Origin: Desulfocapsa sp.
GTDB lineage: Bacteria; Desulfobacterota; Desulfobulbia; Desulfobulbales; Desulfocapsaceae
Direction: 5' to 3'
Length of the DNA: 56,106 nt
Assembly (NCBI GenBank): GCA_013792135.1
Contig: VMSP01000088.1
Location: 1 to 56,106, forward strand
Below the pieces are notes generated by a model. The model ran no database searches, was not told where the DNA came from, and saw nothing but the letters and a program-made list of their open reading frames with translations. The position numbers and the translations under genes are program-made. Shown one piece after another: positions 1-56,106 of the stretch (its first letter is position 1; each line of letters begins with the position of its first letter).

Positions 1-39
1 AACAATGATACCTTCGCACTGTGGGAGAAATCCCATATT

Positions 40-102
40 GCCCTCCTTTATTATGGTTAGTTTGCCAAAACTATTATTACCATAAAGGGGAGGGCATTTT
101 TT
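40..102 (+). terminator. Rho-independent terminator, plus strand
   Basis: An imperfect long stem (left arm 40-57 beginning GCCCTCC, right arm 79-95 ending GGAGGGC) is followed at once by a T-rich run at 97-102. It would end a plus-strand transcript entering from before the window. No coding region can be supported in the first 250 bases. Confidence 0.6.
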
Positions 103-190
103 ACTCTCACATCGTCAAGGTCTCTCTTTTTCTACGCTACCTAATAATTAACCCCCTTGTTACCAAGAACCTTCAATGATGACTATCATT

Positions 191-238
191 AAAAAAAAAA
201 GAAGTTGCTCATCAGAGTGTTTTTTTCTGTGAGCAACC
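191..238 (-). terminator. Terminator of the oxidative-defence genes
   Basis: Reading the minus strand, GTTGCTCA pairs with TGAGCAAC across a loop of about 18 bases, and the hairpin is followed by a run of ten T (complement of 191-200). It lies just past the rubredoxin stop codon and is a typical intrinsic terminator for the peroxiredoxin, desulfoferrodoxin and rubredoxin genes. Confidence 0.8.
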
Positions 239-251
239 TCTGGTACAACCT

Positions 252-662
252 TTACATTGCGGTAAAGTCATCCTTTGTTGCCCCACAGACCGGGCATTCA
301 TAGGAATCCGGAAGATCTTCAAAAGATGTTCCGGGTGCAATTCCGGCGGCGGGCTCTCCCACTTCCGGATCATACACATAGCCACAAATATTACATCGAT
401 ATTTCTTCATTTCGCTCTTACTCCCTGAAGCTTGCTCAGGGGCCTCCTGTTTTTTTGCATTCTCCGCATGAACAGAACCCGGTCCTGCCAAGGGTCTGAA
501 CGCCTTTTTACTGGCCCCGCAAACCGGACAATGCCAGTCATCAGGGAGATCCCTGAATTGGGTGCCTTTGGCAATCTTCCCCTTACGATCACCCTTCTCC
601 GGATTATATATATACCCGCAATTAACCATCTGGCACTGATACATTTCTTCCGGCGCTGACAT
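252..662 (-). CDS. Tandem (two-domain) rubredoxin
   Basis: Small cytoplasmic electron carrier of 136 residues with two rubredoxin Fe(Cys)4 domains. The C-terminal domain has the usual CNIC and CPVC knuckles. The N-terminal domain has four residues between its first cysteine pair (CQMVNC) and then CPVC, the spacing known from the unusual type-II rubredoxins. The start at 662 is preferred over an in-frame codon at 686 because AAGGAG lies just upstream of this ATG. Rubredoxins pass electrons to superoxide reductase and peroxidases in anaerobes, and the next genes upstream encode exactly these enzymes, so it is probably the electron donor of this defence set. A hairpin terminator follows. Confidence 0.93.
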
Positions 663-701
663 AATCTTCTCCTTAAAAAGACACAAATTTATAAAAGAAG
701 A

Positions 702-1076
702 TCAAGCCTTCCAAACCCCATGCACATTACAATGCTCACGGGCTACGACCTTATCTGCTTTTATGGCAAAAAAAGCCTCAGGGGCATCACCGGGATTTAA
801 AAACTGACGATAACAGGAATCTCCGGCAATCAGCTCAATCCATTCAATATAATGTTTTTCTTCCATGGGATGGGCAACACTGCCGACATTGACTTTATAC
901 CCGCCCTCCACCTTGGTAATCACCGGCACATGTTTTTCCTTAGCCGCATCTACTGTGTTTTCAGTAAGTAAAACCATGGGGGCACCGCAACAACTGAGAT
1001 CTCCGCCTCCGGCATGAAGGACTTCAACAATATTACCGCAAATGTCACATTTATATACACCCAGTTTTTCAGCCAT
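702..1076 (-). CDS. dfx: Desulfoferrodoxin (superoxide reductase, 2Fe type)
   Basis: Reduces superoxide to hydrogen peroxide in the cytoplasm without making oxygen. The first ~36 residues form a desulforedoxin-like Fe(Cys)4 centre (CDIC and CC). The rest is the catalytic neelaredoxin domain, with the histidine in EEKHY and the closing HCNVHG motif that supplies the Cys and His ligands of the Fe(His)4Cys site. At 124 residues it matches the class I family length. The ATG at 1076 has GGAG upstream; a GTG two codons earlier is less likely. It sits between peroxiredoxin and rubredoxin, so superoxide, peroxide and electron supply are handled by adjacent genes. Confidence 0.95.
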
Positions 1077-1154
1077 AATCACATCTCCATAAAAAAGTTA
1101 ATTCTATCAGGCAGTACGGTCCTCGTCCCCCAGCACCACCCACATCAACAACAA

Positions 1155-1760
1155 TCAATCATTTTCATGATCAGCAAGATAACGGGCCACACCCTCAGCC
1201 GTCGGGGTCATGGCATCGTCGCCCTTTTTCCAGTTGGCTGGACAGACATCACCATGTTGCTCAGTAAACTGCAGGGCATCAAGGACTCGCAAGGCCTCAT
1301 CCACGCTTCTTCCTAGAGGCAGATCATTAACGACCTGACTACGGATCACACCCTCCTTGTCGAGAATAAACAGACCACGCAGGGCAATCCCCATGGGCAG
1401 CAAAACACCATATTTCTGAGAAATGCTCTTATCCAGATCAGCCACCAGAGGGAACTGAATATTACCGATACCACCACCATTCACCGCCGTATTCTTCCAG
1501 GCAAGATGGGTAAAATGAGAGTCAATCGAAACCCCCACCACCTGACAGTTCCTCTCTTTAAACCGATCAAGCGCCTTATTAAAGGCCAGGATCTCGGAAG
1601 GACAAACAAAGGTAAAATCCAAGGGATAAAAAAAGAGGACAACATATTGACCGCGCAGACCGGAAAGAGTAAACGCCTCATTAAAAGAGTTATCAGCCAT
1701 TACGGCAATAGCCCTAAAATCAGGGGCCTTGTTAGTTACAAGTGGATTCATTCTATTCAT
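1155..1760 (-). CDS. 2-Cys peroxiredoxin (AhpC/TSA family)
   Basis: Thiol peroxidase reducing hydrogen peroxide and organic peroxides. The peroxidatic cysteine is C53 in FVCPSE and the resolving cysteine is C173 in DVCPANW, placing it in the typical 2-Cys Prx1/AhpC group; 201 residues is the normal length. It is followed by desulfoferrodoxin and rubredoxin, so peroxide made by superoxide reductase can be removed by its neighbour. No AhpF-type reductase is seen nearby, so the reductant may be thioredoxin or rubredoxin (inference). A terminator-like hairpin separates it from the regulator gene upstream, so it may have its own promoter or receive read-through. Confidence 0.93.
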   Translation of the reverse strand: MNRMNPLVTNKAPDFRAIAVMADNSFNEAFTLSGLRGQYVVLFFYPLDFTFVCPSEILAFNKALDRFKERNCQVVGVSIDSHFTHLAWKNTAVNGGGIGNIQFPLVADLDKSISQKYGVLLPMGIALRGLFILDKEGVIRSQVVNDLPLGRSVDEALRVLDALQFTEQHGDVCPANWKKGDDAMTPTAEGVARYLADHEND

Positions 1761-1792
1761 TTTCCTTCTTCAGTTAATTTATTCATCATATT

Positions 1793-1819
1793 AAAAAAGA
1801 ACACTTCAGGCCAGTGTTC
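1793..1819 (-). terminator. Hairpin terminator between fur-like gene and peroxiredoxin
   Basis: On the minus strand GAACACT (1819-1813) pairs with AGTGTTC (1805-1799) and is followed directly by six T (complement of 1798-1793). It should end or attenuate transcription leaving the Fur-family gene before the peroxiredoxin gene. Confidence 0.75.
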
Positions 1820-1842
1820 CTAACATTTCAACAAAGCCCTGC

Positions 1843-2490
1843 TTAATCCTTTATGGCCGCCCGGCCTTCAGCGGTGATTCCAGATTTGCAACGCACCGGA
1901 CTGTCGACATAGCCTTTTTTCTTGAGATCAGTGATCTTGGAACTGACTATTTTGGCATCAAGGCCGGTGGTGATCGCAATATCTTTGGCGGCACAAGGAC
2001 CATCACACTCAGCCATAGCCTGCAAAATCTTTTTCTGCTCATCACTGAGATCTTTTTTCGCACATCCACATCCACATCCCATCGTCTTGTCTCCTTCTTT
2101 CGCTCTGTTTTTTTTCTGACATTTGGGACACAGTCCAACAAATTCAAGCCTGCGTCCTATTATAATATACCCATCCATCACCCCATGTGAAGGATAATCT
2201 TCCTTTTCCCGATTTAAAATTACATTGTCTACCCTGTGACATTGCACACAAATGACATGATCATGACCAAGAACATCACTATCAAAACACTTCTGGCGAC
2301 CACCCACCTCCAGCTTCGCAATAATTCCAGCCTCAGACAGAAACTCAAGATTCCTGTAAACCGTTGCCAGACTGATTCGTGGCATTTTTTCCCTTACAAC
2401 CCAGTACAGTTCATCAGCGGTCATATGCTGCCTGCTTTTCTGCAATTCCTTAAGAATTATTTCACGCTGGTTGGTCATTCGTATTGGCAT
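1843..2490 (-). CDS. Fur/PerR-family regulator fused to a Cys-rich winged-helix-like domain
   Basis: Residues 1-128 are a Fur-family repressor: winged helix containing SLATVYRNLEFL, a metal-binding region with GHDHVIC, and the structural zinc site C81-x2-C84 and C121-x2-C124. Its place before peroxiredoxin and superoxide reductase suggests PerR-like peroxide sensing, but Fur and PerR cannot be told apart by eye. Residues 137-215 are an added domain starting MGCGCGCAKK, followed by a helix-turn-helix-like stretch (ILQAMAECDGPCAAKDIA). That part has its own internal ATG and Shine-Dalgarno sequence, as if two genes had been joined or a second product is made. The start at 2490 has AGGGGG upstream. 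Confidence 0.88.
   Translation of the reverse strand: MPIRMTNQREIILKELQKSRQHMTADELYWVVREKMPRISLATVYRNLEFLSEAGIIAKLEVGGRQKCFDSDVLGHDHVICVQCHRVDNVILNREKEDYPSHGVMDGYIIIGRRLEFVGLCPKCQKKNRAKEGDKTMGCGCGCAKKDLSDEQKKILQAMAECDGPCAAKDIAITTGLDAKIVSSKITDLKKKGYVDSPVRCKSGITAEGRAAIKD
2080..2097 (-). promoter_or_regulatory. Internal ribosome-binding site and ATG inside the Fur-like gene
   Basis: Reading the minus strand, GAAGGAG is followed eight bases later by ATG (2082-2080) in frame with the Fur-like protein, at codon 137. Starting here would give a 79-residue protein beginning MGCGCGCAKKD. The spacing is ideal for initiation, so the C-terminal domain may also be made as a separate protein. Confidence 0.55.
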
Positions 2491-2518
2491 ATCGTCCCCC
2501 TGTCAGTAATGAATACTA

Positions 2519-2547
2519 TATATAACTAATAATCATTACCGGGTCAA
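2519..2547 (-). promoter_or_regulatory. Predicted sigma-70 promoter of the Fur-like gene
   Basis: On the minus strand TTGACC, a 17-base spacer and TATATA form a good -35/-10 pair about 30 bases before the start codon. The spacer contains the AT-rich palindromic core TAATGATTA, which could be an operator for autoregulation (inference). Confidence 0.5.
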
Positions 2548-2702
2548 GCATTGATTTCAACAGTCTGACTGTATGTTTTTCTTTACAATCTTAGAAGAAT
2601 GATTTTTTTATTATCAGAACGATGTACAAATCAAGTAAAAATGGTGCAGGGGCATGTGTTGCCTTGTGTAAAAAATGATATCGCCTAAACATTTTATTTC
2701 AC

Positions 2703-2820
2703 AAAGCATTCACGTTGACATCGAAAAAGCAGCGGTTGAGTGCAGGCTCAACGACGAACGAGCCAGGAACAGTGAAAGTGTGAGCGACGAAGGTGTCGAT
2801 CTGGGTACAAATTGGAATTC
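2703..2820. repeat. GACGAA-type palindromic element, copy A
   Basis: This fills much of the gene-free stretch 2548-2841. It starts GCATTCACGTTGACATCGA, like the copy at 37449, has a central hairpin GTTGAG-TGCAGG-CTCAAC (2735-2752), then GACGAA, and ends with GACGAAGGTGTCGAT. Two related elements occur in the window, each with a central stem, a six-base loop and a following GACGAA. I see no gene in 2491-2841. Confidence 0.5.
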
Positions 2821-2841
2821 ATGTCTCTGGAGACCTATAGA

Positions 2842-4524
2842 TTAATCGGGGTGAACAATGCATACTTCCATGCGACCCACAGACCCTCCATCGAGCAGTT
2901 TTCTGACCAGCAGTCCAAGCGAGGACATGGTGAATGGTTTCAAGCATAACTCCTTAATTCCAATGGCCTTGGCGGAACCTTCATCGATCAGCTGACTGAA
3001 ACCGGTGCAGAGAACAATCGGGATATCGGACCTGATCGCCAGCATCCTTTGGGCGAGCTCAACCCCGGTCAGTCCGGGCATAGTCAGGTCGGTAATCACC
3101 AGATCGAATAGGGTCGGGTCACTCCTGAAGGCTTCCAGGGCCTCAACACTTTGGACATGAGCGGTAACGGTGTAGCCCAACTGTTCCAGCATTTTCTTAC
3201 CAATTCTGGCAAGATTCTCCTCATCATCAACAAACAGGATCCGCTCCCTGCCTCTGGGACATTCCTGGCATTTTACATCTATCTTTTCCTCAAGCTGAAT
3301 GACTGGAAAATAGACATGGAATGATGTCCCCTGGCCGACAGTGTTTTCGACCGTAATGGCACCGTCATAGCTTTTGATGATCCCATGGGTGATCGATAAG
3401 CCCAAGCCCGTTCCTTTGCCAACTTCCTTGGTCGTAAAGTACGGGTCAAATATCTTGTCAATAATATCCGCTCCTATGCCGCTTCCGGTATCACTTACCG
3501 TAAATTCGATATACTCACCGGGTTTGATCTGTTGATCTTTTAATAATGTCAGAGAATCTATGGTTATCGAATGCAACCCTATCGAAAGGACACCACCAAT
3601 TTTCTCCATGGCATGGAAGGCGTTGGTGCACAGATTCATGACGATCTGATGAATCTGAGTCGGATCGGCCAGAACAGACCTGCATTGCGGATCAATATCC
3701 TCATTAATGGTAATGGTACTGGGAAGCGAAGAACGCAACATCTTCAGCGACTCTTTGACCAGTGGCTGAAGCGTGAGCGGAATCCGATCAACGGTGGACT
3801 GCCGGCTGAAGGTCAGGATCTGCTTGACCAGATCTGCGGCGCGACGAGATGAGATTAATACTCCATCGAGATCTTGAGCGACTTGTGAATCCGGGGGAGT
3901 ATGCATCAGGGCCAACTGGGTCAATCCCATGATGGCAGTTAAAATATTGTTAAAGTCATGGGCGATGCCGCCAGCCAAAACACCGATGGCCTCCAGTTTC
4001 TGGGCCTGATTCAATCGCGACTGCAGCTTCTCCTTTTCTTCCTCCGCCCGTTTGTGCGCCTCCAGCTCATGTTGCAGCTCACGGGTGCGTTCGGCAACCA
4101 GCATCTCCAGGTGGTCACGGTGATTTTGCAGCTCCGATCTCTGGCGGTCCAGTTCCAGAAAAATCCGTACCTTGGCGAGCAGAACCTCCGGCGCATAGGG
4201 TTTGACGATATAATCGATACATCCTGCTTCGTAGCCGCTGAAGATGTGCTGCTCATCCGGGTAGGCCGCAGTGACAAAGATGATCGGCATCAGTCTGGTA
4301 GCATCGTCTCCATGCAGATGCTCGGCCAACTCGAAGCCGCTCATCCCCGGCATCATGACATCCAGAATCGCCAAGGCAAAATTGTGGTCGAGGCTGGCGG
4401 CGAGGGCCTCGTTGCCGCTGCCTGCCTCAATAATCTCAGCCTCGACGTCGCGCAGAACCTGACGCAGAGCCACCAGATTTTCTTTCCTGTCATCTACAAT
4501 CAGAATCTTCGGGATATGATTCAT
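2842..4524 (-). CDS. Receiver - histidine kinase - receiver hybrid protein
   Basis: Soluble signalling protein of 560 residues with no membrane segment. It has an N-terminal receiver (phosphoacceptor about D55), a coiled coil (about 125-180), a kinase core with H189 in GIAHDFNN, an ATPase domain with DTGSGIG and GTGLGL, and a C-terminal receiver (D479 in ITDLTMP). The ATG at 4524 is chosen because GAGG lies six bases upstream; an in-frame TTG four codons earlier lacks a site. It is the last gene of the set lipoprotein, large kinase, CheR, CheB, so its N-terminal receiver may accept phosphate from the large kinase. No DNA-binding output domain is present; the final output is not visible here. 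Confidence 0.9.
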   Translation of the reverse strand: MNHIPKILIVDDRKENLVALRQVLRDVEAEIIEAGSGNEALAASLDHNFALAILDVMMPGMSGFELAEHLHGDDATRLMPIIFVTAAYPDEQHIFSGYEAGCIDYIVKPYAPEVLLAKVRIFLELDRQRSELQNHRDHLEMLVAERTRELQHELEAHKRAEEEKEKLQSRLNQAQKLEAIGVLAGGIAHDFNNILTAIMGLTQLALMHTPPDSQVAQDLDGVLISSRRAADLVKQILTFSRQSTVDRIPLTLQPLVKESLKMLRSSLPSTITINEDIDPQCRSVLADPTQIHQIVMNLCTNAFHAMEKIGGVLSIGLHSITIDSLTLLKDQQIKPGEYIEFTVSDTGSGIGADIIDKIFDPYFTTKEVGKGTGLGLSITHGIIKSYDGAITVENTVGQGTSFHVYFPVIQLEEKIDVKCQECPRGRERILFVDDEENLARIGKKMLEQLGYTVTAHVQSVEALEAFRSDPTLFDLVITDLTMPGLTGVELAQRMLAIRSDIPIVLCTGFSQLIDEGSAKAIGIKELCLKPFTMSSLGLLVRKLLDGGSVGRMEVCIVHPD

Positions 4525-4552
4525 GTCTGACCTCAAGTCTTAATGTGTAAAT

Positions 4553-5188
4553 TTAAAGAGTTACAGAATGTAATTCATCAAGGTTGCGGCTTCCGAGCTC
4601 GATAAGGCGCCGCCCGATCTCTTCCATTGACAAGACCTCGTCCACGGCCCCGCTGTCAATTGCTGCCTGGGGCATGACCGGGTATTCGGCCGTGGCCGGG
4701 TCCTGAACGATAGTCAGACCACCGGCCTCTTTAATTGTCAGCATCCCGGCGGCCCCATCCGCGTTTGCGCCTGAGAGAATGACGGCAATGATCCGTTCTC
4801 CCAAGGCCAGGGCTGCACTCTCGAAGAGCACGTCAATCGAAGGTCTCGACCAGTTGACCTTTTCTTCCACGGACAGAGCGATGGTCCCATTCTGTTCCAC
4901 AAGCATATGGTAGTTGGCAGGTGCGACATACAGATGCCCAGCTTTGATCCACTGCTTATCGCAAGGCTCAATCACCGGGACTCTCACAGTGCCGGCCAGG
5001 TGCCGGGCAAATAAGCCGTCATCGTCGGGACGCAGGTGCTGAACTATCAGGATCGGCAGCCGGAAGTCCGGAGAAATGGACGACAGGATGGTGGAAAAGG
5101 CCTTGAATCCACCCGCTGAACCACCCATGACCACGGCTTTGTGGAGGATGGGACATACCGCCGATTGGTGCGCTTCTTTCTTCCTCAT
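4553..5188 (-). CDS. CheB-type protein-glutamate methylesterase, no receiver
   Basis: Stand-alone CheB catalytic domain of 211 residues that would hydrolyse glutamyl methyl esters or deamidate glutamines on a sensory protein. The catalytic triad can be read as S24 (MGGSAGG), H51 (VQHL) and D144 (SGANADGAAGM). Classical CheB carries an N-terminal receiver, which is missing here, so activity is not controlled by its own phosphorylation. The gene overlaps cheR by four bases, showing translational coupling. No chemoreceptor, CheA or CheW gene is in the window, so the likely substrate is the adjacent large kinase or a remote receptor (inference). Confidence 0.9.
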   Translation of the reverse strand: MRKKEAHQSAVCPILHKAVVMGGSAGGFKAFSTILSSISPDFRLPILIVQHLRPDDDGLFARHLAGTVRVPVIEPCDKQWIKAGHLYVAPANYHMLVEQNGTIALSVEEKVNWSRPSIDVLFESAALALGERIIAVILSGANADGAAGMLTIKEAGGLTIVQDPATAEYPVMPQAAIDSGAVDEVLSMEEIGRRLIELGSRNLDELHSVTL

Positions 5189-6015
5189 GGCCAGTTCTTT
5201 TTTTTATAAATACGTGCATTCTTATCGACAAGCTCGTAACGATCGCTGAAATCGGAAAACTGAAGATCCTCCTTGGTTCCAAGACACAGGAAGCCACCAT
5301 GGACCAGGCTTTCGGTAAAGAGGCCCAAGGCCCTATTCTGCAGATCGTGGTTGAAGTAGATGAGCACATTCCGGCAGAAGACAAGATGCATTTCACCGAA
5401 CGCACTGTCTGATGCCAGGTTATGGCTGGAAAAGACAACCCGTTCATTGAGTGCCTTGTCCATGGCCGCCGCTTGGTACCGGGCATGGTAATACTCTGAA
5501 AACGACCTCTTCCCGCCCGCCTGCTGGTAGTTCCTGGTGGCTTCCTTCAGCTTCCCTATTTCGTAGATTCCGGCACGAGCACGGTCGAGGGCCTCGTTAT
5601 TGAAGTCTGTGGCGTAGATGGTTGTCCGGTCGTAGATACCTTCCTCCTTGAGCACTATAGCCAGCGAATAGACCTCCTCGCCGGTAGCGCATCCGGCATG
5701 CCAGATCTTGCAATGCGGCCAGGTCCTCAGCAAAGGGATCACCTTTTCTCGTACGGCCCGATAGACCAGGGGGTCGCGAAACGACTCAGTCACGGCAATG
5801 GAGAAATAGCGGATCAGGTGAGAAGCGAAGTCCTCGTCATCAATAATCCTCGGAATCATCTCCGACACCGATGCACAGCCGGCATTTGACCGAAACAGCA
5901 TGGTCCTGCGCACGATGGAGGCCCGGGCATAGGAGCGGAAGTCGTAGCCGTAGCGTTGGTAGATCGTCTCCAGGAGGAGGTCAATCTCAGTATGCTCACC
6001 CTCGGGATTCTTCAA
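5185..6015 (-). CDS. CheR-type protein-glutamate O-methyltransferase
   Basis: SAM-dependent methyltransferase of 276 residues that adds methyl groups to glutamates of a sensory protein. The N-terminal all-helical CheR region is followed by the SAM-binding motif HAGCATGEEVYSLA (106-119), ATDFNNEAL and CRNVLIYF, all typical. It appears to start with TTG (6015-6013) preceded by AGGGA; no upstream ATG fits. It sits directly behind the 1477-residue kinase gene and overlaps the cheB gene by four bases. Because a CheR/CheB pair accompanies a kinase and not a chemoreceptor, it may tune the kinase by methylation. Confidence 0.9.
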   Translation of the reverse strand: MKNPEGEHTEIDLLLETIYQRYGYDFRSYARASIVRRTMLFRSNAGCASVSEMIPRIIDDEDFASHLIRYFSIAVTESFRDPLVYRAVREKVIPLLRTWPHCKIWHAGCATGEEVYSLAIVLKEEGIYDRTTIYATDFNNEALDRARAGIYEIGKLKEATRNYQQAGGKRSFSEYYHARYQAAAMDKALNERVVFSSHNLASDSAFGEMHLVFCRNVLIYFNHDLQNRALGLFTESLVHGGFLCLGTKEDLQFSDFSDRYELVDKNARIYKKKNWP

Positions 6016-6042
6016 CCCTTTATTTCCCTATTCATTCTGGAG

Positions 6043-9000
6043 CTAGCGACAAAGCCAGACCCGCATCATGGAGAAGAGCCGCTCCTGATCCAAGGGCTTG
6101 GGCAGGTAATCGTTGGCACCTGCGGCCAGGCACTTGTTGCGGTCTTCCGGCATGGCTTTGGCCGAGAGGACAATGATCGGCAGGTTGCGGAACCTGTCCT
6201 GGTTACGTATCCGCTGCATGGTCTCGTAACCATCCATCACCGGCATCATGATATCCATCAGCACCAGATCGATATCCGGCTGTTCATCCAGAAGCTGCAA
6301 GGCCTTCTCACCGTTCGCCGCTTTGATCGGCTTCATGCCGCTCTCTGCCAGCAGGCGGGCAACGGCAAATGTTGTCCGCATGTCATCGTCCACCACCAGC
6401 ACTTTTTTATCCTTGAAGACAGTCTCCATGTCATGGAGATTGTGGATAACCTGCTGTTTTTTCTCGGGCATCTGGCTCACAACCCGGTGCAGGAAGAGTG
6501 ATACCTCGTCCAGCAACCGCTCCTGAGAGCGGACATCCTTGATGACGATGGACTCGGCATGCTCACGGAGGAGTGCTTCTTCGTCCATGGTGAGATCACG
6601 GGCGGTGTAGACAACCACAGGGGGAAGGGCCACCCCTTCGTTTTCAAGCTGGGTCAGCAGTTCGCTACCATCCATGTCCGGCAGCCCCAGATCGAGGACC
6701 ACGCAGTCGTATCCTCCGGAGCGGAGAGCGGCAAGGGCCTCTTGACCGCTTCCGGCCTCGTCCGTCTTGACGACCCCATTGCCGATCAACTGCACAATCT
6801 CACGGCGTATCAGCGGATCGTTATCCACCACCAGTAGACGTTTTGGCTTTTCAGGCGACATCTTATCGAGTTTCCGGAAGACCTCTTCCAGTTCTTCCAG
6901 CTTAACCGGTTTGGTAATATGGCCGACTGCACCCTTGCGAAGCGACTCGGTAGAGGCCTCTTCTGCGGAGACAATGTGTACCGGGATGTGCCGGGTATGC
7001 GTATTCTCTTTGAGTGAACTCAGCACGTTCCAGCCGTCCATGCCGGGTAGACCGAGGTCGAGGATCACGGCACAGAGATGGTGTTTCGTGGCCAACTCCA
7101 GCCCAGCCTCACCGGTCGGCGTAACCAGGCATTTCAACCCCTTTTCATGACATTTTTTATAGAGCAGCCGGGCGAAATTCGGATCGTCCTCAATGATCAA
7201 CATGACCCGATCGGATGGTGCGATGCTGTCGCGATCGTCTGGAATTTGCAACTGGATATTTTTCTTTTCAACTTCAGCAGCCATCTCTTGTGCTTCAGCC
7301 GGCAAAGGCATTTCTGTTTCCTGCTTTCTGGTCGCCAGTTCGTTTGGCAGATAGAGGGTAAAGGTACTCCCACTCCCCAACTTGCTCTCCAGCTGGATTT
7401 CTCCGCCAAGCAGGCTTGCCAGTTCTTTGGAAATGGAAAGCCCCAGTCCGGTGCCCCCGTACTTTCTCGAAGTGCTGCCATCCGCCTGTTGAAAGGCCTC
7501 AAAGATGACCTTGCGCTGTTCCGTGGCAATACCGATGCCTGAGTCTTTGATCGCTACTGCCAGACACTCTTTTACTGAAAGTCCGCTTGCGGATAGATCG
7601 GTTTCAGGGGCGGGGCGACCGAAGGTGACGGTGACGCTCCCCGATTCCGTGAACTTGAGGGCATTGGACATGAGGTTGCGGATGATCTGCTCCAGGCGCT
7701 GGCGGTCGCTCGAGACCTCGACCGGAACCTCGTCGGTGACAATAATCTTAAGCTCGATTCCCTTCTCGTCTGCCAGGTGTTGGAACGAGTCGTGCAGCCC
7801 CTCGGCCAGATCGCTGATCCTTACTGTACCGAGCTGCAGCTCAGTGCGTCCGGCCTCGATCTTGGAGAGGTCCAGAATCTCATTGATGAGGGTCAGCAGG
7901 TCGCTGCCGCTGCCGTGGATGATCCGGGCCGATTCAACCTGTTCCTCGGTCAGGTTGCCCTCTCTGTTCCGTTCAAGTCCCTGGGCCAGGAGGAGCAGAC
8001 TGTTGAGCGGGGTGCGCAGCTCATGGGACATGTTTGCCAGAAATTCTGATTTGTACTTGCTGGCCAGAGCCAGGGCTGCGGCCTTCTCCTCGAGTCCCTG
8101 CCGTGCCCGCTCAACCTCCTGCTTCTGCCGATCCAGCAGATCGTTCTTCTCTGCCAGTTCTTCATTGGTGACCTCAAGCTCCTCCTGCTGAGCCCTGAGT
8201 TCTTCTCCCGTCTCCTGCAGCCGCTCGGTCTGCTCCTCCAGTTCCTCGTTGGCGGCCCTGAGCTCTTCCTGTTGGGCCTGAAGTTCTTCGGTCAGCCCCT
8301 GGGACTCCGCCAGTGTTGCCGCCAGCTTGGTCTGGGTCTGCGAACTCTCGATGGCAACAGCGATGCTCTCGTTCACCGCATCCAAAAACGGTGACAGGGA
8401 GGCATCGAATGCGTGCAGCGTTCCCAGCTCGATGACCGCTGTGACCTTGTCGTTATGGAGGATAGGTTTGACAAGAATGTGGCGAGGGATAGTCTCGCCA
8501 AGACCGGATTCGATGGTGAAGTAGTTCTCCGGGACGTCAGCAACAATAATCTCCTTTTTTTCCAGGGCCGCCTGGCCCACAAGCCCTTCGCCGGGCCTGT
8601 ATTCGCTGGACAGATGCCCCTTGCGCCTATGGGCGAAGCCGGCCGCCAGCCTGAGAGTGCCTTCTTCGTCCGCCAGGTAGATGAGACCGGTCTGGGCCTT
8701 TGACTGCTGGCAGAGAAAGGTGATGATGTTCCGGGCCAAGGCCTCCAACGTCAGGTCACTATGCATCAGGTCGGAGAGTCTGTTCTGGTTACTCTTTAAT
8801 GCAGCCACCTGTTCAAGTTGCATTTCCGCTTGCTTGCGGTCGGTGATATCAAGAAAGCTTTCGATCATCGCCCTGAACGAGCCGTCCGGATTGTTCAGTC
8901 GTACAGCCTTTGTAAGGCACACCAGCTGCTTACCGTCGGGCCTGGTCATGGTAATTTCCCGTTCGATGGGGCCGGCAGCTCCGGCTTTAAACTGTCTGAT

Positions 9001-10476
9001 CGGACATTCGTCGGTATTGCACAGGGGTCCGCAGAAAACCTGGTGACATTTCATTCTCTCCGCGTCTTCCTTGGCCAGGCCGGACATGGCAATAAAGGTG
9101 TCATTGGTTCGCAGTTGGTTGAAATCCAGATCTACCAAACGCTTGCCGTCAACCGCCGTATGAAAGAGACTGTCGAGTTCGTCGTGGGCGCTGATCAGCT
9201 CTTGATTCTTCTGCAGCAGCAGGCCGGCCTTGCGGGTTATTTCATCCTGTGCCTCCCTTCGTCTTTGGTTTTCCTCATGGAGTTCCTTGTTGCTCACCGC
9301 CAGTTTCGCGGTCATTTGATTGAATGCCTCTGCCAGATGACCGATTTCATCGGCTGAGGAAACGGGGAGTTGGATATCAAGATCGCCATCAGCCACCCGA
9401 TTCGCCCCGTCCCGCAAGACCCTGAGTGGTCTGGTTACGTTCCGGTTCATAATGAACAGCATGATGACCACCGAAAGCAGGGCCAGGGCTATGGCCAGAT
9501 AGATTTTATCCTCAAGAGGCCTGACCTCTGCCAATATCTCCCTGGAATTATTTTCAAGCACCACTATCCAGGAAAAATTACAAATCTGCTCATTCTTTGA
9601 GGTATTGACATAGCCCAGCAGGGTTTCCTGGCCGGAAGAAGAGCGGGAAGGGAAGTACCCCTTCTGTCCCTGAATCTGAGCGAAGAAAGGTTCAGTGGAC
9701 AGATTCGTGCCAATGGCGAAAGGGGTTGAGGCATAAAGCAGATTACCGGCAGTATCCATAATACGAAGGGTGGTTGACTGGTATTGCTGGAAGTCTGCTT
9801 CAGTTGGACGGATGATGGACATGAGCGGAACAAGGGCCTTGATCACCCCCACAAACTCGCCGTTCTGATTGGATATCCTGACAGCAATGAGGATGACACG
9901 ACCATCCTTCCCTTCCTCTGTCGAGCTGTCCATGCAGACATGGATACCCTCTGTGACGACCTCATCCCACCACTCTTGGTGCTGTTCACTATAGGCGGTC
10001 TGGGGGTCACCAGCCTCCCCTACCAGGAGGCCGAAGCGATTATAGACCGCTACTTTCTGGTAAAAAAGCTGACCATGCTCCTTTGCAAAAAAACGAATAA
10101 AGCGCTGTTCCAGCTTGTCGGAAAAACCTTCAATCCTGGCGGCAGTAGCCAGCCCCTGTACACTCGTATCGTGATCCGCTTGCCTGGGTTGCAAAGCGGC
10201 AAGCTGAAGCAAATTCGGATCAGAGGAGATGTGAAGGTTGGAGGCCTCCACAGCCATGCCAATGGTATCCCCCTGGTTGAGAAGCCTCATCTCTTCTATC
10301 CGTTGTGACAGATTCTGATCTATGCGCTGGATGAATTTTCTGGCAATACGGATGGTTCTCTGTCCTGCCATGTCTACCAGGACTGCCTTATTTATCTCGA
10401 GGGTGTAGAAGGACATAGCGGCAAAAAGCATGGTCAGGAGCACGTATCCGCCCAGAATCTTGGTCCGAATATTCAT
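6043..10476 (-). CDS. Giant membrane hybrid histidine kinase with three receivers
   Basis: Inner-membrane sensor kinase of 1477 residues. Membrane segments lie at about 7-27 and 323-343 and flank a ~290-residue periplasmic sensor that looks like a double Cache domain. A HAMP domain (~344-397) follows, then a PAS domain (~430-548) with four cysteines at 477, 482, 486 and 491, a GAF domain (~565-710), and a long heptad coiled coil rich in QQEEL and NEEL (~720-805). The kinase core has H818 in SHELRTPLN and ATPase motifs around 980-1012. Three receivers carry D1140, D1262 and D1408. The lipoprotein gene ends four bases upstream and probably supplies the ligand signal. CheR and CheB follow; the coiled coil is a possible methylation target. 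Confidence 0.92.
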   Translation of the reverse strand: MNIRTKILGGYVLLTMLFAAMSFYTLEINKAVLVDMAGQRTIRIARKFIQRIDQNLSQRIEEMRLLNQGDTIGMAVEASNLHISSDPNLLQLAALQPRQADHDTSVQGLATAARIEGFSDKLEQRFIRFFAKEHGQLFYQKVAVYNRFGLLVGEAGDPQTAYSEQHQEWWDEVVTEGIHVCMDSSTEEGKDGRVILIAVRISNQNGEFVGVIKALVPLMSIIRPTEADFQQYQSTTLRIMDTAGNLLYASTPFAIGTNLSTEPFFAQIQGQKGYFPSRSSSGQETLLGYVNTSKNEQICNFSWIVVLENNSREILAEVRPLEDKIYLAIALALLSVVIMLFIMNRNVTRPLRVLRDGANRVADGDLDIQLPVSSADEIGHLAEAFNQMTAKLAVSNKELHEENQRRREAQDEITRKAGLLLQKNQELISAHDELDSLFHTAVDGKRLVDLDFNQLRTNDTFIAMSGLAKEDAERMKCHQVFCGPLCNTDECPIRQFKAGAAGPIEREITMTRPDGKQLVCLTKAVRLNNPDGSFRAMIESFLDITDRKQAEMQLEQVAALKSNQNRLSDLMHSDLTLEALARNIITFLCQQSKAQTGLIYLADEEGTLRLAAGFAHRRKGHLSSEYRPGEGLVGQAALEKKEIIVADVPENYFTIESGLGETIPRHILVKPILHNDKVTAVIELGTLHAFDASLSPFLDAVNESIAVAIESSQTQTKLAATLAESQGLTEELQAQQEELRAANEELEEQTERLQETGEELRAQQEELEVTNEELAEKNDLLDRQKQEVERARQGLEEKAAALALASKYKSEFLANMSHELRTPLNSLLLLAQGLERNREGNLTEEQVESARIIHGSGSDLLTLINEILDLSKIEAGRTELQLGTVRISDLAEGLHDSFQHLADEKGIELKIIVTDEVPVEVSSDRQRLEQIIRNLMSNALKFTESGSVTVTFGRPAPETDLSASGLSVKECLAVAIKDSGIGIATEQRKVIFEAFQQADGSTSRKYGGTGLGLSISKELASLLGGEIQLESKLGSGSTFTLYLPNELATRKQETEMPLPAEAQEMAAEVEKKNIQLQIPDDRDSIAPSDRVMLIIEDDPNFARLLYKKCHEKGLKCLVTPTGEAGLELATKHHLCAVILDLGLPGMDGWNVLSSLKENTHTRHIPVHIVSAEEASTESLRKGAVGHITKPVKLEELEEVFRKLDKMSPEKPKRLLVVDNDPLIRREIVQLIGNGVVKTDEAGSGQEALAALRSGGYDCVVLDLGLPDMDGSELLTQLENEGVALPPVVVYTARDLTMDEEALLREHAESIVIKDVRSQERLLDEVSLFLHRVVSQMPEKKQQVIHNLHDMETVFKDKKVLVVDDDMRTTFAVARLLAESGMKPIKAANGEKALQLLDEQPDIDLVLMDIMMPVMDGYETMQRIRNQDRFRNLPIIVLSAKAMPEDRNKCLAAGANDYLPKPLDQERLFSMMRVWLCR

Positions 10477-10480
10477 CTGT

Positions 10481-11611
10481 TCAGTCTCCGAAGATTATGG
10501 CGCCATTTTTGATCCGGGCCGGATAGAGGTGAAAATTGATCTCATGGCTTCCCCGGGGGACCAGAATGTCACCCATTGCGCTGGGGAAATGGTATCCCTG
10601 CTCAAGCACTTTTTTGATGTTCGCGCGGGAAACCGGCACATTCTGCAGCAGGCCGCGCAGCAGAAACAGTATATCATAGCCGACAGCGCTCTGGTGATCA
10701 AGTGGTCTGTTGAATCTGGCAGTATACTTATCACGCAGATTTTGGGCGTAGGGGTAGTTTTTGTTGTAGAGAAGCGGGGCTGCCAGGCGGATACCCTCGA
10801 ACTCGGCCATTGTCAGGAAACCGGGCCATGCTCCCCCTGAAGAGGTAATGATCTGCCGGTTGAATCCGGCCTGCCGCACCTGCTTGATGACCTTGCTGAT
10901 AAAATTAACCTGGCCGACGACATAGAGACCGTCTACCTCACCCAGCTTGGCGATTTTGTCCTGAATATTGAAATCATCCTCGGTGAAATGCTGCTCAGTC
11001 ACACTCCATCCCGCTTGTGCCTTGCAGGCCGCTGATAAGAGCTGAGTGACCGACTGCCCATAGGGGCCGCTCTGGTAGAATATCCCCAGACGCTTGCTCC
11101 CTTGCTTGTCAAGGATGGAGATCACCGGTGTAACCTCATCACTGGCCATGGGATAGTAGCGGAATACCCATTTCTTGTCTGTGGTGAAGTCCTGGGCAGA
11201 GGTCACCAGCCCGATCAGTGGTACTTCCATGCGCTCCGCCATTGGGGCCAGTGCCATGGAGACCGGGCTGAGGGTGGAGAGATAAAGTACCGGATGGTGC
11301 TGGGCCTCAAGTTGCGCCATGGCCTTTTTCCCTTCTTCCGGATCGGACTTGCTGTCTTCAATGAACAACTCGATGGGGTGACCATTCATGCCGCCGTTGC
11401 CGTTGATTTCTTCAACTGCCATGAGCATGGCATCCCGCAGATCGCTGAGGTAGCCGCCCGATCCGGTCAGGGAAATAATAGCCCCAATCCTGATAGGTTC
11501 CGGCTGCCGGTTACAGGAGACTGTCAAGGTAACAATTACGCAAAGCAGCAGCATCAAGAGGATGTGCCATACAGATCTTTTCCCGCCGACAATGATGGTT
11601 GCACTCTTCAT
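10481..11611 (-). CDS. Periplasmic-binding lipoprotein (Leu/Ile/Val-binding type)
   Basis: Type I periplasmic-binding protein of the branched-chain amino acid or amide receptor family (376 residues). A hydrophobic signal is followed by a lipobox ending VSC, then IRIGAIISLTGSGG, the usual start of the mature fold. The ATG at 11611 has AGGAGGG six bases upstream, better than an in-frame codon at 11638. No ABC transporter permease or ATPase accompanies it; instead it is four bases from a large sensor kinase. It therefore probably presents a bound ligand to the kinase periplasmic domain. The ligand cannot be read from the sequence. Confidence 0.87.
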   Translation of the reverse strand: MKSATIIVGGKRSVWHILLMLLLCVIVTLTVSCNRQPEPIRIGAIISLTGSGGYLSDLRDAMLMAVEEINGNGGMNGHPIELFIEDSKSDPEEGKKAMAQLEAQHHPVLYLSTLSPVSMALAPMAERMEVPLIGLVTSAQDFTTDKKWVFRYYPMASDEVTPVISILDKQGSKRLGIFYQSGPYGQSVTQLLSAACKAQAGWSVTEQHFTEDDFNIQDKIAKLGEVDGLYVVGQVNFISKVIKQVRQAGFNRQIITSSGGAWPGFLTMAEFEGIRLAAPLLYNKNYPYAQNLRDKYTARFNRPLDHQSAVGYDILFLLRGLLQNVPVSRANIKKVLEQGYHFPSAMGDILVPRGSHEINFHLYPARIKNGAIIFGD

Positions 11612-11972
11612 GCTGACCCTCCTAGCTCTTGTGGACATTGCTTCAACCGGGAGTGCGAATATTCCCAGTGTAACGTAAAACTATAGTCAAGAAGTACAGA
11701 TCCGCAGGAGATACTGTTGCTGAAAAATCCATTGATCTCGCACAGAGACGCAGAGACGGAAAAAAATATCAGCGCCTTGCGCAAGCAATTTTTTACAAAA
11801 AAAAAAATTACTTTTGTTGATGGTGAATGCTAATTTTTTTAATTTATACGTTGATGATATATGCTGGAGCAGAGATAAGCAAGGCGGATTGCTGAACAGC
11901 GTTCATGGTGGCAGCATCTCAAACCGTCAGAGGCATGAGAGAGCAAAATCAGAGGAAAGAGGAAAAATTATT
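11612..11972. other. Gene-free stretch, 361 bases
   Basis: AT-rich DNA between two minus-strand operons; it must hold the promoter of the lipoprotein-kinase operon. I see the short palindrome CTTGCGCAAG near 11776, poly-A and poly-T tracts at 11808-11858 and the phrase CACAGAGACGCAGAGACGG near 11740, but no gene and no convincing terminator or promoter. Confidence 0.5.
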
Positions 11973-14108
11973 TTAACATAATGTCATGCCCGGAACCAGG
12001 AAGCGTTCCACTTCATCCGCAGGCATCGGCTTACTGATAAAAAATCCCTGTATTTCATCACAGAGATGTTGACGCATAAACTGAAGCTGCTCCAGAGTTT
12101 CCACTCCTTCAGCAATGGTTTTGAGGCCAAGACTTCCGGCCAGGGCGATAATAGCGGTGATAATGGCTGCATCATTGGGATCCGTAGTAATGTCCATGAC
12201 AAAACTGCGGTCGATTTTCAAGGTATCAAGGGGGAAGCGTTTCAGGTAGTTCATGGAGGAATATCCCGTTCCGAAATCATCAACCGACAAAGTCACCCCA
12301 AGCTCTTTCAAGAGGACGAGGGTAATAATCGTCGCCTCAATATCCTGCATAATACAACTCTCCGTCAATTCCAGTTCCAGCATGGATGATGATAGACCAC
12401 TGTCATCCAGGGCCTGTTTGACCATCGTCACCAGACCCCCCTGGCGAAACTGGTGGCTGGAGATATTGACTGCCATACGAATCTGTGCCAGGCCAGCCTG
12501 ATGCCAGACGCATGCCTGACGACAGGCCTCATTTAATACCCATGCACCAATGGGGATAATAAGACCCGATTCTTCAGCAATGGAGATAAATTGCTGCGGG
12601 GCAATCAGGCCTCGCTCAGGATGCTGCCAACGGATCAGCGCCTCAAGCCCGGAAATTTTTCCACTGTACAGATCAATCTGCGGCTGATAAAAGAGCACAA
12701 ACTCATCTCGTTCCAAGGCTTTTTTCAGGTCGATTTCAAGATTCAGCCTTTCAATGGCCCGATCATTCATATCATGGGCAAAGAATTTAAAGGTATTGCC
12801 ACCGCTCTGCTTGGCGTAGGCCATAGCCACGTCGGCGTTTTTAAGCAGTGCCTCAACATCTTCAGTATCCCCGGGGTAAATAGAAATACCGATACTGCAG
12901 GAAATATTCATTTCCTGACCACCCACAGAAATAGGTTCTTGCAACATTTCCAGTATCCGCCTGGCCACGTAGGAGATGGACTCCTCTTTGAAAATTCCGG
13001 TGAGAAGGATACTGAATTCATCTCCGGTCAAGCGTGACAAAATAAACTCGGGCTCCTTGGCTAAAACAAATTTTCCGAAGATATCGGATCTCCGAACAGA
13101 GGATGCCAGGGAGCTTGCAATCATTTTTAACAGCTCGTCTCCTGCTTTGTGGCCAAGCGTATCGTTAATGCGTTTGAAACGATCAACACCGATATAGAGC
13201 AGGGCCACCTTGCTTTTTGCCCGCATGGCGGCGAACAGCGCCTGTTCCACATATTTGGTAAAGAGCAGACGATTGGGCAAACCGGTCAGAGCGTCATAAT
13301 AGGCCAGAAAACGGATCTTTTCTTCCGCCTGCCTTCTCTCGCTGACATCCTGCACTGTGCCGTGCATACTGACGGGAGCCCCATTGCTATCATGTTCCAC
13401 CTCGGCCTGCTCATGAATGATGCGGGTCGATCCGTCCGCCAGTTGTATCCTATATTCCAGTCGGTATGGTTTTTTTTCATCCAGGGCATTTTTCACAGTC
13501 GCCCGGACCGCTTCATTGTCGTCTGGATGGACACATTGCAGAAACATTTCATGACTGAACCGGCCATCGACGGGGGCCAAGCCGCATAAAACACACATCT
13601 GATCTGAACAATATACTGTATCTTTGTCGAAACCCCAGTCCCAGTTGCCCAGCTTGGCTATCTTCTGGGCAATAGACAAACGTTGTTCGCTCTGGCGCAG
13701 GTTGCGAAAGGCCTCTCCGGCACGCAGCAGATAACGCACCCGATGGCTCAAGAGCGGCCAGTTAACCGGTTTGGTCATAAAATCGGTGGCGCCGGCATCA
13801 AAGGCCCGCAGGATCGAGGCAATATCATCCAGACCGGTCACCAGAACAATGGCCGTGTCAATGCCGTTGGGCAACTTTCTCATCTCGGCACAGGCAGTAA
13901 AACCATCCATGCGCGGCATCTTGACATCCATGAGAACGAGATCAGGAGAGATACGCTGAAAAAGCTCCAGTGCCTCCACACCATCCTCCGCCTCTTCCAC
14001 TGCCAGATTATCCTCAAGAAGAGTCTCAACAATGAGCAACCGTAACGCCATATCATCATCGACGACAAGCACAATCGGCTGTCGGCTGACACCTTTGCTG
14101 TTATGCAT
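11973..14108 (-). CDS. Receiver-PAS-GGDEF-EAL protein (cyclic-di-GMP signalling)
   Basis: Cytoplasmic 711-residue output protein: receiver (D61 in VLMDVKMP), PAS (~145-258), GGDEF (~270-440) and EAL (~455-700). The EAL half keeps EAL (489-491), NIS and DDFGTGYSS (610-618), so phosphodiesterase activity is likely. The GGDEF half reads TGDEF (361-365) and carries an insert of roughly 12 residues just before it, so cyclase activity is uncertain and this half may be a GTP-sensing domain. The gene overlaps the upstream phosphorelay kinase by eight bases, making that kinase the likely phosphodonor. It is the last gene of the TonB receptor, YfiR-like, kinase operon, placing c-di-GMP turnover at the end of the pathway. 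Confidence 0.93.
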   Translation of the reverse strand: MHNSKGVSRQPIVLVVDDDMALRLLIVETLLEDNLAVEEAEDGVEALELFQRISPDLVLMDVKMPRMDGFTACAEMRKLPNGIDTAIVLVTGLDDIASILRAFDAGATDFMTKPVNWPLLSHRVRYLLRAGEAFRNLRQSEQRLSIAQKIAKLGNWDWGFDKDTVYCSDQMCVLCGLAPVDGRFSHEMFLQCVHPDDNEAVRATVKNALDEKKPYRLEYRIQLADGSTRIIHEQAEVEHDSNGAPVSMHGTVQDVSERRQAEEKIRFLAYYDALTGLPNRLLFTKYVEQALFAAMRAKSKVALLYIGVDRFKRINDTLGHKAGDELLKMIASSLASSVRRSDIFGKFVLAKEPEFILSRLTGDEFSILLTGIFKEESISYVARRILEMLQEPISVGGQEMNISCSIGISIYPGDTEDVEALLKNADVAMAYAKQSGGNTFKFFAHDMNDRAIERLNLEIDLKKALERDEFVLFYQPQIDLYSGKISGLEALIRWQHPERGLIAPQQFISIAEESGLIIPIGAWVLNEACRQACVWHQAGLAQIRMAVNISSHQFRQGGLVTMVKQALDDSGLSSSMLELELTESCIMQDIEATIITLVLLKELGVTLSVDDFGTGYSSMNYLKRFPLDTLKIDRSFVMDITTDPNDAAIITAIIALAGSLGLKTIAEGVETLEQLQFMRQHLCDEIQGFFISKPMPADEVERFLVPGMTLC

Positions 14109-16962
14109 CAGGTATATTCTCCAGTTCTACCAGAAACGCATCAAGAACCTCTTGGAAGGACTCCTCCAGGATAGCAAGAAAATCCTTTGCCGCCTCGGAT
14201 TTTTGACGATAACCAAAATCTTCCAGCTCTTTGCAAATTCCGGCCAGTTTAACGGCCCCGAGATTAGCACTTGCCGACTTCAGGCTGTGGGCCGATTCCT
14301 GCAGGAGAACGCTGTCTCCACTGCTGACAGCATCTCGAATGGATCGCAGGAGGGCCGGGGAGTTCTGCTGATACAGCTCTATAATTTTTTTCAAGACATT
14401 GGGTCTACCCGGACGCTGCAGTGAACGAATCATATCCAGTCTTGCCTGGTCGAGAAGTGATTTCCCCTGAGACCGACCCTCCAGCTCAGGAGCCCCTTCT
14501 ATCTTCCGGCTCGTTATGGTTCTGGATTTCAAGAACTTCTCCATAACCTTCTGCAATGAATCCATATAAAAAGGCTTACTTAAATAATCATCCATACCGG
14601 CAGCCTGGCATTTTTCCTTGATGCCCATCTGCACGTCTCCGGTCAGTGCTATAATGGGCACCCGCTCTTTTCCGCACTCGGCCTCATTTCTCCGTATTTC
14701 CTTTGTGGCTGCGAAACCATCCATTTCCGGCATATGGCAATCCATCAGGATAAGATCGTATTTTTTACCGGTGGCTGCAGCCACCGCCTCTCTACCGTTT
14801 TCTGCCATATCAATCCGACACTGCATTATATGCAGCATAAATTGACAGACATCCTGATTGATCAGGTTATCTTCAGCCAGAAGGATCTGCGCATCAAAAA
14901 CAATAGTCGATGAAAGTGAGCCATCCGGGTGCGCTACTCCTTCATCTGCTTTTTTTTCCAACCGGGAGAGAAGAGTAGCAAAGAGCAGGTTTTGGCGAAC
15001 CGGTTTGGAAAGATACAACTCGACACCAGCGCGGGCTGCCAGAGACGACTGGTCATCAAAAGAAGCAGAACTTAACATAACAAGACCGATATCACAGATT
15101 AATGGATCGGTCCGTATCTGCCGAGCCAACTCAATGCCATCCATTTCCGGCATGTGCCAATCGAGAAGAGCAACATCATAGGATACACCCTCAGCAGCGG
15201 ACTTTCTCAGCAAATCCAGAGCCTGAGCCCCGCTTTCGACCGCAGCACAGGTGACCCCCCAAAATCGCACCTGGCTTGTCAGAATATCACGATTGGTGGC
15301 ATTATCATCAACAATGAGAAGCCGCATACCGAGAAGATTGTCCCTTTTTTTATACCTCTCGCCGGAATCGGGGCGACAGGTGAACGTCAAGGTGAACCAG
15401 AAAACTGAACCTCGGCCCAGCTCACTTTCGACACCTATTTCACCCCCCATGAGCTCAACGAGTTGACGAGAGATGGAGAGTCCAAGACCGGTGCCACCAT
15501 ATTTTCTGGTAGTTGAGCTGTCCGCCTGGGAAAACAGATCAAAAATATGATCTTTCTGGTCTGGGCTAACACCTATACCCGTGTCTTCGACAGCAAAACG
15601 AAATGTTCTTTTTTCTCCTGCTGCCGCCACCTCCTCAATGCGCACCACCACTTCACCCGAATTGGTAAATTTAATGGCATTAGAGAGCAGATTCACCAGT
15701 ACCTGACGCAACCGGTTTGAATCTCCCTTGGCGGCAATGGGCATAGGACCTACAAAGACAGGGATTAATTCAAGACCCTTAGCATGGGCCCGCTCTGCCA
15801 TCATCTCGGCAGCATCTTCAACCAGTTCGCGCAGATCAAAAATATGCTCTTCCAGTTCGAGCTTGCCTGCCTCTATTTTGGAGAAATCAAGAATATCGTT
15901 GATAATAGCCAGAAGGGAATCGGCAGAACGCAGGATTGTGTCGGCAAAATGACGCTGTCTCTCTTTGAGACCCGTATTAAGTAGCAGCTCTGTCATCCCC
16001 AGGATCCCATTCATCGGTGTACGTATCTCGTGACTCATAGTGGACAGGAATTCACTTTTGGCCCTACTGGCGGCCTTGGCATCGACAAGGGCTGTCTCCA
16101 GATTCCGTACAGTTTCTTCCAGTTCTTCCTTGGCAAGCGAAAGCTCACTTGTTCGAGAAGCAACCATATTCTCCAGGCCTGTGCTATACTGAAACAGGGC
16201 ATTGTCTCTGGACTGAATCTCGGTGACCATGTCATTGAAACGGTCAATCAGGACACCGAATTCATCGTTGCTCTCTTTCTTCACCCTGACTGAATAATTT
16301 TTCCCCCGTGTTATCTCCCCCATTGACTGCACCAGAGAAAAAAGCGGACCGGTAAAGGCTTTCTGCATCCTGGTGGCAACAAAGAGAACAACAGCGAGAG
16401 AGAAGGCAACAATAAATGAAATAACGACATAAAAGGAACGAAGCCTGGTATGGAGCCGGCTCATATCATTGACCAGATGAATCACCCCCACCGAGTTCTC
16501 GGCAAAATTGACATCCTGTATAATATGCATATAGCCGTCTGCCATAAAACTGATGGAACCGACCTGAAGCTCGTCACTCTTCAACCTTATTTTCTCATCC
16601 AGATGACGGTGAATCGCAGCACGGAGATTTGCATCACTGTGACCATCAGAGCTGTATTCTGCAAATAAGGCACCTTGCGCATCATGCAAATCGGCATGGA
16701 TTATTTCAGGTTTAACCCGGAGGCTTTTCAACATGCCCCCGGCAGCCTCCTGATCATTAAAGGCCAAAGCTGCACCGCTGTTTGAAGCGATCACCTCGGC
16801 CATAGAAGACAGCTCTTCAGCAATATATTTACGGGCATTTACTTTCTCGTTCACAACCAATGCAGTGGTGACCAGAATCAGAGCCAGCACGGTAGTCAGA
16901 CTCATCATCAGAAGAAGCTTGGTTCTGATGGAGAGATTATGACTTTGCAATAAGCTGCTCAT
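14101..16962 (-). CDS. BarA-like hybrid kinase with two receivers and Hpt
   Basis: Inner-membrane phosphorelay kinase of about 953 residues. Two membrane segments (~15-38 and ~180-200) enclose a small periplasmic sensor resembling the CHASE8 type, then HAMP, HisKA with H311 in STMSHEIRTPMNG, an ATPase domain with DTGIGV and GTGLGLS, receiver 1 (D601 in LLDWHMPEMDG), receiver 2 (D741 in LMDCHMPEMDG) and a C-terminal Hpt with H892 in ESAHSLKS. The ATG at 16962 is used because GGAGGG lies eight bases upstream; a GTG three codons earlier abuts that site. It starts one base after the yfiR-like stop codon and overlaps the GGDEF-EAL gene, so all three are translationally coupled. Confidence 0.93.
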   Translation of the reverse strand: MSSLLQSHNLSIRTKLLLMMSLTTVLALILVTTALVVNEKVNARKYIAEELSSMAEVIASNSGAALAFNDQEAAGGMLKSLRVKPEIIHADLHDAQGALFAEYSSDGHSDANLRAAIHRHLDEKIRLKSDELQVGSISFMADGYMHIIQDVNFAENSVGVIHLVNDMSRLHTRLRSFYVVISFIVAFSLAVVLFVATRMQKAFTGPLFSLVQSMGEITRGKNYSVRVKKESNDEFGVLIDRFNDMVTEIQSRDNALFQYSTGLENMVASRTSELSLAKEELEETVRNLETALVDAKAASRAKSEFLSTMSHEIRTPMNGILGMTELLLNTGLKERQRHFADTILRSADSLLAIINDILDFSKIEAGKLELEEHIFDLRELVEDAAEMMAERAHAKGLELIPVFVGPMPIAAKGDSNRLRQVLVNLLSNAIKFTNSGEVVVRIEEVAAAGEKRTFRFAVEDTGIGVSPDQKDHIFDLFSQADSSTTRKYGGTGLGLSISRQLVELMGGEIGVESELGRGSVFWFTLTFTCRPDSGERYKKRDNLLGMRLLIVDDNATNRDILTSQVRFWGVTCAAVESGAQALDLLRKSAAEGVSYDVALLDWHMPEMDGIELARQIRTDPLICDIGLVMLSSASFDDQSSLAARAGVELYLSKPVRQNLLFATLLSRLEKKADEGVAHPDGSLSSTIVFDAQILLAEDNLINQDVCQFMLHIMQCRIDMAENGREAVAAATGKKYDLILMDCHMPEMDGFAATKEIRRNEAECGKERVPIIALTGDVQMGIKEKCQAAGMDDYLSKPFYMDSLQKVMEKFLKSRTITSRKIEGAPELEGRSQGKSLLDQARLDMIRSLQRPGRPNVLKKIIELYQQNSPALLRSIRDAVSSGDSVLLQESAHSLKSASANLGAVKLAGICKELEDFGYRQKSEAAKDFLAILEESFQEVLDAFLVELENIPDA

Positions 16963-16963
16963 T

Positions 16964-17542
16964 TCAGTCACCCTCCACGATATTTGCCAACTGCAGGATC
17001 CGGGAACTAATTTTCAGTCGATGTCGCTCAGCTTCCCGAGGGTTTATCTCAAAATGCAGCCTGCCATTTTTACTGATAAAATTAATGATCCCTCCGATTC
17101 TGGCAAAGTCAGGCGTTTCGCCGATAATCAACACCGGTTGGTCTTTGACGGCAGTCAAAAACCTGAGCAGAGTGGCACGGTCAATTGCATTACTGACAAA
17201 AAGAATTTCACAGCCCCGGCAGTCCCCTGCCGGGGGTATGAAACGAACTCGCAAGGTCCTGTCACCGACCTGCTTGCCATCAATGGACTTAAAGGCCATG
17301 GCAAGCGATTCATCTTCTCCGACAAGCCCGACATCAATGGTTGCAGGAGAGTCGGCAAAGATTTTTTCGGGCCAGAGGGTGACCTTGGCAAAATTGAGGA
17401 TAAACGCCGCCTTCACCGCATACTCCTCCCCTTCTCTGGCGAATACTTTATCGGAGAGCAGCAGACTGCTTCCCAGGCACCAGAGGCAAAGAGAAATTAC
17501 CAAAGCCCAGTTGTTATGTATGGTTTTCTTGAACACAGACAC
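16964..17542 (-). CDS. YfiR-like periplasmic protein (DUF4154)
   Basis: Exported protein of 192 residues with a signal peptide (cleavage near VFA-REGEE). The mature part begins YAVKAAFILNFAKVTLWPE and has FVSNAI, IGETPDFARIGGIINF and a C-terminal ISSRILQLANIV, the signature of the YfiR/DUF4154 family. In Pseudomonas, YfiR restrains a membrane diguanylate cyclase from the periplasm. Here the gene lies between a TonB-dependent receptor (nine bases upstream) and a kinase with a periplasmic domain, so it may pass an outer-membrane signal to that kinase. Two cysteines in GDCRGCE could form a disulfide. Confidence 0.88.
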   Translation of the reverse strand: MSVFKKTIHNNWALVISLCLWCLGSSLLLSDKVFAREGEEYAVKAAFILNFAKVTLWPEKIFADSPATIDVGLVGEDESLAMAFKSIDGKQVGDRTLRVRFIPPAGDCRGCEILFVSNAIDRATLLRFLTAVKDQPVLIIGETPDFARIGGIINFISKNGRLHFEINPREAERHRLKISSRILQLANIVEGD

Positions 17543-17551
17543 GGCCTCGGC

Positions 17552-19630
17552 TTAAAATTTATAGGTCAGCTTACCGTACACAGCCCGCCCAACTTCGGTG
17601 GGAAGGGTGAAGGTCTCCTGAACAAATTCAACGTGACCTCCGTCCAGCAGATTCTGGCCAACCAGCGACAGCTCGATCTCGGCCACCGGCCGCCAGGCGA
17701 GGCGCAGATCGCAGGTGGCGTACTCATCGATCGTGTACAAGCCATTTTGCGACAGAAGATAAACCGCGCTGGCACTCCCCACATAACGAAGCCAGATGTT
17801 CAGATCCAGGTCGTCGCGCAGATTGATAAATCCCCGTAACGAAGCCTGGTACTGAGGCTCTTCTCCAACCTGCCTGTCGAGCTCCATATTGCTGTCAAGA
17901 TAACTGTAGGCAAGATCAAGCTTCAGCCAATCAGTGGTCTGCCAGGCAAGGGCAAGTTCCAGGCCTTTGGATGCGGCAGAACCGCTATTGGTGGCCAGCT
18001 TAGTCTGCACAATACCGGTTCCAGTAAATGCAGTATCCTGTGGTTCAAATTTCCTCAATTTATCATAGTCATTGTAAAAGAGAGCTGCGTCCAGTGAGAA
18101 ATCATGAGAAACAAGAAAACGATATCCCAGTTCATAGGCTGTCAGTTTTTCCGCCTCCAAATCATTATTCCCCAACATTTGTATCATTACCGGTACGGGG
18201 GTAAGTGGATTATAAAAGGGGCTGGAGGGACCAAAACTGTCAGGGAAGGGCATGATCGCGGCAAGGACAGTCCCGTCATCCTCCACCCTGGAAGGCGTGC
18301 GTACTGCCCGGGAAACGGAGGTCCACAGCTTGTGATTGCTCTGTGGAGCCCAACGGAGACGAACACTGGGCTGGAACTCGAAACCGGTGTAATCATTATG
18401 CTCCAGCTTTGAACCAAGGGTCAGCCAGAAGCGGTCACGGGCAAGCATGATTTCATCCTGCAGAAAAACACTGTAGAGACTATCCTGAAGGCTATCCGGA
18501 TCCATTGTTACAATGGATACATCTGCAGGACTGAAATCATCATGGCTGGAACGATAACGCGCACCCCAGACGACATCATTCCGCTCCCCGACCTTTATGA
18601 GATGCTGCAACTCGACATCAAAACTGTCCCGCTCCTCTTTAACAAAGGCCTCATTACGTTTAGTTCCGTCATAATAGGCCTGCAGGGTAAATTTGGATTC
18701 TGATGACAGCACATGCTCCCAAAGTGCAACCATGTTTTTGCCGGAGACGTTCGTGTCGTCCTCAATAAAGCTGGAGAACCCGCCAGGAAGAGACCAGACC
18801 GAGGAAGGGACAGTCATCTGCTGGTCAATATTGCCGCTATAGATATCACCATGGAGAGTGAAGCTGTCTTTTGTCGTTAATGAAGAATCAAGGCGAAAGC
18901 CGCCACGCGCCATGTCCCAGTCATCATCGGCATCTTCACCTGTAGGATACTGAAATTCATCTCTGGCAAAGCCTTTAGCATAAAAACGGCCATAACTATT
19001 TTCACCAAAGGACGTCCCATAACGGGCGCCGGCAAAGGCCTGCTCCTGATTACCGCCCCCCAGGGAAACAAGGCCCCCCAAGGTATCAGCTGCATGTCTG
19101 GTGATAATATTAATAACGCCGTTTACCGCATTGGCACCCCAGAGGGTGGCACCGGGGCCGCGGATAACCTCGATGCGATCGATATCCTCCAGCATGACGT
19201 CCTGCACCTCCCAATATACTCCGGAATAGGTCGGAGTATAGACACTGCGTCCGTCGATCATTACCAGCAGCTTGTCGGCAAAACGGCTGTTGGCAGAGCG
19301 GCTGTTCACCGCCCATTTATTTGAGTCGATGCGGGCCACATTGATTCCGGGAACCATGCGCAGGGCATCGGGGATATTGGTTACACCGGATTTTCTCAGA
19401 TCATCATTGGTAATGACAAAAATAGCAGCAGCGCTGTCAGAGAGGTTCTGCACCTTTTTACTGACCGAGGTGACCTTGAGGCCCATCAGTTCCTCAATGC
19501 TTAATCCGGTCAGATCCTGCTCCTCGGCTCCTGAGACAGTGGGGTGCTGTAACAAAACAAGAGAGGCCAGAGCACATAAGAGCTTGTATTTTTTCACACC
19601 TTGAAAATTTTTTCCTGTCCCGGAACGCAT
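17552..19630 (-). CDS. TonB-dependent outer-membrane receptor
   Basis: Outer-membrane beta barrel of 692 residues with a signal peptide ending near TVSGAEEQ. A plug domain (~50-170) contains VFVITNDDLRKSG-like and IEVIRGPGATLWGANAVNGVINI motifs, and the barrel ends YGKLTYKF with the C-terminal phenylalanine needed for assembly. AGGAG lies seven bases before the ATG. It begins an operon with the YfiR-like, kinase and GGDEF-EAL genes instead of transport genes, so it may act as a signalling receptor as well as an importer. Substrate (siderophore, cobalamin or other) is not readable. A likely promoter lies at 19690-19719. Confidence 0.92.
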   Translation of the reverse strand: MRSGTGKNFQGVKKYKLLCALASLVLLQHPTVSGAEEQDLTGLSIEELMGLKVTSVSKKVQNLSDSAAAIFVITNDDLRKSGVTNIPDALRMVPGINVARIDSNKWAVNSRSANSRFADKLLVMIDGRSVYTPTYSGVYWEVQDVMLEDIDRIEVIRGPGATLWGANAVNGVINIITRHAADTLGGLVSLGGGNQEQAFAGARYGTSFGENSYGRFYAKGFARDEFQYPTGEDADDDWDMARGGFRLDSSLTTKDSFTLHGDIYSGNIDQQMTVPSSVWSLPGGFSSFIEDDTNVSGKNMVALWEHVLSSESKFTLQAYYDGTKRNEAFVKEERDSFDVELQHLIKVGERNDVVWGARYRSSHDDFSPADVSIVTMDPDSLQDSLYSVFLQDEIMLARDRFWLTLGSKLEHNDYTGFEFQPSVRLRWAPQSNHKLWTSVSRAVRTPSRVEDDGTVLAAIMPFPDSFGPSSPFYNPLTPVPVMIQMLGNNDLEAEKLTAYELGYRFLVSHDFSLDAALFYNDYDKLRKFEPQDTAFTGTGIVQTKLATNSGSAASKGLELALAWQTTDWLKLDLAYSYLDSNMELDRQVGEEPQYQASLRGFINLRDDLDLNIWLRYVGSASAVYLLSQNGLYTIDEYATCDLRLAWRPVAEIELSLVGQNLLDGGHVEFVQETFTLPTEVGRAVYGKLTYKF

Positions 19631-19689
19631 ACGAAAACTCCTGGCTCTTTTTAGTAAGGCCCATCAAAACAGCAAATCTTAAATATGTT

Positions 19690-19719
19690 AGGATACCAGA
19701 GACTGACACCGGTTAGCAA
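19690..19719 (-). promoter_or_regulatory. Possible promoter of the TonB-YfiR-kinase operon
   Basis: On the minus strand TTGCTA and TATCCT are separated by 18 bases, some 60 bases before the receptor start codon. Both boxes are imperfect, so this is only the best candidate in the 195-base gap between the two receptor genes. Confidence 0.35.
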
Positions 19720-19825
19720 ATTACTTTTGTGTATTTTATTGTTTTTCGAGAATATTTGACCACACCCAAAGGACGCGGTTTTTTACACATGAATAAAATC
19801 GTTTCCTTATGGCGGGGACGACCGT

Positions 19826-21817
19826 TCAGAAGCGATAGACTACTTTCAGGCGCAGACTCCTGCCATCCTGCTCCAGGGCGTTCTGCCAGTTGATGTCGGA
19901 TCCAGGGTGATCGTAACGCACATCAAACAGGTTATAGAGCCCCAGTGATACCTCCACTCCTTTTGCCCACTCGTCAGCCACCAGATTCAGATTTGACAGC
20001 CAGTAGCCGTCCAGGTCGGTGCCGTCGATGGCCTGGCGCTTGCTGTAATACTGTATTTCGGAGCCAAAGCTTAGGCCGGTCACAGGCAGCGGGCCGGAGA
20101 AATTGAGTTTGCCCAGCAGCTGGGGGGAATTGTCGAGGCCGGCGCCGCTTTCATAAGACACATCCTGGTAGGACACGCTACCCCGCAGGCGGCCAGTCCA
20201 GTCCCAAGTCTTGTCGGCAGAAAGCTCTACACCGTTGGCCTTCACATCTTCGTCCGACTGGTATTGCGAAATACCGCTGAGCGTATCCACCCCCAAGGTC
20301 ACCAGCCCCTGCATGGACCACTGATAAACTGAAGCGCGCAGATTCAGATTCTGTCGCAGGCGGTGATCCATCACCAACTCCAGAGTGTCGATGGTCTCGC
20401 TCTCCAGCTCTGGATTGCCGACCTGTGCCACACCATCCTCATAGTCACGTTCGTAGGCATTGGGCTCACGATGGGCGCGGCCGTACATTGTCTTCAAGGT
20501 GGTGTCGGGAGCCGCCTGCCAGATCAGCGCGGCGCGCGGGCTCAAATTGTTGTCGCTGGTGTCATTGCGGTCGCAGCGCAATCCCAGGGTCGCGGTCACG
20601 GTTTCACTGAGGGCCCATTCGTCCTGGGTATATACGCCCGCCCGCCAGCCCGAACCAGGGATAACGATATCGTTGGTGGAATCGACGATATCCTCGGTGG
20701 TCTGGTCGCGACGGCTGTTGTCCTGAAACTCCATTCCAACCATCAGCTTGTGGCCGGACCAGAAAGTGGAGAGCAGACCCAGTTCAACGCCCTGCCAGTC
20801 GCTGGAACCGGTGCTAAAATAGGGGGTGCCATAACTGAACAGCCCGGTGTAGCGTGTCCGTCCCATGAACAGCCGGGCTGACAAGTTCAGGTTGTCGCCA
20901 GCGAAGCTGTCCTGATAGCGCAACTGGGTCATCAGGGTGCGGTCACGCTCATATTGCCCGGATAGCAGGGGCTCGGAATAGAAGCTTGCGGTGGGGTCAT
21001 CCTTGTGGCGGTCTCCAGCGGAGAATTGAAACGACCAGGGGCCGCGGGCCAGATGGGTGAAGAATTCCTTGTCCCGCTCACCATCCATGCCGCTCGCCAC
21101 GCCGCTGTCGTTAGCATAGAAGTTGGGGTCGTCAGTCGCACCCGGATATTCGAAGAACAGATCCTCTCCCTTGGCCTTGTAGGCAGAGGCGGACAGCAGC
21201 ATATCGACCCCGTTGTCCAGTGTTTTGCCCCAGGTCGCCCGGCCCTGCCGCGCGGACTGCGGGCCTTCGTAAGACACCGCCAGTTCTGTGCCGTCCACCC
21301 CCGCGCCGCTACGCGTCACCACGTTGATGACGCCGAACAGGGCATTCTGACCATACACTGCGCCACCGGGGCCGGGAATGAATTCGATGCGCTCAATCAG
21401 ATCCAGGTCGAGGGGTAATACCCGATCAAACGATGCGCCGTCATACACCACATCGTTCCATCGATTGCCATTGACGGTGAGCAGCACGCGGGTATTGAAA
21501 TCGCCGGGCAGGCCAAAACCGCGCGTGCCCAGATAGCTGTACTGGCGGTCGTAGGTGGTATGGATTCCGGGCAGGCTGGCCAGGGCCTCGCTCAGGGTGC
21601 GCCAGCCGAAGGCCTTGATTTCGTTGCGGGTAATGATGCTGACGGCTGCGGCAACCTTGTCCTGCCTCTGCTCGTACTTGGAGGCACCGACGATGGTGAT
21701 ATCAAGCAGTTGCTCCACGGAGAGCTCGGTCAGATCCGTCTTGGCCCAGGCAGGGGGTGCCCAGGCAGCGGCCAACAACAGAGAAAGGAGGAGCAGACGT
21801 GAGTTAGGTCGGATCAT
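19826..21817 (-). CDS. Second TonB-dependent receptor, G+C-rich
   Basis: Outer-membrane receptor of 663 residues: signal peptide ending PAWAKTD, the ELSVEQLLDI N-terminal phrase, a plug with ERIEFIPGPGGAVYGQNALFGVINVVTRSG, and a barrel ending KVVYRF. GAGG lies seven bases before the ATG. It belongs to the same broad group as the receptor downstream, but its codons are visibly richer in G and C than those of neighbours on both sides. This suggests acquisition from a G+C-richer proteobacterium. It runs in the same direction as the 17.5-19.6 kb receptor but 195 bases away, so it is probably a separate unit. Substrate unknown. Confidence 0.9.
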   Translation of the reverse strand: MIRPNSRLLLLSLLLAAAWAPPAWAKTDLTELSVEQLLDITIVGASKYEQRQDKVAAAVSIITRNEIKAFGWRTLSEALASLPGIHTTYDRQYSYLGTRGFGLPGDFNTRVLLTVNGNRWNDVVYDGASFDRVLPLDLDLIERIEFIPGPGGAVYGQNALFGVINVVTRSGAGVDGTELAVSYEGPQSARQGRATWGKTLDNGVDMLLSASAYKAKGEDLFFEYPGATDDPNFYANDSGVASGMDGERDKEFFTHLARGPWSFQFSAGDRHKDDPTASFYSEPLLSGQYERDRTLMTQLRYQDSFAGDNLNLSARLFMGRTRYTGLFSYGTPYFSTGSSDWQGVELGLLSTFWSGHKLMVGMEFQDNSRRDQTTEDIVDSTNDIVIPGSGWRAGVYTQDEWALSETVTATLGLRCDRNDTSDNNLSPRAALIWQAAPDTTLKTMYGRAHREPNAYERDYEDGVAQVGNPELESETIDTLELVMDHRLRQNLNLRASVYQWSMQGLVTLGVDTLSGISQYQSDEDVKANGVELSADKTWDWTGRLRGSVSYQDVSYESGAGLDNSPQLLGKLNFSGPLPVTGLSFGSEIQYYSKRQAIDGTDLDGYWLSNLNLVADEWAKGVEVSLGLYNLFDVRYDHPGSDINWQNALEQDGRSLRLKVVYRF

Positions 21818-21945
21818 GGCAATACCTCATCGGCAAGTTTCTGCTACTGAATACCGGCATGGACAGAACCGAATTCAAGAACCATCTCAATCTAATCAAT
21901 AGCAAACCAACCTACAACTTCAGACCAAATCGTCTAAGGCCATTT

Positions 21946-22023
21946 GTAACTATTCAGCTGGAATTATTTACGTTATATTGGGAAAAGAGTTCTGTTGTCA
22001 ACCATAGAGTGCTGAATAGTTAC
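21946..22023. repeat. Small element bounded by 13-bp perfect inverted repeats
   Basis: GTAACTATTCAGC at 21946-21958 is matched by its exact reverse complement at 22011-22023, enclosing 52 AT-rich bases with no coding potential. It lies between the G+C-rich receptor gene and the ABC exporter genes. It resembles the remnant of a small non-autonomous mobile element, or a very large hairpin in the exporter leader. Confidence 0.55.
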
Positions 22024-22073
22024 CATTATGGTAGCATAAAGTTCTCTATCATTAAAAAAAATCAGATTTTTAT

Positions 22074-22958
22074 ATGAATCAAATAATCGAAGTCATAAAT
22101 CTCAGTAAATTCTTCGGAGAAAATCAAGCAGTAGCAGACGCCTCTTTTTCCGTCAAAGAGGGAATCTGTTTTGGCCTGCTGGGCCCCAATGGCGCGGGTA
22201 AAAGCACCACCATGGAGATCGTGGAGGATATTATTACCGCCAGCAGTGGTGAAATCCTCTACAAAGGTCAACCCAGAAGCGCCTCATTCCGCGAAGAGAT
22301 CGGAATCCAGTTCCAGCACACCTCGCTGCTCAATTTTCTCTCGGTGGAAGAGACCCTGCTCTCCTTTCACAAGCTGTATCAAGAGCCGGAAGACCTGCAA
22401 GTCCTGATCGAGCGCTGCGATCTCACCCCCATTTTAAAAAGGCGTAACGATCAGCTCTCCGGAGGCCAGCTGCAACGACTGATGCTGGCCTTAGCCCTAG
22501 TCAACCGACCGCGTCTGGTCTTCCTTGATGAGCCTTCAACCGGACTTGATCCGCAATCGCGACGAAATCTCTGGGATATAGTCCGCCAGATCAAGGAAGA
22601 AGGAAAGACCATCATCATGACCACCCACTCCATGGAAGAGGCCGAATACCTCTGCGACGAGGTGGCGATCATGGACATGGGCAGTATTATTGCCTGGGAC
22701 ACCCCGACCCGGCTGATTCAAACCCATTGCCAGGGCAACTCCATTCTCCTGCCCGAGTCAGCCTTTAAAATAAATCTGGACACTCTCCCCTTTACCTGGA
22801 AGCGGCGTGACAAGACCATTGTCCTTGAAACCGCCCATATCCCTGAAGGACTGAACAAATTGCTGCAGCTCGATATTGACCTGACCGACATGGCTATCCA
22901 CTCATCCAACCTTGAAGATGTTTTTTTATGTCTGACCGGCAAAGGTCTGAGGGACTAA
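22074..22958 (+). CDS. ABC-2 exporter ATP-binding subunit
   Basis: Cytoplasmic ATPase of 294 residues with Walker A GPNGAGKST (37-45), the ABC signature LSGGQLQRL, Walker B LVFLDEPSTGLDPQS and the switch histidine in MTTHSMEEAEYLCD. The domain order and the C-terminal extension fit the DrrA/NatA-like group that powers ABC-2 type exporters, and the matching permease follows 78 bases downstream. No clear Shine-Dalgarno sequence precedes the ATG, but the N-terminus aligns well with the family. Substrate cannot be assigned; such pairs move drugs, lipids or polysaccharides. Confidence 0.92.
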   Translation: MNQIIEVINLSKFFGENQAVADASFSVKEGICFGLLGPNGAGKSTTMEIVEDIITASSGEILYKGQPRSASFREEIGIQFQHTSLLNFLSVEETLLSFHKLYQEPEDLQVLIERCDLTPILKRRNDQLSGGQLQRLMLALALVNRPRLVFLDEPSTGLDPQSRRNLWDIVRQIKEEGKTIIMTTHSMEEAEYLCDEVAIMDMGSIIAWDTPTRLIQTHCQGNSILLPESAFKINLDTLPFTWKRRDKTIVLETAHIPEGLNKLLQLDIDLTDMAIHSSNLEDVFLCLTGKGLRD

Positions 22959-23036
22959 AGACCGATCTCCAGCAGAGACGCTGAGAAAGGATCTACGGAA
23001 CAATTACATATACCAAATAATTACGAAAATTTTACC

Positions 23037-24080
23037 ATGAACTTCAAACGCATGTGGGCCATGTTTACGGCCAGAAATCACGAATTTTTCCGAGACCGGG
23101 CCGCCTTTGGCTGGAATTTTGCCTTTCCCTTCCTGATCATTGTCGGCTTTGGTCTCATCTTTGGAGGCAAGGAGCATCAACAGTTCAAGGTTGGCCTCTT
23201 TACGAACACACTCCAGACACAGGAAACGGGAAGCACAGTGCCCCTTTCTTTTCAACAGGGGAAATATCTGCAGTTCATTGATTTTTCCAGTCAAGCAGAA
23301 GGTGAACAGAAACTGCAACATCACAAGATTGACCTGCTGCTCGACAGCCGGTCCCCGGAACACCACTACTGGATCAATGACTCTTCCCCCAACGGCTACA
23401 TTACGGAACAGATATTCCTCGCCTCCCTGATAAAAAACAGTGAGGGATTGGCCAGGAAACAGATTGTCAGAGGAGTACAGATCCGCTACATCGACTGGCT
23501 CTTCCCCGGAATTTTGGGCATGAACATGATGTTTTCTGCCCTCTGGGGGGTCGGCTATGTGGTGGTTCGCTATCGTAAAAACGGGGCTCTGAAAAGGCTC
23601 AAGGCCACACCTCTCACCTCTTTGGAGTACTTGAGTGCCCAGATGTTCTCCCGCATCTTTCTTATCATGTTCACCCTTATCGTGGTCTGGATCGGCTCCA
23701 ACCTGATCTTCCACTTCCAGGTCCACGGCAGCTATGGCGCCCTGGCCCTGATTTTTTTTCTCGGTGGCCTCAGTCTCTGCTCCATGGGCCTCGTTCTGGC
23801 CGCCCGCGGCACCAGCGAAGAGTTCACCAGCGGCATCCTTAACTTCATCTCCTTGCCCATGATGTTTCTCTCAGAGGTCTGGTTTTCCCTCGAAGGCTCT
23901 CCCGTCTGGATTCAGGGGATCACCAAGATCTTTCCCCTGACCCACCTGTTGACCGGGGCGCGCAAGATCATGAATGACGGAGCATCTCTCGCCGATGTCC
24001 AGAGCGAATGCCTGGTGCTCATAGCCACCACCCTTATCTGCCTTATCATTGCCGCTCGGCTCTTTTCCTGGAATGAATAA
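23037..24080 (+). CDS. ABC-2 type exporter permease
   Basis: Integral membrane protein of 347 residues. One membrane segment lies near the N-terminus (FAFPFLIIVGFGLIF), followed by an extracytoplasmic loop of ~130 residues, then about five segments in the C-terminal half (from LFPGILGMNMMFSALWGVG onward). This is the NatB/ABC2_membrane_3-like topology. It partners the ATPase encoded just upstream. Its last bases overlap the start of the TatD gene (TAATGATGG), so the exporter and TatD are co-translated although no functional link is evident. Confidence 0.9.
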   Translation: MNFKRMWAMFTARNHEFFRDRAAFGWNFAFPFLIIVGFGLIFGGKEHQQFKVGLFTNTLQTQETGSTVPLSFQQGKYLQFIDFSSQAEGEQKLQHHKIDLLLDSRSPEHHYWINDSSPNGYITEQIFLASLIKNSEGLARKQIVRGVQIRYIDWLFPGILGMNMMFSALWGVGYVVVRYRKNGALKRLKATPLTSLEYLSAQMFSRIFLIMFTLIVVWIGSNLIFHFQVHGSYGALALIFFLGGLSLCSMGLVLAARGTSEEFTSGILNFISLPMMFLSEVWFSLEGSPVWIQGITKIFPLTHLLTGARKIMNDGASLADVQSECLVLIATTLICLIIAARLFSWNE

Positions 24081-24913
24081 TGATGGCGTCGCCAGCCAGA
24101 TACCTTGACAGCCACTGCCACCTGCAGGAGAAAGGCCTGCCCCAGGTAACGGATGGAATTATGGCGAGGGCCAGAAACGCTGGAGTTGCCAGGATGCTGT
24201 GCAACACCACTTGTGAAGCAGATTGGCAGGCGGTGGGCGATCTGGCAGCAAGCAGACAGGAGGTCATCCCTTTCCTGGGCATCCATCCCTGGTTTGCGGA
24301 AAACGCCGGAACGGGATGGGAAGAACGACTTCGAGGCATGTTGAAACAGATTCCGGCTGGTATTGGCGAGACCGGACTGGATAAATGCTGCCGGACTGAT
24401 TTTTTGAGACAACAACAGATCTTTGAGACCCAGTTGCTGATAGCCTCAGAGCTGAAGCGTCCTCTGGTGATCCACTGCGTCAAGGCCTGGGGTAAACTCC
24501 TGGAGATACTGGAGGCGTACGCAAGCCAGTTGCCACCAATGATGATCCATTCTTTTGCCGGTTCCCGCGAGACCCTGCAGCGGCTGATCCGGCTAGGCTG
24601 CTTCATCTCCTTTTCCGGAAGACTGCTCGCAGACAGTAAACTCCACCCTTGTTTTCTGGCAACCCCACTTGCCAACCTGCTTTTGGAGACCGACAGCCAA
24701 GGACAGCCTGGAGTCGCCAGCACCATGAATGAAGCAGGAGCGACCGACGTGCCGGCTCAACCCTATAACCATATACTGTTCTCTGATGAGCCAGCAGCCA
24801 TCAGTCATCTTTACCAGTTAGCAGCGAGGATGCGAGGAATGGTTCTGGACGAATTTTGCCAAGGAATATGGAGAAATGGAGAGATTTTCACGCATACAAT
24901 CCTTCCTCGGTGA
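24080..24913 (+). CDS. TatD-family metal-dependent hydrolase
   Basis: Predicted metal-dependent (deoxyribo)nuclease of 277 residues with the amidohydrolase-type metal ligands: YLDSHCHL near the start, GIHPWF, IGETGLDK, VIHCVKAW, MIHSFAGS and LLETDSQ. The order and spacing match TatD/YcfH proteins, whose members act as 3'-5' exonucleases or quality-control nucleases. The start overlaps the permease stop codon, and the end overlaps the next gene by 38 bases in another frame. That compact packing with the E1-like gene suggests a conserved housekeeping pair. Confidence 0.88.
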   Translation: MMASPARYLDSHCHLQEKGLPQVTDGIMARARNAGVARMLCNTTCEADWQAVGDLAASRQEVIPFLGIHPWFAENAGTGWEERLRGMLKQIPAGIGETGLDKCCRTDFLRQQQIFETQLLIASELKRPLVIHCVKAWGKLLEILEAYASQLPPMMIHSFAGSRETLQRLIRLGCFISFSGRLLADSKLHPCFLATPLANLLLETDSQGQPGVASTMNEAGATDVPAQPYNHILFSDEPAAISHLYQLAARMRGMVLDEFCQGIWRNGEIFTHTILPR

Positions 24914-25622
24914 GGAAGGATTCAAACAATTGCAACAAAGCTTTATCACCATCGTCGGGATCGGCGCGGTGGGCGGCCATGTCGCCGAAGGGCTGGCCAG
25001 ATCCGGGGTTAGCCGGCTGCGCCTGGTCGACTTTGATACCATCCATCCATCTAACATCAACCGCCAGATCATGGCCCTTGACACCACTCTGGGCCGCCCC
25101 AAGGTCGAGGTGGCGAAGGAACGAATTGCGGCCATCAACCCCGCCTGCCGGGTGGAGGCACTGCAACTCTTTGCCGGTGATGAAAGCCTGGAACAGATCC
25201 TGTCGCCGGCTCCCGATATCCTGATTGATGCCATCGACTCCATGAACCCCAAGGTACAGCTGCTGACCGCTGCCCACACCCGCCACATCCCAATCATCTC
25301 ATCAATGGGAGCTGCCCTGCGCAGTGATCCCACCCAGATCCGCATCGCTGATATCATGGACACCAAAAACTGCCCCCTGGCCAGACGCCTGCGCCAACGG
25401 CTCAGACGCGCCGGCATCGAACGAGGCATCTCCTGTGTCTTTTCCACGGAAGCGGTTTCCTACCATTATGATGAGCCGGAAGAAACACCCGACCCTGACG
25501 AACCTATGGCCAACCGGGGACATCAGCGTCGCAGCCTGGGCAGCCTGCCCACCCTGACCGGTATCTTCGGTCTTGTCATCGCCAATGAAGTCATCATGAG
25601 ACTTAGCAGCAAGCAGCTCTAA
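24876..25622 (+). CDS. tcdA: tRNA threonylcarbamoyladenosine dehydratase (ThiF/E1-like)
   Basis: E1-like ATP-dependent enzyme of 248 residues that cyclises t6A at position 37 of tRNAs to ct6A. It begins with the family phrase RIQSFLGEEGFKQL, followed by the nucleotide-binding IVGIGAVGGHVAEGLARSGV, DFDTIHPSNINRQ, DAIDSMNPKVQL and the late segments CVFSTE and GSLPTLTGIFGLVIANEV, all typical of TcdA/CsdL. A general ThiF/HesA enzyme is the alternative, but length and motifs favour TcdA. The gene starts inside the end of tatD with AAGGA and GGAG upstream. A GGCACAT-ATGTGCC hairpin lies 35 bases past the stop. Confidence 0.88.
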   Translation: MERFSRIQSFLGEEGFKQLQQSFITIVGIGAVGGHVAEGLARSGVSRLRLVDFDTIHPSNINRQIMALDTTLGRPKVEVAKERIAAINPACRVEALQLFAGDESLEQILSPAPDILIDAIDSMNPKVQLLTAAHTRHIPIISSMGAALRSDPTQIRIADIMDTKNCPLARRLRQRLRRAGIERGISCVFSTEAVSYHYDEPEETPDPDEPMANRGHQRRSLGSLPTLTGIFGLVIANEVIMRLSSKQL

Positions 25623-25657
25623 ACTCATCTCTGCACACGAGAGCAACGAAACATAAC

Positions 25658-25675
25658 GGCACATCAATATGTGCC
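25658..25675 (+). terminator. Weak hairpin after tcdA
   Basis: GGCACAT and ATGTGCC form a perfect seven-base stem with a CAAT loop 35 bases after the tcdA stop. There is no following T run, so a termination role is uncertain. The rest of 25676-25934 is AT-rich with no gene recognised. Confidence 0.3.
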
Positions 25676-25934
25676 ATTCATCAATCAATACTTTCAGCAA
25701 GTTACAAAAAACATCAATATGGATTAATATTGTTTTCAATCATACCTGTAACCTCAAGCAATCTGAGCCATTCTTGTTGCACTTCTTTTCCATCAAACAT
25801 TTCCATCTCCCCCTACCCGGCGCCAATTCTGAAAATTCACACCCTATCTGAACTTAAAATTTTATTTCCTGGCGCTGATGCGCTACAATGAAAAAAAATG
25901 GTCATCATATCCATACAAACAGGAAGAGGTCACC

Positions 25935-26798
25935 ATGCATTCCAGACCCCCCAGGCAGATTGAACCTACTTTAGCCTTTACACTCATGAAGCTTGCCCTC
26001 CAGGTCTTTGAAAAAAAAGTCGCCGAGCTGACCATGGAAGAGTATGCAGAGGCGTACCTACAGGCCTGCCATGAGATGTCCCTGCAAGAAAAGATCCTTC
26101 TGTCTGAAGCAGCCTGTGGGGTTATAATTCCGCACAAGACAATTCTGGCAACCCTCTTCACCCTCCAGGCAGAGCATGGTGATCCAGAAAATTTCTTCCA
26201 CTATCTGCAAAGAAACAATCTGCAACTCGATGACTACCTCATCGTTCTGCGCAATGATCTGACGGTTGAGACCATTCTTGCCAGAATTGCTTTTCATGCC
26301 GATCCCGTAAGCCATCAGGAGCTGGAAGCTTACTACGATAACCATCTGGATTCATTCTATTCTCCTGAACAACGCGGCACTCGCCATATCTTCATCAGTA
26401 CTGAGCACACTTACTCGGACCGGAAGGCAGATGCTCTCCGACATCGAATACAAGCTCTTCACTCCCGACTGCAGCACGATCCGCAGAACTTCAGCATGGA
26501 GGCCCGGCTTCATTCTGACTGCACCACAGCTATCGACGGCGGATACTTCGGACGAGTCAGCCCTGGTGATCTCTGCGCCACTCTGGACCATGCCCTTTTT
26601 CGACTTGCAACCGGTGAGATCAGCCCAATCATCCAGACAGCACAGGGATTTCATATCCTCTTCTGCGAGGCCATCCATCCGGGACAGCGCTTAACCTTCC
26701 AGCAGGCCTCTCAGCAGATTCAACAGATTTTGACCAGAGAGAAAAGGAATACTGCCTGCAGGACCTGGATCAAATCGTTATTTCATAACCTCAAATAA
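25935..26798 (+). CDS. Cytoplasmic parvulin-type prolyl isomerase, NifM-like
   Basis: Protein of 287 residues with an N-terminal helical chaperone-like half and a C-terminal PpiC/rotamase domain (ARHIF-like start TRHIFIST, then DGGYFGRVSPGDL, HALFRLATGEISPII and GFHILFCE). There is no signal peptide or membrane anchor, unlike periplasmic SurA or PrsA. The soluble layout and the phrase HSDCTTAIDGG recall NifM, which matures nitrogenase iron protein. No nif genes are in the window, so a NifM role is a suggestion only. The ATG at 25935 has AGAGG upstream; an in-frame start 19 codons earlier has none. It is followed by the DUF342 gene after 12 bases. Confidence 0.75.
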   Translation: MHSRPPRQIEPTLAFTLMKLALQVFEKKVAELTMEEYAEAYLQACHEMSLQEKILLSEAACGVIIPHKTILATLFTLQAEHGDPENFFHYLQRNNLQLDDYLIVLRNDLTVETILARIAFHADPVSHQELEAYYDNHLDSFYSPEQRGTRHIFISTEHTYSDRKADALRHRIQALHSRLQHDPQNFSMEARLHSDCTTAIDGGYFGRVSPGDLCATLDHALFRLATGEISPIIQTAQGFHILFCEAIHPGQRLTFQQASQQIQQILTREKRNTACRTWIKSLFHNLK

Positions 26799-26810
26799 AG
26801 AAGCCAACTC

Positions 26811-28487
26811 ATGTCAACCCCCGACAAACCTGCAACAACCGCCACCATCACCAGCTGCTTTACCGTTAAAACAATCTTCCTTGAAAAGGAAGATTCAGTT
26901 GAATCGGTTGAAACCATCGAACTGGTCAGGCCCGGTCAGATCATTGCCTCACTTTCCTTTGATAACAACACTCCAGCCACAGACTCCACTTCGGCCAAAC
27001 ACTCCGTATTGATCCCCGGCCCCAATACCCAATTTTCCGCCAGAGGAGATTCCCTGCTGGCCATAGTGGCAGGCTACCCCCAGATCACCAGAAAACAAAA
27101 CGGTAACGAAGAGACAGTAATCTTCACAATCACGCCCTTGGTCACCATCAGCCCTGATCAGATGGAGGCCAGCCTGACCCTCTATCCACCTCTGCCGAAA
27201 ACGCCCCCACTTCAGGTTGACGAACTGGCAGAGCTTATCAAACAGGCAGGGATTCGTTATGGCCTGAACAGAGAGATTCTGCAAGGCTGCCTGGAGCAAA
27301 GCACTACGGAACTGAAGATTCTTACTGACGCCCTCGTTGCCAAAGGTTCACTGCCCATTGCCGGCCTTGATGCCCACCTCCGTTTTGAGGTGGAAATTGG
27401 GTCTATTCCTGGAAAAATCATGGGGAATGGAAAAATTGATTTCCATGAACGGAAGATGTTTATCAGTGTACGCAAGGGGCAGCTCATCGCCACCAAGGTT
27501 CCAGCGACCACCGGCAATCCAGGAACCAATGTCCTGGGACATCCCATTCCACAGCAGCAGGGACAGAATATCACGGTCAGCGCAGTCGACAATGCCGGCT
27601 ATGACGAGGAAAGCGGTGAGATCCGCGCCATAAAACCCGGCGTCCTCTCAGTTGTGAATACCACGATCAAGGTCAGCTCAAAATTAACCATCCCCGGCGA
27701 CATAAATTACAGTACCGGTAATATTGAGGCCAATGACGCAGTGGATATCGGTGGTTCGGTCCTGCCAGGATTTCAGGTGAACGCCCATGGAGATCTGAAA
27801 ATTAGCGGTGGGGTCAGATCGGCAACCGTCACCTCCCAGGGTAATGTTCTGATCCAGGAGGGAGTCAGTGGCAAACAGACCGTCATGCGAGTCACAGGTG
27901 ATGTTGATATCCCCTTTGTCGAACAGGCCACCATTACCGCCGGGGGAACTATTATTATCCGCAGGCAGGCCTATTACAGCCGAATCTTTGCCGGAGGCGA
28001 TATCCATTGCCAGGAGGAAAGTAAGGTCATTGGTGGCATAACCATGGCTGGCGGCAATCTCAGCTTGGGCCAGGTGGGATCAGACAATGCCGTTCCCGCC
28101 CTGATTGCCGCCGGTACTGATGGGAAACAATATCTCAGATATGAGGCCCTGCTGCAGGAAATCACGGAAAAGGAAGATGAACTGGAGCACGCCCTGCAAC
28201 TGCACGGCCATAACAGCCAGTTACCTTTTCACCTGACCATGACCGAGGATCTGGAAGAGATGAACAGCGACCTGCACAAAATGAATCTGGCCACAGACAA
28301 AAAGGCAGACACCCCCGAGGAGCTGGCCTATCGACTCAGGAGTCGAAGTATCAAGGTTCATGGCCAGATCTACGCAGGTACCCTGTTGCGTATCAGCAAT
28401 GTGACCAAGCTGGTGGAAGCAACCACAAGCTCCCGGAAGTTTACCCTCTCCGAGGATCTGCAGGAAATCATTTCTCTCCCCCTGTGA
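26811..28487 (+). CDS. FapA/DUF342-family polymer-forming-like protein
   Basis: Protein of 558 residues. The N-terminal ~230 residues are an alpha/beta region. The central part (~235-440) has the DUF342 right-handed beta-helix pattern (repeated GNIEANDAVDIGGSVLPG, GVRSATVTSQGNVLIQEGV and GGTIIIRR-type turns), and the end is a coiled coil plus a small beta region. Such proteins are called flagellar assembly protein A in some bacteria, but many lie outside flagellar loci and their role is poorly known. No flagellar genes are visible here. It sits 12 bases after the NifM-like isomerase gene and is likely cotranscribed with it. Confidence 0.8.
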   Translation: MSTPDKPATTATITSCFTVKTIFLEKEDSVESVETIELVRPGQIIASLSFDNNTPATDSTSAKHSVLIPGPNTQFSARGDSLLAIVAGYPQITRKQNGNEETVIFTITPLVTISPDQMEASLTLYPPLPKTPPLQVDELAELIKQAGIRYGLNREILQGCLEQSTTELKILTDALVAKGSLPIAGLDAHLRFEVEIGSIPGKIMGNGKIDFHERKMFISVRKGQLIATKVPATTGNPGTNVLGHPIPQQQGQNITVSAVDNAGYDEESGEIRAIKPGVLSVVNTTIKVSSKLTIPGDINYSTGNIEANDAVDIGGSVLPGFQVNAHGDLKISGGVRSATVTSQGNVLIQEGVSGKQTVMRVTGDVDIPFVEQATITAGGTIIIRRQAYYSRIFAGGDIHCQEESKVIGGITMAGGNLSLGQVGSDNAVPALIAAGTDGKQYLRYEALLQEITEKEDELEHALQLHGHNSQLPFHLTMTEDLEEMNSDLHKMNLATDKKADTPEELAYRLRSRSIKVHGQIYAGTLLRISNVTKLVEATTSSRKFTLSEDLQEIISLPL

Positions 28488-28619
28488 AATTATCAATAAT
28501 TACTTATCATTGACAATCATTTCTGGTATTTTCACTCTTTAAGTGATTAACATCAGAACTGTTTCTCTCAATGGGCATTTTACCTCTCTTGCTAATGCAG
28601 CACAAAAATGGAGCATGTC

Positions 28620-29273
28620 ATGTTTGTCAAACTGTGGATGAAAAAAGATGTCATTAGCATAGCCCCCGAGCAAACCCTTGCTGAAGCAGCAGAAGTAATG
28701 CAACAAAATCGGATCAGACGCCTCCTCGTGACGCAGGGTCCAACCCTGGTCGGCATCATCAGTCAGCATGATATCCAGAAGGGAATCCCTGCCAATGGCG
28801 ATGAAAGCACTCGAATGATTGCATCACAGAGCAAGGTGGAGGCATATATGACCCACAATCCTATCACCGCTGAGCCCATGGACCCCCTCGAAGATATTGC
28901 TCTATCGATGCGCAAAAACAAGATTGGCGGGATACCGGTTCTTGAGGATGGTACCCTGGTCGGCATTATCACCGAATCCGATATCTTCCGGGCGCTGACC
29001 GAGATTCTGGGTGCCGGTAAAAATGGAGCTCGCGTCGAGCTGAAAATAGGTCATAGCGCTAAAGACCTCTTTCAGATCGTCAAACTGTGCAAACAATTCG
29101 ATATTGCAATCACCGCCATTTCCATCTTCCAGGATTTCAGTCCGGAACATCAGTTACTCACCGTCCGCCTGGATGGTGAGGAACTGGATGGTTTGATTGA
29201 TGCCCTCTGGGAATCCGGCTGTCAGATCAACAGGATTATGCGCTTTGATGAAGAAGGAATGGCTGATACTTAG
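28620..29273 (+). CDS. CBS-domain pair protein with C-terminal ACT-like region
   Basis: Cytoplasmic protein of 217 residues with two CBS domains (about 5-60 and 75-135; each shows the V/I-G-I-I-S/T-x-x-D-I phrase, VGIISQHDI and VGIITESDI). Its last ~75 residues look like an ACT fold (VELKIGHSAKDLFQIVKL, then ITAISIFQDF). This layout matches AcuB-like proteins, which sense adenine nucleotides. The target is unknown. The ATG at 28620 is chosen over one at 28608 because GGAG lies seven bases upstream of it. It is convergent with yedF and not clearly in an operon. Confidence 0.8.
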   Translation: MFVKLWMKKDVISIAPEQTLAEAAEVMQQNRIRRLLVTQGPTLVGIISQHDIQKGIPANGDESTRMIASQSKVEAYMTHNPITAEPMDPLEDIALSMRKNKIGGIPVLEDGTLVGIITESDIFRALTEILGAGKNGARVELKIGHSAKDLFQIVKLCKQFDIAITAISIFQDFSPEHQLLTVRLDGEELDGLIDALWESGCQINRIMRFDEEGMADT

Positions 29274-29368
29274 GGATCCTTGCCATAAAGCAATGTCACC
29301 GTATTTTTGACATCGGCTTTTTAAAAAAAGCGTGACCGCCGCCCTCATCACTTTCCACACTGGACCAC

Positions 29369-29998
29369 TCAGAACGGACCAACCACCTTATCGGCGCTGG
29401 CCATGCTGTCCAGAATCTCATACATATTGGTGATTGTCCCCACCTGCAGATTCTTTTCCAGTTTGAAAAACTCAAGGCAGGTGCCGCAGGACAAGATCTT
29501 CACCCCTTTTTTCTCCAGGGCCTGCAGGGCCTCGAGGGCCTTACCCCCAGTCGCCACCAACTTGACCCCGCCATTATAAAAAAGAATCCGGCTGGGTTGA
29601 GGTGAGATCTCCTTGATAGTGGCAATATAGGTCTGCAACAAGGCCCATCCCAACTCATCACTGCCCCGCCCCATGGAGTCGGAAGCAATTACATAGACCA
29701 GATTGCACTCAGTCGATACTCCGCCTGGAATAGCACAGCTGTAATCAACCTCATCAAAAGGCACAGACGACTCCACCCCTTCCTGCTTATCTACCGGAAA
29801 ACTCAGGAGAAAAGAGCCATCTATTAGTGTTGTCAACTCCACCGGGCAATTCCGGCTATGACCAAAACGCAAGACATTATCCCTTGAGGCCTCATTATCG
29901 ACAAGAATCTCAAATGATCCCACGCCCTCTTCCAGCGCAGCCTTGGCCCTTAACACCGGTTCCGGACACGCCAAGCCTCTACAGTCAATCTGCTTCAT
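29369..29998 (-). CDS. yedF: YedF: TusA-like plus DsrE-like sulfur/selenium protein
   Basis: Protein of 209 residues. It starts with a TusA/SirA domain carrying the sulfur-relay motif CRGLACPEPV (residues 5-14), followed by a DsrE-like domain (~95-205) with SDSMGRGSDELGW and LSCGTCLEFF. This fusion is the family called selenium metabolism protein YedF, usually found with selenium utilisation genes. GAGG lies five bases before the ATG. The divergent gene is a LysR regulator of the type associated with selenium metabolism, supporting the assignment. The cysteines probably carry persulfide or selenium; the biochemical role of YedF is not settled. Confidence 0.9.
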   Translation of the reverse strand: MKQIDCRGLACPEPVLRAKAALEEGVGSFEILVDNEASRDNVLRFGHSRNCPVELTTLIDGSFLLSFPVDKQEGVESSVPFDEVDYSCAIPGGVSTECNLVYVIASDSMGRGSDELGWALLQTYIATIKEISPQPSRILFYNGGVKLVATGGKALEALQALEKKGVKILSCGTCLEFFKLEKNLQVGTITNMYEILDSMASADKVVGPF

Positions 29999-30060
29999 AC
30001 CAACCTCACTCCTTTTATAGGATCCAATGATATTTTGTTCAGAAAATACCCTCTGCCATT

Positions 30061-30085
30061 CTATTGGTCAAATAGATAATCTCTA
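30061..30085. promoter_or_regulatory. Possible LysR operator between yedF and the regulator
   Basis: Two overlapping short inverted repeats lie in the divergent promoter region: CTATT-GGTCA-AATAG (30061-30075) and ATAGA-TAATC-TCTAT (30071-30085). Spacing and position suit a LysR-type site controlling yedF and the regulator itself. There is no proof of binding. Confidence 0.4.
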
Positions 30086-30168
30086 TCCAGCGGGGAGCGT
30101 TTATGGTAAAATAGACATAATCATACCCAAAAGATGATTCCTTAACCTGAAAATAAGAGATAAAGAGC

Positions 30169-31077
30169 ATGGATCTCCACAAACTAGCCGTCTATAGCAA
30201 GGTCATTGAATTAAAAAGTTTCACCAGGGCTGCTGAAGCTATGCTTCTGTCCCAGCCGACAATCAGTGAACATATCCGGGCCCTTGAGCAGGAAGTTGGA
30301 CAACGGTTGATAAACCGCCTTGGCCGCGAGATCAGAGCCTCTGAGGCCGGCAATATTCTCTATGGGTACGCCAGAAAGATGCTCCGCCTGCAACAGGAGG
30401 CATTAGAGGCCCTGGGACACTATTCGGGAAATCTGGCCGGACGAATGGCCATAGGCGCCGGCACCATTCCCGGGGCCTACATCCTGCCGAAAAAGATTGG
30501 TGCCTTCAAGAAAATCTATCCTGATATCACCATCATCCTTCGCATCGCCGGCTCCAGGACTATTGCCAATGAAATCCTGTCCGGTGAACTTGAAATGGGA
30601 ATTCTGGGGGCACAATGGCGAGAAAATGGTCTCATCTGGCAGGAGATCTTCAACGACGAACTGATCCTGGCCGTGGCCGCCGATCATCCCTGGGCCAAAC
30701 AGCCGCAGATTACTCTGCAGCAACTGACCGCAGAACCTTTCCTCATGCGAGATCACTCCTCAGGGACGAGGCGTGCCCTAGGTCGAATTCTGGAGCAGCA
30801 TGGACTGAATCCGGCCCACCTGAATGTGGTGGCGGAAATGGGCACCACCGAAGCGATACGGCAGTCAATTAAGGCCTCTATCGGCATTTCCATCCTCTCA
30901 TCCCAGGCCGTCAAGGATGATATTGCCCATGGCAGCCTGGTACAAGTCGCCATTGAAGGAGTCAAGATGATCCGTCCTTTTTATATGGTCACCCGAAAAA
31001 ACCAGACCCTGTCACCTCTCTGCGCAGCCTTTATCAAAACTCTGACTATGGCCGGAGACAAGAACACCATGATTTAA
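30169..31077 (+). CDS. LysR-family regulator, selenium-metabolism type
   Basis: Transcription factor of 302 residues with an N-terminal LysR winged helix-turn-helix (SFTRAAEAMLLSQPTISEHIRALEQEVGQRL) and a C-terminal substrate-binding domain (~90-295) of the CysB/CysL-like fold. Its divergent position next to yedF is the arrangement of the selenium metabolism-associated LysR group, so selenium or sulfur availability is the likely cue (inference from context). Its 3' end is ten bases from the convergent ilvD end. Confidence 0.88.
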   Translation: MDLHKLAVYSKVIELKSFTRAAEAMLLSQPTISEHIRALEQEVGQRLINRLGREIRASEAGNILYGYARKMLRLQQEALEALGHYSGNLAGRMAIGAGTIPGAYILPKKIGAFKKIYPDITIILRIAGSRTIANEILSGELEMGILGAQWRENGLIWQEIFNDELILAVAADHPWAKQPQITLQQLTAEPFLMRDHSSGTRRALGRILEQHGLNPAHLNVVAEMGTTEAIRQSIKASIGISILSSQAVKDDIAHGSLVQVAIEGVKMIRPFYMVTRKNQTLSPLCAAFIKTLTMAGDKNTMI

Positions 31078-31087
31078 AGAGAGCTGT

Positions 31088-32935
31088 CTACGCACTCTCC
31101 TCCTCGGGTAAGACCCGCACTGCTCCTTTATCTGCCGAAGCCGCAAACAGGGCATAGGCTCGCAGTGCTGTCGACACCTTCCGGTCGCGGTCTATAGGCT
31201 GAAAGGCCCGACGTCCCTTCTGTTCTTCCTGCTCTCTTCTCTCGGCAAGTTCCTGCTCAGAAACCATGACCTTGATGCTCCGCTCCGGAATATTAATGTC
31301 GATAATATCCCCATCAACGACCAGACCGATTGCCCCGCCGGCGGCAGCCTCGGGTGAGACATGACCGATCGACAGCCCTGAAGTCCCGCCGGAGAAACGA
31401 CCATCAGTGACCAAAGCGCATTCCTTGCCCAGATGGACTGATTTGAGGTAGGAGGTGGGGTACAACATCTCCTGCATCCCCGGCCCTCCTTTCGGCCCCT
31501 CATAGCGGATGATCACCACATCCCCTGCCTTGATCACCCCGTCCAGAATAGCATCACAAGCCGTCTCCTGCGAGGAGAATACCCTGGCGGTGCCGGTAAA
31601 ATGAAAGATGGAGGGATCGACCCCGGCAGTCTTGACGATACATCCCTTGTCGGCAATGTTGCCATAGAGAACCGCTAAGCCCCCATCCTTGCTGTAACAA
31701 TGGGCCACATCACGGATACAACCCTTAACCCGATCAAGATCCGGCTCCGCGTACATGGTTTTCTGGGAGCCCATCACCAGATTACGACCGGCAGAGGCAG
31801 GGGCACTCAGGTAGAGTTGTTTTGCCGCTTCATCTGCGGTGACGCCTCCAATATCCCAGAGCTGAAGTGTTCCTGCAAGCGTTGGTGAATCCACGCGGGA
31901 AACTGAGGTGTCAACCAGCCCGGCTCGGGCCAGCTCACCCAAAATTCCCATGATCCCGCCGGCCCGATTCACATCCTCCATATGATAATGGGAAGAAGGA
32001 GCCACCTTGCACAGATTGGGCACTTTTCGCGACAAGGCGTCAATATCCTTCATGGAGAAATCCACCTCAGCGGCATGGGCAATGGCCAGCAGATGAAGCA
32101 CAGTATTGGTTGATCCGCCCATGGCGATATCAAGGGTCATGGCATTCAAAAAAGCTGCGCGGCTGGCAATGGTCCGGGGCAGGACCGTGTTGTCCTCCCG
32201 GTCATACCAAGCGTGAGCCATCTCCACAATCCGCTCGGCTGCACGAACAAAAAGTGCGGTACGACTGCCATGGGTGGCCACCACGGTACCGTTACCAGGC
32301 AAGGCCAGACCCAAGGCTTCATTGAGGCAATTCATGGAGTTGGCTGTAAACATCCCGGAGCACGATCCGCAGGTGGGACAGGCGCAGCGTTCAACCACAT
32401 CCACCTCCGCATCCGAGACCGCCTGGTCTGCCGCCATAACCATGGCATCCACCAGATCATAGCGCTTGTCCCCATCGACACCGGCCTCCATGGGCCCTCC
32501 GGAGACAAAAATGGCGGGGATATTAAGCCGCATGGCCGCCATGAGCATCCCGGGGGTAATCTTGTCACAGTTGCTGATGCAGATGATGGCATCCACCGTG
32601 TGGGCATTGCACATATACTCAACGCTGTCGGCAATCAGCTCGCGCGATGGCAGGGAATAGAGCATCCCGGCATGCCCCATGGCGATACCGTCATCAATGG
32701 CAATGGTATTGAACTCGGCCGCGAAACAACCAAGCTCGGCGATCTGTTTTTTGATCTGCTGGCCGATCTCATGGAGATGCACATGACCGGGGACAAACTG
32801 GGTAAAAGAATTGACGATACCAATGATCGGCCGGCCGAATTGCTCTTCTGTCATGCCATTGGCGCGCCAGAGGCTGCGGGCCCCGGCCATCCGGCGGCCA
32901 ACCGTTGTCGTCGCACTGCGTAATGGAATTGCCAT
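31088..32935 (-). CDS. ilvD: Dihydroxy-acid dehydratase
   Basis: Iron-sulfur enzyme of 615 residues that dehydrates 2,3-dihydroxy-3-methyl acids to the 2-oxo acids that give isoleucine and valine. The motifs are clear: [20 protein letters not shown] at the start, [10 protein letters not shown] (C123), [12 protein letters not shown] (~184-195), [15 protein letters not shown], and [21 protein letters not shown] near the end. Length is normal for the E. coli-type enzyme. AGGTG lies seven bases before the ATG. It is alone, with no other ilv or leu genes in the window, and a 102-bp dispersed repeat lies just upstream of its promoter region. Confidence 0.97.
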
Positions 32936-33004
32936 CGTATTTCACCTGGTAGAAAATAATCAATAAACCATCATACCGACAGGACTTTATCGCCTGTATG
33001 ATAA

Positions 33005-33106
33005 GCCGTCGTAAATAAATAACTTGGACATTTTTTACTTCAAGAACGGCATAAGGGGCCGTAAAGAAATGGATAAAAGTACAAGTTATTTCTTAACGGT
33101 CCCTAA
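33005..33106 (+). repeat. 102-bp dispersed repeat, copy 1
   Basis: Begins GCCGTCGTAAATAAATAACT and ends AACGGTCCCTAA. The second half is an inverted repeat (AGGGGCCGTAAAGAAAT against ATTTCTTAACGGTCCCT, two mismatches). Its reverse-complement relative is at 45711-45813 with the same length and block order. It lies between ilvD and the pilT/pilU-like gene. Confidence 0.7.
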
Positions 33107-33253
33107 AAACAGCATCACGGTTTGTTGTGAAAGAACCGCAAGGGGAAAAGTTATTTTACCCCGACACCCAGAAAACATTTGAATATGTTGTTACTTTTAT
33201 GCCAATATACTATGAAAATAAGTTCGATTGCACCTTTTTTCAGGAGAACACAC

Positions 33254-34426
33254 ATGAAACAATCAGAGATCGATTACTGGATCACGTCCATGCTCAGATC
33301 CTATCCAAATATTTCGGACCTGAACCTGACGGTTGGCAAGCCATTGCAGGTGGAGGCCGCCGGCATACTCATGCCGGTACAGGTACAACCGCCAGTACTC
33401 CAGCTTACCCCTTTTCAGACCGAGGTTTTCGCCCTGAATCTGATCGGCAATGACAAACGACTCTTGGCAGACCTGCTGCACACCGGTTCCTGTGACCTTT
33501 CCTACTCCCTTGGAGATGAGGCCCGTTTCCGGGTCAATATCTTCTCCCAGAAAGGTTACTACTCCATTGTTCTGCGAAAACTTGAGACCACTATTCCCAC
33601 CATTGAAGGCATGGAGTTTCCTGAGATTTTCCATAAAATCGCCATGGAAAAAAATGGGCTTGTCCTCTTTACCGGGTCCACCGGCAGCGGCAAGACCACC
33701 TCCCTTGCCGCCCTGCTTCACAAAATCAATCATGAACGCCAAGTGCATGTGGTCACCCTGGAAGACCCCATTGAATATGTCCATCCGCAAGAGAAGGCCA
33801 CCTTCAATCAACGCGAGTTGGGCAAAGACTTCGATTCCTTTGCCTCTGGTGTGCGCGCCGCCCTGCGTCAGGCCCCCAAGGTTATCCTGGTGGGCGAGAT
33901 GCGTGACCGGGAAACCCTGGAAACTGCCATTGCCGCCGCGGAAACCGGCCATCTTGTCTTTTCGACCCTGCACACCATTGATGCCGGTCAGGCTATTAAT
34001 CGTATCCTCGGTTTTTATGAGCTGGAAGAACAGCCACAGGTCCGTAATCGATTGATTGACACCTTACGCTGGGTAGTAGGGCAACGCTTAGTGCCAAGGG
34101 TCTTAGGAGGACGTATAGCCGTCATCGAGATCCTCTGCATAAGTCTGCGGATCAAGGATCTGATTCTCCATGGCGAACGAGGAGATGAAAAAACATTTTA
34201 CAAGGTCATTGAGGCCGGATCTGCCGTCGGTATGCGCACCTTTGATCAACATATAGTTGAACTTTATGATCAGGGCATCATCACCGAAAAAACTGCCATG
34301 TCCTACTGCACCCAACGTACAGAGATCGCAAGAAAACTGGACACCATCAAGGCTGCGCGAGGCGAGGCAACATCCACCCTCTCCGGACTTGCCATGGAAG
34401 AGGAAGAACAAGATCGGCGCTGGTAA
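33254..34426 (+). CDS. PilT/PilU-type pilus retraction ATPase
   Basis: Cytoplasmic secretion-family ATPase of 390 residues. Walker A is GSTGSGKTT (about 141-149), the Asp box VVTLEDPIEYVH and Walker B ILVGEMRDRETL follow, then the His box HLVFSTLHTIDAG. These features fit PilT/PilU, which depolymerise type IV pili for twitching motility. The N-terminus is less PilT-like than usual and no other pil genes are nearby, so it may be a PilU-type accessory motor. The ATG at 33254 has AGGAG seven bases upstream; an in-frame ATG at 33179 lacks one. A zinc-ribbon protein gene follows at 34564 on the same strand. Confidence 0.9.
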   Translation: MKQSEIDYWITSMLRSYPNISDLNLTVGKPLQVEAAGILMPVQVQPPVLQLTPFQTEVFALNLIGNDKRLLADLLHTGSCDLSYSLGDEARFRVNIFSQKGYYSIVLRKLETTIPTIEGMEFPEIFHKIAMEKNGLVLFTGSTGSGKTTSLAALLHKINHERQVHVVTLEDPIEYVHPQEKATFNQRELGKDFDSFASGVRAALRQAPKVILVGEMRDRETLETAIAAAETGHLVFSTLHTIDAGQAINRILGFYELEEQPQVRNRLIDTLRWVVGQRLVPRVLGGRIAVIEILCISLRIKDLILHGERGDEKTFYKVIEAGSAVGMRTFDQHIVELYDQGIITEKTAMSYCTQRTEIARKLDTIKAARGEATSTLSGLAMEEEEQDRRW

Positions 34427-34563
34427 GACCTGGATCGCACAGATTATTTAGTCTGCATGGACCTGCAGAGACCGAGGTGGAAAGCCAGCCTGACAGGTTA
34501 AACACCTACAGATTGATCAACCTGAGCGGTTACCCATCAACAACCGGAAAAGAGAAAATAGCC

Positions 34564-35271
34564 ATGATAACAGACTGCCCCCATTGCCGGAAAAAACTCA
34601 AACTCAGCCCCAAGATTGAAGACAGTCTCAGGCTGCTCATCCTTGGGAAATCCATCCGCATCAACTGCCCTCAATGCGGGAGCGCAATCCTCCTTGATGC
34701 CGGAATGCTGACCCCTGAAGGACCCCAAGGAACAGTTACTTCTCCACGGCCACAGACCACAGGTCAGCAGCTTACTCCACCCGCGCCGCCTGATCTATCG
34801 GGCCTGGACACCAGTTCATTTGAGGCAAAAGGAGTCGTCGAAGATGTCCCCAAGGCGCTCATCTTGATGCCTGAATCTCCCGATTTCCGTCTGGTAACTG
34901 AGGCCATGGAAGCCATAGGCTACCAACCCTCTTTTGTGCATTCTGCAGAAGAAGCCATGGAAAAAATGCAGTTTGCTACCTACGCCGCTGTTATTCTCCA
35001 CTCTCACTATGAAGGTGACTCTCTGGAAAACGGTCCCTTTCATCAGTTCATGCGCGCCATGAATATGAACAAGCGCCGTTATATTTTTTACATGCTCATC
35101 GGTCCTGAATTTCATACCCTTTATGACCTGCAGGCCCTTGCCTGTTCTGCTAATCTTGTGGTCAATGACCAGAATCTGGCGCAACTCGCCCTCATCCTCC
35201 GCAAGGCCATCCCTCAGTACGAATCAATGTTCGGAGCAATCATGCAGGAGATGAACACTCTTGGCCGATAA
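34564..35271 (+). CDS. Zinc-ribbon protein with receiver-like domain lacking the Asp
   Basis: Protein of 235 residues, not recognised as a named family. Residues 1-50 contain two CxxC knuckles (CPHC and CPQC), an MJ0042-like zinc ribbon. A proline-rich linker (~60-85) leads to a receiver-like alpha/beta domain (~95-225: KALILMPESPDFRLVTEAM, then AAVILHSHYEGD). The position where receivers have the phosphorylated aspartate is occupied by histidine, so it is probably a pseudo-receiver. It follows the PilT/PilU-like ATPase gene, so a role in controlling pilus motors or motility is possible but unproven. Start chosen so that the zinc ribbon begins the protein; a GTG at 34477 is the alternative. 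Confidence 0.65.
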   Translation: MITDCPHCRKKLKLSPKIEDSLRLLILGKSIRINCPQCGSAILLDAGMLTPEGPQGTVTSPRPQTTGQQLTPPAPPDLSGLDTSSFEAKGVVEDVPKALILMPESPDFRLVTEAMEAIGYQPSFVHSAEEAMEKMQFATYAAVILHSHYEGDSLENGPFHQFMRAMNMNKRRYIFYMLIGPEFHTLYDLQALACSANLVVNDQNLAQLALILRKAIPQYESMFGAIMQEMNTLGR

Positions 35272-35301
35272 CTTACCAGGGCAAAGAGGATCAGCAGACA
35301 G

Positions 35302-37422
35302 ATGAACAACCAATACAGCAGCAGTGATGCCCTGAACTTTATCTGCACCCATCCCCATTGTCATCCGGATCTGGCCTTACGCGTTTACACCTCCCGCCTG
35401 ATCGGCCGGGAAACATCCCTGGTGCTGCATGGTGGCGGCAACACCTCGGTCAAGGCCACAGTAACAACATTGCTTGGTGACCAGACAGAGATGCTGTTCA
35501 TCAAAGGCAGCGGCTGGGATCTGGCAACCATTGAGCCCCAGGGGTTTCCGGCTCTTGACCTGAATTATCTGCGTCGCCTGCGTACACTCGATTCACTCAC
35601 TGACGAAGAGATGGTCAACCAGTTCAAGACCCACATGCTCGACAGCAGTGGTCCCAACCCATCGATTGAGACCCTGGTGCATGCCTTTCTTCCCCACCGT
35701 TTTATCGACCATACCCATGCCGATGCCATCGTCACCCTGACCAATATGGCAAACCCGGAGCCGCTCCTACAAAGCATCCTGGGAGAGAAGGTTGCCATTC
35801 TCCCCTGGACCATGCCGGGTTTCCCGCTGGCGAAGGTGATTGCCTCGTGCTTCGAGAGTCGCCCTGATATTGAGGCCATTATCCTGCGCAACCATGGAAT
35901 CTTCACCTTTTCTGATGACGCCGAGCTTGCCTACGGTCATATGATCCACTACGTCACCCTGGCAGAAGAGTATCTTCAAGGCAGTCAAACCTTAAAAAAA
36001 GCGAAGTCGGCCAGCACCACCGATTCCAACATGCGTTCACAGCTCGACCAGACAATAATCCTGCCCCTGCTGCGTGGCGCCCTGACCATTGATCCCGTTA
36101 GCCCTGGCAATATTCCTCCTTTTCTCCTGCATGTACGCGACAGTAAAATTATCCAGCACTGTCTCAACAGAAACGATGGGCAGAAAATTTTCACCACCGG
36201 CGTTCTCACCCCGGACCATGTGATCCGTACCAAAAATTATCCGCTCTGGCTTGACCTGCAAGGCCGTGATGAAGATCAGGCGGCCCAGGCCATTTCTGAG
36301 GCCATGACTGCTTATGAACAGAACTATATTCATAATTTTCATGCCCAGGTCGCAGCCAGACAAGTAACACGAACCCTTCTTGATCCGAAACCGCGGGTCA
36401 TTCTGATTCCAGGCCTGGGCATTATCACTGCCGGAGTCACTGAAAAAGCGGCCGCCATCGCCGCCGATATTGCAGAACACTCTCTGCTGGCCAAGACGCT
36501 CGGTGCCGCCATTGCCCCATATCAAGAACTGGCCGAAGAACATATCTTTGACATGGAGTACTGGAGCCTTGAACAGGCCAAACTGCAGAAAGGACGCCCC
36601 TTGCCCCTGGCCGGACGAAGTGCTCTGGTGACGGGCGGTGGTGGAGCTATTGCCTGCGGTATTGGCCGTAAACTCCTGGCTGCCGGAGCCAAAGTTTTTC
36701 TCTCAGACATTGACAGGACACGACTTGACAAGGTCTGTGAGCTGCTGGCCCGGGAGTTTGATCCGGCTCGAATAAGCGGGATCACCATGGATGTAACCGA
36801 CAGCGCCTCCGTGCACAATGGCCTGCAGCAAATCATCCTCTGCTGCGGCGGACTGGATATCCTGGTTCCCAATGCCGGTCTGGCCCACGTAGCCACCCTG
36901 GCCGACCTTGAAGAATCAGCCTTTAGAAAGGTACTTGATGTCAACCTGCTGGGGGTTTTCCAGGTGATCAAGGCTGTCATCCCCATATTCAAACGACAAG
37001 CACGGACCGGACACATCCCCGCCCATATCATCATCAACAGTTCCAAGAATGTCTTTGCCCCTGGTGCCGCCTTTGGCGCCTATTCAGCCTCCAAGGCCGG
37101 GGCTCACCAACTGGGCAAGATTGCAGCTCTGGAACTGGCCGAGATCGGAGCCCGGGTCAACATGATCAACGCCGACGGGATTTTCGACGATCACGGCATA
37201 TCCTCCGGACTCTGGGATGTGGTAGGACCTGATCGAATGCGCTCCCGCAATCTTGATCCTGAGGGACTGAAAGAGTACTACCGGAACCGCAATCTCCTTA
37301 AGACCGAGGTCCTTGCCGACCATGTGGGCAACGGGGTGGTCTTTTTCGCCTCAGGCCTTACCCCTACCACCGGCGCCACCCTGCCCGTTGACGGCGGCGT
37401 GGCCAGCGCCTTTCCCCGCTGA
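35302..37422 (+). CDS. Bifunctional class II aldolase / short-chain dehydrogenase
   Basis: Fusion of 706 residues. The N-terminal half (~1-400) is a class II aldolase/adducin domain with GGGNTSVK, IKGSGWDLA and the metal-binding HTHADAI. The C-terminal half (~435-705) is a Rossmann short-chain dehydrogenase with GGGGAIACGIG, NAGLAHVA, the catalytic-type YSASKAG and a closing DGGVASAFPR. The layout matches rhamnulose-1-phosphate aldolase/lactaldehyde dehydrogenase-like fusions (RhaD/RhaEW type). Which sugar it acts on cannot be said; no transporter, kinase or isomerase for it is visible. It starts 30 bases after the zinc-ribbon gene. Confidence 0.9.
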   Translation: MNNQYSSSDALNFICTHPHCHPDLALRVYTSRLIGRETSLVLHGGGNTSVKATVTTLLGDQTEMLFIKGSGWDLATIEPQGFPALDLNYLRRLRTLDSLTDEEMVNQFKTHMLDSSGPNPSIETLVHAFLPHRFIDHTHADAIVTLTNMANPEPLLQSILGEKVAILPWTMPGFPLAKVIASCFESRPDIEAIILRNHGIFTFSDDAELAYGHMIHYVTLAEEYLQGSQTLKKAKSASTTDSNMRSQLDQTIILPLLRGALTIDPVSPGNIPPFLLHVRDSKIIQHCLNRNDGQKIFTTGVLTPDHVIRTKNYPLWLDLQGRDEDQAAQAISEAMTAYEQNYIHNFHAQVAARQVTRTLLDPKPRVILIPGLGIITAGVTEKAAAIAADIAEHSLLAKTLGAAIAPYQELAEEHIFDMEYWSLEQAKLQKGRPLPLAGRSALVTGGGGAIACGIGRKLLAAGAKVFLSDIDRTRLDKVCELLAREFDPARISGITMDVTDSASVHNGLQQIILCCGGLDILVPNAGLAHVATLADLEESAFRKVLDVNLLGVFQVIKAVIPIFKRQARTGHIPAHIIINSSKNVFAPGAAFGAYSASKAGAHQLGKIAALELAEIGARVNMINADGIFDDHGISSGLWDVVGPDRMRSRNLDPEGLKEYYRNRNLLKTEVLADHVGNGVVFFASGLTPTTGATLPVDGGVASAFPR

Positions 37423-37448
37423 CAAGGATTCTCTTCTCATTCCAAAAA

Positions 37449-37541
37449 GCATTCAAGTTGACACCGAGAAGACAAGTAAGCGGCGACGAAGCAGTACAAG
37501 GTAGTACGCTGAGGAGCCGACGAAGGTGACGGTTTGAATGC
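37449..37541. repeat. GACGAA-type palindromic element, copy B
   Basis: Bounded by an exact inverted repeat, GCATTCAA (37449-37456) and TTGAATGC (37534-37541), with a central GTAC-AAGGTA-GTAC hairpin (37494-37507) and then CGACGAAGGTGACGG. It begins with the same GCATTCA-GTTGACA-CGA phrase as the copy at 2703. It lies between two convergent genes. Confidence 0.5.
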
Positions 37542-37585
37542 AAATTGACATAACACAAACTTGGGATCATAGGAAGAATAGGATC

Positions 37586-38398
37586 TCATACACGACAGGC
37601 CTCCCATCCCAGCATCGCTTTTTTACGGCTGCTTCCCCAACGATATTGTGAGATCTCCCCTGATTTTCTGATCACCCGATGACAGGGGATCAAATAGCCT
37701 ATAGGATTTGCAGCAACGGCGCTGGCAACGGCCCGACAGGCAGTGGGATGTCCCACCTGAACGGCAAGATCCTGATAACTGATCATGGCACCACTGGGAA
37801 TAGCCAGCAGCGCCTGCCAGACCTTCAGCTGAAAGGCTGTTCCCTTGACCAGCAACTGCCAAGGAGCAGGAAGCTCAGTATCGATGGGCGCGAATACCTG
37901 CTCCACCACATGGCCTCCATCCTCTTCCTCATCAGCAATGATCGTTGCCTGCTGCCACTTTTTATACAACTCTTGCCGATGCAACTGCCATTCCCCCCTA
38001 TCAACAAAGGAGAGATGACAGATCTCCCGGCCGCTCATAGCCAGTAGGCAGTCACCAAATGGACTGGGATAGAAACCGTATTTGATGTTCAACTCCGCCC
38101 CCTGTTCCGGTCCAGCTGGAAGTATTTTCAATTGACAACACAGTGTCGGCAGCAGCGAAGCGGCAAGTAGGTTTCTGCTCTCCATCATCCTCTTCCTTGT
38201 TTGGCTGCTGGTCAAACACCTCATAAACCAACTCAAATCAACACCTGCCCACCGTTCAAAGAGGGTGTCCAACTCGTCCTTACCCAAACCCACTCTGGCC
38301 GCAAGCCCCTTCACCCCCGAATGGTCCCATACCTTCTCATCAAAGGCATGAATGGCTAAATCAATATATCTATATTCTGCTGTGTTCAAAATATTCAC
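37586..38398 (-). CDS. Ada/Ogt-like O6-methylguanine-DNA methyltransferase
   Basis: Suicide DNA-repair protein of 270 residues that takes the alkyl group from O6-alkylguanine. The C-terminal methyltransferase domain (~180-268) has FQLKVWQALLAIPSGAMISY and the acceptor cysteine in IPCHRVI. The N-terminal ~75 residues look like a shortened AraC-type helix-turn-helix (LAARVGLGKDELDTLFERWAGV), and the middle is the usual methyltransferase N-domain. It lacks the zinc-binding Ada N-terminal domain, so it cannot act as a full Ada sensor. It starts with GTG preceded by GGGAG. Confidence 0.88.
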   Translation of the reverse strand: MNILNTAEYRYIDLAIHAFDEKVWDHSGVKGLAARVGLGKDELDTLFERWAGVDLSWFMRCLTSSQTRKRMMESRNLLAASLLPTLCCQLKILPAGPEQGAELNIKYGFYPSPFGDCLLAMSGREICHLSFVDRGEWQLHRQELYKKWQQATIIADEEEDGGHVVEQVFAPIDTELPAPWQLLVKGTAFQLKVWQALLAIPSGAMISYQDLAVQVGHPTACRAVASAVAANPIGYLIPCHRVIRKSGEISQYRWGSSRKKAMLGWEACRV

Positions 38399-38663
38399 AA
38401 TGCTCCCATGAAGATGCCGGGGTTAAAGACCTCGTCAGCAAGAGTTACAGCTCGTTATTTCGCCTTTGGACCATATGTTTTTTTACAAAGGAATCCCACC
38501 TACTTTACTTCAATTTCACTCAATAACCAAACATCTTGAACCCGATAACACAACTCAACTCCATAGAAATTTTCTATTTTACAGTTTGAGACATTCCTAT
38601 TAATTATCTTCTCGAATTCAATCTATTATTGTTACCAATAAAAATGAACAAGGAGAAAAGAGT

Positions 38664-39086
38664 ATGAAAAAACGAATTGCGATTCTGGCTGTGCTGATTA
38701 TCGGGCTGCTCAATATGGCTGCCCTGCTTGAAAGTTTCAACTATGTCAAGGCCGATGATTTCAAGCAGTGGCTTGACTCCGGCAAGGCCATGGTCCTGGT
38801 CGATATTCAGGTCAAGAATGAATTCTCGCTCCATCATTTTAAAGATTCCATTGAAACCAACGCCTTTCCAGTAGAGACAGAAGAGCAGCGGAAGATGCTC
38901 AACCCTGCGGTCGCCGGGGCCAAAAAAGCGGGTACCGATGTGGTGGTGATCTGTCCACGGGGTGGCGGGGGAGCGAAAAGATGTTACAGTTATCTCAAGG
39001 CCCAGGGAATTCCTGAGGAAAAACTCTTTATTCTCGAAGGAGGTATTGCAAAATGGCCTCACAAAGAGATGCTGGTGAGCCGTTAA
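38664..39086 (+). CDS. Exported or membrane-anchored rhodanese-like protein
   Basis: Protein of 140 residues with an N-terminal hydrophobic segment (residues 5-22) acting as signal or anchor, so the rhodanese fold (~27-138) lies outside the cytoplasm. The active-site loop carries the cysteine in VVICPRGGGGAKR, whose Cys would hold a persulfide. AAGGAG lies before the ATG. It opens a plus-strand run of redox and sulfur genes (iron-sulfur protein, YedE, TusA, kinase), so it may supply or accept sulfane sulfur at the periplasmic side. The substrate is not known. Confidence 0.85.
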   Translation: MKKRIAILAVLIIGLLNMAALLESFNYVKADDFKQWLDSGKAMVLVDIQVKNEFSLHHFKDSIETNAFPVETEEQRKMLNPAVAGAKKAGTDVVVICPRGGGGAKRCYSYLKAQGIPEEKLFILEGGIAKWPHKEMLVSR

Positions 39087-39158
39087 AAACCGATTATCTT
39101 TTCTATGAAAACCTCTGTACAGAAAATTTGAACCAACCTTCTTGGTACAGATTCAATA

Positions 39159-40271
39159 ATGAAAGATACTCTTTATCATCAGGCACAGGTCCTGCATCAG
39201 GAATGTACCCGCTGTCAGGCCTGTGTCACCCAATGCGCTTTTCTCCAGGAAAACGGCACACCAGGTGACATTGCCGCATCTTTGCTGGCTGGTGACTCCA
39301 CAGTCAATTCCTTTGAATGCAGCCTGTGCAATCTATGCGCAGCTCTCTGTCCAGCCAAAATTGCGCCAGGGAATTTATTTCTGGAGATGCGCCGGCAAGT
39401 CATGGCCCAGGATAAACTCCCGTCCAAGCGTTATACTTCCATCCTCAAATATGAACGCCGCGGCAGTTCCCGGCTCTTTTCCTGGTACGGCCTCCCTTCG
39501 GGCTGCGATACTGTCTTCTTTCCGGGCTGCACCCTGCCCGGCACCAGACCCGAGACCACATGGCAGCTCTATCAGCAACTCCATGAACAGATCCCGCATC
39601 TTGGCGTGGTCCTGGATTGCTGCCATAAACCCTCCCATGATCTTGGACGCCAGCAATCTTTTCTGACTTGGTTCGATGATATGCGAGACTGGTTGATCAG
39701 GCATGGTGTCCGCAATATTATTGTGGCCTGCCCTAACTGTTACAAGGTCTTTCATGGTTACGGCCAGGGACTAAGCGTACGGACTGCCTGGGAAATTCTT
39801 GCTGAGACAAACATCAATTCCCCCTATCCTGCCATTGCGCGTTGGCAAATTACCATACACGATCCATGCCCCTTGCGTGACCATCAGGATGTGCACCAGG
39901 CAGTGCGGACGATCTTGTCCCGCCTTGGGCTGAAGGTGCGGGAGATGCGACATTCAGGAAATCGCGCCATCTGCTGCGGGGAGGGTGGTTTTGTAGGTTT
40001 GATCAATCCTGACATGGCCAGAAAATGGGGTGATATCCGTAAAGTTGAGGCTGGTGCAGATCTGGTAATTACCTACTGCGCCGGATGCGCCGGATTTCTG
40101 GCCAGCGCCGGAATGAAGGTAGTCCATCTGAGCGACCTGCTGGTCAACCCTGCAAAAGCCCTTTCCGGGAAGGCATCAGTTGCCAGAGCTCCCAGAACCT
40201 ATCTCAACCGGATCAAACTTAAAAAAAGAATGCAAAGACAATTGGCCAGCTCTTTCGACAAGAGTCGATAA
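39159..40271 (+). CDS. Iron-sulfur oxidoreductase with two 4Fe-4S and CCG domains
   Basis: Cytoplasmic protein of 370 residues related to HdrD, GlpC and LutA-type reductases. Two 4Fe-4S motifs (CTRCQACVTQC and CSLCNLCAALCP) sit within the first 70 residues. Two Cys-rich domains follow: FFPGCTLPGT with DCCHKP, and AICCGEGGFVG with TYCAGCAGF. This is the pattern of the non-cubane cluster site in heterodisulfide reductases. Such proteins pass electrons between a membrane or flavin partner and a disulfide. It lies 73 bases after the rhodanese gene. A role in disulfide, trisulfide or persulfide reduction is a fair guess from context, not shown. Confidence 0.85.
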   Translation: MKDTLYHQAQVLHQECTRCQACVTQCAFLQENGTPGDIAASLLAGDSTVNSFECSLCNLCAALCPAKIAPGNLFLEMRRQVMAQDKLPSKRYTSILKYERRGSSRLFSWYGLPSGCDTVFFPGCTLPGTRPETTWQLYQQLHEQIPHLGVVLDCCHKPSHDLGRQQSFLTWFDDMRDWLIRHGVRNIIVACPNCYKVFHGYGQGLSVRTAWEILAETNINSPYPAIARWQITIHDPCPLRDHQDVHQAVRTILSRLGLKVREMRHSGNRAICCGEGGFVGLINPDMARKWGDIRKVEAGADLVITYCAGCAGFLASAGMKVVHLSDLLVNPAKALSGKASVARAPRTYLNRIKLKKRMQRQLASSFDKSR

Positions 40272-40414
40272 TAAATTTACATACAATACATGAACTTTCA
40301 TAAAAAAATAATTTATTAGCCTTTAACACCCGCGGATATGTTATATTTTTGCTTTCCTGTTTATATTTATATAAAATTCAGGTAGTCAAAAATTCTGAAA
40401 GATCAATTCCGCTG

Positions 40415-41557
40415 ATGATAACTGATTCAACATTTCTTCTGTATGCAGCTGGAAGTCTTATTGGACTTCTGGCCGGATTCCTCATGCACCGCTCTGATTA
40501 TTGTGTTGCCGGCATGTTCCGTGATACTTTTCTATTCAGAAACACCTTCATGCTGCGGTCTTTATGCATACAAGTTACTGCAACAATAATTTTTTTTGAA
40601 TTTTCAAGAATATTCGGCCTGTTACCTCTTTACCCCTTTCCTCTTCTGGGCTTTGCCTCCGCAGCCAATACAATTGGCGGATTTATTTTTGGCATCGGTA
40701 TGGTGATGGCCGGCGGCTGTGTAGTGGGAACACTCTATAAAATGGGTGCTGGCAGCGTTATCAGTATTGTTGCCTTTATCGGAATAATTGCCGGCAGCGC
40801 TCTTTACGGAGAAATTCATCCATGGTGGGCCTCTTTTGTTAAAGCAACAACATTTTTTCCCTCAGTTAAAACCCTGCCCGAGCTTTTCGGGATTAATCCC
40901 GCACTACTTCTTCTCCCTCTAGCAGCCATTGCAACAATAATATTGTTAAAATTGCACAAACAAAATAAAATTATTAGACAGAGTGAAGTTAAAGGTTATA
41001 TTCAGCCTTGGAAGACTGCGATAGCTCTTGCACTGCTCGGTCTTTTTTCCTATATTCTTGTTGGTATGCCTCTTGGCATAACGACGACTTATGCAAAAAT
41101 TGCGGCAATGCTTGAAACCCTGTTTATTCCTGAGCACATCAGCAATACCAGTTTTTTTCAGCTCATCCCCTTTCATATTACCCACCCGTCCACCGGGGCA
41201 TTACTTCAGGGAGGGCCAGGACCACAAATCGATTCCATATGGGTAATCCAATTTCCCATTATTGCAGGTATTGTTCTCGGCAGTGCATTATCAGCAATAC
41301 TTTTAGGAGAATTTTCCATCCAATACAAAGTGCCCCTGAAACAAATCTTCATGGCTTTATCCGGCGGCATTCTCCTTGGGCTTTCTTCAAGGATGTCTCC
41401 GGGATGTAATGTGTGGCATTTAATGGGCGGACTCCCTATTCTTGCCCTGCAAAGCCTGTTGTTTCTCCTTGGACTTATTCCTGGCACTTGGGTTGGCAGC
41501 AAGGTTATTACCCATATTATTTTAAAACAACCAATGCGACCAACAGGAAAGAGCTGA
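40415..41557 (+). CDS. YeeE/YedE-family sulfur transporter
   Basis: Polytopic inner-membrane protein of 380 residues with about nine or ten membrane segments. It shows the internally repeated motif with conserved cysteines seen in TsuA/YeeE (HRSDYCVAGMFRD, MAGGCVVGTLYKMGAGS and later SRMSPGCNVWHLMGG). The family imports thiosulfate or related sulfur compounds using a cysteine relay. Its TGA overlaps the ATG of the tusA-like gene by one base (TGATG), so transporter and sulfur carrier are coupled. Start at 40415 is chosen because the first membrane segment begins right after it; an in-frame start at 40349 would add a non-hydrophobic 22 residues. Confidence 0.9.
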   Translation: MITDSTFLLYAAGSLIGLLAGFLMHRSDYCVAGMFRDTFLFRNTFMLRSLCIQVTATIIFFEFSRIFGLLPLYPFPLLGFASAANTIGGFIFGIGMVMAGGCVVGTLYKMGAGSVISIVAFIGIIAGSALYGEIHPWWASFVKATTFFPSVKTLPELFGINPALLLLPLAAIATIILLKLHKQNKIIRQSEVKGYIQPWKTAIALALLGLFSYILVGMPLGITTTYAKIAAMLETLFIPEHISNTSFFQLIPFHITHPSTGALLQGGPGPQIDSIWVIQFPIIAGIVLGSALSAILLGEFSIQYKVPLKQIFMALSGGILLGLSSRMSPGCNVWHLMGGLPILALQSLLFLLGLIPGTWVGSKVITHIILKQPMRPTGKS

Positions 41558-41829
41558 TGAATGACCTGGAAACACAAAAAATAATCAACATTGACATGCG
41601 GGGTCAGGTTTGTCCTGCCTGCCTTCTTGTCGCCATGGATACGTTGAACAGACACAAAGAGGCCCTCAAAAATGGCTCGGAGACATTGTCTATTAAAACT
41701 GATAACCGAGAAGCGACTACCACTATTCCCATAACGGCCAAAAATATGGGCTACTCTGTCACTGTCACCAAAATAGGTTCTTTTTATCAGATCTGTATCG
41801 GTTTTTTTACCCCGGAAAACAAAAAATAA
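41557..41829 (+). CDS. TusA-family sulfur carrier protein
   Basis: Small cytoplasmic protein of 90 residues with the TusA fold. The motif is CPACLL (Cys of MRGQVCPACLL) in place of the more usual CPxP, giving a second cysteine three residues on. TusA proteins carry sulfur as a persulfide on the first cysteine; next to a YedE transporter they are thought to accept imported sulfur. Its start overlaps the yedE stop and its stop overlaps the kinase start (TAATG), so three genes are read in tight coupling. Confidence 0.88.
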   Translation: MNDLETQKIINIDMRGQVCPACLLVAMDTLNRHKEALKNGSETLSIKTDNREATTTIPITAKNMGYSVTVTKIGSFYQICIGFFTPENKK

Positions 41830-44063
41830 TGAGTTTAGAAAAAATTCTTCAATCAGCAGCCTACATCAAAGAGAATCCAGCCTCTCCTCTCCTTCCAATT
41901 AGTACTGACGCTAAGTTCGCACCTGTCACATATTTTTTAAATGAGTTACTGGAAGAAAACCGATCTCTTCGCCAAAACAATGAGACAGCGTTTCACTATA
42001 TTCGGCAGAAAATTGACCAGCTTCTCCTGGTCATCGGAACAATTCCACTGCGTCCAGAAGAACTCGACAATGCAACCATTATCCAATTGGACCCCATCGG
42101 TATAATAGCAGAATCTTTTACGCAGATACTTGATCATCAGCGCCAGATAAACGACCAACTCGAGCTGGCCATGGATGAGATCCAGGCAATTTTCAAGTCT
42201 GTTGGTGGTGGAATTCTTGTTGTGGACAGCAACAAGAAAATTATTTCCTACAATCGAAAACTCGAACAGATGTTCGACATCAAAGAAGACCAAACTTCTG
42301 ATTTGTCATGCTCAGATATCATCTGTAAAGGGCACCCCCCGGGCCTATGTCTTTTCGACGAGATGCTTAAAACAGGACGGACGGTTTCGATGTCTACTGG
42401 TTGTCCCCAAGACACAAGACACTACAGTATCGTCATCACGCCGATTAAAGACAGAAATGACAAAATTGTCCGGGCTGTCCTACTTTATATTGATATAACC
42501 GAACTGATAGAGATTAAAGAAGCTGTTGCCAATGAAAAAGAACGCCTTTCATTGACCCTGAAAAGTATTGCTGAAGGAGTAGTGGCAACGGACTCTACAG
42601 GCTCCACAACCCTCATGAACGAAGTCGCAGAGGAACTGACAGGATGGTCTCTTGGCGAGGCCATGGGCAAACCTGCCTGTCAAATCCTTAATATTCAAAA
42701 AAGAAGCGAGACGCATTCATGCTCAAACATTTTTAAAGATATCCTCAGTAAAGACTCCACGTTCCAACGAGTAAGCCAGACTGTTCTCATTTCAAAAAAC
42801 GGCAAAGAACGACTGATAACTCTCAGCGCGGCTCCCATACGAAGGGAGGAACAATCTTCACCAACTGGATCCATTATTGTTTTTCGAGACATTACCCAGG
42901 AAAAAAATATGGAAATGGAACGTATCCGCTCCCAAAGAATAGAATCCCTGGGCATTGTGGCGGGTGGAATTGCCCATGACTTTAACAACCTGCTGACTGC
43001 AATTCTGGGAAATATCTCTCTGGCAAGAAGAATGGCAAAGGACAATGATGCAATTTCCACACTTCTTGCTGAGACTGAAAAAGCCTCTTCCCGGGCCAAG
43101 AACCTGACCAGTCAACTGCTGACTTTTGCCAAAGGCGGAGCCCCTGTGACGACTCTCACTTCAACACGAAAGCTCATCGAGGAATCAGCAAAATTCTCCA
43201 GCAGCGGTTCAAACATTAAATGCCATTTTGACATTGCCGATGATTTATGGCAGGTCGAAATTGATGAGGGGCAAATCGGACAGGTTATCCAGAATCTTGT
43301 TATCAATGCCGGCCAAGCCATGAAACATGGAGGAGCAGTTGACATCGGTGCCGAGAATATCATCATTGACCCAAATGATGATATTTCACTCACGCCTGGT
43401 AAATATATAAAAATATATGTCAAAGATAAAGGTGAGGGAATTGCGAATCAATATCTCGACAAAATTTTTGACCCCTATTTCACAACAAAAGAAACAGGGC
43501 ATGGGCTTGGCTTATCAATCTGTTACTCAATCATCAAGAGACATAGCGGCCTTATCTCCGTTGCCTCAGAACAAGGAGCAGGTTCAACTTTTTCTCTCTA
43601 CCTGCCTGCAGCAGATCAGCAACTGCGTGAACAATCACAGCAAAACGCACCGACTGAAACAACAGAAAAGATATTATCGGGACAGGGGAAACTGCTTATC
43701 ATGGATGATGAACAAATTATCAGAGAGGTGGCTTCACAGATGCTCACTTATCTTGGCTACAGTGTTGAACTCGCAGCCGATGGGGAGGAGGCTTTACAAA
43801 AGTACCGCCAGGCTTTTGACCAAGGAGCACCTTTTGATGCCGTGATTATGGATCTAACCATCCCAGACGGGATGGGAGGCAAAGAAGCAATAGAACATCT
43901 TCTTCGAATTGACCCTGAAATTAAGGCTATTGTCTCCAGCGGATATGCCAATGATCCAATAATGGCTAATTTCAAAGATTATGGATTTCAAGGTGTCATG
44001 CCCAAGCCTTTCAGCATGGAAGAAGCCAGTAACACTCTGAAAAAAGTATTAACCAAAAGCTGA
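41829..44063 (+). CDS. Soluble PAS-PAS hybrid histidine kinase in sulfur operon
   Basis: Cytoplasmic kinase of 744 residues with no membrane segments. An N-terminal helical region (~1-115) precedes PAS 1 (~118-228), with cysteines at 161, 166, 174 and 192, and PAS 2 (~235-355). HisKA has H383 in GIAHDFNN, the ATPase domain has DKGEGI and GHGLGLS, and a C-terminal receiver has D675 in VIMDLTIPD. The start codon overlaps the tusA stop codon. As it is translated with a sulfur transporter and a sulfur carrier, it probably senses sulfur state, perhaps by persulfidation of the PAS 1 cysteines or contact with TusA (inference). No DNA-binding partner is next to it, so the output is unknown. Confidence 0.9.
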   Translation: MSLEKILQSAAYIKENPASPLLPISTDAKFAPVTYFLNELLEENRSLRQNNETAFHYIRQKIDQLLLVIGTIPLRPEELDNATIIQLDPIGIIAESFTQILDHQRQINDQLELAMDEIQAIFKSVGGGILVVDSNKKIISYNRKLEQMFDIKEDQTSDLSCSDIICKGHPPGLCLFDEMLKTGRTVSMSTGCPQDTRHYSIVITPIKDRNDKIVRAVLLYIDITELIEIKEAVANEKERLSLTLKSIAEGVVATDSTGSTTLMNEVAEELTGWSLGEAMGKPACQILNIQKRSETHSCSNIFKDILSKDSTFQRVSQTVLISKNGKERLITLSAAPIRREEQSSPTGSIIVFRDITQEKNMEMERIRSQRIESLGIVAGGIAHDFNNLLTAILGNISLARRMAKDNDAISTLLAETEKASSRAKNLTSQLLTFAKGGAPVTTLTSTRKLIEESAKFSSSGSNIKCHFDIADDLWQVEIDEGQIGQVIQNLVINAGQAMKHGGAVDIGAENIIIDPNDDISLTPGKYIKIYVKDKGEGIANQYLDKIFDPYFTTKETGHGLGLSICYSIIKRHSGLISVASEQGAGSTFSLYLPAADQQLREQSQQNAPTETTEKILSGQGKLLIMDDEQIIREVASQMLTYLGYSVELAADGEEALQKYRQAFDQGAPFDAVIMDLTIPDGMGGKEAIEHLLRIDPEIKAIVSSGYANDPIMANFKDYGFQGVMPKPFSMEEASNTLKKVLTKS

Positions 44064-44156
44064 ATCTTCGTATTACCGTTACCGCCTCTACACGACATCA
44101 GCGCGCGGTTGTCGACAAAGTATGTTCCTTTCGCACGGAATATCTTGATCAGTATC

Positions 44157-44201
44157 TTTCATCCATAACCACCGGCTGAAGCCTGTGGCCATGGATGAAA
44201 C
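44157..44201. repeat. REP-like 45-base hairpin
   Basis: TTTCATCCAT and ATGGATGAAA form a perfect ten-base outer stem. Inside it CCAC-c-GGCT-GA-AGCC-t-GTGG gives a second stem with one opposed base pair break. It lies between the convergent kinase and htrA genes with no T run on either side, so it looks like a repetitive extragenic palindrome more than a terminator. Confidence 0.55.
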
Positions 44202-44213
44202 CTGAGCCCACTC

Positions 44214-45683
44214 CTATTTCACTCCCAGAACCACATAGTAACTGCGGTTACCGCTGCGGATCAAAAGGAGAACATCCTGGGTGTCGCCGCTTTTCTGCAG
44301 AACCCGTTGCAGCTCCTTGAGGCTCTGCACAGGTTGCCGGTTAACCTCTTCGATCAGACTACCCACCTGAATACGGGCCAGCGCCGCAGGACTGCCAGGT
44401 GTCACCCCGGCAATAAGGACGCCCTGCCCCTTGGCATAGCCAAACTGACGGGCCAGCTCAGGGGTCAGATCCTGAAGCGACATCCCCATCTTCTGAAAAA
44501 GCTCATGTTGCTCGGGAGCACCCGACAGGGTTTTCATGTCAGATGGCTGCTCCGCAACCTGGACGGTCAGCTCCTGCTGTTTTCCCTGGCGAATAAGGAC
44601 AAGATCAACCTTGGTACCGGGAGGGGTCATGGACACCCGATTGCGCAGATCCGTCACATCGACCACCGGCATGCCGTCAAAGCTGATAACAAGATCACCC
44701 TGTTTGATTCCGGCCTTTTCCGCCGGAGAGTCCTTGCTGACCTCACTCACCAGAGCCCCCGACTTCTCCTTCAGTTTGAAGGAACGGGCAAGATCAGCAG
44801 TCATATCCTGAATAGCCACTCCCAGCCAGCTCCGGGTGACCTTGCCCTTTGCCAGCAGCTGACCCTTCACCGTCTTGGCCATATTGACCGGAATAGCAAA
44901 GCCGATACCCATATATCCGCCGCTGCGGGAAAAGATCGCCGTATTGATGCCGATCACCTCTCCATAGATATTCAGCAGCGGCCCACCGGAATTGCCAGGA
45001 TTGATGGCAGCATCGGTCTGGATAAAATTTTCATACTCATTAATGCCCATGCGGTTCCTGCCCTTGGCACTCACCACGCCGACCGTCACCGTGCTATCCA
45101 GACCAAAAGGACTGCCAATGGCAATAACCCATTCCCCCACCTCCAGTTGATCGGAATCACCCAACGGAAGATAGGGAAATTTACGGCCGTCACTGATCTT
45201 GATCAGGGCAACATCAGACTGCGGATCGGTACCTATCACCTTTCCCTCCAGCTCCTGATCACCTTGCAGGCGCACGGTGATCTTGTCGGCGTTCTCAATA
45301 ACATGATTATTGGTCAGGATATATCCGTCCTCAGAGATGAGAAAGCCTGAACCCGAAGCCTGAGTCTTAAATTGCTCAGGTTGTTGAGGAGTGGATGGAG
45401 GCCTGAAGGATGGGCCAAAAAAATGCTGAAAAAATGGATCATCAAAGGGATTAAACTGATTCCCGGGAGCCATCTCTCCTTTCTTTTCTACCCGCACATG
45501 CACAACCGCCGGTTCTGCCTTTTTGACCACAGAGGAAAAAGCCTTGGCCGATTTGTCCAGAAGCTGGATATTTTCATCCTCGGCCGCCATGCTGTTTGCC
45601 GGGAGCCAGGAGAGGCTTAGCATAAAGATTAAAAGAAGAAGAATAGGCAAGGGTGCAATCAGTAGTCGTGTTTTTCTTTTCAT
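44214..45683 (-). CDS. HtrA/DegP-family periplasmic serine protease
   Basis: Periplasmic quality-control protease of 489 residues. A signal peptide (~1-33) is followed by a trypsin-like domain with H127 (TNNHVI), D157 (QSDVALI) and S232 (GNSGGPL), then two PDZ domains (~265-365 and ~390-485). This is the Do/DegQ layout and normal length. The Shine-Dalgarno sequence AAGGAGGT is strong. It lies downstream of the Bat operon on the same strand, separated by a 102-bp dispersed repeat, so it may be cotranscribed or have its own promoter. Envelope stress response fits both. Confidence 0.94.
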   Translation of the reverse strand: MKRKTRLLIAPLPILLLLIFMLSLSWLPANSMAAEDENIQLLDKSAKAFSSVVKKAEPAVVHVRVEKKGEMAPGNQFNPFDDPFFQHFFGPSFRPPSTPQQPEQFKTQASGSGFLISEDGYILTNNHVIENADKITVRLQGDQELEGKVIGTDPQSDVALIKISDGRKFPYLPLGDSDQLEVGEWVIAIGSPFGLDSTVTVGVVSAKGRNRMGINEYENFIQTDAAINPGNSGGPLLNIYGEVIGINTAIFSRSGGYMGIGFAIPVNMAKTVKGQLLAKGKVTRSWLGVAIQDMTADLARSFKLKEKSGALVSEVSKDSPAEKAGIKQGDLVISFDGMPVVDVTDLRNRVSMTPPGTKVDLVLIRQGKQQELTVQVAEQPSDMKTLSGAPEQHELFQKMGMSLQDLTPELARQFGYAKGQGVLIAGVTPGSPAALARIQVGSLIEEVNRQPVQSLKELQRVLQKSGDTQDVLLLIRSGNRSYYVVLGVK

Positions 45684-45710
45684 GATATTGAAACCTCCTT
45701 ACGTTAGATA

Positions 45711-45813
45711 TTAGGGGCCGTTACGAAACAACCATTACATTGTTATCTATTTCGTTACGGCCCCTTATGCCGCTTACGATGTAAGCATGTTTTAGTTATT
45801 TAGTTACAACGGC
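45711..45813 (-). repeat. 103-bp dispersed repeat, copy 2
   Basis: Reverse-complement relative of the element at 33005-33106. AGGGGCCGTTACGAAA (45713-45728) and TTTCGTTACGGCCCCT (45750-45765) are an exact 16-base inverted repeat. The other end (complement of 45804-45813) overlaps the last codons and stop codon of the BatE-like gene. Confidence 0.75.
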
Positions 45814-46586
45814 TTTTTGTTATCTGCCATAATCATGGCAATGAATGCAAACGATGAATCTGGAACCCAGCCGCTGCGACCGTTTTCATCATTGATCAGA
45901 GCGTAACTGTCATGGCGTTTGATAATGCGGATCAGGCGGCCTTCTTCAATGGCACCCGTGCTTCCCGCGCCGTCAAAAGGAGAGATCAACAGGCCTGTAT
46001 CGGGCGCAATAATAACCGCCTGCTGCCAGTTCCGGTACTGGATTGCTACTCCGGCGGAACAAAGACAAAGCAGCACCAGGCAAGCGGCGGTCAGGGAAGA
46101 AGAAAATCTGCGTAAAACTACAAAACGCAGAGTCGCAAGATGGAACAGGGCCAAGGCCAACAGCATGATTGCGGCCAGCACTGTCCACTGATTGAGCCCC
46201 AGGAGACCGCCCATCTTTTGCCACCAGGGGATTTCCTTCTGAAAAAGCCCCTTTTCCCGGCGCAGCCGTTCCAGATTGGTGTGAATATCTGCATTTCCAG
46301 GGGCCAGCAACAGGGCCCGTTCATATTCGAGAACGGCCTTGCCGGTCTGCCCAGTTCGGGCATAACTGTTGGCCAGGTTATAGCACAATGACGCCGACAC
46401 ACCCGCATGGGCCACCAAATCCTCGTAGCTCCGGATGGCCTTGGTCAAATCACCGGCCTCATAGGCCCTGTTGGCCTCAAGAAAATTCTGGCTGTTCTCC
46501 CGATCTCCCGCCAGACAGGTGCCGAGAAAGGTACAGAAGATCATGACAAAACAGAGAAACAGCAGGGCTGATTTTTTCAGTTTCAT
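45804..46586 (-). CDS. BatE-like TPR and SH3-like membrane protein
   Basis: Protein of 260 residues with a signal peptide (~1-26), TPR repeats (~30-115: EANRAYEAGDLTKAIRSYEDL, then CYNLANSYARTGQTGKAVLEYERALLLAPGN-type unit), two membrane segments (~130-155 and ~165-185) and an SH3-like end (~190-250, GRLIRIIKRHDSYALI and GWVPDS). This is the BatE layout, the last component of the Bat aerotolerance operon. Its start overlaps batD by four bases. Its final two codons and TAA are part of a dispersed 102-bp repeat, so the natural C-terminus may have been reset by insertion. Confidence 0.85.
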   Translation of the reverse strand: MKLKKSALLFLCFVMIFCTFLGTCLAGDRENSQNFLEANRAYEAGDLTKAIRSYEDLVAHAGVSASLCYNLANSYARTGQTGKAVLEYERALLLAPGNADIHTNLERLRREKGLFQKEIPWWQKMGGLLGLNQWTVLAAIMLLALALFHLATLRFVVLRRFSSSLTAACLVLLCLCSAGVAIQYRNWQQAVIIAPDTGLLISPFDGAGSTGAIEEGRLIRIIKRHDSYALINDENGRSGWVPDSSFAFIAMIMADNKKPL

Positions 46587-48541
46587 TGAAGCTTCCTCAG
46601 TTCCTGCTCCAGCTTTCCGGCATATTCGACCATTTCCTGCTGGCTGAGATGAGACTCGACCACATAGGCACCGCTCTCCGCCGTGGCAAAGAGCGCAATC
46701 AATTCGGCATCAGCGGCCAGACGCTGACGCAGATCAGCAAGGGTGATGGCCCCCGGCTCTGTCTGCCAGACAAATCCCAGCTGCCCCTGCATGGCCTTGC
46801 GGCAGGCGGCCAGAAATTCCTGCGTATTGCCCTGCTCGCGACTCTTTTCGATCTCACGCAAGCTGAGATCAAGGAGACGCTCCCTTTCAAGGTGGCGGCA
46901 GAGGGCAGGATTGTTGGCCAGTCGTCTGGCCCGGATCTTTAAAAAAATAACCGCAACCAGAAGCAGGAAGGAAATCAGAACAACTATCTGAAAGCTGGTC
47001 CGGCTTACAAGCGGGGTCAAGCCCTGTTGCAGAGAACCCAGTTGCGAATGAAGAGGGGCCAGATTGATTCCCGCTGCATCAGGACCTCCCTGTTGTCCGT
47101 CACCGTTCCCACCATCGCTCGCTCCCCCACCATTAGGACGTCCCTGTCCATCACCGATCCCGTTATCTTTGGCGCCCGCACCATTAGAAAGACCCTGTTC
47201 GTTATTCCCACCACTCAATTGCTCATTTTTCCCTGCATTCTCTTCCTTGTTTACACGCAAAGGGATAGGGTCACTTCGCAGGGTTTGATACTTCCTGGCC
47301 TCCGGGTCAAAGAAGCTGAAAGAAAGGGGCGGAATCGTTGTCCTGTCCATATCTTTGGCAACGATGGCCTGTTCAAAGACCTTGTTTCCCAGCCCCACAC
47401 GCGCGCCCGGTGTCATTTTCGAGGAAGGCGAATAGCTCTTCCAGCCCTCAGTCTGGCTGAGAACAGGAGCATCGACCCGGTCAAAGTTCCCTGTACCCTG
47501 AACAGTCATGGTCAGGGTAATAGGATCTCCAGGCCCCACCTCCGTCGGTTGCGCCTTGACCTGAAGATCAAATTTGCCGATAGCCCCACTGAAATCAGCC
47601 GGTTTTCCTTCAGTCGGCAAGGACAGTACCTGGAGTTCCATATCCTTGCTGACAATCTGGATCCTTTTTTCCTGAAGCTGCTGCTGATTAAAAAAATCGG
47701 CAAAGAGATCATTGCCAAAAAACGGATCACCTCCCATAGGAGCACTCCGGCGGCGCTTATCCGGAAGAAGCAGTGTCGCCTCAATGGCAATACTGAAATT
47801 CTGCCTGCCCTCCTTAATCCCGGACAGGGTTCCGGGCCAGGTAAGAACGGCATATGGGACATTGTCGACCACCTCTTCAGTCTGCGCCGGTTCCTGATTG
47901 GGCTGAGTGAGAACAAAACCGTCTCCGTTCAACCGGGGCTGGCTGTTAAGACTGGCCCTGAGCCCCCGGCGGAAATAGGCCTTGATCTCAAGGGGCAGGA
48001 CCTCACCAACATAGTTTTCTCCCTTGACCGGACTGACCCGCAGAAAGGCCAACTGGCTCGCTTCATCTCCGGCCAGAGGCAACGGAGCCCCCCCTCCGCC
48101 CTGCTGCGGAACAGTGGCAGTTGCAGGCGTAACCTCAAAAGCGATCGCCTCCGTCTGGAGCTGCTTGCCGTCAACGGTTATGGAAATGATCGGGATGGTG
48201 TAGCTTCCGGGCCTTAAGGCCTGCACCTGAAAAATGGTGGAGACGGAAGAGGAGAGAGAACCATTAATCCACTGATGCTGGCTGCTCTGCCCCCGCCGCT
48301 GGATGTCAAGGCCATCCACCTGCGGCAGCTCACCAATGGTGCCGTCTCCATCATTGATGGTAAGGGTAAGGGTCGCTGCCTGATCAACGGAAAAGCTCCT
48401 GGGGTCAAGCGACGCCGAGACCACAGGGGCACCATGGGAGACCGTGCCCATCCCCAGAATTACCAGAAGCAGACAAAGAGCAAAACTCCTGCATCGTCCG
48501 CCGGGCCTGATATAGTGTAACCTTTTTACCAGTCTTTCCAT
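46583..48541 (-). CDS. BatD-like protein
   Basis: Large exported protein of 652 residues with a signal peptide (~18-38), several immunoglobulin-like beta domains (from VSASLDPRSFSVDQAATLTLTIND to PTEVGPGDPITLTMTVQGTGNFD), a Gly/Asn-rich linker (~435-490), one membrane segment (~520-540) and a cytoplasmic tail. This is the BatD/Oxygen-tolerance family, which stands in the envelope with the Bat von Willebrand proteins. It overlaps the BatB-BatC gene by 16 bases and batE by four, so all three are coupled. Function in aerotolerance is inferred from the family; direct biochemistry is scarce. Confidence 0.88.
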   Translation of the reverse strand: MERLVKRLHYIRPGGRCRSFALCLLLVILGMGTVSHGAPVVSASLDPRSFSVDQAATLTLTINDGDGTIGELPQVDGLDIQRRGQSSQHQWINGSLSSSVSTIFQVQALRPGSYTIPIISITVDGKQLQTEAIAFEVTPATATVPQQGGGGAPLPLAGDEASQLAFLRVSPVKGENYVGEVLPLEIKAYFRRGLRASLNSQPRLNGDGFVLTQPNQEPAQTEEVVDNVPYAVLTWPGTLSGIKEGRQNFSIAIEATLLLPDKRRRSAPMGGDPFFGNDLFADFFNQQQLQEKRIQIVSKDMELQVLSLPTEGKPADFSGAIGKFDLQVKAQPTEVGPGDPITLTMTVQGTGNFDRVDAPVLSQTEGWKSYSPSSKMTPGARVGLGNKVFEQAIVAKDMDRTTIPPLSFSFFDPEARKYQTLRSDPIPLRVNKEENAGKNEQLSGGNNEQGLSNGAGAKDNGIGDGQGRPNGGGASDGGNGDGQQGGPDAAGINLAPLHSQLGSLQQGLTPLVSRTSFQIVVLISFLLLVAVIFLKIRARRLANNPALCRHLERERLLDLSLREIEKSREQGNTQEFLAACRKAMQGQLGFVWQTEPGAITLADLRQRLAADAELIALFATAESGAYVVESHLSQQEMVEYAGKLEQELRKLQ

Positions 48542-50547
48542 GTTCCTTCTTTTTCTGCCTCTCCATTTTCAAACCGAGGAACAAAATTCAGCTTACCCTC
48601 CTCATCCTTGAGGCGACTCAGAAGCTGCCTTGCTTCCTCACTTGTCATTCTGCCCGCCTGGCTTCGCTTTTCATCCTGACCTTGTTGAGCAGCCTGAGAG
48701 GCAGCAGTATCTTTCTGCTGCTCATCCTCACTCCCAGCCTCGGGCTGCTCTGGTTTCTGCTCCTGCCCGGCCTCGCTTATGTCTTGCTCTTTGGAATCAC
48801 CAGCCTGATCCTCGGAATCCTTTGCCGGCTTGGGTGATTCTTTCTGGCCGGCGGCGGAATCATTTTTTTGCTGCTGACCCTGCCCATCCTGCTTTTCCGG
48901 CTGGCCCTGTTCACCCTTCCGGCTTTGCTGATCGCTATTCTGTTTCTGATCTTGCCTTTGCTCCTGTTTTTGATCCTGATCCTGTTGCTGCTGATCCTGC
49001 TTATCCTGTTGCTCTTTTTTCTGCTGTTCCTGCTGTTTTTTCAGCTCTTCCAGCCTTCTGCTCACCAGATCCCGATTTGCGCTGCTATCTTTGTCCTGCG
49101 GATTCAATTTGAGGCTGCCCTCATAGGCATCTAGGGACTTTTGCCACAATTCCTCCGCCTGTCCGGGATCACTCTGCGCCAGCTCTTCCCCTTTTTTAAA
49201 CCAGGTGTTGCCCAGATTATAATACGTCTGTTCCTGCAAGCCAAGATCTTCACTCTTGAGGGCCTCCTGAAACGAGCTGATGGCATCATCATAGAGATTA
49301 TTTTTATAAGCCGCCGTCCCTGCATTATAATGCAGCCGGGGATCATCAGGATTTTTTTTCAGGGCCTGGCTATAAAATTCCGAGGCAGTAATAAAGTCAC
49401 CATCGGCAAAGGCCTTTTCCCCTGGTGAGGCATGGGCCTGATCAAGCCCTGCCAAAGGGATCAACAATAACAGGGCCACGCTTTTCCAGTTCATCTTTTT
49501 ACGAATCCTGCGACCCGCAGTCTTGATAAAAGGCAGCCGAAAAGAACGTTCTGACTTCCGGCCACTGATCATGAATTCCACCATGAGCAGTACAATCGCT
49601 GCACCCAATGGCCAGTTGAAGCGCTCCATGGGTTCCTTGTGCTGTTTTTCCGCCAGTTCCTTTTTGGGGATGAGGGAGAGTTTCTGCTGGTAAATACGTT
49701 GCAGCCCTTCACCATTTTTACCCAAGGGCACATAGAGCCCGCCTGCAGCCTCGGCGATGGCGGTAAGCGCCCTCTCATCCAGCTTTGAAGTGATAAATTT
49801 TCCGGACTCATCCTTAACAAAATTGCCCTGGCCTCCGGACGACAGCGGAATCAACTCCCCCTGAGTGGTACCAACGCCCACTGTAAAAATGGTCATACCA
49901 TTCTGTGCCGCCTTGATGGCTGCAGCGAGGGCGTCGCCTTCCAGATTTTCTCCATCCGTGAGCAGAACAAGAATCTTATGGTTCGCATTGTTGACAAGAG
50001 ACGACTCCGCCAGACCGATGGCCCTCTCCAGGTCCGTTCCTCCCCTGGGGATGGTGGCGGTGTTCACGGTTGTCAGTGAAGCTTCAAAGGCATTGTAATC
50101 AATGGTCAAGGGACACATGAGAAAGGCTGAGCCGGAAAAAGGCAGCAAGCCCACCCGGTCTCCTTCCAGCTGGTTGACAAAATCCATGATCGCCAGTTTG
50201 GCCCGCTCCAGCCGGTTGGGCCGGATATCCTCAGTCAGCATACTTTTGGAGGTATCCAGGGCAAAGAGAATATCAATACCCTTGCGTTTGACCTCAACCC
50301 ACTTGAGTCCATATTGTGGACGGGCCAGGGCCAGAAAGCAGAAGAACAGGGCCAGCAGCCACAGCCCTTTTTTAAGCAGCCGGCGGCGGGACGAGACATT
50401 CCTGGTCAGACGGCCCAGCAGATGAGCAGTGGCAAAATTCTCCATCTGCACCTGCCGTCTCCGCTCAAGCCTGCGCAAGAACAAAATGATTCCCAGACAG
50501 AGAAACACACCTGCGAGAATCCACAATGGTTGGGAAAAATGTATCAC
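48526..50547 (-). CDS. BatB-BatC fusion: von Willebrand A plus TPR and Gln-rich tail
   Basis: Membrane protein of 673 residues joining two proteins that are separate in many bacteria. The BatB part (~1-330) has two N-terminal membrane segments, a von Willebrand A domain with the metal-site motif DTSKS (98-102), and a third segment near 315-330. The BatC part starts at about M352 with a stretch like an intact signal peptide (NWKSVALLLLIPLAGLDQAHA), then TPR repeats (~375-490), a Gln/Lys/Asp-rich low-complexity tail (~500-640) and a short conserved end. It starts with GTG and a weak GGA site. A second start at M352 (49494) is possible but has a poor ribosome site. Confidence 0.88.
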   Translation of the reverse strand: MIHFSQPLWILAGVFLCLGIILFLRRLERRRQVQMENFATAHLLGRLTRNVSSRRRLLKKGLWLLALFFCFLALARPQYGLKWVEVKRKGIDILFALDTSKSMLTEDIRPNRLERAKLAIMDFVNQLEGDRVGLLPFSGSAFLMCPLTIDYNAFEASLTTVNTATIPRGGTDLERAIGLAESSLVNNANHKILVLLTDGENLEGDALAAAIKAAQNGMTIFTVGVGTTQGELIPLSSGGQGNFVKDESGKFITSKLDERALTAIAEAAGGLYVPLGKNGEGLQRIYQQKLSLIPKKELAEKQHKEPMERFNWPLGAAIVLLMVEFMISGRKSERSFRLPFIKTAGRRIRKKMNWKSVALLLLIPLAGLDQAHASPGEKAFADGDFITASEFYSQALKKNPDDPRLHYNAGTAAYKNNLYDDAISSFQEALKSEDLGLQEQTYYNLGNTWFKKGEELAQSDPGQAEELWQKSLDAYEGSLKLNPQDKDSSANRDLVSRRLEELKKQQEQQKKEQQDKQDQQQQDQDQKQEQRQDQKQNSDQQSRKGEQGQPEKQDGQGQQQKNDSAAGQKESPKPAKDSEDQAGDSKEQDISEAGQEQKPEQPEAGSEDEQQKDTAASQAAQQGQDEKRSQAGRMTSEEARQLLSRLKDEEGKLNFVPRFENGEAEKEGTWKDW

Positions 50548-50615
50548 TTAGTCCATTATATGTTGAAAAATATTAGACACTCGAGCTTCTTGCAAACGCC
50601 ACTACAACCATGCTT

Positions 50616-50691
50616 TGTCATTTCGACCGTCAGGGAGAAATCTTTCCCCGGTCCGATTTGATTAAGATTTCTCCCACTGGTCGAAATGACA
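50616..50691. repeat. 76-bp GTCATTTCGACC palindrome
   Basis: TGTCATTTCGACC (50616-50628) is matched by its exact complement ending at 50691, and the next block inward, GGGAGAAATCTT, is matched by AAGATTTCTCCC, separated by a short loop. It lies in the 188-base gap between batA and the BatB-BatC gene. Similar palindromes occur widely in bacterial intergenic regions. A single copy is seen here. Confidence 0.7.
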
Positions 50692-50735
50692 TGTGAAATA
50701 ATTCAGGCAAAAGTCTCAACTTAACTGCTTACTGT

Positions 50736-51725
50736 TTACGGCAGCCGCTTGTGACTGCCCAGCAGCTCCAGCCCGATAAAAATCAGGGCCACCCCCACCA
50801 ACCAGGGAAACAGCTCCCGATAGTGCTCAAATTTTTTAATGCTCCGGGTAGTGGTTTCCATACTATTAATCTCAGCATAGACTTTTTCAAGAGACTCGGT
50901 ATCGGTTGCCCGGAAATACCTGGCCCCAGTCATTTCTGCCACCTTGCCCAAAGTCTCGTCATCAATATCCACTTTCGCCCGCATCAATCGTTTGCGGCCA
51001 AAGGCGTCCACCACCGGCATCGGGGCTTCGCCCTTGGTGCCGGCACCGATAGTATAGACCTTGATTTTCAATGCTTGCGCGGCCTCAGCCGCCACCAGCG
51101 GCGGCACGGCTCCAACATTATTCATACCGTCGGTAAGAAGGATAAGGATTCGCGATTTTGCCTCCCGATCCTGCAAGCGATTCACCCCGACACCAATGGC
51201 TGACCCGATGGCCGTTCCCTCATCCTCCACCATGCCGATAGAGAGCGCAGCAAGACGCTGCAGCAGCCAGTCATGATCAAGGGTCAGGGGGCTGACCATA
51301 TAAGGCCTGCCACTGAAGGCCAGGAGACCAATCCGGTCATTGGGGCGCTGTTCGACAAACTGTTGGATCACGGACTTGACCACATCCAGCCGATTGGCGG
51401 GTTGTCCCTGCAGGGTAAAATCAAGGGCCTCCATGGAGCCGGAGACATCGACTGCCAGCAGGATATCAATGCCGCTGGCCTCGATCTCGGTGGTGGTATT
51501 CCCCAGTTGCGGCCGAGCAAATGCCAGGATCAACAAGGCAAGAGACAGGAGCCTGAGGGCGACCAGCAGCCGACCGGGCCGCGCCTTGCGTCCTTCGGCC
51601 AGAAAGGCAACCAGGGATGTTGTCGAAAAGACCAGAGCCGGAGCCGCGCCTCTTTTACCTCTGATAAGTGCCAGCAACGGCAGCAGAGCCAGCAGCCATA
51701 ACAATTGCGGATAGAGAAAACGCAT
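50736..51725 (-). CDS. BatA-like von Willebrand A membrane protein
   Basis: Inner-membrane protein of 329 residues with two N-terminal membrane segments (~5-22 and ~55-72), a von Willebrand A domain (~85-270) with the metal-ion site DVSGS (93-97) and GTAIGSAIG, and a C-terminal membrane segment (~307-324). This is the BatA layout. Its ATG overlaps the TAA of the DUF4381 gene by one base. It is separated from the BatB-BatC gene by 188 bases that hold a long palindrome, so the operon may be punctuated there. Confidence 0.9.
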   Translation of the reverse strand: MRFLYPQLLWLLALLPLLALIRGKRGAAPALVFSTTSLVAFLAEGRKARPGRLLVALRLLSLALLILAFARPQLGNTTTEIEASGIDILLAVDVSGSMEALDFTLQGQPANRLDVVKSVIQQFVEQRPNDRIGLLAFSGRPYMVSPLTLDHDWLLQRLAALSIGMVEDEGTAIGSAIGVGVNRLQDREAKSRILILLTDGMNNVGAVPPLVAAEAAQALKIKVYTIGAGTKGEAPMPVVDAFGRKRLMRAKVDIDDETLGKVAEMTGARYFRATDTESLEKVYAEINSMETTTRSIKKFEHYRELFPWLVGVALIFIGLELLGSHKRLP

Positions 51726-52411
51726 TATCCTTTTCCTTTATCATCTATGGTCTGGGCAGTGGCCCTGATAAAACCCCGCACTGCCTGCTCCATGGACTCC
51801 ATTTCCGGCTGGTCAGGAATACAATGGGCAAACTTGGCCATATCACACTGTTCCAGGCACTCTTTCAGCCGGTCGTGGTGTTCTTCCATGCTGTGCCCGG
51901 CCTGAAGATTACCGGCAAGACCGAGAAAAAATTCCCGTGTAGTCTGCCGGGTGGAATGAATCTGAAACCTGGCCTCAACATAGCGACGCAGAACCTCAGC
52001 AAGCTGGGCGGCATAGAGCAAGGCCTGTTCCAGATTCATCATCGAGCGCAAACGGGCAAGCTCAGCCAGGGCTACATCATGGGGAGACGGCGGCTTTTCG
52101 CCTTTTTTCCGCCGTTTCCAGAAATAAATGAGCAGGCCGGCAATCAGCAGGAGTGCAAGGCCGGTCAGCAACCAGAGCAGCATTGTCGAAGAATCAGGGA
52201 GTTCAACCGGACCCCGGATATCATGGAGGGTGACGGCCTCCTGCGGCTGCCTCTGGGTCATGGGAGCAGATTGCCCCTGCTGCGGACCAGGAGGGCTGGC
52301 GGGAGCGACCAGCTGCAGAGGTGGATTACTCTCGGCACAGATACCCGACCTGGCCATCCCCCCGAAACCAAGGACGAAAGCCAACAACAGACAGAATATT
52401 CGCCCTCTCAT
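51725..52411 (-). CDS. DUF4381-family membrane protein of the Bat operon
   Basis: Protein of 228 residues with a signal peptide (~1-25), one membrane segment (~80-100, MLLWLLTGLALLLIAGLLIYF) followed by a basic stretch, and a cytoplasmic helical domain (~115-220) with RRYVEARFQIHSTRQTTREF, typical of DUF4381. These proteins sit between DUF58 and BatA genes in many MoxR operons; their function is not known. It overlaps the DUF58 gene by four bases and touches batA. Confidence 0.85.
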   Translation of the reverse strand: MRGRIFCLLLAFVLGFGGMARSGICAESNPPLQLVAPASPPGPQQGQSAPMTQRQPQEAVTLHDIRGPVELPDSSTMLLWLLTGLALLLIAGLLIYFWKRRKKGEKPPSPHDVALAELARLRSMMNLEQALLYAAQLAEVLRRYVEARFQIHSTRQTTREFFLGLAGNLQAGHSMEEHHDRLKECLEQCDMAKFAHCIPDQPEMESMEQAVRGFIRATAQTIDDKGKG

Positions 52412-53319
52412 CTCTGCCTCCTTTGCCTGGTCTTGAAAAAATTGAACAAGGCCGGGAGATAGGGTTGGTCCGTAGACAAATCAAGCAGATCAAGACCTGC
52501 GGAGCGGATAGCACGGCGCAGATCCTTCTGCCGGCTGGCTGCCAGCTCCGCATACCCTCGGCGGATGGCCGGATCAGAGGTGTTCAGTTCCATCTGCTCA
52601 CCGCTCTCGGCATCCTCCAGGGTCAGCCAACCCACATCGGGGAGCTCATGCTCGCGAGGATCGGAGATAATCATGGAGATCAGATCATGACGGCGGTTGG
52701 TAATCTGCAGCTTTGGCTGCAGGCGGCTTAAGGTCTCTTCAAAGGCCCCGGGCAGACAATAATCAGACAGGAGAAAGGTGACACAACGGCGCTTTGCCAC
52801 CCGGTTAATGAAATCCAAAGGGACAAGCAGGTCGGTCTTGGTTCCCTGAGGCTGAAAAAAGAGGATCTCACGGATAACCCGCAGAATATGAGAGCGGCCT
52901 TTTTTCGGCGGGATATACAACTCGACAAAGTCAGTGAACAGGATCAAGCCGACCCGGTCGTTGTTGCGGCGGGCCGAAAAGGCCAGGACAGAACCCAGTT
53001 CCGCCATCATCTCCCGTTTGGAGCCGGCACCGGAACCAAACTCACCGGAGGCGCTGATATCAATAATCAGCATGATGGTCAGCTCGCGCTCTTCCGTGAA
53101 TTTCTTGATATGAGGGATTCCGGTCCGGGCCGTCACATTCCAGTCGATGGCCCGGATATCATCACCAGGCACATACTCGCGCACCTCGTCAAAATTCATC
53201 CCCCGTCCCTTGAAGACCGAGTGGTAGTTTCCGGCCATGGTGTCGTTGACAAGCCGGCTGGTGCGTACCTCCACCTGCCTGACTTTCTTGAGAATTTCTT
53301 TGGTGATCTGATTTTCCAT
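52408..53319 (-). CDS. DUF58-family protein (VWA-like, MoxR partner)
   Basis: Cytoplasmic protein of 303 residues with the DUF58 hallmark DDIRAIDWNVTARTG (~55-69), followed by a von Willebrand-like fold (LTIMLIIDISASGEFG, then NDRVGLILFTDFVELYIPP). DUF58 proteins regularly accompany MoxR ATPases, which are thought to act on them as chaperones. It is the second gene of the operon, 173 bases after moxR; that gap holds a GACGAA-type repeat. No clear Shine-Dalgarno sequence is seen. It overlaps the next gene by four bases. Confidence 0.9.
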   Translation of the reverse strand: MENQITKEILKKVRQVEVRTSRLVNDTMAGNYHSVFKGRGMNFDEVREYVPGDDIRAIDWNVTARTGIPHIKKFTEERELTIMLIIDISASGEFGSGAGSKREMMAELGSVLAFSARRNNDRVGLILFTDFVELYIPPKKGRSHILRVIREILFFQPQGTKTDLLVPLDFINRVAKRRCVTFLLSDYCLPGAFEETLSRLQPKLQITNRRHDLISMIISDPREHELPDVGWLTLEDAESGEQMELNTSDPAIRRGYAELAASRQKDLRRAIRSAGLDLLDLSTDQPYLPALFNFFKTRQRRQR

Positions 53320-53379
53320 GAGAAGAAGACAATTACTAATTAATTTTCACCCATCAATGAAACGGGAATGGCTAAGCGA

Positions 53380-53480
53380 AAAGGTCCAAAGACAAGGCGC
53401 GCCCATCCTGAGGAACGAGGCGTACTTTGGGGTACGCTGCAGTGACGAATGAGGGAGCGCAACGCAGTATTTGGACCTTT
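53380..53480. repeat. GACGAA-type palindromic element, copy C
   Basis: Bounded by an exact 11-base inverted repeat, AAAGGTCCAAA (53380-53390) and TTTGGACCTTT (53470-53480), with a perfect central hairpin GCGTAC-TTTGGG-GTACGC (53420-53437) followed by GCAGTGACGAATGAGG. The architecture equals the elements at 2703 and 37449. It fills the gap between moxR and the DUF58 gene. Confidence 0.55.
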
Positions 53481-53492
53481 GCGCGACGCCAT

Positions 53493-54557
53493 TCAAGGGA
53501 CTGGTACAGTATCCAGTATCTTTCTAATAATCTCTTCACTGCTGATACCCTCGGCCTCCGCCTCGTAGCTGATCCGCAAGCGATGCCGCATCACGTCCAT
53601 GGCCGCCGACTTTACGTCATCTGGGGTCACATAGCCGCGGCCTGCGATAAAGGCCAGGGCCCGGGAGACGGCTTTCAGGTTGATGGTGGCCCGGGGCGAG
53701 ACGCCGGTCTCGATATAGTCATGCAGGTCAAGATGAAAGCTTTTCGGATCGCGGGTGGCAAAGACCAGAGAGATGATATAGTCCTTGATCTTGTCATCCA
53801 TGTAGATGGAATCAACCACCTGCCGGGAGGCCAGAATATCCTCGGGGCCGACAATCGGATTAACCTTCGCCCCGGCGTCCGTATGATTGACCGCATCCAG
53901 GATTCTCCGCTCCTCACCCCTGCTGGGGTAATCCACCACCACCTTGAGCATGAAACGGTCGATCTGGGCCTCGGGCAGAGGATAGGTGCCTTCCTGTTCA
54001 ATGGGATTCTGGGTGGCGAGGACCAGAAAGAGTTCCGGCAGCTTGAAGGTGGTGTCGCCAATGGTCACCTGTTTCTCCTGCATCGCCTCAAGGAGGGCGG
54101 ACTGCACCTTGGCCGGGGCCCGGTTGATCTCGTCGGCCAGGATCAAAGAGGAGAATATCGGCCCCTTCTTGATCTCAAAGGCAGTGTCTTTCGGATTGTA
54201 GATCTGGGTACCGAGGATGTCAGCAGGCAGCATATCCGGGGTAAACTGAATCCGTTGGAAGTCACTGTGCACGGCCATGGCCAGGGTCTTGACCGCCAGG
54301 GTCTTGGCTAAACCGGGAAGTCCTTCCAGCAGGATATGGCCACCGGTAAGCAGTCCCACCAGCAGACGTTCAACCAGATGTTCCTGGCCAATGATAACTT
54401 TGGCCATCTCCTGGCGCAAGAGCCCCAGCCAGGCAGAACTCTGTCTGACTTGCTCGTTGATGGCCTGGATGGAAATGAAGGTATCCTCGCTCTGTTGCTG
54501 ACCAGAGGAAGATCCTGGCGGAGGAGGAATAATTGCAGAGTTCGTCTGAGTGATCAT
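53493..54557 (-). CDS. MoxR-family AAA+ ATPase
   Basis: Cytoplasmic AAA+ chaperone of 354 residues with Walker A in LLEGLPGLAKT, Walker B SLILADEINRAPAKVQ, the sensor segment LVLATQNPIEQEGTYPLPEAQ and a C-terminal lid (GVSPRATINLKAVSRALAF). This is the MoxR proper group that leads Bat operons. The ATG at 54557 has AGGAG upstream; a start 11 codons earlier lacks it. As first gene it probably drives the operon MoxR, DUF58, DUF4381, BatA, BatB-BatC, BatD, BatE, thought to help anaerobes survive oxygen and envelope stress. Confidence 0.93.
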   Translation of the reverse strand: MITQTNSAIIPPPPGSSSGQQQSEDTFISIQAINEQVRQSSAWLGLLRQEMAKVIIGQEHLVERLLVGLLTGGHILLEGLPGLAKTLAVKTLAMAVHSDFQRIQFTPDMLPADILGTQIYNPKDTAFEIKKGPIFSSLILADEINRAPAKVQSALLEAMQEKQVTIGDTTFKLPELFLVLATQNPIEQEGTYPLPEAQIDRFMLKVVVDYPSRGEERRILDAVNHTDAGAKVNPIVGPEDILASRQVVDSIYMDDKIKDYIISLVFATRDPKSFHLDLHDYIETGVSPRATINLKAVSRALAFIAGRGYVTPDDVKSAAMDVMRHRLRISYEAEAEGISSEEIIRKILDTVPVP

Positions 54558-54807
54558 GAAGACTCCTGTCTTGGAAAAAGGGAAGCACAATAGCCAATCT
54601 CCTAAGCTATCAAGATAAAGCTTGTTGTCAAGTACGTACCGCAGTTTTTTTATATAATCATTCTGATCTCAGCTGACAACGGATGGTGTGCTGACAACAA
54701 GGGACAGAACTCTTTTTCAAGGGTATTATTTTGACATTGCTCATAAGACTGTGCTACGGTTCTAACCGTTGATAACGGCTGATAATTTCAAGGACAGAGG
54801 TAGTCAA

Positions 54808-54897
54808 ATGCACGGATCCCATACCATGCAATCAGTGTTTGGTCACATGAAACGGGAGGCTGTTATGATTAGCCCCGGCAACACCTATCGGTTTTGA
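54808..54897 (+). CDS. Possible 29-residue open reading frame
   Basis: A short frame starts with ATG after AGAGG and reads to TGA. It has four methionines and three histidines and ends ISPGNTYRF. It has no match I can name. The stretch just after it in another frame could be read as a continuation, so it may be the frameshifted remnant of a longer gene. Very uncertain. Confidence 0.2.
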   Translation: MHGSHTMQSVFGHMKREAVMISPGNTYRF

Positions 54898-54988
54898 GGT
54901 CGAATATCTTTATTGATGGTGACGTAAAAAATTTCGCTTCTATTTTACACTGATGCATTAAAGATGGAAACAATAGGGGACAGACCCA

Positions 54989-55088
54989 AATGGCGCTAGT
55001 TTAAGCGTTCCACATCGCCATACATTTGTAATTTTTCCTGTGTTTTCAGAGTAATTACCCAGTCAAAACACCTTAAGCTAGCGCCATT
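54989..55088. mobile_element. 100-bp element with 17-bp inverted repeats (MITE-like)
   Basis: AATGGCGCTAGTTTAAG (54989-55005) pairs with CTTAAGCTAGCGCCATT (55072-55088) with one mismatch. The outside flanks read GGGGACAGACCC on the left and GGAACAGACCCC on the right, a phrase often seen beside transposase genes and their ends. The 66 bases inside code for nothing, so it resembles a non-autonomous miniature element. Confidence 0.5.
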
Positions 55089-55145
55089 CTTCGGAACAGA
55101 CCCCGGTTTCGCGCTGTGAATTAAATCCGAAATCGAGAAGACCAT

Positions 55146-56033
55146 ATGGCAACCGAAGAAAAACTTAGGGAAATTAGCTGGAAGATAGACGATCTATTTG
55201 CTATTGGCCAAGACGAAGAGGGAAGAAAACTTCTCGAATCAGCCATTGCAGAGGCAAAGGATAATGATGCTTACCGACTCTTTTTCGAAGGCGAACTTGC
55301 CCATTATTCCGGTGACAAAGAAACCGCCAGAGATAAACATTCCCAAGCTGTAGCATTAAACAAGGATGATCATTTTCTGTTGAAAAACTACGGGGTGATT
55401 TTATCGATGCTTGACCGAGAAAACGAGGCCATCGCCCTTTATGACCAAGCCCTGAAAATCAAGCCGGACGACTATCACAGCCTACGCCAGAAAGGCACTT
55501 CACTGTCCAAGCTTGACCGGGAAGAAGAGGCCATCGCCCTTTTCGACCAAGCCCTGAAAATCAAGCCGGACGACTATCACAGCCTACGCCAGAAAGGCGC
55601 TTCACTGTCCAAGCTTGACCGGGAAGAAGAGGCCATCGCCCTTTTCGACCAAGCCCTGAAAATCAAGCCGGACAACTATCACAGCCTACGCCAGAAAGGC
55701 GTTTCACTGTCCAAGCTTGACCGGGAAGAAGAGGCCATCGCCCTTTTCGACCAAGCCCTGAAAATCAAGCCGAACGACTATCACAGCCTAAGCAATAAAG
55801 GCGCTTCACTGTTCAACCTTGGCCGGGAAGTAGAGGCCATCGCCCTTTTCGACCAAGCCTTGAAAATCAAGCCGGACGACTATCACAGCCTACGCAATAA
55901 AGGCGTTTCACTGTTCAACCTTGGCAATATTGCCGAAGCCTACAAACTAATACGACAGGCTCTTGACCCATATTTAACATTTTCAGACAATTTTCCGACA
56001 AAATACAGATTTTTTATCAAAAAAACTCAATGA
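55146..56033 (+). CDS. Tetratricopeptide-repeat protein
   Basis: Cytoplasmic protein of 295 residues with no signal peptide, made of a helical N-terminal part (~1-88) and five 34-residue TPR units (~89-258), each close to EEAIALFDQALKIKPDDYHS, followed by a short C-terminal cap. TPR arrays bind other proteins; the partner is unknown. At the DNA level the five units are nearly identical (55410-55919), far more than protein function needs, implying recent duplication or gene conversion. It starts 57 bases after the MITE-like element. Confidence 0.85.
   Translation: MATEEKLREISWKIDDLFAIGQDEEGRKLLESAIAEAKDNDAYRLFFEGELAHYSGDKETARDKHSQAVALNKDDHFLLKNYGVILSMLDRENEAIALYDQALKIKPDDYHSLRQKGTSLSKLDREEEAIALFDQALKIKPDDYHSLRQKGASLSKLDREEEAIALFDQALKIKPDNYHSLRQKGVSLSKLDREEEAIALFDQALKIKPNDYHSLSNKGASLFNLGREVEAIALFDQALKIKPDDYHSLRNKGVSLFNLGNIAEAYKLIRQALDPYLTFSDNFPTKYRFFIKKTQ
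55410..55919 (+). repeat. Five tandem 102-bp units inside the TPR gene
   Basis: Units begin at 55410, 55512, 55614, 55716 and 55818, each starting CTTG(A/G)CCG. Units 2, 3 and 4 differ from one another at only a few bases over most of their length; unit 5 and the edges diverge more. Each unit encodes one 34-residue TPR, so gain or loss of a unit keeps the reading frame. Confidence 0.9.
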
Positions 56034-56106
56034 TTTCAACAGAAATTGCTGATTTTTCGCTTTGTAGTGCCATAATTTATTAAATAATTATTGACTTTTC
56101 GTATTG

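Follow-up and report, generated by a model that had tools for sequence, protein, structure and literature searches.

A yedE-tusA-kinase gene unit in Desulfocapsa sp. and its relatives, a candidate sulfur-signalling system with a TusA variant and a previously undescribed head segment

To our knowledge, the sensing of intermediate sulfur by bacteria of the reductive sulfur cycle is little known. In the sulfur oxidiser Hyphomicrobium denitrificans, metabolic and signalling roles are separated between two YeeE-family transporters, SoxT1A and SoxT1B, the latter acting with the ArsR-type repressor SoxR; TusA is discussed there as a possible sulfur donor to the regulator, and the hand-over of sulfur from TusA to regulators is left open (PMC11582611). 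The terms "histidine kinase", "sensor kinase" and "two-component" are absent from the main text of that paper. As for two-component systems, NreBC of Bacillus licheniformis is accompanied by a TusA homologue and a rhodanese-like gene and controls sulfide oxidation, NreB being reported to answer sulfide (PMC9918477). In the YTD clusters (yedE-tusA-dsrEFH type II), found in the same bacterial group as the locus analysed here, yedE adjoins tusA and is accompanied by a dsrE-like gene and two further genes (PMC13293266, PMC13047784, PMC12998232). The TsuA-TsuB (YeeE-YeeD) system of thiosulfate uptake also combines a transporter with a TusA-family partner. FisR, finally, is a sigma-54-dependent regulator. 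It senses persulfide, the sulfane sulfur signal being perceived by the activator itself (PMC7315123).

The unit described here is located in a window of 56,106 nucleotides, contig C138 of a 4.2 Mb assembly, and comprises yedE, a variant tusA and a hybrid kinase gene (Table 1). As with SoxT1B-SoxR, a putatively signalling transporter of the YeeE family stands beside metabolic ones, but here the unit itself includes the carrier gene, and the regulator is a kinase, a kinase-NtrC pair or cyclic-di-GMP enzymes instead of an ArsR-type repressor (PMC11582611). Compared with the YTD clusters, a signalling protein occupies the place of the dsrE-like and two further genes (PMC13293266, PMC13047784, PMC12998232): beside the window yedE-tusA pair, neither a dsrE-like gene nor the two further small genes were found, tusA being followed by the kinase gene and the latter by a protease gene on the opposite strand. 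With TsuA-TsuB, the unit shares aligned transporter cysteines and a TusA-family partner, whereas its TusA has lost the CPxP motif, a signalling protein is added and the curated TsuA/TsuB scores are not reached. Concerning NreBC, the term "YeeE" does not occur in the text of the paper, and the likeness is one of description, not of compared head or TusA sequences (PMC9918477). The FisR route to a sigma-54 activator resembles a sister form of the unit, except that in the latter a TusA-paired kinase precedes the NtrC-type activator. In the open-licence literature consulted, no kinase adjoining yedE-tusA was encountered, and the word "kinase" is absent from the main texts of PMC13293266, PMC13047784, PMC12998232 and PMC5516251; in this literature, YeeE-linked signalling had been reported with an ArsR-type repressor, and the kinase-linked unit would add a new form of transporter-linked sensing.

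Table 1. Coordinates of the yedE-tusA-kinase unit and its upstream neighbours in the window
Feature	Position	Strand	Size, domains and remarks
Rhodanese-domain protein, hydrophobic N-terminal segment	38664..39086	+	Pfam Rhodanese 38.5 bits; optional neighbour
CCG/Fer4 iron-sulfur protein (HdrD-like)	39159..40271	+	Pfam CCG, Fer4_8; optional neighbour
yedE, YeeE/YedE (TsuA-like) membrane transporter	40415..41557	+	380 aa; Pfam Sulf_transp 176.9 bits
tusA variant, motif GQVCPACLL replacing CPxP	41557..41829	+	90 aa; Pfam TusA 44 bits
Hybrid kinase, head-PAS1-PAS2-HisKA (H383)-HATPase-REC (D675)	41829..44063	+	744 aa; Pfam
Head segment, kinase residues 52-105	41982..42143	+	common to signalling proteins adjoining the TusA variant
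PAS1 of the kinase, with C161, C166, C174 and C192	42180..42506	+	Pfam PAS_4/PAS_9

Between positions 37586 and 45683, the genes code in order for a methylguanine methyltransferase, the rhodanese, the iron-sulfur protein, YedE, TusA, the kinase and a trypsin/PDZ protease, and no ArsR-type SoxR gene was found among them. The yedE gene starts with ATG, an in-frame TTG being present upstream at 40349. As stated in a preliminary description of this DNA, yedE, tusA and the kinase gene overlap head to tail, by one base at each junction (TGATG, then TAATG). Its claim that this arrangement forces coupled synthesis is nevertheless too strong, since the junctions of 15 relatives vary from overlaps to gaps of more than 100 bases, some of this variation being due to start-codon choice. 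The upstream genes it had listed on the same strand, for an exported rhodanese and an HdrD-like protein, are present in the window, where they end 72 and 143 bases, respectively, before the next gene, and the rhodanese-domain protein is probably exported. The complete pair, however, was found in only three of the 56 loci compared (the window, L015 and L026, with an HdrD-like fragment in L014), 46 of the 56 having the 3200 bases or more before tusA in which it would be seen.

The window TusA matched 13 of 58 related genomes, its own included. In named records, a scan with this single protein as query, which reaches close relatives only, gave closest relatives labelled Desulfobulbaceae, Proteobacteria and Desulfocapsaceae. 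A profile built from 15 such TusA (A1; cut-off E ≤ 1e-12) matched 34 of the 257 order genomes and 26 of 395 genomes drawn across the phylum, a patchy distribution. Fifty-six of the 57 distinct matches were examined (the 46-residue match of G247 was left out), the named records L014-L020 being equated with their G genomes on the basis of agreeing positions or identities. In 55 of these 56 loci, a protein matching the kinase profile directly follows tusA on the same strand, the exception being G604 (L103/L159), where an equivalent head protein lies upstream of yedE-tusA. As for yedE, it precedes tusA in 53 loci; L020 stops at a contig edge, and in L027 and L114 yedE does not adjoin tusA, so that import by a neighbouring YedE is not indispensable everywhere. 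The linkage of yedE, tusA and a signalling protein is far above chance, and supports a unit of dedicated importer, TusA and signalling protein kept together in relatives. The preliminary description would have been contradicted had the three genes not occurred together in relatives, a check that its gene order thus passes. The earlier proposal, in which imported sulfur or the loading of TusA serves as the signal, gains from this, since a unit kept in such a way makes either a sensible signal; that the load state is what is read, we infer.

The CPxP motif is the hallmark of the TusA family. The proline is found at position 22 in none of the 56 loci, where the motif reads CP[AS] with C (27), T (21), S (7) or A (1) as its fourth residue, and the catalytic Cys19 is present in all 56. 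The weight given in the preliminary description to a second thiol (C22 of CPAC) is thus lessened, Cys being replaced by Thr, Ser or Ala in the remaining loci. Loss of the proline could reflect a weakened sulfur carrier. The window protein still lies above the PF01206 cut-off of 28.6 bits, and a PDB search with the TusA profile gave no match at 0.001. As a control, PF01206 was searched in 23 relatives, yielding 63 places, of which the seven associated with a head score lowest (37.7-45.1 bits) and the other 56 reach at least 48.8 bits. Thirty-one of these 56 were inspected together with some 1.5 kb of flanking DNA on either side: no head was found at any of them, 28 carry CPxP, two CPMN and one lacks a motif match, and a kinase-profile match occurs near two, one of them strong (303 bits) and on the opposite strand.

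The head, which had gone unnamed in the preliminary description, is the most constant feature of the signalling proteins. It could be aligned in all 55 downstream proteins, with Y57, L66, D88 and P89 invariant over the 55 rows. A head profile (A2; 21 rows, cut-off E ≤ 1e-5) matched 27 of the 395 phylum genomes, namely all 26 with the TusA variant plus G348, in which a partial tusA match adjoins the head; the two head matches of G378 are taken to be pieces of one gene broken at contig ends. Note that the TusA and head profiles were built from neighbouring genes, while the searches with them covered whole genomes. The overlap has a hypergeometric probability of 8e-40 under the assumption of independent genomes, which related genomes are not. 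Pfam and NCBIfam gave no convincing family match to the head, only stray weak ones: among 21 members, a phage holin was matched once (E 0.0027), Sigma54_CBD twice (best 0.055) and DUF6617 once (0.089), and, for head plus PAS1, Sigma54_CBD in 4 of 49 (best 0.0017). The AlphaFold2 model (mean pLDDT 87.7, pTM 0.63) consists of two long helices, with the conserved loop between them, that lead into PAS1, and among the best 50 rows of a Foldseek search with the head and PAS1 model, PAS/LOV proteins and kinases were found, with no clue to the head. The head is a putative sensor segment not described before, and its pairing with the TusA variant is exclusive in the genomes searched.

Behind the head, the outputs differ. 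In 31 loci, the histidine kinase matches the REC profile (the L014 gene runs into a contig end, and that of L106 is broken into two frames); 15 (L080 counted) have a histidine kinase without REC, followed by a separate NtrC-type regulator; L097, L113, L117 and L159 have a GGDEF-EAL protein; and L099, L101 and L114 have no output domain. The receiver, sigma-54 activator and Fis domains of the regulator were assigned by Pfam for L026 and by similarity to L026 for the others. In a YedE+TusA tree of 52 rows, built without L020, L027 and L114 (no yedE) and L082 (short yedE), the kinase-NtrC form is a single clade (100/100). GGDEF-EAL requires three changes by parsimony on this tree, whose weak backbone is compatible with a single origin. 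Distances between the partners are correlated (TusA-head 0.80, head-YedE 0.70, TusA-YedE 0.54), values to which no weight is given, since common descent alone yields them.

That the head, the TusA variant and YedE stay paired while the outputs change is best accounted for by a sulfur signal which TusA bears to the head, and imported sulfur held on TusA is probably what the cell reads. YedE would import a sulfur compound, thiosulfate or sulfane sulfur, which would be bound as a persulfide to Cys19 of the variant TusA; in its loaded or its unloaded state, TusA would then dock on the head of the downstream protein, and docking, in most members together with the three-cysteine PAS, would set the activity of the fused output. 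In the window this output is the hybrid kinase, the steps beyond which are presumed. We hold, with some confidence, that the genes form such a dedicated sulfur-signalling unit, in which TusA loaded by YedE sets the output by docking on the head. A wider proposal, that the head is a general docking platform reading the persulfide load of TusA and joined to two-component, NtrC/sigma-54 and cyclic-di-GMP outputs, is plausible but tentative, and we lean slightly against it. If the reading is true, a sulfur carrier protein would convey the message from a membrane importer to the control of genes.

The window kinase carries all the features of a hybrid histidine kinase (HisKA His, HATPase, REC Asp), with the Pfam architecture PAS-PAS-HisKA-HATPase-REC. 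It is soluble, as had been proposed, without any strongly hydrophobic stretch (highest 19-residue mean 1.2). Its cysteines are at positions 161, 166, 174, 192, 284, 298, 465 and 565. The four cysteines earlier noticed in PAS1 are thus there, although C192 is Cys in only 9 of 54 rows, while C161, C166 and C174 occur together in 47 (L102, cut by a contig end, was left out of the counts, and L103, having no downstream protein, gives no row). In the 49-row alignment A3, C166 and C174 are invariant and C161 nearly so; A3 leaves out L097, L098, L100, L102, L115 and L116, whose PAS1 is different or cut and which were picked after viewing. This conservation, and a predicted head of two helices and a loop, would fit a sensor made of the PAS1 cysteines (Fe-S, heme or redox thiols), with TusA only supplying sulfur for the making or repair of the site and the head serving as a dimerisation helix pair. 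We regard this as unlikely: the head and TusA stay paired in L097, L098, L100, L113, L115, L116 and L117, where PAS1 lacks some or all of the three cysteines; a simple dimerisation helix would hardly be restricted to the neighbourhood of one TusA variant; and the three weak PAS relatives inspected in the same genome carry cysteines in the same loop on contigs without a TusA gene. Being incomplete in 7 of 54 rows, the PAS1 cysteines were rejected as a universal sensor. NreB-type [4Fe-4S] PAS domains have four cysteines as two CxxC pairs. In the window PAS1, the spacing is C161-x4-C166-x7-C174 and the fourth cysteine is not conserved, which differs from the NreB type.

Long frames in G549 and G491 had suggested a TusA-kinase fusion, but there the open sequence merely happens to run on upstream of tusA, and tusA and the kinase gene are separate.

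Concerning the transporter, C30, C102 and C331 of YedE are invariant in 50, 52 and 53 aligned rows, respectively, and align with cysteines of Spirochaeta thermophila TsuA (solved chain 6leo_A), which we take to be the relay cysteines numbered C22, C91 and C293. Against the NCBIfam TsuA/YeeE thiosulfate transporter models, YedE stays below the cut-off (118 of 400 and 73.6 of 645 bits). Two further yedE-tusA sets, with a CPMP TusA, are present in the same genome on contigs C31 and C53. Their assignment to the YTD clusters rests on arrangement, the small genes beside them being ordered as in these clusters; none of the four small genes tested was assigned to a family by Pfam, which fits the divergence reported for YTD-type small proteins without proving their identity (PMC13047784). 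YTD clusters have been tied to sulfur disproportionation or oxidation (PMC13293266, PMC13047784, PMC12998232), and by analogy YedE and TusA of the window could feed the Dsr pathway or thiosulfate assimilation, the kinase regulating the operon or related genes through some other signal. Such a metabolic unit seems improbable, since the window unit lacks a third metabolic gene such as those of YTD clusters, the two separate CPMP sets already carry small genes in a YTD-like arrangement, and the head and TusA variant were not found apart in the 395 genomes though the outputs vary. With two other sets in the genome, the third is free for the signalling role favoured here.

Import of selenium instead of sulfur, by a selenium-sensing YedE/YedF-type unit, was also considered, on account of weak family matches (YedE/FdhT 104 bits, YedF 29.7 bits) and a YedF-like TusA-DsrE gene elsewhere in the window. 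The curated cut-offs are missed (104 of 350, 43.9 of 200, 29.7 of 79 and 18.3 of 110 bits), a higher score is obtained with the TsuA model, though also below its own cut-off, and the sister operons carry rhodaneses, making this reading very improbable.

In the sister form, the favoured sulfur-signalling reading would extend to a target. The pattern TGGCA[CT]N5TTGC, which we take to be the sigma-54-type consensus and which was narrowed after a looser scan, occurs on the same strand 87-271 bases 3' of the regulator stop in all 14 loci with a complete regulator (L080, with a regulator truncated at a contig end, is excluded); 21 such sites, those 14 included, were found in the 1,355,494 strand-bases of all loci. 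In 12 of the 14, a rhodanese-like gene comes next, Pfam confirming two (L026 and L165) and the queries being partly drawn from these same loci; in L098 and L100, the next gene codes for a different protein. All 14 next-gene proteins have, by eye, an N-terminus resembling a signal or lipoprotein peptide. Over all 56 loci, only 17 have a rhodanese-like gene of any of the kinds sought. The kinase would thus act through the NtrC-type activator on the sigma-54-type site and mostly on a rhodanese with an export signal, so that sulfur sensed inside may switch on sulfur-handling proteins outside. As for the window, no regulator gene adjoins its kinase, and a search of its genome for an orthologue of the sister NtrC gave 26 matches at E ≤ 1e-60 with none evident (best 46%). 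A sigma-54-type target for the window operon was likewise discarded, no full-consensus site being found in the 14 kb scanned around the unit. Scans for sigma-70 promoters (16 promoter-like sites vs. 9.3 expected) and terminators (7 terminator-like vs. 6.7 expected) were not used as evidence.

The sister form is carried by a cultured strain, Desulfurivibrio alkaliphilus AHT2 (G040), in the order rhodanese, rhodanese, tusA, kinase, NtrC, sigma-54-type site, long rhodanese-like lipoprotein and a last protein read as porin-like, for whose counterpart in G199 Pfam gave no family. With TusA and sensor paired in the genome, also in this cultured strain, and with a predicted sigma-54 target usable there as a reporter, the question raised for the sulfur oxidiser (PMC11582611) becomes directly testable. 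We infer that G199 is D. dismutans. For this species, a YeeE/YedE (RS05145), not detected in the proteomes, a lipoprotein sulfurtransferase (RS05165) and a porin (RS05170) are listed in PMC12142623, and the spacing of these tags matches the order of the sister operon.

Three genomes were found to hold two copies each of the unit, i.e. yedE, variant tusA and the head-bearing signalling gene (G138, G135 and G200, with the locus pairs L078/L095, L079/L096 and L087/L090, respectively), and in two of the three both output types are present, one per copy. As for loci L099, L101 and L114, their head-PAS-PAS proteins of about 340 residues, which carry no output domain, also adjoin a variant TusA. The two-frame kinase gene of L106 may reflect either a sequencing error or a real break.

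Features located outside the window unit
Feature	Position	Strand	Description
Kinase gene in two frames	L106, 7293-9416		437 + 270 residues
TusA + DsrE protein	window, 29369-29998	-	209 residues; Pfam domains
yedE-tusA set	L158 (own genome, contig C53), 7111-13288		YTD-like arrangement

The Desulfocapsa sp. genome has four TusA-family genes, including that of the TusA-DsrE protein, which is YedF-like in build with the motif CPEP. In its contig C53 yedE-tusA set, roughly 90 bases separate yedE from an upstream sigma-54-like site, TGGAACAGTTGTTGC. Adjacent to this set, the opposite strand encodes a regulator of the NtrC type together with a membrane kinase. This regulator is the top match (46%) in that genome to the NtrC protein of the sister operon.

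Concerning the control TusA-family loci, CPMN replaces CPxP in L205 and L206, a further deviation from this motif besides that of variant TusA.
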